From Eubacteriales bacterium (GTDB lineage: Bacteria > Bacillota > Clostridia > Lachnospirales > Lachnospiraceae), in contig JAUNAK010000010.1 in the NCBI GenBank assembly GCA_030527665.1, forward strand, positions 1 to 50,017: DNA of 50,017 bases, in the 5' to 3' direction. How positions within the stretch are numbered: position 1 is the first letter of the stretch; every line of letters starts with the position of its first letter. The notes below the pieces were generated by a model that did not search any database, was not told the origin of the DNA, and was given only the letters and a program-made list of their open reading frames with translations. The translations under genes and the position numbers were made by a program. This document shows, piece after piece, positions 1-50,017 of the stretch.

Positions 1-9
1 TATTTCTTT

Positions 10-51
10 ATTTTTACGTCTATAGTTCTTCATTTTTACGTCTATAGTTCT
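10..51. repeat. Two direct 20-bp repeats, period 22
   Basis: A 20-bp AT-rich unit beginning ATTTTTACGTC and ending TATAGTTCT occurs at 10-29 and exactly again at 32-51. It lies beyond the rpoC terminator, so it probably belongs to the leader or control region of whatever follows rpoC on the minus strand outside the window. The function is unknown; a regulator-binding pair or promoter duplication is possible. Confidence 0.7.
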
Positions 52-92
52 GTATTGTTATGTTTATTGATCTGCAGGTATACGATTATGCA

Positions 93-130
93 AAGAGGGC
101 GTCTCCCGGAATTCCGGGAAACGCCCTCTT
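93..130 (-). terminator. rpoC intrinsic terminator
   Basis: Ten-base arms (AAGAGGGCGT at 93-102, ACGCCCTCTT at 121-130) flank an inner palindrome at 104-119. The hairpin is about 40 nt past the rpoC stop codon on the minus strand. The T-tract on the minus side is short, so this is a likely rather than certain terminator for rpoBC. Confidence 0.75.
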
Positions 131-171
131 CTTTATCTACACAGATCCCTGCGGGATTCGCATTTTACAGA

Positions 172-3100
172 TTATTCTTCGCTCTCATCGAAGCCTTCCG
201 AAATCTCCGGCTCTTCTGTCAGAACTTCTTCTGTCTCCGGCTCGGCAGGAGCAGCTTCTGCAGCCGGTTTCGGCTGATTCTCGCTTCTGCTGCGTGCTGC
301 TTCTGCTGCTTTGGCAGCCGCTGCAGCTGCTTTGGCAGCTTCAAATGCAGCATCGGTATTCAGATGCAGGTTACGATAATACTTCATACCTGTACCTGCA
401 GGAATCAGCTTACCGATGATTACGTTCTCCTTCAGACCGATCAGCGGATCGACTTTACCCTTGATTGCAGCATCGGTCAGAACACGTGTTGTCTCCTGGA
501 AGGATGCAGCAGAAAGGAAGGAATCGGTAGCAAGAGAAGCTTTGGTGATTCCGAGAAGAACAGATGTATATTTTGCCTGTTCTTTTCCTTCTTCTTCCAT
601 CTTCTCATTTGTATCAAGCAGATCCAGATAGTCGATCATTCTGCCCGGAAGGAACTCGGTATCTCCGCTTTCTTCGATACGAACCTTCTTCAGCATCTGA
701 CGTACGATTACCTCGATATGTTTATCACAGATATCTACACCCTGAAGTCGGTATACACGCTGTACTTCACCAAGCAGGTAATCCTGAACGGCATCCTTGC
801 CCTTGATACGAAGCAGGTCATGCGGGTTGATAGAACCTTCGGTCAGCGGATCACCGGCCTCAACAGCCAGTGTCATCTCATTGTCTTCCAGCTCTTTCTT
901 CAGTCTGGTTCCGTACGGAATCAGGTAGGTCTTTGTCTCACCGTCTTCCGGATTGGTTACAACGATCTCACGTTTCTTCTTGGTATCACGCAGCTGTGCG
1001 ATACCCTTGATCTCTGTAATGATTGCAAGACCCTTCGGTTTACGAGCCTCGAAAAGCTCCTCAACTCGAGGAAGACCCTGTGTGATATCGGCAGTACCGG
1101 CAACACCACCGGTATGGAAGTTTCTCATGGTCAGCTGTGTACCAGGCTCACCGATGGACTGTGCAGCAATGATACCGACAGACTCACCAACCTGTACAAC
1201 TTCTCCGGTTGCCATGTTGGAACCATAGCACTTGGAGCAGATACCCATATGAGAACGGCAGGTAAGAATCGTACGGATCTTAACCTTTGTAATCGGGCTG
1301 CCGTCTTCGTTAACACCGATCGATACAACCTTCGCAGCACGGCGAGGTGTGATCATATGGTTTTTCTTAACGATTACGTTGCCGTCTTTATCTTTGATCT
1401 CATAGCAGGAGAAACGTCCTGTAATACGTTCCTGCAGAGTCTCGACCATCTCTTTTCCTTCACGGAACTCTTCTACCCAGATACCCGGAATCTCTTTTCT
1501 TGTAAGAGAGCAGTCCGGCTCACGAATCATGAGGTTCTGAGATACGTCTACCATTCGACGTGTCAGGTAACCGGAGTCGGCGGTACGAAGCGCGGTATCG
1601 GACAGACCTTTACGAGCACCATGTGCAGACATGAAGTACTCCAGTACGTCCAGACCTTCACGGAAGTTGGATTTGATCGGGAGCTCGATGGTATGTCCGG
1701 TTGTATCCTGCATCAGGCCTCGCATACCAGCCAGCTGTTTGATCTGTTTATCAGAACCACGGGCACCGGAGTCAGCCATCATGAAGATGTTGTTGTACTT
1801 ATCCAGTCCGTTCAGCAGTTCCTTAGTCAGGCGGTTATCCACATCTTCCCATGTGGTAACAACCTCTTTATAACGCTCATGATCGGTGATCATACCACGT
1901 TTGTAGTTTCTGGTGATCTTATCTACAGTTGCCTCAGCCTCAGCCAGAAGAGCCGGCTTGCTTGCAGGCACGGTCATATCGGAAATGGATACGGTCATAC
2001 CGGCACGTGTAGAAATATGGTAACCCATGTTTTTGATCTGGTCCAGAACTTCAGCAGTCAGTGTTGCACCATGGATATCGATGATCTTCTCAAGAAGTTT
2101 CTTAAGGTCACCTTTCTTAACCATGAATCCGATCTCCGGAACAAGTTCATTTCCCGGGATGGAACGATCCACATAACCCAGATCCTGCGGAATCAGCTCA
2201 TTGAACATCAGACGACCCAGAGTGGTGTCTACTACCTGCTCAATGTCGTTGCCCTCCGCATCTTTTCCTGTACGGCGAACCTTGATACGTGTCTGCAGCT
2301 TGATATAGCCGTTCTCGTAAGCAAGAATTGCCTCGTTCATATCTTTGTAGCAGGTACCGTCACCGATGATGCCAGGACGCTCCTGTGTCAGATAGTAGAT
2401 ACCGAGAACCATATCCTGAGACGGAACCGCTACAGGACCGCCGTCAGACGGTTTCAGCAGGTTATTCGGAGACAGAAGCATGAATCGGCACTCTGCCTGT
2501 GCTTCTGCAGTCAGCGGAAGATGTACAGCCATCTGGTCACCGTCGAAGTCGGCATTGAACGCGGTACATACAAGCGGATGCAGCTTAATAGCTTTACCCT
2601 CTACAAGAATCGGCTCAAATGCCTGGATACCCAGACGATGCAGTGTAGGAGCACGGTTCAGCATAACCGGATGCTCTTTGATTACATCCTCGAGAACGTC
2701 CCATACGGCATTCTCCAGTTTCTCTACCATCTTCTTCGCATTTTTGATATTGTGAGCAGTTCCGGCTGCAACCAGTTCCTTCATAACGAACGGTTTGAAC
2801 AGCTCAATTGCCATCTCTTTCGGCAGACCGCACTGATACAGTTTCAGTTCCGGTCCGTTGACGATAACGGAACGTCCGGAGTAGTCTACTCGTTTTCCCA
2901 GAAGGTTCTGACGGAAACGTCCGGATTTACCTTTCAGCATATCGGACAGAGATTTCAGTGCACGGTTGCCCGGTCCTGTAACCGGTCGTCCGCGGCGGCC
3001 GTTATCAATCAGTGCATCGACAGCCTCCTGCAGCATTCTCTTCTCGTTTCTTACGATAATATCCGGGGCTCCCAGATCCAGAAGTCTCTTCAGACGGTTA

Positions 3101-3921
3101 TTTCTGTTGATAATTCTTCTATACAGATCGTTCAGGTCGGATGTTGCAAAACGTCCGCCGTCCAGCTGTACCATCGGACGCAGATCCGGCGGGATAACCG
3201 GAACGCAGTCCAGAACCATCCATTCCGGATTATTTCCGGATTCACGGAATGCTTCTACAACTTCCAGTCTTTTGATAACACGGGCACGCTTCTGACCCGT
3301 ACAGTTATCCAGCTCGTTACGAAGGTCTTCATACTCCTTCTCCAGATCGATCTCACTGAGAAGCTCTTTGATGGATTCTGCACCCATACCCACACGGAAT
3401 GCATCGTATCCATAGGTCTCGACAGCTTCTGCGTATTCTCTCTCGGTCAGTACCTGCTTCTTCATCAGCTTGGTCTCACCCGGATCCAGTACGATGTAGC
3501 TTGCAAAATACAGTACTCTCTCAAGAGTTCTCGGAGAAAGGTCAAGAATCAGACCCATTCTGGACGGAATTCCCTTGAAATACCAGATATGAGAAACCGG
3601 TGCAGCAAGTTCAATATGACCCATTCTCTCACGACGTACAGAAGCTTTGGTAACCTCAACGCCGCAGCGATCACAAATTACGCCTTTATAGCGAATTTTC
3701 TTATATTTACCGCAGTGACACTCCCAATCCTTGGTCGGTCCAAAGATACGCTCACAGAAAAGACCGTCCTTCTCCGGTTTCAGTGTTCTGTAGTTGATGG
3801 TTTCCGGCTTTTTTACTTCGCCGAAAGACCACTCGCGAATCTTATCCGGAGATGCAAGTCCGATTCTGATTGCATCGAAGTTCAGCTGCTGCATGGTACC
3901 TTCAGTTTTTGTTTCAGGCAT
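172..3921 (-). CDS. rpoC: DNA-directed RNA polymerase subunit beta'
   Basis: Largest RNA polymerase subunit, 1249 aa, forming the catalytic centre with RpoB. The invariant magnesium-binding motif [12 protein letters not shown] is present, as are the N-terminal zinc site ([20 protein letters not shown]) and the second zinc cluster near [15 protein letters not shown]. The ATG at 3921 is preferred over the TTG at 3939 because AAAGGGG lies 7-8 nt upstream of it and MPETKTEG is a typical clostridial beginning. The C-terminus carries a tail of about 60 residues rich in alanine and then in acidic residues, beyond the conserved core. It follows rpoB by 94 nt and is presumably cotranscribed with it; a terminator follows at 93-130. 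Confidence 0.98.
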
Positions 3922-4015
3922 TTGTTTTCCCCTTTCCAAACAATTATGGCCAGTTCAGGAATACATGTTATATCAAACAGCTGCTGTCCCGAAGGACAGC
4001 ACTGTTCATATACAA

Positions 4016-7000
4016 TTACTCATCGATATCGTCGTAGCTATCTTCTTCCAGGCTGTCAATAAACTCACGGTCGCCGTCATTCTCGGTATAAGAATCCTCC
4101 GCATCAACCAGCTCACCGTCCATGCTGAACTCCTGTTTTCCGTAACCATACTCTGCCAGCTCGCGATCGTCAGCACGATTTGCGGAACGATCGGCATCTT
4201 CCATGATCTTACGGAAGCTGGTGTTGCCGTAATCTACGGATTCCATGATCTTCACTTCTTCGCCGTTTTCATCCAGCACCTGGATATCCAGTGCCAGAGA
4301 CTGCAGCTCTTTCAGAAGAACCTTGAAGGACTCCGGAATACCCGGTTCAGGGATATTCTCGCCCTTGATAATAGCCTCATATGTCTTAACTCGACCAACA
4401 ACATCATCCGACTTCACTGTCAGGATCTCCTGCAGTGTGTATGCAGCACCGTAAGCCTCCAGTGCCCAAACCTCCATCTCTCCGAATCGCTGTCCGCCGA
4501 ACTGTGCTTTACCACCGAGCGGCTGCTGGGTAACGAGGGAGTATGGTCCGGTAGAACGTGCATGGATCTTATCGTCTACCAGATGATGCAGTTTCAGGTA
4601 GTGCATGTGACCGATGGTAGTCGGAGCATCAAACGGTTCTCCTGTACGTCCGTCACGAAGCTGTACCTTACCGTCACGGGAAATCGGAACGCCTTTCCAA
4701 AGAGCTCTGTGTGCCTTGTTGCGATCCAGATAATCGTAAACTTCAGGAACAAGGATCTCCTTGTACTTCTCGGTGAATACTTCCCATGTGTCGTTTACAT
4801 AGCTGTCAGCCATCTCCAGTGTATCCTGGATATCGATCTCGTTTGCACCGTCAAATACCGGCGTGGAGATATTGAATCCAAGTGCCATTGCAGCAAGGCT
4901 GAGGTGGATCTCCAGGACCTGTCCGATATTCATTCGGGAAGGTACACCCAGCGGGTTCAGAACGATGTCCAGCGGACGTCCGTTCGGAAGGAACGGCATA
5001 TCCTCAACCGGAAGAACGCGGGAAACGACACCCTTGTTACCATGACGGCCGGCCATCTTATCACCGATGGAGATTTTTCTCTTCTGTGCAATATAAATAC
5101 GTACTGCCTGATTTACACCCGGAGAAAGCTCATCGCCGTTCTCTCTGGTAAATACACGTGCATCTACAACAATACCGTACTCTCCGTGCGGAACTTTCAG
5201 AGATGTATCACGTACCTCTCTTGCTTTCTCGCCGAAAATAGCACGCAGCAGACGCTCTTCCGCAGTAAGCTCGGTCTCACCCTTCGGTGTAACCTTACCA
5301 ACCAGAATATCCCCGGCACGTACTTCTGCACCGATACGGATAATTCCTCTCTCATCCAGATCTTTCAGAGCATCATCACCGACACCAGGAACATCCTTGG
5401 TGATCTCTTCCGGTCCCAGCTTTGTATCACGAGCCTCACACTCGTACTCTTCGATATGAATGGATGTATATACATCATCCTGAACCAGACGCTCGCTCAG
5501 AAGGACCGCATCCTCGTAGTTGTAGCCTTCCCAGGTAGTGAATCCGATCAGCGGATTCTTACCAAGTGCCAGCTCGCCGCCGGATGTGGACGGACCGTCA
5601 GCGATCGGCTCGCCGGCTTCCACATGGTCACCTTTGAATACGATCGGTCTCTGGTTGTAGCAGTTGCTCTGGTTGCTTCGTGTGAACTTCATCAGACGAT
5701 ACTCATCACGTGTACCGTCATCGTTGTCCATACGGATCACATTGGATGCAGCATAGGTGATCGTACCGGATTTCTTTGCGATTACGCAGACACCGGAGTC
5801 AATCGCAGCTTTTTCTTCCATACCTGTTCCGACAGCCGGAGCCTGTGTGAACAGAAGCGGAACGGCCTGACGCTGCATGTTGGATCCCATCAGCGCACGG
5901 TTAGCATCGTCGTTCTGCAGGAACGGAATCAGGGCTGTAGCAACAGAGAATACCATCTTCGGAGATACGTCCATGTAATCAAACATGCTTCTCTCGTATG
6001 CCTGTGTTTCCTCTCTGAAACGACCGGAAACATTGCGATGGATGAAGTGTCCCTCTTCGTCCAGCGGCTCATTCGCCTGTGCCACATGATAGTTATCCTC
6101 TTCATCTGCGGTCATGTAAACGACATCGTTTGTAACACGCGGATTAGCCGGATCGGTTTTATCGATTACACGATACGGAGCTTCAATAAAGCCGTACTGG
6201 TTGATTCTTGCATAGGAAGCAAGGGAGTTGATCAGACCGATGTTCGGTCCCTCGGGAGTCTCGATCGGGCACATTCTTCCGTAGTGGGAATAATGTACGT
6301 CTCGAACCTCGAATCCGGCACGATCTCTGCTCAGACCGCCGGGTCCAAGTGCGGACAGACGTCTCTTATGGGTCAGCTCACCAAGCGGGTTGTTCTGATC
6401 CATGAACTGAGACAGCTGGGAAGATCCGAAGAACTCTTTTACTGCAGCAGTAACCGGTTTGATGTTGATCAGAGACTGTGCGGTAACGGAATCCTGATCC
6501 TGTGTACCCATTCTCTCACGAACAACTCTCTCCATACGGGAAAGACCGATTCTATACTGGTTCTGAAGAAGCTCACCTACGCAGCGGATACGACGGTTGC
6601 CCAAATGGTCGATATCATCGTCATTTCCGATGTGATACTCCAGATGCATGTTGTAGTTAATAGAAGCAAAAATATCCTCACGGGTAATGTGCTTCGGAAT
6701 AAGCTCATGAATTCTGTCGCAGATCTCTTCCTTGATATCCTCGATATCCGTATATTTCTCAAGGATCTCAGCGAGTACCGGATAGTAAACGTCTTCTGTT
6801 ACGCCTACTTCTTCCGGATCGATATCTACCCATTTTGTCAGATCAACTTCCAGGTTGGAAAGAACTTTTACCTTTCTCTCAGGAGTTTCGATCCATACAA
6901 ACGGAACAGCAGCATTCTGAATCTCGTCTGCCTTCTCACGGGTAACGACCTCACCCTGCTCAGCGATGATCTCACCGGTAGTTGCATCGATAACATCCTC

Positions 7001-7885
7001 AGCCAGAACATGATCTACGATACGATTGCGAAAAGCCAGTTTTTTGTTGAATTTATAGCGTCCTACCTTGGCCAGATCGTAACGGCGTGCATCATAGAAC
7101 ATACCGTTGATCAGAGTCTCTGCGCTTTCCACTGCCAGCGGCTCGCCCGGACGGATCTTCTTGTACAGTTCAAGCAGACCTTCCTGGTAATTGGTGGCAG
7201 TATCCTTCTCAAAGCTTGCAAGGATCTTCGGTTCTTCACCGAAATACTCAATGATTTCTGCATTGCTTCCGATTCCAAGTGCACGGATCAGTACGGAGAT
7301 CGGCACTTTTCTGGTACGGTCTACACGTACCCAGAAAACATCATTGGAATCTGTCTCGTACTCTAACCAGGCACCACGGTTCGGGATAACGGTACAGGAA
7401 TAGAGCTCCTTACCTAACTTATCATGACCGATACCATAGTAGATACCCGGAGAACGTACCAGCTGGCTGACGATTACTCGTTCAGCACCATTGATAACGA
7501 ATGTGCCTGTAGCAGTCATCAACGGCAAATCGCCCATGAAGATCTCGTGGTCACTGATTTCGTCTTTCTCACGGTTATACAAGCGAACCTTAACCTTTAA
7601 CGGTGCTGCGAATGTTGCATCTCTCTGCTTGCATTCTTCGATGGAATACTTCACATCGTCTTCACAAAGCTGAAAATCCACAAACTCAAGACTCAGTTTG
7701 CCGCTGTAATCCTCGATCGGAGAAATATCATCGAAAGCTTCCTTCAGACCTTCTGAAAGGAACCAATCGTATGAGTTCTTCTGAACCTCGATCAGGTTGG
7801 GCATTTCCAGAACTTCTTTCTGTCTCTGGAAAGTCATGCGTACATTTCTTCCGCTCTGGATTTGACGTAGTCTATTTTTCTCCAT
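4016..7885 (-). CDS. rpoB: DNA-directed RNA polymerase subunit beta
   Basis: Beta subunit of RNA polymerase, 1289 aa, a normal length for Clostridia. Family hallmarks include the rifampicin-pocket segment ([22 protein letters not shown]), the [12 protein letters not shown] motif and the C-terminal block [23 protein letters not shown] that contacts beta'. The start is ATG at 7885 (MEKNRLRQ) because AAGGGGTG lies 7 nt upstream; the longer reading with MFRILNTRG has no ribosome binding site. rpoB is separated from rplL by a terminator and has its own promoter at about 8009-8037, so rpoBC appears to be an independent unit here. The last residues are strongly acidic. Confidence 0.98.
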
Positions 7886-8008
7886 TGACGTTTCACCCCT
7901 TGTATTTAATATTCTAAACAATTATATGCATTCGCACTTGTTAAAACCTACCAAAAGATAGAAATCCAAGATATGGAACGCATACCATGCCATAATAGTG
8001 CATTTTTA

Positions 8009-8037
8009 ACAATAACATAGTTTGTCAATAGTGTCAA
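8009..8037 (-). promoter_or_regulatory. rpoBC promoter
   Basis: On the minus strand TTGACA (8032-8037), a 17-nt spacer and TATTGT (8009-8014) lie about 120 nt upstream of the rpoB start. A second TTGACA-like hexamer lies inside the spacer. The gap from 7886 to 8203 holds only this promoter, an AT-rich leader and the rplL terminator. Confidence 0.65.
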
Positions 8038-8151
8038 ACAAATTGTAAAAGTTTTTTTAGATTTTTTTATTCAAAACGCAAACCGCACAAGAGGATCTAC
8101 GCACCGTACCACTGATACTATGTGCTGTCCGTAAATCCGGTTTTCTTCTAA

Positions 8152-8184
8152 AAAAACAGCGCTGCGGATAACCGCAGCGCTGTT
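8152..8184 (-). terminator. rplJL intrinsic terminator
   Basis: Arms AACAGCGCTGCGG and CCGCAGCGCTGTT around an ATAA loop form a 13-bp GC-rich hairpin followed on the minus strand by a run of T. It lies directly after the rplL stop and would separate rplJL from rpoBC. Confidence 0.9.
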
Positions 8185-8203
8185 GAAAATTCGTAAGCTT
8201 AAA

Positions 8204-8578
8204 TTACTTAAGGGTAACTTTTGCTCCAACTTCCTCAAGTTTAGCTTTGATCTCATCAGCCTCAGCTTTGGATACAGCCTCTTTCAGAACCTTCGGAGCG
8301 CCGTCAACTGCCTCTTTAGCCTCTTTCAGGCCAAGACCAGTGATCTCACGAACAACTTTGATAACTTTAACTTTCTGTCCGCCAACCTCTGTCAGCTCTA
8401 CGTCGAACTCTGTCTTCTCCTCAGCAGCCTCAGCCGGAGCAGCGCCGCCAGCAACTACAACACCTGCAGATGCGGATACACCGAACTCTTCCTCACAAGC
8501 TTTAACGAGGTCGTTTAACTCTAATACTGTAAGCTCTTTGATAGCAGCAATAAATTCTTCTGTTGTTAACTTAGCCAT
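8204..8578 (-). CDS. rplL: 50S ribosomal protein L7/L12
   Basis: Stalk protein of the large ribosomal subunit, 124 aa, which recruits translation GTPases. The N-terminal dimerisation segment, the Ala/Gly-rich hinge (about residues 36-52) and the C-terminal domain with [19 protein letters not shown] are all visible. Translation starts at ATG 8578 (MAKLTTEEF), 8 nt from GGAGGAAAT. It follows rplJ by 116 nt, a gap that contains an 8-bp hairpin at 8660-8679, and it is closed by the terminator at 8152-8184. Confidence 0.98.
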
Positions 8579-8659
8579 TGTAATTTCCTCCAATTATATT
8601 TTGATATTTAATATATGTCCTTTATACAGGACTGATACAGATCATTTCTGTATTCATAT

Positions 8660-8679
8660 ATACAGGCATTCGCCTGTAT
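8660..8679 (-). other. Intercistronic hairpin rplJ-rplL
   Basis: ATACAGGC and GCCTGTAT flank a four-base loop between rplJ and rplL. There is no T-tract, so it is not a standard terminator. It may mark an RNA processing or stability element that sets the L12:L10 ratio (inference). Confidence 0.5.
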
Positions 8680-8694
8680 GTCCGGTAATGCTGA

Positions 8695-9210
8695 TTATTC
8701 AGCAGCCGGTGCTTCAGCAGCAGCTTCGCCGTCCTGATCGGCAATAGCTTTGATAACGCGTGCAAAGCCAGCGATCGTTCCCTGCATACTTCCAAGAAGT
8801 CTGGACAGGAGAACCTCTTTGCTCGGGATGGATGCAAGAGCCTGAACGCCTGCAGCGTCATAGAACTCTCCGTCAACAACTCCGGCAATAAGCTCAAGCT
8901 TCGGATTCTTCTTTGCGAAATCAGCAAGTACTCTGGCCGGTGCAGTAGCTTCATCTTTGGAAACTGCAAGTGCGTTTGTTCCGTTCAGCTTGTCACACAG
9001 GCTCTCGAACTCAGTGCCTTTGAACGCAAAGTTCATCATTGTGTTTTTGTAAACCTTGTAAGTTACACCGGCTTCTCTCAGGCTTTTACGAAGCTCTGTA
9101 TCCTGTGCAACAGTCAGTCCGCTGTAGTTTACAAGTACTGCAGCTGCAGATCCGTTAACAAGATTGGAGATCTCTTCAACAACCGGTTTCTTCAGTTCTA
9201 CCTTTGCCAT
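8695..9210 (-). CDS. rplJ: 50S ribosomal protein L10
   Basis: L10, the base of the L7/L12 stalk, 171 aa. It has the typical beginning MAKVELKKP, the conserved segment VNYSGLTVAQDTELRKSLRE and an Ala/Glu-rich C-terminal helix that binds L12 dimers. The start at 9210 is supported by AAGGAGG 9 nt upstream. In many bacteria the L10-L12 complex represses its own mRNA through a 5' leader; a matching leader is present at 9356-9467. First gene of the rplJL operon. Confidence 0.97.
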   Translation of the reverse strand: MAKVELKKPVVEEISNLVNGSAAAVLVNYSGLTVAQDTELRKSLREAGVTYKVYKNTMMNFAFKGTEFESLCDKLNGTNALAVSKDEATAPARVLADFAKKNPKLELIAGVVDGEFYDAAGVQALASIPSKEVLLSRLLGSMQGTIAGFARVIKAIADQDGEAAAEAPAAE

Positions 9211-9269
9211 GTCTGGTATACCTCCTTATTTATTTGTGTACCAGCGCTCGAACAATTATTATAAACTAT

Positions 9270-9294
9270 GAGAAATTCGCTTTTCGAATTTCTC
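9270..9294 (-). other. Perfect hairpin upstream of rplJ ribosome binding site
   Basis: Ten-base perfect arms GAGAAATTCG and CGAATTTCTC around a five-base loop lie about 60 nt upstream of the rplJ start, after the attenuator. No T-tract follows on the minus strand. It could be a processing site or part of a dispersed repeat. Confidence 0.6.
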
Positions 9295-9355
9295 AAGTTG
9301 TCGCGGTGCTCTTCGAATGCTCGTGCCAGCACGGCACTCTCATCGCTACTCGCGC

Positions 9356-9383
9356 AAAAAAAGCCGTCCGGTAAACCGAACGG
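9356..9383 (-). terminator. Attenuator of the L10 leader
   Basis: On the minus strand a hairpin with arms CCGTTCGGT and ACCGGACGG (one mismatch) is followed by seven T. It ends about 145 nt before the rplJ start codon and directly follows the conserved L10-leader segment, so premature termination is the likely mode of control. Confidence 0.75.
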
Positions 9384-9467
9384 ATAGCATTCTAAAAAGA
9401 ATCTACATCCTCGGCAGGCGATATTACACTTACGTCTTGCGACACCTGCTGTCTTCGGCGTGATACA
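9384..9467 (-). ncRNA. L10 ribosomal protein leader
   Basis: Read on the minus strand, the leader contains GCCGAAGACAGCAGGTG and later CCTGCCGAGGAT, the two conserved halves of the L10-binding leader (kink-turn region) of Firmicutes rplJL operons. It begins a few bases after the promoter and runs into the attenuator. Autogenous repression by the L10-L12 complex is established for this family; here it is inferred from sequence match only. Confidence 0.85.
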
Positions 9468-9473
9468 GCAAGT

Positions 9474-9502
9474 ATATTACCATCCTGCAAATCAGATGTC
9501 AA
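9474..9502 (-). promoter_or_regulatory. rplJL promoter
   Basis: Minus-strand TTGACA (9497-9502), 17-nt spacer, TATAAT-like TAATAT (9474-9479). Near-consensus sigma-A promoter that would start transcription just before the L10 leader. The stretch 9510-9640 upstream of it contains no gene and no feature I can name apart from short GC-rich inverted repeats. Confidence 0.85.
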
Positions 9503-9642
9503 TACTCTTTTTATTATTTATTCAGTCATGTACTCTTTTATTCCGTCAGCCCCGTCGAGGAGCAACACCTTACAATTGTGCAGGTGTGCATACCTGCGGA
9601 GCGTTTTGTTTAACGGGAACAAAGCTTCCTTAATAAGCTAAA

Positions 9643-9674
9643 AAACAGGAGCCCGATCACTCGGACTCCTGTTA
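9643..9674 (-). terminator. rplKA intrinsic terminator
   Basis: ACAGGAGTCCGAGTGATCGG continues into CTCCTGT followed by six T on the minus strand, 18 nt after the rplA stop. It closes the rpmG-secE-nusG-rplK-rplA unit. Confidence 0.9.
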
Positions 9675-9691
9675 TTTTATCAGTGGATTAA

Positions 9692-10387
9692 TTAAGCACC
9701 CAGTTTGTTCGGGTTGATCTTAACGCCCGGTCCCATGGTCGGAGCTACAGTTACGCTCTTCATGAACTGACCTTTCAATGCAGACGGTCTAGCCTTATTG
9801 ATTGCGTTGATCAGTGCCTGGAAGTTCTCATTCAGCTTAGCATCATCGAAGGATACTTTACCGATCGTGCAGTGAATGATGTTGGATTTGTCAAGACGAT
9901 ACTCAACTTTACCAGCTTTGATATCATTGATAGCTTTTGTAACATCCATAGTAACGGTACCGGATTTCGGGTTCGGCATTAAGCCTTTCGGTCCAAGTAC
10001 ACGTCCGAGACGTCCAACAACGCCCATCATATCCGGTGTAGCAACAACTACATCGAAATCAAGCCAGCCTTCGTTCTGGATCTTCGGGATCAGCTCGTCA
10101 GCACCTACGAAATCAGCGCCAGCAGCTTTAGCTTCATCAGCTTTAGCATTTTTAGCGAATACAAGAACGCGAACGCTCTTACCTGTTCCGTGCGGCAGAA
10201 CTACAGCACCACGAACCTGCTGATCAGCATGACGTCCGTCGCAGCCTGTACGGATATGAACTTCAATTGTCTCATCAAATTTAGCAACAGCAGCCTGTTT
10301 AGCCAGAGCGATTGCCTGCTCCGGATCATACAGTGCAGCGCGGTCGATAGCTTTTGCAGCCTCTGCGTATTTCTTTCCGTGTTTCAT
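9692..10387 (-). CDS. rplA: 50S ribosomal protein L1
   Basis: L1 of the large subunit stalk, 231 aa, the usual bacterial length. Conserved blocks include [13 protein letters not shown] near residue 36, [29 protein letters not shown] and the C-terminal [14 protein letters not shown]. The start at 10387 (MKHGKKY) has AGGAGG 7-8 nt upstream. It follows rplK by 79 nt and precedes a terminator, the conserved rplK-rplA order. Confidence 0.98.
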
Positions 10388-10466
10388 TATAAGTTACCTC
10401 CTGTGGTAATTGCGGGATTGTCCCTCCCACGTAATGTATTAAGATAGTTTACTGATTAACCGAGGA

Positions 10467-10892
10467 TCAGTCCTCAACAACAACACCCATACTGCGGCAT
10501 GTTCCAGCGATCATGCTCATAGCAGCCTCAACGCTTGCAGCGTTCAGGTCAGGCATCTTCATCTCTGCGATCTCGCGAACTTTGTCTTTGGAGATTGTAG
10601 CAACTTTCTTCTTGTTCGGTTCTCCAGAAGCTGTCTTAAGGTTGCAAGCCTTTTTGATCAGGACTGCAGCCGGCGGAGTTTTGGTAACGAAGCTGAAGCT
10701 TCTGTCTGCATAAACGGTAATAACTACCGGGATGATCAGATCACCCTTATCTGCAGTTCTTGCATTGAACTCTTTTGTGAACTGTACGATGTTAACACCG
10801 TGCTGTCCAAGAGCCGGACCTACCGGGGGAGCTGGTGTAGCTTTGCCTGCCGGAATCTGTAACTTAATATATCCTGTAACTTTCTTTGCCAT
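10467..10892 (-). CDS. rplK: 50S ribosomal protein L11
   Basis: L11, 141 aa, part of the GTPase-associated centre with 23S rRNA. The proline-rich N-terminal segment ([20 protein letters not shown]) and the C-terminal RNA-binding domain ([12 protein letters not shown] end) are complete. ATG at 10892 (MAKKVTGY) is chosen because TAGGAGGTG lies 8 nt upstream; the longer reading adds only three residues. Lies between nusG and rplA. Confidence 0.98.
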
Positions 10893-10948
10893 TTTCGGCA
10901 CCTCCTAAAATAATGTGGTATTTACGGGGATTTCCCTCCCACGGGCCA

Positions 10949-11470
10949 TTAGCTGACCTTGCGGACTTCTGCGAAACTGATCTCAACCGGTGTCGCACGT
11001 CCAAACAGTTCAACGTTAATAGTAACGGTCTGTTTGCTTTGATTGATGGCGGAAATAAATCCTTTGGAATCTTTCCAGACTCCGCCGATCACAACCACCT
11101 CGTCACCGATCTCAAGATCGATAACAACTTTCTCTCCGGCATCCATACCAAGTTTCTGCATTTCAGCCGGTGTCAGCGGTACCGGTTTTGAACCCGGTCC
11201 AACGAATCCTGTAACACCTCGGGTATTGCGGACAACATACCAGGTATCATCGTTCATAACCATATGGAGCAGAACATAACCCGGAAACAGTTTTCTCAAA
11301 ACCTGCTTTTTCTGTCCGTTCTTAACCTCTACGACCTCTTCCATAGGTACGCGAACTTCAAGGATCTGATCTTCAAGGTGTCTGTTTTCAATTGCTTTCT
11401 CAATGTTTGCTTTTACCTTATTCTCATATCCGGAATAAGTATGAGCCACATACCATCCTGCCTCTGACAT
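10949..11470 (-). CDS. nusG: Transcription termination/antitermination factor NusG
   Basis: NusG, 173 aa, binds RNA polymerase and influences pausing, termination and coupling. The N-terminal NGN domain (WYVAHTYSGYENKVKANIEK, then FPGYVLLHMVM and TRGVTGFVG) is followed by the KOW domain near residue 120 (IGDEVVVIGGVWKDSKGFI). The 15-nt gap from secE and the gene order secE-nusG-rplK-rplA are conserved across bacteria. Confidence 0.98.
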   Translation of the reverse strand: MSEAGWYVAHTYSGYENKVKANIEKAIENRHLEDQILEVRVPMEEVVEVKNGQKKQVLRKLFPGYVLLHMVMNDDTWYVVRNTRGVTGFVGPGSKPVPLTPAEMQKLGMDAGEKVVIDLEIGDEVVVIGGVWKDSKGFISAINQSKQTVTINVELFGRATPVEISFAEVRKVS

Positions 11471-11485
11471 TCAATCACCTTTTCC

Positions 11486-11704
11486 TCATTTGATGATCAG
11501 CTGCATGATCTGTAAGCCAAGACTGTCGATCAGAGTAATCAGTGCACAGATGATCAGTGAAACCACTGCAACAACACCGGTCTGTTTTCCAAGTGTTTTC
11601 TTATCTGTCCAGACGATCTTATCCCATTCTGCTTTCAGACCCTTTTTCCAGCTGCGTTTAGCCTTGTCGTTCTTTTTGGACACTGCTTTCTTAGTATCTG
11701 CCAT
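11486..11704 (-). CDS. secE: Preprotein translocase subunit SecE
   Basis: Short SecE, 72 aa, the clamp subunit of the SecYEG channel in the cytoplasmic membrane. A basic N-terminal half (KKAVSKKNDKAKRSWKKGLKAEW) precedes one transmembrane segment at about residues 43-68 (VVAVVSLIICALITLIDSLG). ATG 11704 is preferred to the in-frame GTG nine bases upstream since GAGGTG sits at the right spacing. It is 23 nt downstream of rpmG. Confidence 0.95.
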   Translation of the reverse strand: MADTKKAVSKKNDKAKRSWKKGLKAEWDKIVWTDKKTLGKQTGVVAVVSLIICALITLIDSLGLQIMQLIIK

Positions 11705-11727
11705 TTTTCTCACCTCACTGGAAACAA

Positions 11728-11877
11728 TTATTTGGTTTCTCTGTGAGCAGTGTGCTTTCTACAGAATCTGCAGTATTTTCTGATCTCCATACGCTCCGGA
11801 TGAGTTTTCTTATCTTTGGTCGTATTGTAGTTACGCTGCTTACATTCTGTACATTCCAGAGTAATTCTTGTACGCAC
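11728..11877 (-). CDS. rpmG: 50S ribosomal protein L33
   Basis: L33, 49 aa, with a GTG start at 11877 preceded by GGAGGTGG at 6-nt spacing. The translation begins [17 protein letters not shown] and ends [14 protein letters not shown], with two CxxC pairs, so this is the zinc-binding form. It is the first gene of the unit leading into secE and nusG. Confidence 0.95.
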
Positions 11878-11967
11878 GACTTCCACCTCCACTGTGATAT
11901 ACATTTAAACATTAAAACACAGCCCCGTTCTTTTTCACTTTTCCAAATGGGAAACAGTCACGTTAAC

Positions 11968-12026
11968 CGCCTCATAAATAGAAAAAAGTTCAAAAAAAAA
12001 GGACCTTTTCATGTCGCCTCATAAAT
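11968..12026. repeat. 12-bp direct repeat in the rpmG leader
   Basis: CGCCTCATAAAT occurs at 11968-11979 and 12015-12026; the second copy overlaps the -10 element of the rpmG promoter. It may be a duplicated promoter fragment or binding site. The rest of 11878-12120 has A/T runs and no gene. Confidence 0.5.
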
Positions 12027-12052
12027 ATATCATGTGAGATTTCCCATGTCAA
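12024..12052 (-). promoter_or_regulatory. Promoter of rpmG-secE-nusG-rplKA
   Basis: Minus-strand TTGACA (12047-12052), 17-nt spacer, TATATT (12024-12029). Near-perfect sigma-A promoter about 145 nt upstream of the rpmG start. Confidence 0.85.
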
Positions 12053-12121
12053 GGCATGCCGGTCCTGCATTTTTCCTATTTTTTCTTTATTTTACGGGCA
12101 GTTTCTGCTCAGAATCAACAA

Positions 12122-12148
12122 GCGGCAGATGTTCTTTCAATCTGCCGC
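12122..12148 (-). terminator. Probable terminator after the DeoR-family gene
   Basis: Nine-base arms GCGGCAGAT and ATCTGCCGC with a nine-base loop lie about 40 nt after the regulator stop codon. The T-tract on the minus side is weak (TTGTTGATT), so efficiency is uncertain. Confidence 0.6.
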
Positions 12149-12189
12149 CTGCTGCATTCTTCTCTTCAAATCCAGATCCTGTCTGTGTT

Positions 12190-12954
12190 TTACTCCTCGT
12201 AGATGCACTCGATATTTTTCGATGCAAAAAATTCCATCCATTCATCCGAAGGCCTTTTCTCTGTAACAACATAATCGATGCTGTCCAGCTTACCGATCTG
12301 TACAAAGGATGTCCTGTCAAATTTGCTGCTGTCCAGAACCAGAAAGCTCTTTGCACAGGAATCCAGTGCTTTTTTCTTCATGGATGCAAATGCAGGGACG
12401 GAATCCATCACTCCATGATGCATATCCAGAGCCTTGCAGGATATGAAACATTTATCCACATAGAACCGATCCGCAAAATCCTCTGCATCTGAGCCAAGCA
12501 TAGCCAGATAACCGGATTTCACCGTCCCTCCGGTACAGATCACCTGAAATCCCGGAACCTCCGAAAGTTCAAGAATGATTTCTACCGAGTTGGTCACAAC
12601 GGTGATCTTCTGCTTACTCTTGATCGCCTTGGCAATGAATAATGCCGTGGAACTGGCATCCAGCATAATATGATCACCGTCATGGATCATTCCTGCTGCG
12701 ATCTCTCCGATCCGCTGCTTTGCTCCGACATTTTTCCTGCTCCGGAATGTAAGAGGCATATCAAAACCTACATTCTCATTCAGAACAGCTCCCCCATAGC
12801 TTTTGGTTGCATATCCGTCCTGTTCCAGTTTTTCCAGATCACGACGTATCGTTTCCTCCGAAACCTCGTATAATGCACTTAACTCACTGACTACAACCTT
12901 TTTCTCATCCTGGAGTTTTTCAAGAATCAAATTTCGTCTTTCCAGTGCAAGCAT
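12190..12954 (-). CDS. DeoR/GlpR-family transcriptional regulator
   Basis: 254-aa sugar-phosphate-responsive repressor type. The N-terminal winged helix-turn-helix (residues 1-57; VSELSALYEVSEETIRRDLEKLEQDG is the DeoR signature region) is followed by the DeoR sensor domain of the ribose-5-phosphate-isomerase-like fold, with the ligand loop around LDASSTALFIAKAI and VVTNSVEI and the later CTGGTVKS. Start at 12954 with GAGGTGAAG upstream. It follows the last BMC gene but is separated from it by a terminator, so it has its own transcript. Members of this family commonly control deoxysugar and polyol operons, so the adjacent BMC locus is the obvious candidate target (inference). Confidence 0.9.
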   Translation of the reverse strand: MLALERRNLILEKLQDEKKVVVSELSALYEVSEETIRRDLEKLEQDGYATKSYGGAVLNENVGFDMPLTFRSRKNVGAKQRIGEIAAGMIHDGDHIMLDASSTALFIAKAIKSKQKITVVTNSVEIILELSEVPGFQVICTGGTVKSGYLAMLGSDAEDFADRFYVDKCFISCKALDMHHGVMDSVPAFASMKKKALDSCAKSFLVLDSSKFDRTSFVQIGKLDSIDYVVTEKRPSDEWMEFFASKNIECIYEE

Positions 12955-13085
12955 CTCTTCACCTCGAATATCAACTTAGTAAAACAGTTTCTGCATTTTT
13001 CCTATCCGGTCGCTACTTCCTCAATGTATTTCTCAGCACGGGAAGCTGCCATCGAGTCTCTTCTTTTACTCTTCCCTCATTCAAG

Positions 13086-13113
13086 AAACGGCTTCGGAAT
13101 CCCGAAGCCGTTT
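13086..13113 (-). terminator. Terminator of the BMC operon
   Basis: Twelve-base arms AAACGGCTTCGG and CCGAAGCCGTTT with a four-base loop, 20 nt after the pduT stop codon on the minus strand. It ends the long microcompartment operon before the DeoR-family gene. Confidence 0.85.
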
Positions 13114-13133
13114 TCTGCTCTGCAGTCTGATCC

Positions 13134-13682
13134 TTACAGAATCGTCTGAATGATCTTATCGTCCGGATGTGCAATAACCTGAGAATCCAGATACATGCCC
13201 TTCTCTCCGGCGATCATTTTTGCTCTTTCAATGGATGCAGTCACAGCAGATACCTCTCCGGTAAGCAGCATGTAGGATTTACCGCACATACCCTTTGCCA
13301 GGCGAAGCTCAATTACATTTACGATTGCCGTTTTTGCTGCCGCATCCGCAGCCTCGATCAAAGATGCAACATCAAAGGTTTCCAGAATACCAAGTGCATC
13401 CACATGCTCGATCTCACTTGCTCCATACATAGCCGGAAACAGGGATTCATGCGGATTACCCAATACAAAATTTCCGATCAGCTGAGAATCGTAAGCGGTG
13501 CTGGCAGCTTCTACTGCTGCTTTAACAGCACTCAGATCGCCGGTAACAATGGCAATATACTTACCCGGACACACGGTCTGCGCTTCAACAATCTCAACAT
13601 CAGCGGTTTTCACCATCATATCCGCAGCTGTAATGCCCGCCGGGATACTCTTGAATTCAATCATACCGATTGCTTTACTCAT
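13134..13682 (-). CDS. pduT: BMC-T tandem-domain shell protein, PduT type
   Basis: Shell trimer subunit of 182 aa with two BMC domains (about residues 4-90 and 96-180). Cys38 in the motif TVCPGKY is at the position that in PduT ligates a 4Fe-4S cluster at the trimer pore, so an electron conduit across the shell is likely. It starts at 13682 and follows pduS by 17 nt; PduS is the expected redox partner. Last gene of the operon, followed by a terminator. The only trimer-type shell gene in the window; no PduB-type gene was found. Confidence 0.93.
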   Translation of the reverse strand: MSKAIGMIEFKSIPAGITAADMMVKTADVEIVEAQTVCPGKYIAIVTGDLSAVKAAVEAASTAYDSQLIGNFVLGNPHESLFPAMYGASEIEHVDALGILETFDVASLIEAADAAAKTAIVNVIELRLAKGMCGKSYMLLTGEVSAVTASIERAKMIAGEKGMYLDSQVIAHPDDKIIQTIL

Positions 13683-13699
13683 AACTGTGTTCGTCCTTT

Positions 13700-15025
13700 C
13701 TATCTCTTCTCAATTCTGACAAATTTGTCTGTCACATTGGTAACAACACCTGCAAGCGATGCATGAATACCAACGCTCAAACCGTCAGCCGGTTTTGCGA
13801 TCATCTGTCTGTATTCTACCGTATCTCCGATTTTTACGATCGGCACGGCAGGCGCACCGATATGCTGGCTCAAAGCGATCGTTACTGCACTTACCGGCTG
13901 TACTTCGTCTTTGAGAGGAGCCGGACGATCGTATCTGGTAAGTCCAAGTCTTGCCATCAGTCTTTCTTCCGGTACCTTGCGATATTCTCTGGACTCCTGG
14001 ATCGGAACCGCATCAACCTTCGGCGGGCGAATTCCCTTCTGACGAAGTCCTGCCTTGTACTCACCGATCAATGTTCTCGGTGCAAGATCCTGCGGACATG
14101 CATACAATTCACACACACCGCAGCCGGAGCAGAAGTTCGTATTCAGGAACGGATTCAGATCCTGGAAATCCGCGTTCGATGCGGAACGCATGAACTTCGC
14201 CGGATCGATCGGATGTCCCAGTGCATGACGAGGACACATATTGGTACAGGTCTCACACTGGCAGCAGATGGATGCTGCTCTGGCAAGATCGATCTTTGTA
14301 GTTCTTCGTTTCTTCATAACAAGGACATGATCCTGCGGAAGAACAAGAATCGCATTCGTTGTTTTTGTGATCTGTCCGTCAGGCGGAAGGATTCGTCCCA
14401 TCATCGGGCCTCCCACAAAGTAGACAGGGTCCTTACAGGTAACTTCACCGGCAAGTGCAACCGCTTCCCGGAATGTTGTTCCAAGCGGTACAGCAACCGT
14501 GATCGGATCGCTCACCTCACCGATTACCGTAAGATATTTGAATGTTACAGGCTTGTCCGCCGTTGCAGCACGGTAGATATTGTACATTGTCTCTACGTTG
14601 TATACGATGCAGCCCTGCTCAATCGGCAGACCGCCCGGACGTACTACACGTCCTGTACACTCATAGATCATTACGACCTCATCACCCATCGGATACACTT
14701 CCTGCAGGAAATGCATGCGGATCTCCGGATACCGTCCGATGACTGCTTCGATTGCTTCAATTGCCTGTTTGTATGCTTTCTTGATTCCGATAATAACCTG
14801 CTTAGCGCCAACCGCCTCGGCAACCATATGAAGTCCTTCCAGAACTTCTTCTGTATGTACAGTGATCAGCTGTTTGTGCGGCTGTAGAAGTGGTTCGCAT
14901 TCTGCACAGTTTAACAGAATGGTGTCGGCATCTTTGTTTAACTTAGCATAGGAAGGGAATCCGGCACCACCGGATCCGACTACTCCGCCTTCGCGGATTT
15001 TTTTCTGCAGTTCTTCAAAATTCAT
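13700..15025 (-). CDS. pduS: PduS-type cobalamin reductase / RnfC-like flavoprotein
   Basis: 441-aa iron-sulfur flavoprotein. The N-terminal glycine-rich GVVGSGGAGFPSYAKL is the NADH/FMN-binding beginning shared with RnfC and the 51-kDa Complex I subunit. Two ferredoxin-type cluster motifs follow: Cys254/257/260/264 and Cys299/302/305/310. In the Pdu system PduS reduces cobalamin so that the adenosyltransferase can regenerate adenosylcobalamin for the dehydratase; both partners occur in this operon. The C-terminal part has a barrel-sandwich (biotinyl-lipoyl-like) region. Lies between pduN and pduT. Confidence 0.93.
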   Translation of the reverse strand: MNFEELQKKIREGGVVGSGGAGFPSYAKLNKDADTILLNCAECEPLLQPHKQLITVHTEEVLEGLHMVAEAVGAKQVIIGIKKAYKQAIEAIEAVIGRYPEIRMHFLQEVYPMGDEVVMIYECTGRVVRPGGLPIEQGCIVYNVETMYNIYRAATADKPVTFKYLTVIGEVSDPITVAVPLGTTFREAVALAGEVTCKDPVYFVGGPMMGRILPPDGQITKTTNAILVLPQDHVLVMKKRRTTKIDLARAASICCQCETCTNMCPRHALGHPIDPAKFMRSASNADFQDLNPFLNTNFCSGCGVCELYACPQDLAPRTLIGEYKAGLRQKGIRPPKVDAVPIQESREYRKVPEERLMARLGLTRYDRPAPLKDEVQPVSAVTIALSQHIGAPAVPIVKIGDTVEYRQMIAKPADGLSVGIHASLAGVVTNVTDKFVRIEKR

Positions 15026-15047
15026 GCTTTACTCCATTCCAGAATAT

Positions 15048-15317
15048 TCATCTTTCAAAATAACCATTGTCATCGATAATTCCAACTATTGCCGCATCGA
15101 CAGGTGCATCAGGCATGTCGCAGCCGATTCTGGCAGCACTTCCTGTTGCTACCATAACGTACTCGCCTACACCTGCACCGATCAGATCGATGGCAATGAT
15201 CTGGCCAGTTTCAGCCGACATATGACGCAGCGGTTCGATGATCATAAACTTATTTCCGATTAATTTGTCGCTCTTACGGGTGGAAACAATGCTTCCGACA
15301 ACCTTTCCTGCTATCAT
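15048..15317 (-). CDS. pduN: BMC-P pentameric vertex protein
   Basis: 89-aa EutN/CcmL/PduN-family protein that caps the icosahedral vertices of the shell. The typical beginning MIAGKVVGSIVSTRKSDKL, the central GAGVGEYVMVATGSAAR and the terminal VDAAIVGIID are all present. It follows pduL after a 199-nt gap that contains two hairpins (15410-15425 and 15444-15470), which may tune expression of this low-copy shell component. Confidence 0.95.
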   Translation of the reverse strand: MIAGKVVGSIVSTRKSDKLIGNKFMIIEPLRHMSAETGQIIAIDLIGAGVGEYVMVATGSAARIGCDMPDAPVDAAIVGIIDDNGYFER

Positions 15318-15443
15318 ATCTCCTCCATTTTATCGGTCGGCAGGACGCGTACATGCACATACACGATTCATAGATTCGTGATTTCATACGTTTCCTGCAG
15401 CCGGATCCCGATCCGCTGATCGGATCCTGCCCGATTCCAATAC

Positions 15444-15470
15444 CTGCACAGCCGTTTCCGGACTGTGCAG
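15444..15470 (-). other. Intercistronic hairpin pduL-pduN
   Basis: CTGCACAG and CTGTGCAG arms with further pairing of CCG/CGG inside. A smaller inverted repeat (GATCCG/CGGATC) lies at 15410-15426. Neither has a T-tract; processing or stability roles are plausible. Confidence 0.5.
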
Positions 15471-15516
15471 CCATTCTATCCAAACCAATAACTCTTATGC
15501 AGTTTCTCTGCCAGTA

Positions 15517-16161
15517 TTATTTGATAATCTTAATTGTATCTCCCTGTTTGATACCTGCCGCATTCGCTTCATCGGTATCAATGTGCATCTCCAGTGTAAA
15601 TGTCTCATGCACACGGATCACAACATGATTAAATGTTGTGCCTCTCTCGTTATCTGCCTGAACAGAAACGATCTGGCCGTCTGTTACACCGGCTGCCTCA
15701 GCATCTGCCGGTGACATATGGATATGACGCATCGCAATGATGCAGCCCTCATTCAGATAAAGGGCACCTTTCGGTCCGACAATTGCAATCGGAGCACTTC
15801 CTGCAGTGTCTCCCGACTGGCGGATCGGCGCTTTTACACCAAGTGTACGCGCATCGGTAGCGGAAATCTCAACCTGTGTCTGTTTTCTGACCGGTCCGAG
15901 AATGCGAACATTCTCGATCGCACGCAGCTTCAGACCGACGATCGTAACCAGTTCGTTGGAAGCAAACTGGCCGCCCATCAGTTCTTTCTTCTTTGTAAGC
16001 TGATAGCCTTTTCCAAAAAGAACTTCTACATGCTCCTGTGTCAGATGGACATGTCTCGCAGATACACCAACCGGTACAAGAAATCCTTTTGCATTGGTTT
16101 TCTCGTTATTGATCGCTTCCAGAACCATTCTGGTAATAGCTTCTACCTGATTTGTATCCAA
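15517..16161 (-). CDS. pduL: Phosphate propanoyltransferase PduL
   Basis: 214-aa BMC phosphotransacylase converting propionyl-CoA to propionyl phosphate and recycling CoA inside the compartment. Zinc-ligand histidines are visible in VSARHVHLT (His37, His39) and in the second-half motif MRHIHMSP, which marks the duplicated PduL fold. Residues 1-20 form an amphipathic helix (MDTNQVEAITRMVLEAI) followed by a short linker, the classical N-terminal encapsulation peptide. Located between the shell genes, with 136 nt to the upstream BMC-H gene, a gap holding a hairpin near 16210-16260. Confidence 0.95.
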   Translation of the reverse strand: MDTNQVEAITRMVLEAINNEKTNAKGFLVPVGVSARHVHLTQEHVEVLFGKGYQLTKKKELMGGQFASNELVTIVGLKLRAIENVRILGPVRKQTQVEISATDARTLGVKAPIRQSGDTAGSAPIAIVGPKGALYLNEGCIIAMRHIHMSPADAEAAGVTDGQIVSVQADNERGTTFNHVVIRVHETFTLEMHIDTDEANAAGIKQGDTIKIIK

Positions 16162-16297
16162 GTTGACACCTCTTTCACTGATTCATAGATAATCTGATAC
16201 TTGTATCTGTTCCTGTATCCGAACAGATTCTATCCGGCCATGCGCAAACACGCACAGCCGGTACTCTTCTATAGATTTGTTATCTGATCAGATTTAA

Positions 16298-16918
16298 TTA
16301 TTTAGCCAGTTTCGGAAGGATCAGCTCAACATCTGTGTGCGGTCTCGGAATAACATGAGTAGCTACCAGCTCACCCAGTCTGGATGCGTTGTTTCCGCCA
16401 GCCTCAACAGCAGATTTAACAGCACCTACATCGCCGCGTACCATAACAGTTACAAGACCGGATCCGATTCTCTCTGTTCCGATCAGAGCAACATTTGCAG
16501 CTTTGCACATTGCATCTGCAGCCTCGATTGCAGCTACTAATCCTCTGGTTTCAACCATTCCTAAAGCTTCCTGTGTCATTCTTCTTTCCTCCTTACGTGT
16601 GTTAACAGCGGCAGTCTCCGCTTTCACTTCCTGTTTTTGTACTTCTTTTTCTGTGTTTGCCCTGGCTTCTGTCTCTGCCCTGGCAGCTGCTGTTTCCTCG
16701 ACAGTATCCGCAGCCGTAGCTTCTGCCTTAACTGCGGCATCCGCTTCCCCGCTTATTTCCGTCTCGGGCTTCGCAGCTTCTGCAATTACAGCCTTTGCCG
16801 TTACCGTTTTCGCTGCAGGTTTCTTCGCAGCGGGTTTCACTTCTGCAGTTTCCGAAACAGATTTCTTCTCCTCTGTTTCAGGAACACTGCCGACTTTCGT
16901 CTTCTTTATTTCCGCCAT
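16298..16918 (-). CDS. BMC-H shell protein with long N-terminal extension and internal start
   Basis: The open frame from ATG 16918 encodes 206 aa: a 113-residue Ala/Glu/Lys/Thr-rich low-complexity segment followed by a complete PduA/PduJ-like BMC-H domain ([13 protein letters not shown] onward, pore segment IGSGLVTV). The internal ATG at 16579 is preceded by AAGGAGG at good spacing, so a normal 93-aa shell protein is almost certainly made. The upstream ATG has a weaker GGGAG and overlaps the end of the preceding shell gene by 13 nt, so the long form could arise by translational coupling. The arrangement recalls PduB/PduB', where an N-terminal extension ties shell to cargo. If the long form is not made, 16580-16918 is simply an unusually long stop-free intercistronic stretch. 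Confidence 0.75.
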
Positions 16919-17217
16919 GCGTAATCTCCCACATCTCTCCATCTGCTGGCACTGCGCATTACCAGTTTCACGATTTCTTCGTGCGGATTGGCAATTACCG
17001 CATGCAGCACCGGTTTCTTAATGCCTCTTTCACAAGCGGCCTCAACTGCTGTCTGTACCGAAGATACATCGCCTTCGATGATCAGCGTTACCAGACGACC
17101 TCCCAGTTTTCTTTCCCAGGATGCCAGATGAACATCGGCCGACTTGCACATGATATCGACAGCATCCACAGCAGCGACTACGCCTGTTATTTCAACAAAG
17201 CCATATGCTTTTCCCAT
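16906..17217 (-). CDS. BMC-H shell protein
   Basis: 103-aa hexamer-forming shell protein with a single BMC domain: [21 protein letters not shown] at the beginning, [21 protein letters not shown] in the middle and [10 protein letters not shown] near the end. The pore segment KLGGRLV differs from the GSGLV of the neighbouring PduA/J-like proteins, suggesting a different permeability. It carries a short C-terminal tail ([13 protein letters not shown]). It ends inside the extended BMC-H gene in another frame. Confidence 0.92.
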
Positions 17218-17234
17218 GGATCGTCAGCTCCTTA

Positions 17235-17516
17235 TTACTGCAGGTTATGAGGCAGGATCTGCTCTACATCTGTGTGCGGTCTCGGAATAACATGAGTAGC
17301 TACCAGCTCACCCAGTCTGGATGCAGCTGCGCTTCCGGACTCAACAGCAGCCTTTACAGCGCCTACATCGCCGCGAACAAGTACGGTAACCAGACCGGAA
17401 CCGATCTTCTCTGTTCCTACTAAGGATACCTCAGCAGCTTTTGTCATTGCATCTGCTGCCTCGATTGCAGCGGTAAGACCTCTGGTCTCGATCATTCCTA
17501 ATGCTTCCTGTGCCAT
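17235..17516 (-). CDS. BMC-H shell protein, PduA/PduJ type
   Basis: 93-aa hexameric shell protein, likely the major facet component. The pore segment [19 protein letters not shown] is the PduA/PduJ type associated with propanediol passage. ATG 17516 (MAQEALGM) is chosen because GGGAGGAA lies just upstream. It is about 80 percent identical to the BMC-H domain at 16298-16579, and the two genes share a 59-nt block with no mismatch (17266-17324 and 16329-16387), pointing to recent duplication or gene conversion. Confidence 0.95.
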
Positions 17517-17554
17517 TTCTCTATTCCTCCCGGTCATATGACCTGATACTTATA

Positions 17555-17872
17555 TTAAAACTTGTCTAGTGCACTGATCTTCAACATCTTTTCTACGCCC
17601 GGATCATCCGGATTCGGGATGATATGATGCTGTACAACACCACTGATCCCTTCAGCAGCCGTGATACCGGCTTCCATTGCGGCATTTACCGCGGAGACGT
17701 CTCCTCGAAATTTGATCGTCACCAGAAGCGGAACGGGAAGTTCATCTGCACGTGCAGGTTTGTTCTTATCAAACACTTCCAATTCAACATCGGCAGCCTT
17801 GCATCCTGCATCTGCAGCAACAAACGCCGTTGTGAGTCCGAAGACTTCAAGAATACCTACAGCCTGTGCCAT
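17555..17872 (-). CDS. BMC-H shell protein with loop insertion
   Basis: 105-aa single-BMC-domain protein: MAQAVGILEVFGLTTAFVAAD, then an inserted loop FDKNKPARADELPVP before the strand LLVTIKFRGDVSAVNAAMEAG. The loop and the pore region differ from the other three BMC-H proteins, so it probably has a minor or specialised shell role. It directly follows the alcohol dehydrogenase gene and begins the shell gene cluster. Confidence 0.93.
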   Translation of the reverse strand: MAQAVGILEVFGLTTAFVAADAGCKAADVELEVFDKNKPARADELPVPLLVTIKFRGDVSAVNAAMEAGITAAEGISGVVQHHIIPNPDDPGVEKMLKISALDKF

Positions 17873-17919
17873 TCTTCTGCTCTCCTTTCATCCGTGTCAG
17901 TTCCGTCGAAAATCGGTGA

Positions 17920-19170
17920 TCAATGATTCTTGGAACCATCAATAGCTCCGAATGTAATAGCAACCTTAAGTCCCTTCTGTGCCAGAGCATATTCATGAGC
18001 TTCATTAATTTTCTCAAGCGGGAAGGTATCTGTCAACAGGTCATTTACCGGAAGACCGATTGCTTTTGCTCTCTTCAGGAAATCAAAGGTAGTTGCGTAA
18101 TCTCTGAGCGTGTATACCCAGGAACCAACCAGGTTGATCTCTTTAGAGCAAAGATCAAAGTGCGGGTTGATGGTTGCATCACCGTTGTTGATGAAGAAAC
18201 CAAGCTCGCAAAGTCCGCCGCCGTTGCGGATGAACTTATAGATATTTGCATGAGCGATCGGAGAACCGGTACACTGGAATGCAAAATCTGCCAGATGTCC
18301 GCCGAAGGATGCCTCTACAGCACCTGCAAGGTTCTCGATGCCCTTGTGCTCCATGAAGTTAACGGTCTGTGTTGCACCGAGTTTTTTGGAGAACTCCAGT
18401 CTCTGTGCATTGCCGTCAACAGTTGTGATATTCTCGATACCCATGGTACGAAGAATAGCTACGCAGAACAGACCGATCGGTCCGCATCCCTGTACAACAA
18501 CTCTGCTGTTGAAACGAAGGATACCTGTTGTTTTTGCACGCTCTACTGCGTGGATCAGAACAGCTGCCGGCTCGATCAGGATACGGGATGCAAGATCCAT
18601 ATCACTTACATTGAAGAATGTGGATCCTCTGCTGCCCTTGATCACGATGTAGTCTGCAAACCATCCGTTCAGATGTGTCTCATCATCCGGGATCAGTCCA
18701 TATACATCAGCAGCTCCGACGTTCTGTTTGTTCAGATCGAACATGGTGATCTCCGGATCATCCTGGAACATCATGCAGGTAACGATCTTGTCGCCAACCT
18801 TTACGTCTTTTCCTGCGCTGTCTTTTTTAACGTTTTTACCCATTGCTACGATCTCACCGGTTCCCTCATGTCCGAGAACAAGCGGGATCAGACCGAACGG
18901 GTCTTTTTTGAATTCGTGCTGATCAGTACCGCAGATACCGCAGCCCTCTACTCTTACAAGCAGATCGTCATCAGCAAGTTCCGGAATCGGGAACTCTTTG
19001 ATCTCATAGTGCTCAAGTCCTGTCAGCATGGCAACATGTGCAACCTTCGGAATTCCGTTGGATGCAGCAGCTGCTGCCGGTGCTGCCGGTGCAGCTGCCG
19101 GAGCGGATCCGGTCATGCCTGCAAGCACCTGTCTGACAATCTCTTCAATATTCTGAGCGTTCATATCCAT
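17920..19170 (-). CDS. Zinc-dependent alcohol dehydrogenase with encapsulation peptide
   Basis: 416-aa medium-chain dehydrogenase. Residues 1-20 (MDMNAQNIEEIVRQVLAGMT) form an amphipathic encapsulation helix, followed by an Ala/Pro-rich linker to about residue 38. The catalytic domain has the zinc-site motifs GCGICGTDQHEF and LGHEGTGEIV and the Rossmann motif GCGPIGLF. The usual four-cysteine structural zinc lobe is not evident. In place of the iron-type PduQ this enzyme would recycle NADH inside the compartment by reducing propionaldehyde and/or lactaldehyde (inference). It lies between pduP and the shell genes. Confidence 0.9.
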   Translation of the reverse strand: MDMNAQNIEEIVRQVLAGMTGSAPAAAPAAPAAAAASNGIPKVAHVAMLTGLEHYEIKEFPIPELADDDLLVRVEGCGICGTDQHEFKKDPFGLIPLVLGHEGTGEIVAMGKNVKKDSAGKDVKVGDKIVTCMMFQDDPEITMFDLNKQNVGAADVYGLIPDDETHLNGWFADYIVIKGSRGSTFFNVSDMDLASRILIEPAAVLIHAVERAKTTGILRFNSRVVVQGCGPIGLFCVAILRTMGIENITTVDGNAQRLEFSKKLGATQTVNFMEHKGIENLAGAVEASFGGHLADFAFQCTGSPIAHANIYKFIRNGGGLCELGFFINNGDATINPHFDLCSKEINLVGSWVYTLRDYATTFDFLKRAKAIGLPVNDLLTDTFPLEKINEAHEYALAQKGLKVAITFGAIDGSKNH

Positions 19171-19188
19171 TTTGTCATATCCTCCTGA

Positions 19189-20577
19189 TTATCTGATGCA
19201 AAGGCTGTCTACCATTACACAGCGTCTCTTCTTTGTGAAAGATTTTGCAGATGTAAGGCCTTCACCGGTACGGCTTGCGATGGTGAATGTACAGTATCCT
19301 TCGCCGCCGAAACCAAGTGCCGCATAGGACGGTCCGTTCTTAACAAGGATCGCTGTATCCATTGCTTTTGCATAGCGTGTGATACGAGTCACATCATGAG
19401 AATGGATGTGTGCAGAATGGCGGTTGCCATGCTCCAGCCATACGCATTTCTCAACGGCATCCTCAAAATCCTTTGCCGGAACGATACCAAGGATCGGCAT
19501 CATCAGCTCCTCTGCGATCAGCGGATGCTCTTTCTCAGCTACAAAGGTAATGCACCGTGTCTCTTCCGGAGCGGTAACACCGATCATAGCCAGAAGCGTC
19601 TTGGCATCACGGCCGACACATTTACGGTTCAGTCTTCCCTTCTCGTCCATGACGGTAGCAGCAAGCTTATCCAGCTCCTCTTTGGAAGCGTGATAGCATC
19701 CCTGTTCAGTCGTCATGTAATGGAGAAGTTCATCTACAACGGAGTCGATGGCAACGATCTCTTTCTCTGCAATACAGGGAAGATTGTTGTCAAAGGTACA
19801 TCCGTTTACGATATCCTCAGCAGCCTTGCGGATATCAGCGGTCTCGTCAACCAGTGCCGGCGGATTGCCTGCGCCTGCTCCGATACCACGTTTTCCGGAG
19901 GAAAGAACTGCTGTTACAACGCCCGGTCCGCCGGTAGCAACCAGAAGCGGAATGTCCGGATGTTTCATCATGATCGCACTCGTCTGCATTGTCGGCTTTG
20001 TAACGGTTACACAGATATTATCCGGTCCGCCAACCTCAAGGGAAGCCTCATTGCACATATTGATTGCGAAAATAGTTGTATTAACTGCCTGCGGATGCGG
20101 GTTGAACACAACGGTGTTTCCTGCCGCAAGCATTCCGATCGTATTGGAGAAAATTGTCTCCTGCGGATTGGTACAGGGTGTAATTGCACCGATAACGCCG
20201 AACGGGCCCATCTCCTCAAGAGTAAGGCCGCGGTCTCCGGACCATGCGAGAGTCTTGATGTCCTCAGTTCCCGGAATCTTATCTGCACACAGATGATTCT
20301 TCAGGATCTTGTGGCCTACATTACCCATGCCTGTTTCTTCAACAGCCATGCGGGCCATCAGCTCTGCATTCTCATGGATCTTCTGACGGATCCTGGAAAT
20401 GATCTTCTCTCTGGCATCCAGGCTCAGAGTTTTTACGATCTTCTCGGAAGCCTTTGCAGCCTCGATCGCATCGTTCATATCATCAAAGATTCCGTGTCTG
20501 CCGGATCCCTCTTTCAGGGTCATCTTAGCAACAATGTCCTGCACGATATTTCTTACCATGCTTTCATCTACTGCCAC
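19189..20577 (-). CDS. pduP: CoA-acylating propionaldehyde dehydrogenase
   Basis: 462 aa, the usual PduP/EutE length. It oxidises propionaldehyde to propionyl-CoA with NAD inside the compartment. The catalytic cysteine is Cys268 in DNNLPCIAEKE, and the cofactor region ITPCTNPQETIFSN is conserved. The N-terminus (MAVDESMVRNIVQDIVAKMT) is an encapsulation helix followed by a Gly/Ser linker. Start is GTG at 20577, with AGGAGG 8 nt upstream. It follows the aldolase gene by 28 nt. Confidence 0.95.
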   Translation of the reverse strand: MAVDESMVRNIVQDIVAKMTLKEGSGRHGIFDDMNDAIEAAKASEKIVKTLSLDAREKIISRIRQKIHENAELMARMAVEETGMGNVGHKILKNHLCADKIPGTEDIKTLAWSGDRGLTLEEMGPFGVIGAITPCTNPQETIFSNTIGMLAAGNTVVFNPHPQAVNTTIFAINMCNEASLEVGGPDNICVTVTKPTMQTSAIMMKHPDIPLLVATGGPGVVTAVLSSGKRGIGAGAGNPPALVDETADIRKAAEDIVNGCTFDNNLPCIAEKEIVAIDSVVDELLHYMTTEQGCYHASKEELDKLAATVMDEKGRLNRKCVGRDAKTLLAMIGVTAPEETRCITFVAEKEHPLIAEELMMPILGIVPAKDFEDAVEKCVWLEHGNRHSAHIHSHDVTRITRYAKAMDTAILVKNGPSYAALGFGGEGYCTFTIASRTGEGLTSAKSFTKKRRCVMVDSLCIR

Positions 20578-20605
20578 GATTTTTACCTCCTGATCTGCCT
20601 GTCGA

Positions 20606-21445
20606 TTACTGAATTCCTAACTGCTCCATAACTTTTCTTGTGATTGCAGCGATCTGGTCAGCATCTGTCGGCTCGATCGGATGTGCATAAGTGGAACCGG
20701 AGTGAGCGCCCAGTCCGTCTGTGCTGCAGCTTCCGCCGCCGCAGTTATGGCAGTTCTTCTCACCCTTGTTCTGGCACAGGTTTGCCGGATGTTTGCCCGG
20801 AAGTCCCATCTGACGACGGATTTCATACAGTCTCTCAACAGTTGCCTTGTCGAACTCCTTCGGTCCGCCAAGCATCTTGGACTGATACAGCAGCTGTGCA
20901 TAGAACTCAACAGACTCCATCTTCAGGTATGCAGCCAGCAGGTCTGTGGACCATGTCAGTGCGCCGTGGCTCTCAAGCAGAACAGCGTCGAAATACGGAA
21001 GGTATTTCTCAACTGCATCCGGGATCTCCATGGTGGACGGAGTTCCGTACGGAGCGATCGGTACGCAGCCAAGTGCGATAACTGCCTCCGGCATGATCGG
21101 CTGTGTCAGCGGAATACCTGCAATTGCGAAAGATGTTGCATATACCGGATGCGCATGAACAACGGAACCAACATCCGGTCTCTTAGCATAAACTCTCATA
21201 TGCATCTTGATCTCGGAAGACGGTCTGAATCCCGGATTTGCCTTGAGCACTTCACCTTTCTCATTAACACGGCAGATATACTCCGGTGTCATGAAACCTT
21301 TGGAAACGCCGGTCGGTGTGCACAGGAACTCATGCTCGCTGACCTTAACAGAGATATTGCCATCGTTTGCAGCAACCATGTTGCGGTCGTAGATTCTCTT
21401 ACCGATGTCACAAATCTGTTTCTTAATTTCAAACTCGTTTACCAT
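20606..21445 (-). CDS. Class II sugar-phosphate aldolase with C-terminal encapsulation peptide
   Basis: 279-aa zinc-dependent aldolase of the FucA/RhaD/AraD superfamily, splitting L-fuculose- or L-rhamnulose-1-phosphate into dihydroxyacetone phosphate and lactaldehyde. Zinc ligands are visible in VVHAHPVY and LLESHGAL, and the catalytic glutamate in PSSEIKMHMRVY. After the catalytic domain comes a cysteine-rich linker (Cys224, 232, 235, 240) and then a C-terminal amphipathic helix DADQIAAITRKVMEQLGIQ of encapsulation-peptide type. ATG 21445 has AAGGAGG 10 nt upstream. Its place beside pduP, and rhaB 13 kb away, supports a deoxysugar route. FucA versus RhaD cannot be decided from sequence. Confidence 0.9.
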   Translation of the reverse strand: MVNEFEIKKQICDIGKRIYDRNMVAANDGNISVKVSEHEFLCTPTGVSKGFMTPEYICRVNEKGEVLKANPGFRPSSEIKMHMRVYAKRPDVGSVVHAHPVYATSFAIAGIPLTQPIMPEAVIALGCVPIAPYGTPSTMEIPDAVEKYLPYFDAVLLESHGALTWSTDLLAAYLKMESVEFYAQLLYQSKMLGGPKEFDKATVERLYEIRRQMGLPGKHPANLCQNKGEKNCHNCGGGSCSTDGLGAHSGSTYAHPIEPTDADQIAAITRKVMEQLGIQ

Positions 21446-21535
21446 ATTGCTTTTTCCTCCTTGAAATGCATTTTGGTTATTGGATTTTGTAAAAAATTGG
21501 ATATGTATCCTCATGACATTACATGTAGCTATTTT

Positions 21536-21560
21536 ATTATATAGCCGCCTATACTGTCAA
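21536..21560 (-). promoter_or_regulatory. Possible internal promoter before the aldolase gene
   Basis: The 142-nt gap between pduV and the aldolase holds minus-strand TTGACA (21555-21560) and TATAAT (21536-21541), only 13 nt apart, with an inverted repeat TATAG-N4-CTATA at 21540-21553. Alternative pairs with proper spacing (TTCTAT-18-TATAAT, or TTGACA-17-ATAAAA) exist. A second transcript for aldolase, pduP and the shell genes is likely, but the exact hexamers are uncertain. Confidence 0.5.
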
Positions 21561-21587
21561 TAGAATCAGTGTTGTTTCATGTGGTTT

Positions 21588-22064
21588 CTATTCGGTTTCC
21601 TGTGGAGTTTCTGTCATTTCCCAGGGCATTACATCGCCCGGTTCCCGCAAATACTCCAGAATGTCGGAGATTCCTTCTCCCAGCTTCGAATCCACGTAAA
21701 AAATATTCCTGCAGCCGGCCCGCCGAAGCCATCCGGCAGCCCTTTCCACATTTCCGAGCGGATGATTGATCTTGGTCACGATCCCGATCACATCCCGGTT
21801 GCAGGTCGCCGTAATTGCCGGCGGAAACAATGTATACGGCTCAATGGACGAGAGCAGAAGCCCCACCACATCCGCCTCATAGGTATAGAGTGCCAGTGCA
21901 TGTGCCAGACGGGCTGTCTGTGCATATTCTCCGGGCGTATCGATGATCACATCAAAATTGTTCACATACTGTGTCTTGTGATACTGGATTTTTTCACCCT
22001 TCAGTGCCTGCGTAAGCGTCGTCTTGCCGGTTTCACTGCGTCCCATTAATACGATCTTTTTCAT
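21588..22064 (-). CDS. pduV: PduV/EutP-family Ras-like GTPase
   Basis: 158-aa small P-loop GTPase associated with microcompartments. Walker A is GRSETGKT (residues 8-15), the G3 motif is DTPGEY and a G4-like TKIN follows; the C-terminal tail is acidic. PduV of Salmonella has been linked to compartment positioning, and EutP has been reported as an acetate kinase; which activity applies here is unknown. It follows pduU by 6 nt. Confidence 0.92.
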   Translation of the reverse strand: MKKIVLMGRSETGKTTLTQALKGEKIQYHKTQYVNNFDVIIDTPGEYAQTARLAHALALYTYEADVVGLLLSSIEPYTLFPPAITATCNRDVIGIVTKINHPLGNVERAAGWLRRAGCRNIFYVDSKLGEGISDILEYLREPGDVMPWEMTETPQETE

Positions 22065-22070
22065 ACCGCA

Positions 22071-22439
22071 TCAGGTCCTTGTCACCGGACAGATCGTATA
22101 GCCGAGGGTGCCGCCGATGTAGTCCAGAACAGCGTTCACCGCTGCCTCTACCTCGGATACGGTTCCGGTAATGATCAGACTGCCGGCAAAGCGGTCGACA
22201 AAGCCCAGATCCACGCCGGCTGCCTTCACTGCAATATCCGCCATGATGATCGCTGTTTCCGCAGGGCTGACTGTCATGATACCGATGGCAGCACTGCCGT
22301 AATCGATCGTCGGATCCAGTCCCAGTTTGGTGTACATTTCCTCCTGCGGTCCGCAGATAATGTGCGCCAGAGAGATCTGTTTTCCCGGAACCAGCTCCTG
22401 AATAATTCTTTGTTTTACTTCGGGTGACCAATCATTCAT
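22071..22439 (-). CDS. pduU: PduU/EutS-type permuted BMC-H shell protein
   Basis: 122-aa shell protein of the circularly permuted BMC-H class that has a small beta-barrel over the pore. The N-terminal extension KQRIIQELVPGKQISLAHIICG and the later GSLIITGTVSEVEAAVNAVLDY are family hallmarks. Partner of pduV in the usual pduUV pair. Confidence 0.93.
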   Translation of the reverse strand: MNDWSPEVKQRIIQELVPGKQISLAHIICGPQEEMYTKLGLDPTIDYGSAAIGIMTVSPAETAIIMADIAVKAAGVDLGFVDRFAGSLIITGTVSEVEAAVNAVLDYIGGTLGYTICPVTRT

Positions 22440-22466
22440 ATTTCTTTACCACCTGTTCTGAAAATA

Positions 22467-23180
22467 CTAGATAATATGCAGGATCCGAAACAGCCTCTCC
22501 GGCTGTCCGTTCAGGATCAGTTCTTCCGGAAAATCCACCGAGCGGACCATTCGTTCCGCCCAGGTAAAATCCCCGATATGCCCGGTTCCATGACTGTCAC
22601 TGGACAGCAGGACCGGCAGTTTCTTTTTTCTGCATTCCTCCAGCAGTGCCCTGTAATTATCTCTTACATCCCCCCGATATCCTTCCGGAGAAAGAGAGGA
22701 ATTGTTCACTTCTAAAATTACTCCGTATTCCGCAGCCGCTTCCGTCAGCCGGTCGTAATCCAGCGGATACCGGGTATCATCCGGATGCCCGATGATCCGG
22801 ACGCCCTTGTGCCGCATGGCAAGTGTATAAGCCATGGTATTTGCTTCCCTGCAGCCGGGCTTCAGATTCTGGTAATGCACACTTGCAATCGCATAATCCA
22901 GCCGATCCAGAACTTCTTCCGGAATGTCGATCGTTCCGCAGTAGTCCACGATATTCACTTCCGCTCCGTAACAGAGCCGAACTCCCTGCCGCATGGCAGG
23001 TCCGTTTGCCAGACTTCGAAAATAGGAAAGCGTTCCCGCCGCCCGTGTTGCAGGACCGTGATCGGTAATCCCCAGAACTTCGATCCGTTTTGCGGCAGCA
23101 GCTTTGGCCATATCCGTAATGGTACAGGAAGTTCCATGTCCGCTTGCTATTGTATGTGTATGCATATCACAATGGTACAT
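22467..23180 (-). CDS. PHP-domain phosphoesterase (YcdX-like)
   Basis: 237-aa PHP-domain protein with a full set of metal-binding motifs: CDMHTHT (residues 4-10), ITDHG, YGAEVNIV, ASVHY, IGHPDD and SSDSH near the C-terminus. This set forms the three-metal site typical of YcdX-like phosphatases. The substrate is unknown. It starts with GGAGG upstream and sits between the HPr-kinase-like gene and pduU inside the BMC operon, which is not a standard Pdu location. It lacks an encapsulation peptide, so it is probably cytosolic. Confidence 0.85.
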   Translation of the reverse strand: MYHCDMHTHTIASGHGTSCTITDMAKAAAAKRIEVLGITDHGPATRAAGTLSYFRSLANGPAMRQGVRLCYGAEVNIVDYCGTIDIPEEVLDRLDYAIASVHYQNLKPGCREANTMAYTLAMRHKGVRIIGHPDDTRYPLDYDRLTEAAAEYGVILEVNNSSLSPEGYRGDVRDNYRALLEECRKKKLPVLLSSDSHGTGHIGDFTWAERMVRSVDFPEELILNGQPERLFRILHII

Positions 23181-23256
23181 GACGCTTCCCTCCGTTGTTT
23201 TTTCTGTCTTCCGACTGTTTTTATATGCCGGATCTTTTTATTTCCGATTGCCGGCA

Positions 23257-23985
23257 TCAATGAATTTTTTCGATTTCACGATGCATCGCTTCGTAGGCAG
23301 TCATCACTGCCTGATGCGATATATCACACTGCATGCGGTATACCGGAACCGTATTGATCAGTCTGCTCAACAGCATTTCGTTTTTCTTCTGCAGTTCCCA
23401 GGGAGCCGCGTGTAGCGACTGATCATTGACAAGCGGTTTTGCTTCCGCGTAACCGATTCGCCGAATCCGGTTTGTCTCTCCTTTTTCCAGAAAACAGATT
23501 CCTTTTACCGGAACCCGGACATTCGTATTGAGATGTGTTTTTCCGTCCCAGGGTGCTCCGTATACATAGACACGATCCTGCAGAAAGCGGATCAGCGGTT
23601 TATCATCGTTGATCATTGTCACATGGGTGCCGAATACCTCCCGCCACAATTCCGCATGTGTGGATTTACCTCCTCCGGAAGGTGCTGAAAACAGATAGGC
23701 TTCTCCATCCTTCTCAACTGCCGAAGCATGAAAAAAAACGGTATCAAACAGCAATGCTTTCTCGCAGAATGCACGGTAAACGGAAATCGCCTCCAGATAT
23801 TCTTCGGAAAATCCGCCGCCTTCCAGCTTTCTTTCCCGTTCGATCATTCCATTGGAAACCGAAATAAAAATCGATGTTCTCTGCTTCGATTCATCCGGAA
23901 TCCGATATTTTTTCATCAATTCACAGGTATATGCACCTGCGCCTTCTACTGCAGCGGTAAGATCGGCAAGCTGATATTTGGGCAT
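23257..23985 (-). CDS. HPr-kinase-like P-loop protein
   Basis: 242 aa. The Walker A motif SAPSGGGKSTHAELW (about residues 99-113) and the downstream aspartate pair INDDKPLIRF match the HPr kinase/phosphorylase-like fold, also used by PqqD- and lasso-peptide-linked kinases. The N-terminal part (about 90 residues) has no recognisable domain, and the HPr kinase C-terminal signature is not evident. It begins 11 nt after the adenosyltransferase stop with GAGGAG upstream, so it is part of the operon. No RiPP or PqqD gene is nearby. A substrate kinase or regulatory kinase for the compartment is possible; the function is not established. Confidence 0.75.
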   Translation of the reverse strand: MPKYQLADLTAAVEGAGAYTCELMKKYRIPDESKQRTSIFISVSNGMIERERKLEGGGFSEEYLEAISVYRAFCEKALLFDTVFFHASAVEKDGEAYLFSAPSGGGKSTHAELWREVFGTHVTMINDDKPLIRFLQDRVYVYGAPWDGKTHLNTNVRVPVKGICFLEKGETNRIRRIGYAEAKPLVNDQSLHAAPWELQKKNEMLLSRLINTVPVYRMQCDISHQAVMTAYEAMHREIEKIH

Positions 23986-23996
23986 CTGCTTCTCCT

Positions 23997-24569
23997 CTAC
24001 TCTCTCCGGCCGGCGTCCTTCAGGACATCGCGAATAACTTCCTGACGAATGCCTTCTTCGCGGATATTTTCGGCTTTGTAATCCGCATATCTCGCACAGA
24101 CATACAGATAATCCGACAGGCGGTTCATATACTGCATGGCAGCTTTGTCGGCAACAAACTTCTGTGCTACCGTTCGGAATCTTCTCTCTGCCCTTCTGGC
24201 CACTGCTCTGGCCACATCCAGGCGTGCAGATTCCTCACATCCGCCGTAAAGCACGAACTCCTGCGGTCTTGGAAAGGAATCCTCCATATGATCGATCCAC
24301 CCTTCCAGTCTCTGTACTTCCACAGCATCAAATCGGTATTCCCGCTTCATGGGCGCAGCAACACCGGACATCATAAACATCAGCGTCCTCTGAATATGCA
24401 CCAGCTGCAGCCGAAGTTCCTCATCCGCCAGCACCTTTGCCATGCCGATATGACTGTTCAATTCATCAATTGTTCCCAGGAGTTCAATGCGGTCATCCGT
24501 CTTCAAAACGCTTTGTCCGTTCAAAAGCCCGGTTCTTCCATTGTCTCCGTTTTTTGTATAAACACTCAT
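23997..24569 (-). CDS. pduO: Cob(I)alamin adenosyltransferase, PduO type
   Basis: 190-aa ATP:cob(I)alamin adenosyltransferase that makes adenosylcobalamin for the diol dehydratase. The ATP-binding beginning VYTKNGDNGRTGLLNG matches the PduO family, as do ELNSHIGMAKV and the conserved cobalamin-site region RRAERRF and LNRLSDYLYVCARYAD-like MNRLSDYLYV. Only the catalytic domain is present; the PduO C-terminal (GlcG/HbpS) domain is a separate gene at 30009-30470. It follows pduH by 24 nt. Confidence 0.93.
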   Translation of the reverse strand: MSVYTKNGDNGRTGLLNGQSVLKTDDRIELLGTIDELNSHIGMAKVLADEELRLQLVHIQRTLMFMMSGVAAPMKREYRFDAVEVQRLEGWIDHMEDSFPRPQEFVLYGGCEESARLDVARAVARRAERRFRTVAQKFVADKAAMQYMNRLSDYLYVCARYADYKAENIREEGIRQEVIRDVLKDAGRRE

Positions 24570-24593
24570 ATTTTTTCCTTTATCGAGAGCGTT

Positions 24594-24929
24594 TTAACGT
24601 TCTTTTAGTGACAGTTTCTTGATAACTCTTGCACTATTTGTGCCGGTGATCCGACACTCCTCATACGTGGGCATGTGATACTGCTGTACATTGTCCCCAC
24701 GTTTTCTTCCGCGCATCTGCATGGCAATATCCACACCGCAGATTCCGATTCCGGAACCCATCATGGAATCCCTCGCAGCTTCAAATGCCAGAAGTCCCGT
24801 ATCCGTCTCCTCCCTGTCAAATACCTCAGAAGAAATCCCCTCTTCTTCGATTCCCGCAAGAATCTGTTTCAGGAATTCCGGATCCGGCTGGTTTACATAT
24901 ATAAAAATAGACGGCCGTCTGCTGATCAT
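24594..24929 (-). CDS. pduH: Diol dehydratase reactivase small subunit
   Basis: 111-aa DdrB/PduH-like subunit that, with PduG, exchanges damaged cobalamin from propanediol dehydratase. It resembles a trimmed medium dehydratase subunit: the motif DSMMGSGIGICGVDIAMQMRG parallels the GSGIGIGIQSKG region of PduD. The second ATG at 24929 is chosen since GGGAGGA lies 7 nt before it; the first ATG abuts the ribosome binding site. The C-terminus NSARVIKKLSLKER is typical. 47 nt after pduG. Confidence 0.92.
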   Translation of the reverse strand: MISRRPSIFIYVNQPDPEFLKQILAGIEEEGISSEVFDREETDTGLLAFEAARDSMMGSGIGICGVDIAMQMRGRKRGDNVQQYHMPTYEECRITGTNSARVIKKLSLKER

Positions 24930-24976
24930 TGTCATTCCTCCCTACAGGTGATGGACAGCTATGGACCTCCTCCGAA

Positions 24977-26800
24977 TCACGTCCGCTGAGCATCCATGAT
25001 ATACGAGAGAACCAGTCCGGTTGCCACCGCATTGCGAGGGCCTTCCTTTCCGCGGATATTTCCCCGCCCGCAGACGATCCTGTAATTTGCAAATTCTTCG
25101 GTAAGCATCTCCGGTATTTCAAAATCCAGAGCCGATCCGCCTACCAGAACTACATTGGAGATCTTCTTCAGGTCATGTCCCGGTGCAACACTTGTCAATG
25201 CACGAACAGCATTCATCACAAAGACTTTGCGCTTCGCCTCACGGCGCACTTCCCGAATACGTTCCATCGGTATATCCTGCTCGATCCGTACCAGCCCTGC
25301 TTCTGTCAGCAGCACCACTCGACCATATAGTCTCGGGTCCAGCGATTCCTCCACGAAATGCATTTCTCCATTCTCCATGCGCATATGGAAAAGACTCTCC
25401 ACTTTTGCCAGCGGATATTTTTTGATCTGTTCCGCAATCGTACGGGATGTCAGACCAAGTTCCGTCTGGATCAGCATGCTGACCAGTTCTCCGGCACCAG
25501 CCTGGTGCACTCTTCGCACCCGCTGTGTTTCATCGATCACTGCCGCATCCGTCGAACCGCCTCCCATATCCAGCATTGCCAGCGGAAGCGTTGTTCCCGG
25601 TGTAGTCAATGCGCCAAGGGCAGCCATAACCGCTTCGACTCCTGCGATCTTCACTTCCGTATGCATTCTGTTTCGAAGTTCTTCGGCGATTGCTTCCATC
25701 GGAAGCTGCTGTGTACGAACCATGGCAGCAATACCGACTGCTTTTTCCAGGCAGGTCTCTCCTGCCAGGGCACCGCTGATCAATACCGGTGCCAGTGTAT
25801 CTACCGCAAGAATATCCGTGATTCGTATCTCCGATCCCGCGTCACAGCTTACCTCCTGCATGCCTTTTTTGATACGCCGGAGCATATTGCCGATGTTTGT
25901 ATTTTCCTCACCGGCAACATCATGAATCTCGCCTGCATTCATAACTGCCTGCATGATTCGTTCCGCGCCCTCATCCAGCTGGATCCGCTCCGGATGTTCT
26001 GCATCCAGATAGATCTCACCGGCAGGAAGTACGTTTTCTCTGATATCTCCGTTCGGTGTTTTGATAACGACCGCACTCCGATTTCCGATCAGGCTCTTGG
26101 CGATCGGCGTAACCATTCTGGTTTCCTCCGCATCCAATCCAAGAAGGGTAGCAATTCCATACGGATTTGAAAGCATATGGATATACTGACCGGGAAGTGC
26201 CACTTCGATCGCAGCCAGTTTTCCTTCCGGAATCTTGTCGATCCGCAGCACCTCATCGATGATCGGAATTTTCTTCTCCAGACGATTTTCCACCAGAACC
26301 GCTTCATCCGCCTGCAGAATCATTCCATTGATCTGAATTATTTTTGCACTGCGATTAACTGCCGCTGCCACTTCTTCATACGTATGTGCAGCTGAAGCAT
26401 AAACAATGTAGGGACGATCTGCAGTACCTTTCTGCAGATGTTCAAAAGAAAGCAGTTCTCCCACCGCCTGTCCTGCTCCCGCAGGTGTCGACGGGTTATG
26501 ACCAATCATGGAAGAATCCGTTATGATCGTTTCTGTAAGGGTTTCCATCGCCGTATCGCCGATTACAGGAGCAGCTTCATTCAGTCTGACCATGGCAATA
26601 TCGGAAATATCTCTGCCGATCTGTCCCATAGCCCTCTTCAATGCTGCAAGAATGCCGTGAACGTTGGCCGTTGTTCCTTTGGTTCCTGTTGTCATAACCG
26701 CAGCAGACGCAAGAAAGCGCACCAGACGGTCCTGTTCAAATTCCGCAATGCAGACTTCTGTTGTCGAATTTCCAATATCCACACCTGCAACAATACGCAT
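24977..26800 (-). CDS. pduG: Diol dehydratase reactivase large subunit
   Basis: 607-aa DdrA/PduG chaperone-like ATPase of the actin/Hsp70 fold. The phosphate-1 motif VAGVDIGNSTTEV is at the N-terminus and the second nucleotide motif ALAMLDMGGGSTDAAV is near residue 415; the C-terminal VVLVGGSALDFEIPEML completes the fold. It reactivates B12-dehydratase inactivated by glycerol or oxygen. Located between pduE (100-nt gap) and pduH, as in classical pdu operons. Confidence 0.95.
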   Translation of the reverse strand: MRIVAGVDIGNSTTEVCIAEFEQDRLVRFLASAAVMTTGTKGTTANVHGILAALKRAMGQIGRDISDIAMVRLNEAAPVIGDTAMETLTETIITDSSMIGHNPSTPAGAGQAVGELLSFEHLQKGTADRPYIVYASAAHTYEEVAAAVNRSAKIIQINGMILQADEAVLVENRLEKKIPIIDEVLRIDKIPEGKLAAIEVALPGQYIHMLSNPYGIATLLGLDAEETRMVTPIAKSLIGNRSAVVIKTPNGDIRENVLPAGEIYLDAEHPERIQLDEGAERIMQAVMNAGEIHDVAGEENTNIGNMLRRIKKGMQEVSCDAGSEIRITDILAVDTLAPVLISGALAGETCLEKAVGIAAMVRTQQLPMEAIAEELRNRMHTEVKIAGVEAVMAALGALTTPGTTLPLAMLDMGGGSTDAAVIDETQRVRRVHQAGAGELVSMLIQTELGLTSRTIAEQIKKYPLAKVESLFHMRMENGEMHFVEESLDPRLYGRVVLLTEAGLVRIEQDIPMERIREVRREAKRKVFVMNAVRALTSVAPGHDLKKISNVVLVGGSALDFEIPEMLTEEFANYRIVCGRGNIRGKEGPRNAVATGLVLSYIMDAQRT

Positions 26801-26900
26801 CGAATCCCTCCTTCCTTTTTTATTCCATCCCTTCGATTTATCTCCAGATCAGATCTGCCGAAACTCACTGCAGAAACAAAATTTTCCTGCCGAATACCTG

Positions 26901-27299
26901 TTATTCAGAGAGGAGGATTCCTCTCTTCTCATAGACCTCACATGCTTCCAGAACCAGCTTTGCACAGTTCGGTGCCTGATAAACTTCCAGAAGCTCCTTA
27001 GCCATGTTAACCAGTTCGTTCTTTGTTGCACGATTAGGCCGAAGTTTGTCATACATCTTCAGAATCTTCTCATCCGGAACCCTTGTAAGCTCGGCAGCTC
27101 GCTGAAAATTCTTCTCCATAGGAGGATTTCCTGCTTCTCTGGCAACCTGTCCCTGTACCTTAAGCATCTCCGGTGAGATCTTAATATCTTCCGGTTTCAC
27201 CTGTCCTTTTACAACGGCATCCAGTGTAATATCATCCAGCTTCATGCCGCTCTTTGAAGTGATCCGTTCTCTTTCAAATTCGCCGATCGGATAACGCAT
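26901..27299 (-). CDS. pduE: Propanediol dehydratase small subunit
   Basis: 132-aa gamma subunit. Conserved segments are YPIGEFERERITSKSG, LDAVVKGQVKPEDIKISPE and RAAELTRVPDEKILKMYDKLRP. It is shorter than the enterobacterial PduE because it lacks the N-terminal leader. It follows pduD with a one-base gap, indicating tight translational coupling for stoichiometry. Confidence 0.95.
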   Translation of the reverse strand: MRYPIGEFERERITSKSGMKLDDITLDAVVKGQVKPEDIKISPEMLKVQGQVAREAGNPPMEKNFQRAAELTRVPDEKILKMYDKLRPNRATKNELVNMAKELLEVYQAPNCAKLVLEACEVYEKRGILLSE

Positions 27300-27300
27300 A

Positions 27301-27975
27301 TCAATCCTCCCATTCGATGATGCCCATAGCCGGATCCAGCTGTTCCGTCTCCGCTATATGCATAATAGCCGCTTTTACCTGGAATTTCGGACGTACCATC
27401 GGGTCATTCACAGACGGTACCGGTGTTACATTTTCGCCCTTTACATATTTGGCAGCATTTCGTCCCAGATGTCGATATGTTTCCAGCGTCATCAGCGGTG
27501 CCTGTGGAAAAAGCTCCAGATTGGACAGTGGATACAGATCTTTCTGACTGATAACCGTCGTTCCCTTGGACTGAATTCCGATACCGATTCCGGATCCGGA
27601 AAGCTTTGCGGATTCCAATGCCATGAATCCCACGTCGGAAGTATCCAGAATCTTGACTACACGCGGAATCATTCCTTCTTCCTCAATACCGGCCTTTACA
27701 TTACTGATCACATCTTCCAGCGGAATACCGCCGATAGTTTTTCGAATTTCTCTCTGAAAAGCCGCGCCGACTCCGATTACGATCTCCTTCGGATCGACAC
27801 CTTTTGCAGCTTTTCTGTATGCGGAATAATCGGTTTTCTGCGGATTGATGCGTTCTTTCCCCGCCAGCGACGGAATATCATCCTCTGCAGCCACCGTATT
27901 GTTTTTTTCTCTGTTGTTCAGCTCTCTTACAACAACTTCCGTAATCTTTTTGATTAATTCTTCCGAAATCTGCAT
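27301..27975 (-). CDS. pduD: Propanediol dehydratase medium subunit
   Basis: 224-aa beta subunit, the same length as the Salmonella protein, contributing to adenosylcobalamin binding (IPRVVKILDTSDVGFMALE and GSGIGIGIQSKGT). The first 20 residues (MQISEELIKKITEVVVRELN) are an amphipathic encapsulation helix followed by a charged linker, which would pull the whole dehydratase into the compartment. 8 nt after pduC. Confidence 0.95.
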   Translation of the reverse strand: MQISEELIKKITEVVVRELNNREKNNTVAAEDDIPSLAGKERINPQKTDYSAYRKAAKGVDPKEIVIGVGAAFQREIRKTIGGIPLEDVISNVKAGIEEEGMIPRVVKILDTSDVGFMALESAKLSGSGIGIGIQSKGTTVISQKDLYPLSNLELFPQAPLMTLETYRHLGRNAAKYVKGENVTPVPSVNDPMVRPKFQVKAAIMHIAETEQLDPAMGIIEWED

Positions 27976-27983
27976 AGCGCCTC

Positions 27984-29648
27984 CTATATATCCATCGGAT
28001 TGATCCGGTGCGGAATCCGCTTAATTTCTTCCCAGCGTTCCCCTTCAACACGATAGCCGGTTCCGGGTCCCATATAGTCATTCGGTGTATTCACCCCGCT
28101 CATAACGCGGAAATTCTTATCCAGAATGGCAGCTGTCTGCATATAATCACCGATTACACGCTGTTTCAGCATAGCCAGAACACTCTCTGCAATATCCGTA
28201 AAACCGGAATCCGCCAGTGCCTTCACAATATCGATACCGGTAATTCCGCGTTTCATCACATCTTCCGCTGACATAAGATCTGCGGCAACATCTCTCGGAA
28301 GTGTATCCTTGCTGCCGTGTGCGTAAGTGATCGCCTCAACCTGTTCATCGGAAACCTCTGCCAGTCCCAGCTGCCGGAACACGGCCTGCACGGCTCTTGC
28401 AGCTTTATTGCGGACTGCAATTACTTCCGATTCTTTTACCGGACGAAGTCCGCCGTCCACCTGCATATCTCTCTGGAACACATTGTAGTCATCAAAATCT
28501 TCCGCATCAAAGTTGGATCCGGCAAACATATTGTCGTAGTTCGGCTCTGCCGCATATCCGGAGAAAATAAAGTCGGTTCCCGGAAGGAACTCCAGCATGG
28601 TTCTTGCCGTACGACGCATATCCGAGTTAGAAAAGCTCTGGTCATTCGAAGATGCACATTCCAGTCCGAGAAGAGCTGCTACCAGGTTTTCTCCGACGAC
28701 CTCACGAATACCTGCCGGAACGGCACCCGCAATACCAATGCAGCTGACCGAACCGTTCTGAATACCCTGGCTGCCTGCACCTTTGGTCACATACAGACAT
28801 CTGCACTCCAGATACAGCATGGATTTCTTCTCACTGCTTCCCATCAGAACCTCAGAACCGGAACCGGAGGTGAATCGAACTTTCAAACCTCTGGACGCAT
28901 ATGCCGAGTTCAGAAATGCTTTGGAATAGGGTGTATCGTCACCGTCAATAAATACTTTCTCGGTTCCGTATACAGAAAGCGTCTCCGCATAGGTTGTAAG
29001 TCCGCGGATACCAAGCTCCAGCTCGGTAGCTTCCTCTGCAGAACACTGCGTTAGCACACCGGGTCTGCCGCACTGGGAACCGATCAGCAGTCCGATTGAA
29101 TCCAGCGGTGCATATCTGGCTACGCCCATCGTGGTCTCCTCCTCGGCAAAACCTCGAAGGGCCCCCTCTGCAGCATCCGCTGCAATCTGAACCGGATCAT
29201 CCTTCAGATTCGTAATATGTGCCTGATTACCGGGACGTTTGCGGGCACGCATTTTCTGCATACCCATCATGATCTCCACAACATTCAGTTCGTTGATAAC
29301 TTCCGTCATCTTCATCGGTGTAATGCCGGAGATAACTTCCAGAACCTCTTTTCGTGACACATGAATATCCACGATCATTCTGGCGATCTCCAAAGAGCTC
29401 ATCGCCATGGACGCTTCCGCTCTTTCTATATTGATTGCATAGTCTGCGATGAAAGAATCCAGAAAATCAAAATCTTCCCTTGCTTTTCCGTCAAGCTCTA
29501 CGATTTTTCCGTTCTCGATACGAATGGTAGCCGGCGGATCATACGGGCTCTTCATTGCAATAAAGCCCATCTCCGGCCACTCATTGATATAGCCGTCCAG
29601 ATTGACCGGACGCTTATCCAGAGCCTCAATACGTTTTGATCTTTTCAT
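27984..29648 (-). CDS. pduC: Propanediol dehydratase large subunit (B12-dependent)
   Basis: 554-aa alpha subunit, exactly the enterobacterial length. It carries the radical active site that converts 1,2-propanediol to propionaldehyde. Substrate-site residues appear at expected places: His144 in GNQAHITN and Glu171 in FAEEETT; the GRPGVLTQCSAEEATELELG and SGSGSEVLMG segments are family hallmarks. ATG 29648 (MKRSKRIEALDKRPVN) has CGGAG at suitable spacing. First gene of the main operon, with a promoter at about 29795-29824. Its presence shows the locus is B12-dependent rather than the glycyl-radical type. Confidence 0.97.
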   Translation of the reverse strand: MKRSKRIEALDKRPVNLDGYINEWPEMGFIAMKSPYDPPATIRIENGKIVELDGKAREDFDFLDSFIADYAINIERAEASMAMSSLEIARMIVDIHVSRKEVLEVISGITPMKMTEVINELNVVEIMMGMQKMRARKRPGNQAHITNLKDDPVQIAADAAEGALRGFAEEETTMGVARYAPLDSIGLLIGSQCGRPGVLTQCSAEEATELELGIRGLTTYAETLSVYGTEKVFIDGDDTPYSKAFLNSAYASRGLKVRFTSGSGSEVLMGSSEKKSMLYLECRCLYVTKGAGSQGIQNGSVSCIGIAGAVPAGIREVVGENLVAALLGLECASSNDQSFSNSDMRRTARTMLEFLPGTDFIFSGYAAEPNYDNMFAGSNFDAEDFDDYNVFQRDMQVDGGLRPVKESEVIAVRNKAARAVQAVFRQLGLAEVSDEQVEAITYAHGSKDTLPRDVAADLMSAEDVMKRGITGIDIVKALADSGFTDIAESVLAMLKQRVIGDYMQTAAILDKNFRVMSGVNTPNDYMGPGTGYRVEGERWEEIKRIPHRINPMDI

Positions 29649-29794
29649 TTTATTTCTCCGTATTCTTAAACTTGTAGCCGTACAACTGTATCGTTCCAAA
29701 AAGGTTCCTTTTATCTCTGCTGCCGAACCCTGTCTTCTTCAAGCAGGACCGCATCCGTTTAAAGGTGCTTTTCCCCCACTTTTAGCTATAGAAT

Positions 29795-29824
29795 ATTATA
29801 GTACTCTCTCTGCTTGTTTCGCAA
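29795..29824 (-). promoter_or_regulatory. pduC operon promoter
   Basis: Minus-strand TTGCGA (29819-29824), 18-nt spacer, TATAAT (29795-29800), about 145 nt upstream of pduC. Sequence just after the -10 (ATAGCTA) is also found after the TATAAT in front of the aldolase. The rest of 29649-30008 holds an AT-rich stretch with TGTTG-N5-TGTTG (29868-29892 region) that could be an operator, and the terminator of the upstream gene. Confidence 0.75.
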
Positions 29825-29924
29825 GTGCAGGAAGGGAGTTTTTTACACAAAACCACACACCTCTCCGGTTCAATTCAACATAATACAACACAATTATTAA
29901 AAAAAGTGATTCAAAAACACAGGA

Positions 29925-29962
29925 AGGCGGTGCTTCCGTTCCGGTAAGCACCGCCTTCCTGT
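29925..29962 (-). terminator. Terminator after the GlcG/HbpS-like gene
   Basis: A perfect 15-bp inverted repeat (AGGAAGGCGGTGCTT and AAGCACCGCCTTCCT) around a ten-base loop, followed on the minus strand by GTGTTTTTG. It separates the 30009-30470 gene from pduC. Confidence 0.85.
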
Positions 29963-30008
29963 ATTCTGCTGTTATTCTATCCGTATAAGCGGATACTTTC
30001 TGTCTGTT

Positions 30009-30470
30009 TTAACTGCCGATCAGTTCACGGAAAACCTTGATGCCGTACTCTGCTACATCGTTATCCTGTTCTCCGGTTCCGCCGCTGATTCCCAATCCGC
30101 CGACGATCGTCTCTCCGATCTTCAGAGGAACACCGCCGCCGAAGGTTACGATTTTCCCTCCCTGCAGCGATTCCAAACCATAGAACGTACCTCCCGGCTG
30201 AACCAGTTTCTGAAGCTCCAATGTAGACATCTTGACCGCAGCTGCAGTATAGGCTTTCTGTGTTGCAACCTCAAAGCTCACCAGAAATGCCCCTTCCATT
30301 ACATGAACTGCAATCGGATTGCCATGTGCATCATCAACCGCAACAACACATGCAAGTCCTTTGCTCTTCGCATAATCTTCCACACGCTGCATCAGTTCCT
30401 TGGCAAGTTCAAGAGATATACTTCCTTTTATACAGCTGATGACTGCATTTGCGCCCTTCATCGTTTCCAT
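30009..30470 (-). CDS. GlcG/HbpS-family (PduO C-terminal-like) protein
   Basis: 153-aa single-domain protein of the GlcG/HbpS (DUF336) family, with VVAVDDAHGNPIAVHVMEGAF, KAYTAAAVKMST and GGLGISGGTGEQDNDVAEYG. In PduO the same domain follows the adenosyltransferase domain; here it is a separate gene at the head of the BMC locus, so it may serve that role in trans (inference). It may bind heme or cobalamin. It has a consensus promoter (30550-30578), a leader with a 7-bp hairpin (30491-30513) and its own terminator. Confidence 0.85.
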   Translation of the reverse strand: METMKGANAVISCIKGSISLELAKELMQRVEDYAKSKGLACVVAVDDAHGNPIAVHVMEGAFLVSFEVATQKAYTAAAVKMSTLELQKLVQPGGTFYGLESLQGGKIVTFGGGVPLKIGETIVGGLGISGGTGEQDNDVAEYGIKVFRELIGS

Positions 30471-30549
30471 AACTGCTCCGTCCTCTCACGCGATTCACCT
30501 TGTACCCGTGAATCAATCACTTTCGTTTTTTGAGGTATCTTATCCGTTT

Positions 30550-30578
30550 ATTATAGAATATTGCATTTTTTCTGTCAA
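30550..30578 (-). promoter_or_regulatory. Promoter of the GlcG/HbpS-like gene
   Basis: Minus-strand TTGACA (30573-30578), 17-nt spacer, TATAAT (30550-30555): a perfect sigma-A consensus. The leader contains GATTCAC/GTGAATC arms at 30491-30513. Confidence 0.85.
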
Positions 30579-30691
30579 TAAAACAACAGAAACCACCAAA
30601 TACAAATATGAACACATAGAATTCACACATTCAGCCATTTTCCCGTCCGTGCAGTTTCAAATCGAGCTGAACCTTCTGCCGCCGGCAGGTC

Positions 30692-31678
30692 TCAGATCTC
30701 GAACCAGTTACTGTCCGGATATTCTCCGCTGAAGGAATACTCCAGCTCCGGTGCGCGTGCACTGACCTTCATATTCGCAGAAACCGATCGAACAACAAAG
30801 GTATTGCCTCCGATGGTAACATTATCGCCAATGTAGGTATCTCCGCCGAGAACCGATGTACCGGAATAGATGGTAACATGATTTCCGATCGTAGGATGGC
30901 GCTTCACGCCTTTCAGTGCCTGTCCTTTCCTTGTGGAAATACCGCCCAGAGTAACTCCCTGATAGATTTTCACATAATCACCAATCTCGGTCGTTTCACC
31001 GATTACGATTCCGGTTCCGTGATCGATGAAGAAATATCTGCCGATCGTGGCACCCGGATGAATATCGATTCCGGTAAGGCTGTGTGCATGCTCGGTCATA
31101 ATACGCGGAATAAGCGGAACTTTTAAAGCCCACAGCTCATGTGCAATTCGATAGGTTGAAATTGCAAGAAGTCCCGGATAACTGAGAATGATCTCATCAA
31201 AACTGTATGCAGCCGGATCTCCGTCATAGAAAGCCTGAATATCCGTAGCCAGAACCTCTCTGATATCCGGAATACGGGCAATCAGCTGATTAACAATACC
31301 TTCCGCCTGAGCCAGCAGCGCCGAACGGCTGCAGTCTTCACAGGATTCCTGTGTCCCCAGTGCAATGGCAACCTGCTTCGTCAGATGGTACTGTACATAC
31401 TCCACTTTCTCACCAACAATATAACGAATGTAGTCAGCACGAATGCGGCTCTTATCATAATATCCCGGAAACAGGATCTGGCGCAGCTTCTCCAGCACAT
31501 CCAGAAGCAGCTCCTTGTTCAGAATGCTCTGCACATTCAGTCGTGTACTGACCGGATAACGCTCGTAGCTCTCAAGGATACTGTCGATCAGCCGATCATG
31601 CTCACCCGATTCCTGCATTTTTTTATTTTCCATGATGCGGTCCAGTTCGGCCGTCATCTCTGTCATCGTCTCTTTCAT
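30692..31678 (-). CDS. cysE: Serine O-acetyltransferase
   Basis: 328-aa CysE of the long, EpsC-like type found in Clostridia; it acetylates L-serine to feed cysteine synthesis. An N-terminal helical domain of about 170 residues is followed by the left-handed beta-helix of hexapeptide repeats ([26 protein letters not shown], then [14 protein letters not shown] and [13 protein letters not shown]), containing the catalytic His/Asp region. ATG 31678 is selected because GGAGAG lies 7 nt upstream. It has its own promoter at 31735-31763, so it need not depend on the upstream riboswitch. Confidence 0.95.
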
Positions 31679-31734
31679 ATACGCATATCTCTCCAAATAA
31701 ATCCTACTATTTTCCTCCGATTTACAGCAGCTTT

Positions 31735-31763
31735 ACTATACCATTTTTCCGTACTTCGCACAA
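31735..31763 (-). promoter_or_regulatory. cysE promoter
   Basis: Minus-strand TTGTGC (31758-31763), 17-nt spacer, TATAGT (31735-31740), about 60 nt before the cysE start. The region 31764-32030 further upstream contains no convincing gene; a T9 tract near 31912-31921 after a short CCC/GGG hairpin may be a weak terminator. Confidence 0.7.
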
Positions 31764-32036
31764 CCTGAGATTACTTTTCCTTATTTTCCCTTACTTCCGC
31801 TTCCCCTTGCTCGTCTGTATTTTCCGGTCGGAGCAGCTGTCTCCCCTATGTTTTTCCTCAGCCGCTTCTGCACCTTCTCCCGCCGGTTCATCATTATTTC
31901 CGGTTTCAGGGTAAAAAAAAAGCCCCTTCTCAGGGACGTGTCGTAAAAGTGGTGGGGGATTACTTCGGATTGCTTTCTTATTCTGCGGAAAATCTTTCAT
32001 CAACTAGCTGCGGAGGAAAATCGATGATCGATAAAA

Positions 32037-32132
32037 TAAAAAATGCCTGTTCCGAAGTATCTCACCCTGCCGTTTAACCATGCATAAATCCTGCTCTAAG
32101 GTTTCTGGCGGAGTGATTACTCGTTCAGGCAT
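32037..32132 (-). ncRNA. Long nested hairpin with U-tract after the B12 riboswitch
   Basis: On the minus strand ATGCCTG (32126-32132) pairs with CAGGCAT (32043-32049), followed by six T. Between them successive short stems nest (CGAG with CTTCG, TCACTC with GGGTGA, GCC with GGC, ACC with GGT, GCA with TGC), giving one elongated hairpin of about 90 nt with internal loops. It is likely both a terminator and a structured RNA in its own right. No open frame lies between it and the riboswitch. Confidence 0.6.
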
Positions 32133-32185
32133 TCCATATCTTGCGACTTGGATGGAAACTATTCTCGGTAGTCTCAACCTTCTTC

Positions 32186-32351
32186 TATCATGGCAGGTTT
32201 CCTGACTTATGGATCACCACCCAGCACGCCTTCTCGTATTGCGGATATACAATGGCATCTTGTGCTTCGCTCCCCATTTACAGTGACCGGATCGTCCAGG
32301 ACTTGCACCTGGTTCCCTCTCAGCATTTCTGCTTCACCACAAAAGATGATA
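32186..32351 (-). ncRNA. Cobalamin riboswitch (orphan)
   Basis: The minus strand shows the cobalamin-riboswitch core: GAGGGAACCAGGTGCAAGTCC, GGTCACTGTAAATGGGGAGCG, AGATGCCATTG, AGAAGGCGTGC and the B12 box AAGTCAGGAAACCTGCC. A closing stem pairs TATCAT (32346-32351) with ATGATA (32186-32191). The RNA is followed by the 32037-32132 hairpin and not by any cobalamin transport or synthesis gene; the next gene, cysE, has its own promoter. Confidence 0.92.
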
Positions 32352-32369
32352 TAGAATTTATACATGCCA

Positions 32370-32400
32370 TTATAATAGCACACACTCCCCTGTGGGTCAA
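32370..32400 (-). promoter_or_regulatory. Promoter of the cobalamin riboswitch RNA
   Basis: Minus-strand TTGACC with TATTAT after a 17-nt spacer (TATAAT overlaps three bases on), just upstream of the riboswitch. It directly follows the terminator of the DUF4349 gene. Confidence 0.7.
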
Positions 32401-32412
32401 CCCGCAATACAA

Positions 32413-32440
32413 AAAGAGCGGAGATTTGCCTCCGCTCTTT
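32413..32440 (-). terminator. Terminator after the DUF4349 lipoprotein gene
   Basis: Eleven-base arms AAAGAGCGGAG and CTCCGCTCTTT with a six-base loop and T-runs on both sides. Confidence 0.9.
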
Positions 32441-32544
32441 TTTCCCCTCTTTGCTTTTACCGGTTCTTTCTTTATCAGCTTCTCTGCAGTTTCTACGGCA
32501 CTTTCTTTATTTGCTTCTCTGTATTTTTCAGATGTATTCCCGCT

Positions 32545-33768
32545 CTATTTCACAGACTCATTTTCTGCCTTTTGCTGCAGCTGCACAGGTACATCACCGG
32601 GAACTGCTGCCGGATCAGGATTTGTTTCATTTCCATGCTCCGTCTGTGCCATCCGGAGAGCATTTTCACGCATGGCAGCCTCACGCATAGCTGCCTGCCG
32701 CACAGCCATATCACGTTCAGCTGCGGCTCTTCGTTCCGCTTCCTTCTGTTCTCTCTTCAGTGCTCTTCTCTTTTTACCTCTGAACACCAGCCAGAGTACA
32801 AATGCAGCAATGATTCCTCCTACGATCAGAAGCGGAAGAAGCCAGATCAGTGCAAGTACCAGGCCCTGACATGCTTTCACAAAAAATCTCCAGGTTCCAG
32901 CAAATGCTTCCTTCACTCTGCCGCCGAAGGTTTCCGGTTCCGGAGTGATTGGTGTGTATTTATGCACTTCTGTGATATCGATAGTGATCGTCGAATAATT
33001 CACACTGGAATCCATTCCCGAAAGCAGGGTCTTCGCCTGATTCAGTTCCGTCTCTACCTGCGTCAACCGCGTCTCTACTTCGATCATTTCCTCAACCGAA
33101 ACAGCTTTGTCCATCATTTCCAGAAGCCTGGTCTGTTCTTTTTCCAGTGCCTCAATAGACGCCTCTGTGTTACTGTATGTTCGGCTGATATTCTCCGTGC
33201 TTGTGCTGCGGTTCATAACCTGACCGCAGTTTTCCAGAGAACTCATGAATTTTTCAAAATTTTCCGATGGAACGCGAACGGTCAGATATGCATTTCGATT
33301 CTGATAGGCATTCGGATCCTTCTCCTTATATGTTTCTGCATCATACCAGTCATAGGTATTGTTGCTTTCCGACTCGCTTTCCGTAAATCCGTTGTATTTC
33401 CCCAACTGCTCCCGGATCATCCGCATCGTATCTGCATAGGCGATCGTCTGAAGAGAAACATTACCGTGATATACCAGCTTCTGCTCAGAAGGAACCTGCG
33501 TCCGATCCGCTGTTCCGTTTACCGTCTTTGCTTCAGCCGAATCGTAGGCAGCCGTTTCATCCGCTGCTTCCTCAGCAGCATACGTAACATTCAAATACGC
33601 ATCATCTGCATATGCCGCTTCCGTGTATGCTGCATCTCCTGCAGTTCCCGTCTCTGAACTGCCGGAACTGCTTCCGCAGCCTGTCATAACCACTCCCGCC
33701 GCAAGCAGAACCGCCGCGGCTGCAGCTATATACTTTTTCATATTTCGGGTCTGTCTGTTCTTCCTCAT
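32545..33768 (-). CDS. DUF4349-domain lipoprotein
   Basis: 407-aa cell-surface lipoprotein. The signal peptide (MKKYIAAAAAVLLAAGVVM) ends in the lipobox MTGC, followed by a Ser/Gly/Ala-rich spacer. The DUF4349 domain extends from KLVYHGNVSLQT to the DITEVHKYTPITP region and includes a coiled-coil segment (EALEKEQTRLLEMMDKAVSVEEMIEVETRLTQVE in sections). A single transmembrane helix (ALIWLLPLLIVGGIIAAFVL) and a long charged cytoplasmic tail close the protein. ATG 33768 has AAGGAGGA at 7-nt spacing. The function of the family is unknown. Confidence 0.9.
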   Translation of the reverse strand: MRKNRQTRNMKKYIAAAAAVLLAAGVVMTGCGSSSGSSETGTAGDAAYTEAAYADDAYLNVTYAAEEAADETAAYDSAEAKTVNGTADRTQVPSEQKLVYHGNVSLQTIAYADTMRMIREQLGKYNGFTESESESNNTYDWYDAETYKEKDPNAYQNRNAYLTVRVPSENFEKFMSSLENCGQVMNRSTSTENISRTYSNTEASIEALEKEQTRLLEMMDKAVSVEEMIEVETRLTQVETELNQAKTLLSGMDSSVNYSTITIDITEVHKYTPITPEPETFGGRVKEAFAGTWRFFVKACQGLVLALIWLLPLLIVGGIIAAFVLWLVFRGKKRRALKREQKEAERRAAAERDMAVRQAAMREAAMRENALRMAQTEHGNETNPDPAAVPGDVPVQLQQKAENESVK

Positions 33769-33798
33769 ATGTCCGTCCTCCTTCATTGGGATATCATT

Positions 33799-33827
33799 AT
33801 TATAACAAACCCATATAAAGCGAACAA
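33799..33827 (-). promoter_or_regulatory. Promoter of the DUF4349 lipoprotein gene
   Basis: Minus-strand TTGTTC (33822-33827), 17-nt spacer, TATAAT (33799-33804), 31 nt upstream of the start codon. 33830-33945 upstream holds nothing I can identify. Confidence 0.65.
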
Positions 33828-33946
33828 TCATCCATTTGGGGAGTCCGGCACCGGCACGGAATCAGAAGCTGCCCCGGCATCAGGCCAGAATCAGGAGTCA
33901 TCCCGACGCCTGCCCGGAAACAAGAGCTGTCCCTCAGGCACTATGC

Positions 33947-33981
33947 AAAAAGCCCTGCTGCGGAGACTGCAGCAGGGCTTT
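33947..33981 (-). terminator. Terminator after the 39-aa small ORF
   Basis: AAAGCCCTGCTGC and GCAGCAGGGCTTT arms with a seven-base loop and five T on the minus side, 30 nt after the stop codon of the small ORF. Confidence 0.9.
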
Positions 33982-34009
33982 ATTTTGTATTATGCAATTA
34001 TTCTATCTA

Positions 34010-34129
34010 TTACTGTACATAGAAATCAGAGAAGTAATCTCTGTTTCCTGCATACTGCAGATAATCTTTCATCTCATTTACGCTGAAACCACCGAAGCAA
34101 ACTGTAAATAACTTTTCCATTTTTCTCAT
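34010..34129 (-). CDS. Small 39-residue protein, unknown
   Basis: The frame starts at ATG 34129, with AAGGAGAG 7 nt upstream, and ends at TAA 34010. The product begins MRKMEKLFTVCFGGFSVNE and ends DYFSDFYVQ; it has one cysteine, is rich in aromatics and has no clear transmembrane segment. A strong terminator follows directly, so it looks like a monocistronic small-protein gene. I do not recognise the family. It could be a regulatory peptide, a RiPP-like precursor or a small binding protein; no modifying enzyme gene is next to it. Confidence 0.6.
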   Translation of the reverse strand: MRKMEKLFTVCFGGFSVNEMKDYLQYAGNRDYFSDFYVQ

Positions 34130-34279
34130 TTTTATTCTCTCCTTTATATATGAACCCGAACCCGGTCAATGCCGTTTTTCAATGTGTTGTGTTCTTTACA
34201 TGTATAATCATATATTATCTTTTTGAATTGGTTTAGGTAAAAAACCAACTGATGTTACGTCTATTTTAACCTCTTCCAT

Positions 34280-34461
34280 CTTCTCGAAACTATTCACCAT
34301 AAAAACTCCAGCCCCGCAAAAGCTCTCCATCACAAAACTGCTGCGAATTCAAAAAATCTCTTCATCGCAGAACTGCAGTGAATTAGAAAAATCTCTTCAC
34401 CGCAAAAATTCTGCGAATTTAAGAAAATCACTTCACCGCAAAACTGCAGCGAAGAGCTTTT
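34280..34461 (-). repeat. Tandem array of 35-36-nt hairpin units downstream of rhaB
   Basis: Units begin at about 34327, 34363, 34398 and 34434, with a decayed fifth at about 34285. Read on the minus strand each unit is a hairpin of the form TTCGCTGCAG..TTTTGCGGTGAAG followed by AGATTTTTC. Stem pairs are largely kept by compensating or wobble changes. The array lies directly after the rhaB stop codon and fills the 376-nt gap between rhaB and the small ORF. Confidence 0.75.
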
Positions 34462-34505
34462 CATTTCTTTTTTGATTCTGTCAATCGTATTTGATCCCGT
34501 ATATC

Positions 34506-35924
34506 TTATTTGATTCTGTTTCCTTCTGCGTCATAAACCTTGATACCGAAGGACTCATGAATATTGTCACGGGCAGCTTCTACAGAAGCAAACTCACCGG
34601 ATTTGATCATCTGCGCAGCAATATTTCCGATTGCGGTTCCCTCACCTGGGCCTGCATGTACTTCCTTGTGGCAGGCACGTGCTGTCAGGATGTTCAGATA
34701 CTCGGCATTGGAGCCGCCGCCCACGATGTGGATACGGGAATAGGTTCTGCCGGTGATCTCTTCCAGCTCTTTTACCGTCTGTGCATAGCAGTCTGCCAGA
34801 GAAGTGTAAATAACGGTGGAAAGCTGTCCGAAGTTCTCCGGCACTTTCTGTCCGGTTCTTCTGCAGTAATCCTTAACCTCTTCGGTCATATTGGCCGGAG
34901 AAAGGAAGCATTCGTCATTTGCTTCTACACGGGACGGGAAGTCCTTCTCAGCCTCCGCCAGATCCACGATCTCTGAGAAGCTGTATGCATCATTTGCCTC
35001 ATGGCGAATGGACTGGATCATCCACAGACCCATGATGTTTTTCAGATAACGGAAGCGGCGGTCATATCCACCTTCATTGGTGAAGTTCAGCTCACAGCTT
35101 CTGGCAGAAGTATCTGCTGTTTTTCTCTCCACACCCATCAGGGACCAGGTACCGGAACTGATGTATACGAAATCATCATCATTGGCCGGAACTGCCAGAA
35201 CAGCGGATCCGGTATCATGTGTTGCAGGAACAACAACCTCCAGATCGTATCCGATCTCGGCAGCAAGCTCCGGGCGGAGATTTCCAAGGCTGGTTCCCGG
35301 CATAACGACCTTCTGGAAGATCTTCTTCGGATATCCAAGTTTCTCGATCAGCTCCCAGTCATATTCGCAGGTCTCTGCATTGATCAGCTGGCCTGTGGTA
35401 GCCTCGGTGTACTCGTTTACTTTCTGACCTGTCAGAAGGTAGTGGAAATAATCCGGTACATACAGAAGAGTCTCTGCCTGCTCAAAATACTCCGGATGCT
35501 GCTGTTTCACAGCCATCAGCTGGTATACGGTATTGAAAATGGCTTTCTGAATTCCGGTACGCGCATACAGATCCTCCAGAGAAATGATCTTGTATACTTC
35601 CTCATCCATACCGTCGGTACGGTGATCACGGTAGCCTACGGTATTGCCGACAATGTTCTCATCTTTGTCCAGAAGAACAAAGTCAACACCCCAGGTATCT
35701 ACGCCCAGACTGCAGGGAATCTTTCCGATCTCTTTGCACTTCTTCAATGCGGTAACGATCTCTTTGTAGATCCGGTCAAACTCCCAGCAAAGTTCTCCGT
35801 CCTTTTTTACCATTCCATTCTCGAAACGATGAACCTCTTCCAGCTGAAATTTACCGTTCTCCAGCCAGCCCAGCATCAGACGTCCGCTGGATGCACCCAT
35901 ATCGATCGCTGCATAGTATTTCAT
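34506..35924 (-). CDS. rhaB: Rhamnulokinase
   Basis: 472-aa FGGY-family sugar kinase phosphorylating L-rhamnulose to rhamnulose-1-phosphate. The N-terminal ATP fold motif AAIDMGASSGR, the rhamnulokinase-type SLGVDTWGVDFVLLD and YRDHRTDGM, the ISSGTWSLMG segment and the C-terminal HIVGGGSNAEYLN are all present. ATG 35924 is preferred to the GTG at 35930, which lies only 3 nt from the AAGGAGG site. The product is a substrate for the tagged aldolase at 20606-21445, linking rhamnose use to the compartment; rhamnose isomerase and transport genes are not in the window. Confidence 0.93.
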   Translation of the reverse strand: MKYYAAIDMGASSGRLMLGWLENGKFQLEEVHRFENGMVKKDGELCWEFDRIYKEIVTALKKCKEIGKIPCSLGVDTWGVDFVLLDKDENIVGNTVGYRDHRTDGMDEEVYKIISLEDLYARTGIQKAIFNTVYQLMAVKQQHPEYFEQAETLLYVPDYFHYLLTGQKVNEYTEATTGQLINAETCEYDWELIEKLGYPKKIFQKVVMPGTSLGNLRPELAAEIGYDLEVVVPATHDTGSAVLAVPANDDDFVYISSGTWSLMGVERKTADTSARSCELNFTNEGGYDRRFRYLKNIMGLWMIQSIRHEANDAYSFSEIVDLAEAEKDFPSRVEANDECFLSPANMTEEVKDYCRRTGQKVPENFGQLSTVIYTSLADCYAQTVKELEEITGRTYSRIHIVGGGSNAEYLNILTARACHKEVHAGPGEGTAIGNIAAQMIKSGEFASVEAARDNIHESFGIKVYDAEGNRIK

Positions 35925-36032
35925 TGCCACTTTCCTCCTTAAAAATCACTTTTAAACAACCTGCAACACGAGCCGAAAAAAATCAATCACTTATGCTCTC
36001 CGGTTCGTTTTCACGTTCTTACCATATGAATC

Positions 36033-36062
36033 ATTATAACAAAGCCAAAACAGAATAGCGAA
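36033..36062 (-). promoter_or_regulatory. rhaB promoter
   Basis: Minus-strand TTCGCT, 18-nt spacer, TATAAT (36033-36038), about 110 nt before rhaB. Just downstream (36000-36014) GTGAAAACGAACCGG is a partial match to a CcpA cre site; catabolite control would fit but is weakly supported. Confidence 0.55.
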
Positions 36063-36111
36063 TTATTTTTTGGTTTTTGGGGGATTTTTTTGTTTTTTGT
36101 GGTTTTCCTCG

Positions 36112-36759
36112 TCAATCCAACATCATTTCCAGAATCTGTTTGCTCTTGATCTGCCTGTCCAGAACCCGACGCATATGCCGTTCCAATGTACGGGAGAGTT
36201 CACGCAGAATCTCTTCCGTGACCGCGAACGTATACAGCTTCGTAAGCGGCGCCTGCATGATATATTGGATCGTATACAGAGTTCCTTCCGAGATTCCGGA
36301 CGCCTCCGGCGCATATTCTCCGTTGATGGTCATCAGCCGCAGCTCAAAGATCCTGCGGATCAGCCGGTCATCCAGCTCCGGCTTCATAAGAGCCCGTACC
36401 GTCAAATAGAGAAGATTCAACGTATCGGTGCCGTCCAGTCCCTCCCGCATATAGTATCCGGCAAACTCGAGAAAATAATAGCCGTAATACACACCGGGCT
36501 GCATCTTTGCCATCTCGGTGAAATAATCCAGTACCTTGACCTGGACCAGCTTGTAGGCAGATCTTCCGGGCTTCAGATAAAACGTTCCGAAAACAAAGGG
36601 ATTGGTCGGTGCCATCAGGGTATTCCCCTGACGTCTGGCACCTGTGGCAAATGCACTGACTTTTCCAAGCTCCCGTGTCAGCAGAACCACCCGTCGGTCA
36701 TTCTCTCCCATCGGCATGGAAGACAGCACCATTCCGGAAACTTCTATTGTATCATCCAT
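36112..36759 (-). CDS. recO: DNA repair protein RecO
   Basis: 215-aa RecO, which helps load RecA at gaps in the RecFOR pathway. The N-terminal OB-fold segment (EVSGMVLSSMPMGENDRRVVLLTRELGKVSAFATGARR) is clear, followed by the helical domain. The CxxC zinc motif found in many RecO proteins around MTINGEYAPEASG is missing, and the protein is on the short side. It starts 6 nt after era and is probably cotranscribed with it. Confidence 0.92.
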   Translation of the reverse strand: MDDTIEVSGMVLSSMPMGENDRRVVLLTRELGKVSAFATGARRQGNTLMAPTNPFVFGTFYLKPGRSAYKLVQVKVLDYFTEMAKMQPGVYYGYYFLEFAGYYMREGLDGTDTLNLLYLTVRALMKPELDDRLIRRIFELRLMTINGEYAPEASGISEGTLYTIQYIMQAPLTKLYTFAVTEEILRELSRTLERHMRRVLDRQIKSKQILEMMLD

Positions 36760-36765
36760 AGGCCG

Positions 36766-37683
36766 TTACTCCTTCAGGAGTTTCTTGTCATAACCGTAGT
36801 TTTTCACCAGAATATCACTGTCACGCCAGTCTTTGCGAACCTTGACCCAGATCTTCAGATTCACCTTCTGTTCCAGGAGCTTTTCGATATCCTCACGGGC
36901 TTCCGATCCGATTTTTTTCAGCATAACACCTTTTTTGCCGATGATAATTCCCTTATGAGAATCCCTCTCACAGATGATCGTTGCTTCGATATCAGTCAGC
37001 GAACCATCCGGTCGTTCCCGCATCTTGTCGATCACAACGGCAATTCCATGCGGGATCTCCTCTCCGAGCGAGCGCAGTGCCTTTTCGCGGATCATCTCCG
37101 CAGCGATCTGCCGCATCGGCTGATCCGTCAGTGTATCCTCATCAAAAAACCGCGGTCCGTAGGGAAGGATCCTGAACAGATTCCGGATCAGATCTTCCAG
37201 ATTCCGGCTGCGAAGGGCCGAAACCGGAACGATGGCTTCAAATCTCGTCAGATCCTTGTAGGTATCGATGGTGGTCTGAACGACTTCTTTCTTAACCTTG
37301 TCGATCTTGTTGATGACCAGAATGACCGGAAGACCGGACTTATCCAGCATTTTGGCAATGTGCTGTTCACCGGCACCGGCATAATCTCCCGGCTCGATCA
37401 GCCAGAGAGCGGCATCCACGTCTTTCAGTGTACTTTCTGCGGCATACACCATATATTCACCAAGCTTGTTTTTTGCCTTATGAATACCCGGTGTATCCAG
37501 GAAGATGATCTGGCCTTCCTCACTGTTGTAGATGGTCTGGATCCGGTTTCTGGTCGTCTGCGGTTTTCTTGATGTAATGGCAATTTTCTGACCGATCAGA
37601 TGATTCATCAGCGTGGATTTCCCTACATTCGGGCGGCCGATCAGAGCTACAAAGCCGGATCGCAGCTGTTTGTTTTCTTCCAT
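36766..37683 (-). CDS. era: GTPase Era
   Basis: 305-aa Ras-like GTPase with C-terminal KH domain, needed for 30S ribosome maturation. G1 GRPNVGKST (residues 17-25), G3 DTPGI, G4 NKID and the KH motif IIIGKKGVMLKKIG are all present. Start at 37683 with GAGG upstream. An 8-bp GC-rich hairpin at 37691-37709 lies right before the ribosome binding site. era-recO order is conserved in Firmicutes. Confidence 0.97.
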   Translation of the reverse strand: MEENKQLRSGFVALIGRPNVGKSTLMNHLIGQKIAITSRKPQTTRNRIQTIYNSEEGQIIFLDTPGIHKAKNKLGEYMVYAAESTLKDVDAALWLIEPGDYAGAGEQHIAKMLDKSGLPVILVINKIDKVKKEVVQTTIDTYKDLTRFEAIVPVSALRSRNLEDLIRNLFRILPYGPRFFDEDTLTDQPMRQIAAEMIREKALRSLGEEIPHGIAVVIDKMRERPDGSLTDIEATIICERDSHKGIIIGKKGVMLKKIGSEAREDIEKLLEQKVNLKIWVKVRKDWRDSDILVKNYGYDKKLLKE

Positions 37684-37690
37684 ATTTTAT

Positions 37691-37709
37691 CCTCGATCCG
37701 CCGGAACCT
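37691..37709 (-). other. GC-rich hairpin before the era ribosome binding site
   Basis: CCGCCGGA and TCCGGCGG arms with a three-base loop, within about 10 nt of the era SD. The T-tract is on the plus-strand side only, and no plus-strand gene precedes it. It may act as terminator remnant or limit era translation. Confidence 0.5.
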
Positions 37710-37776
37710 CCGGCGGCTTTTTCTTTCGATTTTCGTTTCTGCAATATGCAGCATCCCCGTTATTCGGAGAATCATC

Positions 37777-40701
37777 TCACTCACGGATCAGCGGTTCCAG
37801 ACTGTTCAGCAGCTCCTTATCCTTTTCCAGAACGGTCTCGCTGCCGATGACACAGAGATTGTTATCCGAAACGACAGCCTCACAGGGTGCTGCGAGTGCA
37901 CGGATATCCGCAACCTCTGCCTGCAGGATCTCATCTCTCTCTTTCTGGAAATCCTCCTCCGTAAGGGATGCATACCAGGCATTCAGAGAAAGACTGCCTT
38001 TGGCCGACGCATTCATCGGCGTATCCAGCTCACTGATGGTACCGATGACATACTTTGTCATGGTCCGGTCATCGGCTTCAAAATTCCGCAGGAAGTCCGG
38101 AAGTCCCCTGAATACATCCCAGGATCGTTTCATGTGCGGATCCCTGTAGGTGACCAGATAACTGTCGCCGGAACGCTTGAACGCACTCATACAGCCATAG
38201 GCGCCGCCCTGCACACGGATATTCATCCACAGATACTCATAGTTCAAAAGCACTTTCAAAATGCGGAATGCACCGGTATAGGCAAAGCCTGCTTTCCGGT
38301 AATTTCCTGCCAGTGCCACATACTGTACCTGTCCGGATGTCTTGAATCCCTCATTCTTCTGTTCCGGTTTCCATTCGAGACTTCCGTTCTCCACCGGCTC
38401 GGTGCAAAGCGCTTTCCGAAGCTTCCGAACCTCCTCGCCGGCCGTCTCGAACGCCTCATCATCAGCCGTCAGACTGACAGTCAGATTTTCCGGACGGAAA
38501 ATGATCTTCATAAGAAGCTGCAGCTTTTTGATCAGATCCTCTTTTTCTTCCTCAAAATTCTTCTCCAGGCGTTCCATAAGCCGGAAATAAGCAATTCCCG
38601 TTGTCTGTTCCGACCACCAGGACAGCTCCGACTGATAGGAAAGGGCACGTTTAGCCGCCGATGCATGGCCCGCAGCAGGAATCGAATGCTGCAGACCGCC
38701 CTTCTGGCTGGCAATGATCTCATACAGGCGCTTGGTGTCTTCCAGTCTGGATGTTTCCAGTATCTCCCGGATCATATCAAAGACGAAATCCTGACGGGGA
38801 ATCAGATATTTGGCGCGAATGGCGAACATCCGGTATCCCTTGTCCCCTTCTTCCCCTTTGTTAACCGGAAGAGACTGCAGTCCGCAGTGAATGCCTCCGG
38901 TATTGGCATTGATCTCATGGAACAATTCACCGTATGTATAATGTTCCGTGCTGACAAAACCAAGGACAGACTTCAGCAGCCCCAGATAGGGAATCAGTTC
39001 CTGCGGAACACCGGCTGTATCAAACAGCAGTGTCAGATAGCCGATGCCGTTCGTATAGTAATGGTGTTTCAGAAGAGTTGTACCATCCGCTTTCTCCGGA
39101 TCACAGGACAGAACCACCGGTGTCTTTGCTGCGATATCCTCTCTCTTAAGAAGCGGGATGCTGTCCAGAGCTTCTTCGCTGTCCGGAGCCTCCTGGTACG
39201 CCTTCAGCTCTGCGGTTTTTTCCACAATAACGGCAATTTCCTGCTCCGTAAGGGATGCTTTTACTTCCGCAAGCTTTTCTGCAAGCTTTGCATCGCGTTC
39301 TGCCTGCAGCCCCTTCTTCGGAACCAGGGTAACCACGGCCGTATGCGGATTATTCAGCAGCCAGGTACGGATCAGTTCTTCGAAATAGCCTTCCTTAGAC
39401 AGCTTCTTCAGGTCTTCAAATACCTGCAGTTCCTTCAGATAGTCAAAGGGACGATTCTCGTCATACAGCCAGCTGTCAAAGAGATCGATGCCGTAGATCA
39501 GTCCCTTCGGGTAGCTTGCAAAATCCGCCTCGCGGAAACGGAATTCAAAATAATTGATGCCGGATGCCAGTGCTTTCGGATCCAGTCCCTCCTCTGCCAG
39601 TTTCTCCAGTGTATCGTGAATGATCGTAAGGAAGCGCTCCTCATCGGCCGCTTCCGCATCTGTCGCGATCACGGAGAAAAACGGCTGCAGCGTTCCATCG
39701 CTGTAGGATCCCTGAATATCCTTGCCCACATGGGCATCCAGCAGCGCCTGCTTGACAGGCGCACCCGGTGCATCCAGAAGCACATATTCCAGAATACTGA
39801 AGGCCATGTTCAGACGAACATCCTCGCAGCTTCCGACTACCATGCTTGTGGACAGATAGGTACTTTCCTCCTCCGGCTCATCCTCCAGGATCGGATACTC
39901 GCATACGACCCGCTTCGGCTCGGCAAACGGAGTCTGGAACGGGATTCCGGATTCGATCGTTTCACAGGTAAACGCGGACAGATATTCCCGATCCAGCCAG
40001 TCCAGCTGCTCTTCCATATTCATATTTCCGTAGAAATAGATGTAGCTGTTGGACGGATGATAATATTTTTTATGAAAATCCAGAAACTCTTCGTAGGTAA
40101 GAGCCGGAATCACCTCCGGATCGCCGCCGGATTCCACACCGTAAGGAGTATCCGGAAACAGCGTATTGAAAATCGTCCGGTCCAGCACCTCATCGGCAGA
40201 GGAAAACGCACCTTTCATTTCATTGTATACAACACCGTTGTAGGTCAGCGGATCCTCCGGTTTTTCCAGATGAAAATGCCAGCCCTCCTGACGGAAGATT
40301 TTTTCTTCTTTGTATATGTTGGGATAAAAAACGGCATCCAGATAGACATCGCAGAGATTCCTGAAATCCGCATCGTTGCAGCTGGCCACCGGAAACATGG
40401 TCTTGTCCGGATAGGTCATTGCATTCAGAAAGGTATTCAGAGATCCCTTTACCAGTTCTACGAAAGGATCCTTCAGCGGAAATTTGCGGGATCCGCAGAG
40501 CACGGTATGCTCAATGATGTGTGCTACACCGGTGGAATTGGTCGGCGGTGTACGAAAAGCGATGTTAAACACCTTGTTTTCGTCATTATTAGAAAGCAGG
40601 GCAATTCTTGCCCCGCTCTTTTTGTGTCTGAGGAGCATGCCCTCTGCATGTACATCCTCGATATATTCTTTGCTGATTAACTGATAGGCATCCGAGATCA
40701 T
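37777..40701 (-). CDS. M16C-family zinc metallopeptidase (insulinase/presequence protease type)
   Basis: 974-aa peptidase of the PreP/CYM1/HypA group. The inverted zinc motif HIIEHTVLCGS (HxxEH) is near residue 61, with the distal glutamate expected in the NEMKGAFSS region; two pairs of homologous halves span the length. Members degrade unfolded peptides in a closed chamber. No signal peptide is seen, so it is cytosolic. The start overlaps the stop of the SseB-like gene in an ATGA arrangement, indicating translational coupling. Confidence 0.93.
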   Translation of the reverse strand: MISDAYQLISKEYIEDVHAEGMLLRHKKSGARIALLSNNDENKVFNIAFRTPPTNSTGVAHIIEHTVLCGSRKFPLKDPFVELVKGSLNTFLNAMTYPDKTMFPVASCNDADFRNLCDVYLDAVFYPNIYKEEKIFRQEGWHFHLEKPEDPLTYNGVVYNEMKGAFSSADEVLDRTIFNTLFPDTPYGVESGGDPEVIPALTYEEFLDFHKKYYHPSNSYIYFYGNMNMEEQLDWLDREYLSAFTCETIESGIPFQTPFAEPKRVVCEYPILEDEPEEESTYLSTSMVVGSCEDVRLNMAFSILEYVLLDAPGAPVKQALLDAHVGKDIQGSYSDGTLQPFFSVIATDAEAADEERFLTIIHDTLEKLAEEGLDPKALASGINYFEFRFREADFASYPKGLIYGIDLFDSWLYDENRPFDYLKELQVFEDLKKLSKEGYFEELIRTWLLNNPHTAVVTLVPKKGLQAERDAKLAEKLAEVKASLTEQEIAVIVEKTAELKAYQEAPDSEEALDSIPLLKREDIAAKTPVVLSCDPEKADGTTLLKHHYYTNGIGYLTLLFDTAGVPQELIPYLGLLKSVLGFVSTEHYTYGELFHEINANTGGIHCGLQSLPVNKGEEGDKGYRMFAIRAKYLIPRQDFVFDMIREILETSRLEDTKRLYEIIASQKGGLQHSIPAAGHASAAKRALSYQSELSWWSEQTTGIAYFRLMERLEKNFEEEKEDLIKKLQLLMKIIFRPENLTVSLTADDEAFETAGEEVRKLRKALCTEPVENGSLEWKPEQKNEGFKTSGQVQYVALAGNYRKAGFAYTGAFRILKVLLNYEYLWMNIRVQGGAYGCMSAFKRSGDSYLVTYRDPHMKRSWDVFRGLPDFLRNFEADDRTMTKYVIGTISELDTPMNASAKGSLSLNAWYASLTEEDFQKERDEILQAEVADIRALAAPCEAVVSDNNLCVIGSETVLEKDKELLNSLEPLIRE

Positions 40702-41528
40702 TCACCGGCCTCCTGTTTGTATCTTGTCAACATCTGTTTATACTGGTCCCGGTTCAGAATCAGATTGAATCCGCCCGGATTGAAAACAAAGCCTTCGGAA
40801 GCTCCCACCAGAAAACCTTCCAGTTTCTCGTACGGCATAGCCAGCATCTCCAGTCTCTGCTGACTCTTTGTCTGCTGCATGAACTTCCGCACTTCACCGA
40901 TCTCGGTATATACCGGCTGATAACTCTTGCCGTTCTTGGTCGTTACCATCGGTACCTTCGGACGCTGATTTTTGTCTGCAGGATTCCATTTACCTTCGAT
41001 TCCGGTCGTATCCATGGTAAGGATCAGCGGAGAATTCAGCAGGTTATGCGCCATCTCCTCCTCCAGTTCATGCAGATGTTTTTTCTCGGCATTGCTTCTC
41101 TGGATCGGTCTGGTCAGCTCCTGCATGAAATAGATGCCTGTCAGCTGCATCTCCGGATTAGCCGCAGGAACCTTTGTATTCTTCATCTCCGAAATATCCG
41201 GTGCCTCACACAGCTGTGACAGCTGTACACGAACAGGTGCACCTTCATCCTGGATCATAACCGCATTTACGCCAAGCAGATACAGACTTCTGAAAAACTT
41301 CTGAAACACATCATTTGGAATCTTGACTGCATTCAGAAGGATCTTGTCGGTGATATAGCGACGGGCAAATGCCTGTGTCATCTCTTCTGTTGTAAATGCA
41401 TAGATCTGATCATCAAAGGTCTCATCGTCGCACTCGATAAACGGCAGTTTGGTCGCCGTTGAATACAGAATATGCAGATACTCGAATTTCTCTATTTTCT
41501 TAATAATAAAACTATTGTCTATTGCCAT
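40698..41528 (-). CDS. SseB-family protein
   Basis: 276-aa protein with an SseB N-terminal-type domain. Visible features are ATKLPFIECDDETFDDQIYAFTT near the start and the C-terminal GASEGFVFNPGGFNLILNRDQ, typical of the SseB fold; a charged helical linker lies at about residues 138-165. The function in Firmicutes is not known. It has a promoter at 41588-41616 and is coupled to the peptidase gene. Confidence 0.75.
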   Translation of the reverse strand: MAIDNSFIIKKIEKFEYLHILYSTATKLPFIECDDETFDDQIYAFTTEEMTQAFARRYITDKILLNAVKIPNDVFQKFFRSLYLLGVNAVMIQDEGAPVRVQLSQLCEAPDISEMKNTKVPAANPEMQLTGIYFMQELTRPIQRSNAEKKHLHELEEEMAHNLLNSPLILTMDTTGIEGKWNPADKNQRPKVPMVTTKNGKSYQPVYTEIGEVRKFMQQTKSQQRLEMLAMPYEKLEGFLVGASEGFVFNPGGFNLILNRDQYKQMLTRYKQEAGE

Positions 41529-41587
41529 ACTTCTACAACCCCAGCCTTTCTGTGCGCATACGATTCGTCAATGCGCATACTGGATTC

Positions 41588-41616
41588 AGTATATCATAGA
41601 GGCTTTTCAGACGCAA
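41588..41616 (-). promoter_or_regulatory. Promoter of the SseB-like gene
   Basis: Minus-strand TTGCGT (41611-41616), 17-nt spacer, TATACT (41588-41593). The -35 directly follows the nifJ terminator stem. Confidence 0.65.
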
Positions 41617-41658
41617 GAAACGGCAGGTCTTTCGCAATCTGCGAAAGCCTGCCGTTTC
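41617..41658 (-). terminator. nifJ terminator
   Basis: GAAACGGCAGG and CCTGCCGTTTC arms enclose a second stem CTTTCGCA/TGCGAAAG, 133 nt after nifJ. The T-tract is short (TTTCTTG). Confidence 0.75.
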
Positions 41659-41790
41659 GATTTAGATCCTGTTACATTCTATACTGCCGTCCGGACTGTA
41701 TTTCAAGTCATGCTCTGCGAGACCCGGTACGGAATCCCGGTCAGTTTTCGCTGACACCTGCCCGTCCGTACGTCTGCAGAGAACCTGTAA

Positions 41791-44700
41791 TTAGTCCTCG
41801 TTCGGTCCGTACAGTTTGATCAGTTTGTTCAGGTAAGTATATCTCTCAGCTGCCTCAGCTTTGTTCTTAGCCTGAAGAACCTCAGCCTTAGCCGGGTTGG
41901 AACGTTTCAGAGAGTTGTAACGAACCTCACCGTCCAGGAAGTCCTGATACTTGTCAGCATTCGGAGTCTTGGAATCAAGAGTGAATGCCGGAGTAGCAGT
42001 ACCAACGTTCTGCGGATTGTAACGGAACAGATGCCAGTAACCAGCCTCTACTGCCAGAGCCTCCTCTGTCATGGATTTGCCCATACCCTTGCGGATACCA
42101 TGGTTGATACACGGAGCATAAGCGATGATCAGAGACGGACCCGGATAAGCCTCAGCCTCAGTGATAGCCTTAACAGCCTGGTTGTAATCAGCACCCATAG
42201 CAATCTGTGCTACGTATACATAACCGTAGGACATAGCGATGGAAGCAAGATCTTTCTTCTTGGTCTCTTTTCCGCCTGCAGCGAACTGTGCAACTGCAGC
42301 AGTCGGTGTAGCCTTGGAGGACTGTCCACCGGTGTTGGAATATACCTCAGTATCGATAACCATAACGTTGATGTCTTTGCCGGAAGCAATTACATGGTCA
42401 AGGCCGCCGAAACCGATATCATATCCCCAGCCGTCTCCACCGAAGATCCAGTTGGAGCTCTTAGCCAGGAACTGTTTGTTGTCCATGATGAACTGAGAAG
42501 CCTCACAGTCACATCCTTCGATTGCTGCAACCAGTTTGTCGGAAGCAACTCTGTTCTCAGCACCCAGAGCCATGGTATCAAGCCACTCCTGAGCAGCTGC
42601 TTTTGTCTCTTCCTTATCTGCGTTGGCAGCGATCTCCTCAACTTTTGCTTTCAGCTCTGTACGGATAGCGTTCTGTCCCAGAAGCATACCATAACCGAAC
42701 TCAGCTGCATCCTCGAACAGAGAGTTGGACCATGCCGGACCTCTGCCCTGGTCGTTTACTGTGTACGGTGTGGACGGAGCGGAGTTAGCCCAGATAGAAG
42801 AACATCCGGTAGCATTACCGATCTGCATTCTGTCACCGAACAGCTGAGTGATCAGTTTTACGTACGGGGTCTCACCACAGCCTGCGCAAGCGCCGGAGAA
42901 CTCAAGAAGCGGTTTCTTGAACTGGGATCCCTTAACGGTAGATACTTTGAATTTGGAGATAACGTCAGCCTTCTCCGGAGTCTTAACTGCATAATCAAAT
43001 GCTTTCTGCTGATCAAGAGCAGAGCCAAGAGCTACCATATCCAGAGCCTTCGCACCCTTCTTGCCCGGGCAGACATTTGCACAGGAACCACATCCTGTAC
43101 AGTCAAGGGAAGAGATCTGGATGGAGAATGTGTATCCCTGCATACCTGTCATCGGCAGGCTCTTGAAGCCTTCCGGAGCAGCAGCAACCTCAGCGTCGTT
43201 CATAGCGAACGGACGGATTGCAGCGTGCGGACATACATAGGAACATCTGTTACACTGGATACAGTTCTCAGCATTCCATGTCGGAACGTTAACTGCGATA
43301 CCACGTTTCTCATATGCAGCTGTACCGGACGGAGTCTCACCATTTACATATTTTGTAAATGCGGATACCGGCAGGGAGTTACCTTCCTGAGCGGATACAG
43401 CAAGCTGAATGTTGTTAACGAAGTCAAGAACTTCCGGACGTCCCTCGGAATGTTTCTTGAAGTCAAGCTCTTCTGCTTCACAGTCTGCCCATGCAGCCGG
43501 AACATCGATCTTAACTGCTTTGTCAGCACCTGCATCGATAGCGTTCCAGTTCAGCTGAACGATATCATCACCCTTACGTCCGTAAGTAGCTTTTGCAGCA
43601 GCCTTCATAAGCTCGATTGCCTTCTCCTGCGGAATGATTCCTGTCAGTTTGAAGAATGCAGACTGCAGAATGGTGTTGATACGGGTCGGTCCCATACCTA
43701 CCTCAATACCGATCTTAACACCGTCGATGGTGTAGAAGTTGATATTGTGTTTAGCGATGAATGCTTTTACCTGTCCCGGCAGATGTTTCTCAAGCTCTTC
43801 GCCTTCCCACGGGCAGTTCAGAAGGAATGTACCTCCGTCAACCAGCTCCTGTACCATGTTGAACTTGGTAATGTAGGACGGGTTGTGGCATGCTACGAAG
43901 TTTGCTTTGTGGATCAGGTATGTGGATTTGATCGGTTTCTTACCAAAACGAAGGTGAGACATGGTAACACCGCCGGACTTCTTGGAGTCATAATCGAAGT
44001 AAGCCTGTGCGTACATGTCTGTGTTGTCACCGATGATCTTGATGGAGTTCTTGTTAGCACCTACGGTACCGTCTGCACCCAGACCCCAGAACTTGCAGTT
44101 AACAGTTCCTTCCGGAGTGGTTACCAGCGGCTCGCCTGCCGGCAGGGAAAGGAATGTAACATCATCCACGATATCGATTGTAAATCTCTCTTTTGTAGTG
44201 TTGTCGTAAACAGCAACGATCTGCTCCGGAGTTGTATCCTTGGAACCAAGGCCATAACGTCCGCCGAAGATCTTAACGCCGTCGAATTTGCTTCCGCGAA
44301 GAGCTTCAACAACATCCAGGAACAGCGGCTCACCGATGGATCCCGGCTCTTTTGTTCTGTCAAGAACAGAGATCTGTTTTGCTGTTTCCGGAATAGCTGC
44401 GATCAGGGCCTCTTTGGAGAACGGTCTGTACAGACGAACTTTTACAAGACCAACCTTGCGTCCCTGAGCCATCAGATAGTCGATGGTCTCCTCGATGGTA
44501 TCGTTTACAGAACCCATAGCAACGATAACGTGCTCTGCGTCCGGTGCACCATAGTAGTTGAACAGCTTGTAATCTGTTCCCAGTTTTGCGTTAACTTTGT
44601 CCATGTACTCCTGAACGATTGCCGGCATAGCATCGTAAACCGGGTTACATGCCTCACGTGCCTGGAAGAAGATATCGGAGTTCTGTGCAGAACCGAACTC

Positions 44701-45342
44701 TCTCGGGTTCTCCGGGCTCAGTGCGTTCTTCTTGAACTCTTTCAGAGCCTCTACATCCAGCATGTCTCTCAGATCTTCGTAATCCCATGTCTCGATCTTC
44801 TGAAGCTCGTGAGAAGTACGGAATCCGTCGAAGAAGTTGATGAACGGAAGTTTGCCTTTCAGAGCAGCTGCATGAGCAACCGGTGTAAGGTCCATAACCT
44901 CCTGTACGGAAGACTCGCAAAGCATAGCAGCACCTGTCTGGCGGCATGCATATACGTCGGAGTGGTCACCGAAAATGTTCAGTGCGTGAGAAGCTACACA
45001 GCGTGCAGATACATCAAATACTGCCGGAAGCTGCTCACCTGCAATTTTGTAAATGTTCGGGATCATCAGAAGAAGACCCTGAGATGCTGTGTATGTTGTA
45101 GTCAGAGCACCTGCAGTGATTGCACCGTGAACGGCACCTGCTGCACCTGCCTCAGACTGCATCTCTGTGATCTGAACTTCCTGTCCAAACAGGTTCTTTC
45201 TTCCCTGGGTAGCCCACTCATCGGTGTGCTCTGCCATTGGGGAAGACGGTGTGATCGGGAAGATTGCTGCCACTTCGGTAAACGCATAGGAAGCATGAGC
45301 TGCCGCGGTGTTACCATCCATGGTTTTCATTTTTCTTGCCAT
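41791..45342 (-). CDS. nifJ: Pyruvate:ferredoxin (flavodoxin) oxidoreductase
   Basis: 1183-aa single-chain PFOR converting pyruvate and CoA to acetyl-CoA, CO2 and reduced ferredoxin. In order: pyruvate-binding domains I-II (from MDGNTAAAHASYAFTEVAAI), CoA-binding domain III, the 2x[4Fe-4S] domain with CIQCNRCSYVCP near residue 690 and CTGCGSCANVCP near 745, and the thiamine diphosphate domain with CAGCGETP near 817 and GDGWGYDIGFGG. Start at 45342 with AGGAGG upstream. Key fermentative enzyme; a GTGACA/TATAAT promoter lies at 45404-45432. Confidence 0.98.
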   Translation of the reverse strand: MARKMKTMDGNTAAAHASYAFTEVAAIFPITPSSPMAEHTDEWATQGRKNLFGQEVQITEMQSEAGAAGAVHGAITAGALTTTYTASQGLLLMIPNIYKIAGEQLPAVFDVSARCVASHALNIFGDHSDVYACRQTGAAMLCESSVQEVMDLTPVAHAAALKGKLPFINFFDGFRTSHELQKIETWDYEDLRDMLDVEALKEFKKNALSPENPREFGSAQNSDIFFQAREACNPVYDAMPAIVQEYMDKVNAKLGTDYKLFNYYGAPDAEHVIVAMGSVNDTIEETIDYLMAQGRKVGLVKVRLYRPFSKEALIAAIPETAKQISVLDRTKEPGSIGEPLFLDVVEALRGSKFDGVKIFGGRYGLGSKDTTPEQIVAVYDNTTKERFTIDIVDDVTFLSLPAGEPLVTTPEGTVNCKFWGLGADGTVGANKNSIKIIGDNTDMYAQAYFDYDSKKSGGVTMSHLRFGKKPIKSTYLIHKANFVACHNPSYITKFNMVQELVDGGTFLLNCPWEGEELEKHLPGQVKAFIAKHNINFYTIDGVKIGIEVGMGPTRINTILQSAFFKLTGIIPQEKAIELMKAAAKATYGRKGDDIVQLNWNAIDAGADKAVKIDVPAAWADCEAEELDFKKHSEGRPEVLDFVNNIQLAVSAQEGNSLPVSAFTKYVNGETPSGTAAYEKRGIAVNVPTWNAENCIQCNRCSYVCPHAAIRPFAMNDAEVAAAPEGFKSLPMTGMQGYTFSIQISSLDCTGCGSCANVCPGKKGAKALDMVALGSALDQQKAFDYAVKTPEKADVISKFKVSTVKGSQFKKPLLEFSGACAGCGETPYVKLITQLFGDRMQIGNATGCSSIWANSAPSTPYTVNDQGRGPAWSNSLFEDAAEFGYGMLLGQNAIRTELKAKVEEIAANADKEETKAAAQEWLDTMALGAENRVASDKLVAAIEGCDCEASQFIMDNKQFLAKSSNWIFGGDGWGYDIGFGGLDHVIASGKDINVMVIDTEVYSNTGGQSSKATPTAAVAQFAAGGKETKKKDLASIAMSYGYVYVAQIAMGADYNQAVKAITEAEAYPGPSLIIAYAPCINHGIRKGMGKSMTEEALAVEAGYWHLFRYNPQNVGTATPAFTLDSKTPNADKYQDFLDGEVRYNSLKRSNPAKAEVLQAKNKAEAAERYTYLNKLIKLYGPNED

Positions 45343-45403
45343 CGTAACTATTCCTCCTTATATAGAATCAATAAGTATAAGCAAATATACACATACAGTG
45401 TTC

Positions 45404-45432
45404 ATTATAACATCAGAATTCCGGATTGTCAC
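45404..45432 (-). promoter_or_regulatory. nifJ promoter
   Basis: Minus-strand GTGACA (45427-45432), 17-nt spacer, TATAAT (45404-45409), about 60 nt upstream of nifJ. Confidence 0.75.
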
Positions 45433-45460
45433 TTGTCCATTCCTTGTATTTTAAAAAAAA

Positions 45461-45482
45461 CAGCACTTTCGTGCTGTTTTTA
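45461..45482 (-). terminator. Malic enzyme terminator
   Basis: AAACAGCAC and GTGCTGTTT arms with a four-base loop and eight T on the minus strand. Confidence 0.9.
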
Positions 45483-45487
45483 TTCAT

Positions 45488-45557
45488 CCGGGAACCGTTT
45501 CTGCCTTCAGAAACAAAATCAGCTCCCAAAAGCAAAAGCTGACGCACCGGTTCCCGG
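45488..45557 (-). ncRNA. Two-hairpin (three-way junction) structure in the malic enzyme 3' region
   Basis: A perfect ten-base closing stem (CCGGGAACCG at 45488-45497 with CGGTTCCCGG at 45548-45557) encloses two further hairpins: TTTCTG/CAGAAA (45498-45513) and TCAGCT/AGCTGA (45519-45542). It lies between the malic enzyme stop codon and its terminator, so it is transcribed as a 3' untranslated element. The family is not recognised. Confidence 0.65.
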
Positions 45558-45571
45558 CCTGTATATTCGGT

Positions 45572-46744
45572 TTACAGTCTTGCAACGCCTGTCTTTCTTG
45601 CAGCCTCGGCAACGGCTTCGGCAACGACTTTTGCCACACGCTCATCAAATGCGTTCGGAATGATGTATTCCGGACTCAGATCCTTCTCATCGACCAGATC
45701 AGCGATCGCATATGCTGCTGCGATCTTCATCTCATCGTTGATATCGGATGCACGAACATCCAGCGCTCCGCGGAAGATTCCCGGGAATGCCAGAACGTTG
45801 TTGATCTGGTTCGGGAAATCGGAACGTCCGGTACCTACAACGGCAGCACCGGCTTCTTTAGCCAGCTCCGGCATGATCTCCGGAACCGGATTTGCCATCG
45901 GGAACAGGATCGGATCTTTTGCCATGGAACGAACCATTTCCTGGGTAACAGCACCCGGTGCGGATACACCGATAAATACATCGGCACCTTTGATTACCTC
46001 TTCCAGAGACCCTTTTCTCTTCTCACGGTTGGTGATCTGTGCCAGCTCTTCCTTGAACGGATTCAGATCGCCTCTGCCCTCATAGATCGCACCTTTTCTG
46101 TCGCACATAACAACGTCTTTCAGTCCAAGACTTACCAGCAGCTTCACGATCGCAGTTCCTGCTGCACCTGCACCGGATGTTACCACACGGATCTCGGAAA
46201 GTTTTTTGCCGACGATCTTCAGCGCATTCAGCATAGCAGCGGTACATACAACAGCGGTTCCGTGCTGATCATCATGGAAGATCGGAATATCGCAGCGCTC
46301 TTTCAGTTTTTTCTCGATCTCAAAGCAGCGGGGTGCGGAAATATCCTCCAGGTTTACACCGCCGAAGCTTCCGGCCAGAAGCTCGATGGTATGAACGATC
46401 TCGTCTACATCCTTGCTTCTTACGCAAAGCGGGAAAGCATCTACATCACCGAAGGTCTTGAACAGAACGCATTTCCCTTCCATAACCGGCATACCGGCTT
46501 CCGGACCAATATCTCCCAGTCCCAGAACAGCGGTTCCGTCGGTAACAACGGCAACCATGTTGGCACGGCGGGTGTAGGTATAGGACAGATCCACATCATC
46601 TCTGATCTTGATACAGGGTTCTGCAACGCCCGGTGTATATGCTACGGAAAGCTCTTCCGGAGTTGTAACCTTCGCACGGCAGGTGACCTCGATCTTACCC
46701 TGCCATTCCTCATGTGCCTTTAATGCAAATTCTTTCTTATCCAT
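45572..46744 (-). CDS. NAD(P)-dependent malic enzyme
   Basis: 390-aa short-form malic enzyme (malate to pyruvate and CO2) without a phosphotransacetylase domain. The catalytic segment SVAYTPGVAEPC, the metal-site region TDGTAVLGLGDIGPEAGMPVMEGK and IFHDDQHGTA, and the Rossmann segment VVTSGAGAAGTAIVKLL are present. Its product feeds the adjacent nifJ reaction. Start at 46744 with AAGGAG upstream. Cofactor preference cannot be told from sequence. Confidence 0.95.
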   Translation of the reverse strand: MDKKEFALKAHEEWQGKIEVTCRAKVTTPEELSVAYTPGVAEPCIKIRDDVDLSYTYTRRANMVAVVTDGTAVLGLGDIGPEAGMPVMEGKCVLFKTFGDVDAFPLCVRSKDVDEIVHTIELLAGSFGGVNLEDISAPRCFEIEKKLKERCDIPIFHDDQHGTAVVCTAAMLNALKIVGKKLSEIRVVTSGAGAAGTAIVKLLVSLGLKDVVMCDRKGAIYEGRGDLNPFKEELAQITNREKRKGSLEEVIKGADVFIGVSAPGAVTQEMVRSMAKDPILFPMANPVPEIMPELAKEAGAAVVGTGRSDFPNQINNVLAFPGIFRGALDVRASDINDEMKIAAAYAIADLVDEKDLSPEYIIPNAFDERVAKVVAEAVAEAARKTGVARL

Positions 46745-46861
46745 GCTGTCTCCTTTTAACCATTTCTATTTGTAAGTGTATACAATTCAATAATGAATCC
46801 GCCTGAGGATTCGTGTTTGAATCGTGTTCTGTCATATCCCAAACGACCGTCAGGCGAGTGA

Positions 46862-47923
46862 TTACTCCTGGTCGCAGCCCATCTCGGTGATCAGGATACA
46901 GTTCGGTGTATCGACTTTCATCGGTCTGCCGGACTGAACCAGAAGATTTTTCTCATAATCAACGGCAAATGTCGTAATGGTATTGGACTCATGATTGACA
47001 CAGGCAATGTGCTTTCCATCCGGGAACATGGCAATGTCCTTCGGATAGGAACCGCTGATCGGCAGTGCAAAGCGCTTTGTCAGAAGTCCGGTTTCCTGAT
47101 CAATGGCGAACATGGCAACCGTATCATCACCGGCTGTGGAGGCAAACAGATATCTGCCGTCCGGAGACAGACAGAGACCGGATGCCGCATCATGGAACTG
47201 ATCCACATTATCCGAAGGTGTTGCCAGTGTCTGCAGGCGCTCAAACTCCGGACCGTCCGGTGTATCCGTATAGGAGAATACTTCTACTTTATTATCCAGT
47301 TCATACAGAATATAAGCAAATCTGCCGTCCAGACTAAACCGGATTCTTCTCGGACAGGATTCTCTCTCGCAGCGGATGATATCCACCAGTGCCAGCTTGT
47401 CTCTGTCGGTGATTCTGTAGACCTTCACCTGATCGATGCCGTTGTCAACTGCACAAACATATTTGTTATCCGGTGTCATGCGGACACAGCTTACATGGGG
47501 ACGGAAGTTTCTCTCCGCAACACTGCCCAATCCCTTATGGAATACACCGTCCATTACCGACCCCAGATGTCCGTCCTGATGGGTATGGATCAACGTAACC
47601 TTGCCGTCATGATAGCCGGCAACCAGCAGGTATTTTCCGGTTTCATCAACAGATACATAACAGCCTCTCATACCGTCGATATTGATCTGGTTGATCTTCT
47701 CCAGATCGCCGTCCGGTTTGATTTCAAATACTGCCACGCCTTCATCGGCAATGGAATACAGAAACTTCTTGTTGACGGAACGGCAGGTATGGGATGAGTT
47801 GTTAACCGGAATCACCTTCCTGAAAGACAGAGAGCCGTTCTCCACATCCACATCATACAGATGAATGCCGATACTCTCTCCATGTGTATAGGTACCTACA
47901 TATGCAACATATTTTTTCTCCAT
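46862..47923 (-). CDS. Lactonase-family beta-propeller protein (6-phosphogluconolactonase-like)
   Basis: 353-aa seven-bladed propeller of the Pgl/YbhE lactonase family. Repeated blade motifs include MRGCYVSVDETGKYLLVAGYHDG, RPHVSCVRMTPDNKYVCAVD, PRRIRFSLDGRFAYILYEL, LCLSPDGRYLFAS and PKDIAMFPDGKHIACVNH. It may hydrolyse 6-phosphogluconolactone, but many homologues have unassigned substrates. ATG 47923 has GAGGTG just upstream. It is divergent from the RluA gene and ends 117 nt before malic enzyme without an obvious terminator. Confidence 0.88.
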   Translation of the reverse strand: MEKKYVAYVGTYTHGESIGIHLYDVDVENGSLSFRKVIPVNNSSHTCRSVNKKFLYSIADEGVAVFEIKPDGDLEKINQINIDGMRGCYVSVDETGKYLLVAGYHDGKVTLIHTHQDGHLGSVMDGVFHKGLGSVAERNFRPHVSCVRMTPDNKYVCAVDNGIDQVKVYRITDRDKLALVDIIRCERESCPRRIRFSLDGRFAYILYELDNKVEVFSYTDTPDGPEFERLQTLATPSDNVDQFHDAASGLCLSPDGRYLFASTAGDDTVAMFAIDQETGLLTKRFALPISGSYPKDIAMFPDGKHIACVNHESNTITTFAVDYEKNLLVQSGRPMKVDTPNCILITEMGCDQE

Positions 47924-47999
47924 AAGACACCTCACATTTTTGCATATCTTACACGCATTGCTGCGGCAATTGCCAGACTATGTCCGCCAAGTCCCCCGT

Positions 48000-48027
48000 T
48001 ATATAACAGTACGAGCCGACAAAACAA
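48000..48027 (-). promoter_or_regulatory. Candidate promoter of the lactonase gene
   Basis: Minus-strand TTGTTT (48022-48027), 16-nt spacer, TATATA (48000-48005). The divergent stretch 48060-48204 holds an inverted repeat TTGAC/GTCAA (48083-48096) and TATAGT-like sequences for the plus-strand gene, but no clear promoter pair. Confidence 0.45.
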
Positions 48028-48204
48028 ACAAATTCCATCGGGAATTTCTCATCGCCTCTCCTGTTTTTCATCGGTACAGTACTTGACTTTCGTCAACCTA
48101 GTATAGCATAAATTACGAAAAAACGACAATGTATTTCCCATTATAGTGTGGTATTGTTGTAAATACATCATTATCCGATTTCTAACTTCGAAAGGAACCC
48201 CAAC

Positions 48205-49092
48205 ATGGAACGTGTTTTTTCTTATACGATCTCTGCAGAAGACGCCGGCAAAGATGTGCATGAATTCCTGCGGAACCGCGGCTATTCCCGCCATATTCTG
48301 GCATCCATGAAGCCGATTCCGGAAGCCGTCAAAGTTAACGGGGTACATGTGTACATGCGCTTCCGTCTGTCTGAAGGCGATGTGCTGACCACAATGGTTC
48401 GGGACGAGCAATCCTCTGTCAACATTATCCCCGCACCGATTCCCTTCGGCATCGAATATGAAGATGAAGATCTGCTGATCGTCAACAAGCCGGCGGATAC
48501 AGCCATCCATCCGGCTGTCGGTCATCCCGCAAATACACTGGGAAACGGCGTTGCCTGGTATTATCAGCAGCAGGGAATCCCCTTTGTATTCCGCTGCATC
48601 AACCGCCTGGACCGGGACACGACCGGACTTCTGATCGTTGCCAAAAACCTGGTCAGTGCCTCCATTCTGGAACAGACACTGCTGAAGCGGGAGATTCACC
48701 GCACCTATCTTGCCGTTGCCGAAGGACATACCGAAGATTCCGGAACCATCGACCTGCCGATTGCAAGAAAAGAAGGCTCTCTGATCGAGCGCTGTGTCGA
48801 TCCGGAAAACGGTGACCGTGCCGTCACACATTACGAGACCCTGAAACGCTATCCGGAATATTCTCTGGTCCGCCTGCAGCTGGAGACCGGCCGCACCCAC
48901 CAGATCCGCGTACACATGACCGCACAGGGACATCCGCTGATGGGAGATACCCTTTACAATCCGGACGGGCTTCCAGGCATCACCCGCCAGGCTCTCCATT
49001 CCTTCAGTCTGGATTTTCCGCACCCGATCACCGGAGAATCCATGCATTTCGAGGCAGATCCGCCGGAAGACATGCAGAAACTGCTGAAATAG
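48205..49092 (+). CDS. RluA-family pseudouridine synthase
   Basis: 295-aa RluA/RluD-type enzyme that isomerises uridine in 23S rRNA or tRNA. An S4-like N-terminal segment (SRHILASMKPIPEAVKVNGVHV) precedes the catalytic domain with the active-site motif INRLDRDTTGLLIVAK (Asp in RLDRDT) and the conserved LETGRTHQIRVHM and GHPLMGDTLY. Start ATG 48205 with AAAGGA upstream. It is the only well-supported plus-strand gene in the window and converges on the surface-protein gene. Target uridine unknown. Confidence 0.95.
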   Translation: MERVFSYTISAEDAGKDVHEFLRNRGYSRHILASMKPIPEAVKVNGVHVYMRFRLSEGDVLTTMVRDEQSSVNIIPAPIPFGIEYEDEDLLIVNKPADTAIHPAVGHPANTLGNGVAWYYQQQGIPFVFRCINRLDRDTTGLLIVAKNLVSASILEQTLLKREIHRTYLAVAEGHTEDSGTIDLPIARKEGSLIERCVDPENGDRAVTHYETLKRYPEYSLVRLQLETGRTHQIRVHMTAQGHPLMGDTLYNPDGLPGITRQALHSFSLDFPHPITGESMHFEADPPEDMQKLLK

Positions 49093-49152
49093 ACTTTCGA
49101 TGCAGATCACTGATCCGCCAGCATCCCTGCCCTCAAAATACGACAAATATGT

Positions 49153-49199
49153 AAAGAGGCGGCAGCTGTTTCGAACATTCGAACAGCTGCCGCCTCTTT
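49153..49199. terminator. Bidirectional terminator
   Basis: Long arms AAAGAGGCGGCAGCTGTT and AACAGCTGCCGCCTCTTT around TCGAACATTCG, with A and T runs on both sides, between the convergent RluA and surface-protein genes. Confidence 0.9.
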
Positions 49200-49232
49200 A
49201 ATAATTATATAGATCGACTCACATCGTATGTA

Positions 49233-50017
49233 TTATTTCATTCCGTACCAGCCGATTCCTTCTGCATTCCATCCTGCTTTTACAAGCGCATCATTCTCGC
49301 CTTTGCTGGTTGTGTAATTATGGGTTCCGGTTACCGCATTCGGGTTGTACTGACGATATACAGCAACTCCCTTCGCATCATCGGAATAGAATGCAATTCC
49401 TTCATCCTTCCATCCGGCCTTTACGAGATGACTCTTCTCTCCCTTACTAGTTGTGTAATGATGCTCCCCTGCATTGGGATTATACACCCGGTAAACAGGT
49501 GTTTTCGATGTTTTGGGTGCCGTCCATCCGATTCCTTCATACTTCCATCCGACTTTCGCAAGATTGTTCCTCTCGCCTGTGGATGTTGTATAGAAATGTT
49601 CACCGTTGTTCGGATTATAGAGACGGTATACCGGTGTACTTGCCAGTTTTGCAGCTTTCTCAGATCTGGTTGCTTTACAAACCGTACACGTGTAAGTTTT
49701 TTTACCTTCTTTCATGGATGTTGGCAGGACTGTTACCTTACCGCTGTTCCATGTATGTCCCTTCGCCGGTACAGTTTTCTGTTTTACAAGTACTTCGCCG
49801 CAGACGGAACAATGCTTTCCCTCTGTCAGGCCTGTTTCCGTACATGTCGCTTCTTTTGCTTCATCTACTGCTTCAACATGTCCTTTCGACGCTACTGTTT
49901 CCTGTTTTACAAGCACTTCGCTGCATACCGAACAATGCTTTCCTTCTGTCACCCCTGTTTCCGTACATGTTGCTTCTTTTGCTTCATCTATTACTTCCTT
50001 ATGACCTTGTGCCGGTA
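49233..50017 (-). CDS. Surface repeat protein, C-terminal part (truncated by window edge)
   Basis: The frame is open to the right edge, so only the last 261 residues or so are seen. Two tandem 41-residue repeats with CxE..CSVC cysteines (for example EATCTETGLTEGKHCSVCGE; nucleotide period 123) are followed by a further CTVC segment and three C-terminal repeats of the form PVYRLYNPNNGEHFYTTS...GWKYEGIGW, matching the DUF5648 repeat often found at the end of large secreted Firmicute proteins. It is presumably extracellular. The missing N-terminal part would carry the signal peptide and main functional domain. Confidence 0.85.
   Translation of the reverse strand, partial: PAQGHKEVIDEAKEATCTETGVTEGKHCSVCSEVLVKQETVASKGHVEAVDEAKEATCTETGLTEGKHCSVCGEVLVKQKTVPAKGHTWNSGKVTVLPTSMKEGKKTYTCTVCKATRSEKAAKLASTPVYRLYNPNNGEHFYTTSTGERNNLAKVGWKYEGIGWTAPKTSKTPVYRVYNPNAGEHHYTTSKGEKSHLVKAGWKDEGIAFYSDDAKGVAVYRQYNPNAVTGTHNYTTSKGENDALVKAGWNAEGIGWYGMK

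Follow-up and report, generated by a model that had tools for sequence, protein, structure and literature searches.

To our knowledge, few riboswitches that control a trans-acting RNA have been described, chiefly in Listeria and Enterococcus. According to published accounts, the Listeria RNA Rli55 is a full-length transcript of about 450 nt without B12 and a 200 nt RNA with B12 (PMC8079631), and ANTAR-binding hexaloops in Rli55 and in EutX of Enterococcus sequester EutV (PMC8079631, PMC8934654); the aptamers associated with eut genes are reported as class IIb (PMC11477304). AspocR, described in a pdu context, is a 1,400-nt RNA antisense to pocR that a B12 riboswitch permits at low B12, and SreA, from a SAM riboswitch of Listeria, is the terminated leader itself, which forms with the ligand and pairs with an mRNA in trans (both in PMC8079631).

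We analyzed a 50,017-nt stretch of a Lachnospiraceae genome, probably of the genus Bilifractor (assembly GCA_030527665.1, contig JAUNAK010000010.1), hereinafter the window, in which an earlier note, made from the sequence alone, had described an orphan cobalamin riboswitch ending in a long hairpin and proposed that it was a B12-sensing regulatory RNA. As in the published descriptions of Rli55 and EutX, a B12 riboswitch attenuator would govern a non-coding RNA domain (the body); however, theirs comes with ANTAR hexaloops whereas hexaloops in the Lachnospiraceae bodies occur at chance level, and the eut aptamers are reported as class IIb whereas the best clan model for the Lachnospiraceae unit is RF00174. 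As described for AspocR, a B12 riboswitch would allow a regulatory RNA at low B12 in a pdu context, the low-B12 production being a prediction here, but the Lachnospiraceae RNA would be about 450 nt long rather than a 1,400-nt antisense transcript. The two open reading frames (ORFs) opposite or beside the RNA in the window match no Pfam family, and the relatives of the RNA sit between varying genes, which argues against an AspocR-type antisense to one gene. With SreA, as described, the RNA would share the derivation from a riboswitch and the predicted pairing with mRNA in trans, except that its body would be separate and formed when the ligand is absent. The overall design matches Rli55, EutX and AspocR, but by the tests performed here the RNA domain is a new one, with no excess of hexaloops, no Pfam-matched gene opposite and no Rfam match. 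The features of the locus are collected in Table 1.

Table 1. Features of the riboswitch-body locus in window coordinates
Feature	Position	Strand	Basis or remark
Promoter-like site TTGACC-17-TATTAT, TG before the second hexamer	32372..32400	-	promoter scan; similar element in aligned relatives
P0 5' strand AUUCUAUAUC, 5' end of the RNA	32348..32357	-	complementary to 32131-32140
Cobalamin riboswitch aptamer (RF00174)	32175..32356	-	99 bits, E 1.3e-23
P13-like hairpin GAGACUACCGAGAAUAGUUUC, loop with CCGAG	32155..32175	-	reading by eye; named by analogy
P0 3' strand GAUAUGGAAU, first block of the body	32131..32140	-	complementarity to P0 5' strand
Long nested hairpin (element of the earlier note)	32042..32133	-	folding; U-tract 32041-32033 behind it
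T1, the long hairpin plus U-tract 32041-32033 (candidate B12-dependent terminator)			U-tract absent in most congeners
Block ACGGCAGGGU	32064..32073	-	core ACGGCNGGGU invariant in the 23-sequence alignments A5 and A6
Closing stem, 5' strand GGGUGAGAUACUUCGGA	32051..32067	-	covariation
Hairpin 2, covarying stem presenting the C-rich loop	31997..32028	-	covariation, folding
M1, UUUUCCUCCGC, C-rich anti-Shine-Dalgarno-like loop	32010..32020	-	conservation; predicted unpaired probability 0.82 in the window
M2, UUUUCCGCAG, second C-rich motif	31983..31992	-	conservation
Closing stem, 3' strand UCCGAAGUAAUCCCC	31955..31969	-	covariation
Terminal intrinsic terminator GUCCCUGAGAAGGGGC-U9	31913..31937	-	scan; 1.0 such site expected by chance

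The match to the RF00174 covariance model covers all model positions (1-189 of 189) and far exceeds the gathering score of 31.5, in agreement with the earlier claim of a full cobalamin riboswitch; binding of cobalamin and a resulting change of expression are the functions predicted for this aptamer. The promoter proposed ahead of it, which is sigma-70-like, was also recovered, with a similar element in the aligned relatives that reach that far; the scan by itself is weak, shuffled sequences yielding 1.5 such sites per region. Behind the riboswitch there is neither a B12 gene in the window nor a convincing ORF, as the note had stated: the longest ORF of the window body has 42 codons and is lost in relatives, and no ORF is kept between relatives among the 18 of 33 bodies examined, which speaks against a small protein product. 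The frame of the downstream gene cysE starts at 31696, and the promoter of its own that it had been credited with did not materialize, the sole promoter-like site between 31500 and 32600 being the one ahead of the riboswitch. At the level of sequence, the locus combines its own promoter and terminator with the lack of an ORF, as expected of a trans-acting sRNA. No Rfam 15 family matches the body (window 31900-32174) above threshold, the best being AaHKsRNA20 with 16.7 bits against 43 (E 5.4). A repeat or mobile element was discarded as an explanation, the genome having no second copy of the body (the next match by E-value spans 19 bases). Elsewhere in the window, an ordinary ribosomal protein L10 leader (RF00557, 63.6 bits) lies at 9476-9348 on the minus strand.

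The elongated hairpin with its U-tract is confirmed as a structure (-38 kcal/mol, z -4.6, equaled by none of 200 shuffles) but not as the end of the RNA at 32037. In eight Bilifractor sequences compared by eye, conservation of the body extends some 80 nt farther in the 3' direction, to about 31955, just before the terminator at 31937-31913, so that the originally proposed element is too short on this side. When the hairpin at 32037-32132 is aligned across relatives, only the window and, to a lesser degree, G015 show a well-formed basal stem with a U-tract; in the aligned congeners these elements are mostly lost and the blocks behind them are kept. U-rich terminators are seen 3' of the body in many relatives. 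A search of 61 genomes with the whole unit recovered it over its full length in 6 of 15 congeners, with identities of 75-79%, and the downstream part alone matched in 9 of the 16 genomes of the genus, including the source genome and G010, counted by a piece at a contig end only. In more distant members, e.g., L176, the block ACGGCAGGGU is variable.

The unit is spread over the family. Model R1, built from the body alone of eight Bilifractor sequences with no riboswitch included, matched 11 of 397 family genomes, and RF00174 lies upstream of the match in 10 of these but is absent in G244. A pattern scan of named genomes produced 20 loci, some being one locus reached twice, from Bilifractor, Fusicatenibacter, Candidatus Scatomonas and Lacrimispora, among others; an Rfam scan placed RF00174 directly ahead of the body in 18, the exceptions being L102, which is cut by the contig end, and L085, the G244 match (29 bits), which was dropped as false for lack of the riboswitch. 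The sequence-only model R2 (cut-off E 0.05 or better) matched 37 of the 397 genomes, comprising the 10 of R1 and nine new ones with RF00174 upstream (L176-L183 and L185). Among the 20 new R2 loci scanned, these nine have the riboswitch and the other 11, all weak (E 0.004 or worse), do not; seven further weak matches were left outside the riboswitch scan. Altogether, the riboswitch-body unit, with the body 31-187 nt behind the cobalamin riboswitch, is present in at least 19 of 397 family genomes from 14 genera, a lower bound because the search filters lose weak matches; the weakest three of the 19 (G354, G067 and G234; 18-23 bits) were counted on the strength of the riboswitch. Outside the family, 251 genomes of the order (partly of the same family) gave four weak matches, none with a riboswitch, which were taken as false. 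In the open-licence literature on the topic and genus, no title or abstract opening names such an RNA.

No R2 match lies behind the other cobalamin riboswitches (seven loci) of the source genome, G005 and G006. The genes behind these other riboswitches in the source genome (G000) encode a CbiK-domain protein, a permease and, judged by eye, a FecCD-like ABC transporter. The CbiK cobalt-chelatase-domain proteins behind cobalamin riboswitches (L196, at G000:C10:44291-44497, and L199) have a lipoprotein-like N-terminus and are possibly involved in B12 or corrinoid uptake. An unusual partner is the Xan_ur_permease gene (PF00860) behind the cobalamin riboswitch L197 (G000:C68:7981-8156, 78.6 bits).

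The gene neighborhoods of the unit differ between genera. In Bilifractor, valS is downstream of the RNA in seven of the eight congeners read (in G002 behind an EAL/GGDEF gene), and in G011 the contig ends before any valS; the window instead has cysE followed by the pdu genes in this position. In other genera, valS follows the RNA in L090, L094 and L089, with a T-box leader between body and valS in the latter two, and is on the other side in L083; among the remaining neighbors are a gene for a MATE pump (L102), one for an aminotransferase on the upstream side (L101) and some unnamed frames. Because the neighbors vary, riboswitch and body likely constitute a stand-alone RNA gene (32400-31913, minus strand) rather than a deletion remnant. 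The claim of a riboswitch-controlled regulatory RNA, as opposed to the leader of a B12 gene, is thereby supported: the unit recurs in 14 genera next to varying genes. A truncated member of the RNA family in L185 (body 1501-1567) lies 47 nt upstream of a gene for a cysteine-rich small-domain protein (PF04071, 1175-1453, minus strand) and may act in cis.

Two stems of the body are supported by covariation. Exchange of arms between sequences (21 of 33 bodies) weakened hairpin 2 from -10.8 to -4.8 kcal/mol and the closing stem from -26.6 to -18.1 kcal/mol, values not reached in any of 20,000 permutations for either stem; this test keeps relatedness in, with most near-identical rows left out. It was chosen over RNAalifold, whose result for 8 sequences was a partial structure that could be used but which, because of register shifts, returned only six invariant pairs for 23. 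These six never vary and join ACGGCNGGG to CCUCCG, which could be a real contact that competes with M1 as a seed. The invariant blocks ACGGCNGGGU (32064-32073) and CCUCCG (32010-32020) are mutually pairable, which might lock the C-rich loop from within; covariation cannot address invariant pairs. The predicted minimum fold of the full window body retains the long hairpin and not the closing stem, the two being alternatives because both use GGGUGA. Complementarity between the 5' leader and the first block of the body (P0) was found in all 28 loci and reaches -8.4 kcal/mol or better in 26; this evidence is weaker because a motif was used to locate the partner and the two blocks are conserved in themselves.

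The C-rich loop M1 (UUUUCCUCCGC) is nearly invariant, and folding predicts it to be open, with an unpaired probability of 0.73 against a mean of 0.41 and values that exceed the mean in all 21 sequences, as expected of a conserved unpaired seed. When hairpin 2 is folded singly with M1 held open, no more than 16 of the 31 sequences reach a z below -1, and the hairpin 2 scan found no M1 in the divergent L182 and L185. In L178, L180, L181 and L183, the first C-rich motif resembles UUCCGCAA and lacks the extra UCC, and the second often carries UCCUC; the two motifs may be interchangeable.

The direction of B12 control is suggested by the anatomy of the loci. In 11 of 28 (L088, L089, L099 and L176-L183), aptamer and body are separated by an intrinsic terminator with a U-tract, and in several of them its tail leads directly into UAUGGAAU. 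The script had named 14 loci, of which L095, L097 and L185 were excluded as not being separate terminators; for L176 and L177, its terminator was replaced by one plain in the sequence. The aptamer 3' strand CCUGCUU is complementary to the 3' arm of the terminator in seven of the 11 loci, and a terminator together with this complementarity has the layout of a B12-OFF attenuator. Because the terminator separates the aptamer from the RNA in these 11 of 28 loci, B12 should switch the RNA off. Another 16 of the 28, including those of the window and its Bilifractor relatives, have just 31-43 nt between aptamer and body, and no separate terminator was counted there. In the window, the aptamer CCUGCC (32197-32192) has its complement, GGCAGG (32071-32066), in the long hairpin, and T1 may play the part of the attenuator. 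B12-OFF control is less clear in the clade of the window, where the mode of B12 action is uncertain because most congeners have lost the U-tract of T1.

With a probability of roughly 0.55, we interpret the unit as a B12-switched stand-alone RNA that would be complete only at low B12 and would act in trans, via the C-rich loop, on ribosome-binding sites. In this scheme, scarcity of B12 would lead to full-length transcription of riboswitch and body, and bound B12 to termination ahead of the body, in the window via T1, with the aptamer CCUGCC competing for GGCAGG of the hairpin. The loop UUUUCCUCCGC is complementary to the strong Shine-Dalgarno sequence GCGGAGGAAAA and could thus pair with mRNAs, so that selected transcripts would be translationally repressed by the full-length RNA; those for enzymes that consume B12 would make the most sense. 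B12 would be spared in this way, in analogy to the sparing of iron by the sRNAs RyhB and FsrA, of which FsrA is C-rich and which are under the control of the repressor protein Fur. The proposed likeness is that scarcity of a cofactor induces an sRNA that shuts off the users of this cofactor; unlike in RyhB and FsrA, the Lachnospiraceae RNA would read the cofactor through its own riboswitch rather than through Fur.

The C-rich loop might just as well be bound by a protein, and the main competing explanation, which we deem unlikely though worth keeping in view, is that the body binds and titrates a protein by the logic of Rli55 and EutX. The plan, a B12 riboswitch and attenuator followed by an RNA domain with the blocks ACGGCNGGGU, UUUUCCUCCGC and UUUCCGC, is the same, and an open invariant block is as compatible with protein binding as with a seed. 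The ANTAR antiterminator, the only protein known to be titrated in this manner, does not fit, however. The A1/G4 hexaloops with a stem of five or more pairs occur in 6 of 33 bodies, where mononucleotide shuffles would give 4.9. An ANTAR protein is encoded in all 26 RNA carriers, which alone were scanned, mostly once, and in each of the four loci read (three of them in Bilifractor) its gene adjoins a glutamine synthetase gene. A sponge for EutV or another ANTAR protein, as in the precedents cited in the earlier note, is not supported by these two results. The binding of some different protein is what is left of this explanation.

An improbable reading is that the body is a second aptamer or a compound leader acting in cis on the next gene. 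Near-invariant nucleotides are typical of aptamers, valS comes next in several genera, and L185 has the PF04071 gene close downstream; but the next genes vary by genus and often lie behind a U-rich terminator, and the T-box leader that intervenes before valS in L094 and L089 also speaks against cis action of the body on this gene. A short B12-sensing RNA terminating at the 32037 U-tract, with the rest a spacer, would account for the resemblance of the window hairpin and U-tract to a good terminator, but given that conservation and covariation persist beyond this point and that the U-tract is missing in most congeners, we consider it very improbable. A lone window with an orphan riboswitch would also look like the remnant of a deletion in which the B12 gene was lost. 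Such a history is barely credible for a unit common to 19 of 397 genomes and 14 genera, with no B12 transporter adjoining it among the neighbors read, whose names were mostly assigned by eye; the case that could have overturned the regulatory reading, a transporter lost from behind the riboswitch, fails for the same reasons.

If the interpretation as a B12-switched trans-acting RNA is correct, the combination of a riboswitch with a trans-acting RNA would be widespread, occurring in at least 14 genera of Lachnospiraceae, and different RNA domains could follow the same B12 switch. How these bacteria cease to produce B12-dependent enzymes upon shortage of the vitamin becomes a testable question.

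A further step, possible but tentative in our estimate, would be an RNA-only B12-sparing regulon across Lachnospiraceae, in which an adenosylcobalamin riboswitch as the sensor and an anti-Shine-Dalgarno effector are joined in one transcript that turns off the translation of enzymes using B12, with the genes of the pdu microcompartment among the targets; such a regulon would be the cobalamin counterpart of RyhB and FsrA, operating without a repressor protein. The neighboring bacterial microcompartment (BMC) locus is indeed of the B12-dependent type, with pduC, pduD, pduG and a PduO-type adenosyltransferase. The suggested link to it stands only in part: RNA and pduC co-occur in genomes, but in other Bilifractor the RNA precedes valS, away from pduC. 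In none of eight congeners, with 4-20 kb read around the RNA, does the unit lie beside pdu genes, so the adjacency is confined to the window; seven of the eight have pduC, each on another contig of a draft assembly. Within the genus, pduC is present in eight of nine RNA carriers against two of seven other genomes (p 0.035). In the family sample, the corresponding counts are 5 of 19 carriers, leaving 14 carriers without pduC, and 21 of 378 others (p 0.005); with the two Bilifractor genomes removed, they are 3 of 17 and 21 of 378 (p = 0.08). The genome-level link between pduC and the RNA is moderate.

The predicted pairing of pduC with M1 is uneven. By energy, pduC ranks 3rd of 93 genes in G004, 5th of 71 in G002 and 7th of 28 in G011, and falls within about the best 5% in G008, but pairing is poor in G015 and in the source genome itself, where pduC ranks 33rd of 43 and 74% of background genes pair better. 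Judged by energy alone, pairing is good in G007, middling in G264 and poor in G132 and G428, the latter three having no background genes and G007 only eight; in G014 the pduC start is cut off by the contig. For G007, G008 and G015, the starts used here were read individually; the pooled test relies on automatic starts, which are wrong in these three. In that test, M1 pairs better with pdu genes than with the background; the Shine-Dalgarno sequences of pdu genes are, however, also the stronger ones, and the enrichment is confounded for this reason. Because of the uneven pairing and this confounding, pdu is a candidate target only. An exact search for GCGGAGGAAA-N2-12-ATG was uninformative, with matches in all 16 genomes of the genus (5 to 14 in carriers, 4 to 12 in non-carriers); of the matches in the source genome, one is the RNA gene itself and one lies inside pduG.

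Two features of the pdu-type locus and its surroundings are worth recording. An HbpS-like gene (PF03928, 30009-30470, minus strand) stands alone between cysE and pduC, with gaps of more than 200 bases on both sides. Inside the locus, there are a gene with a weak ScmC/HprK-related match (23257-23985) and a PHP-domain gene (22467-23180), both on the minus strand and atypical for pdu.
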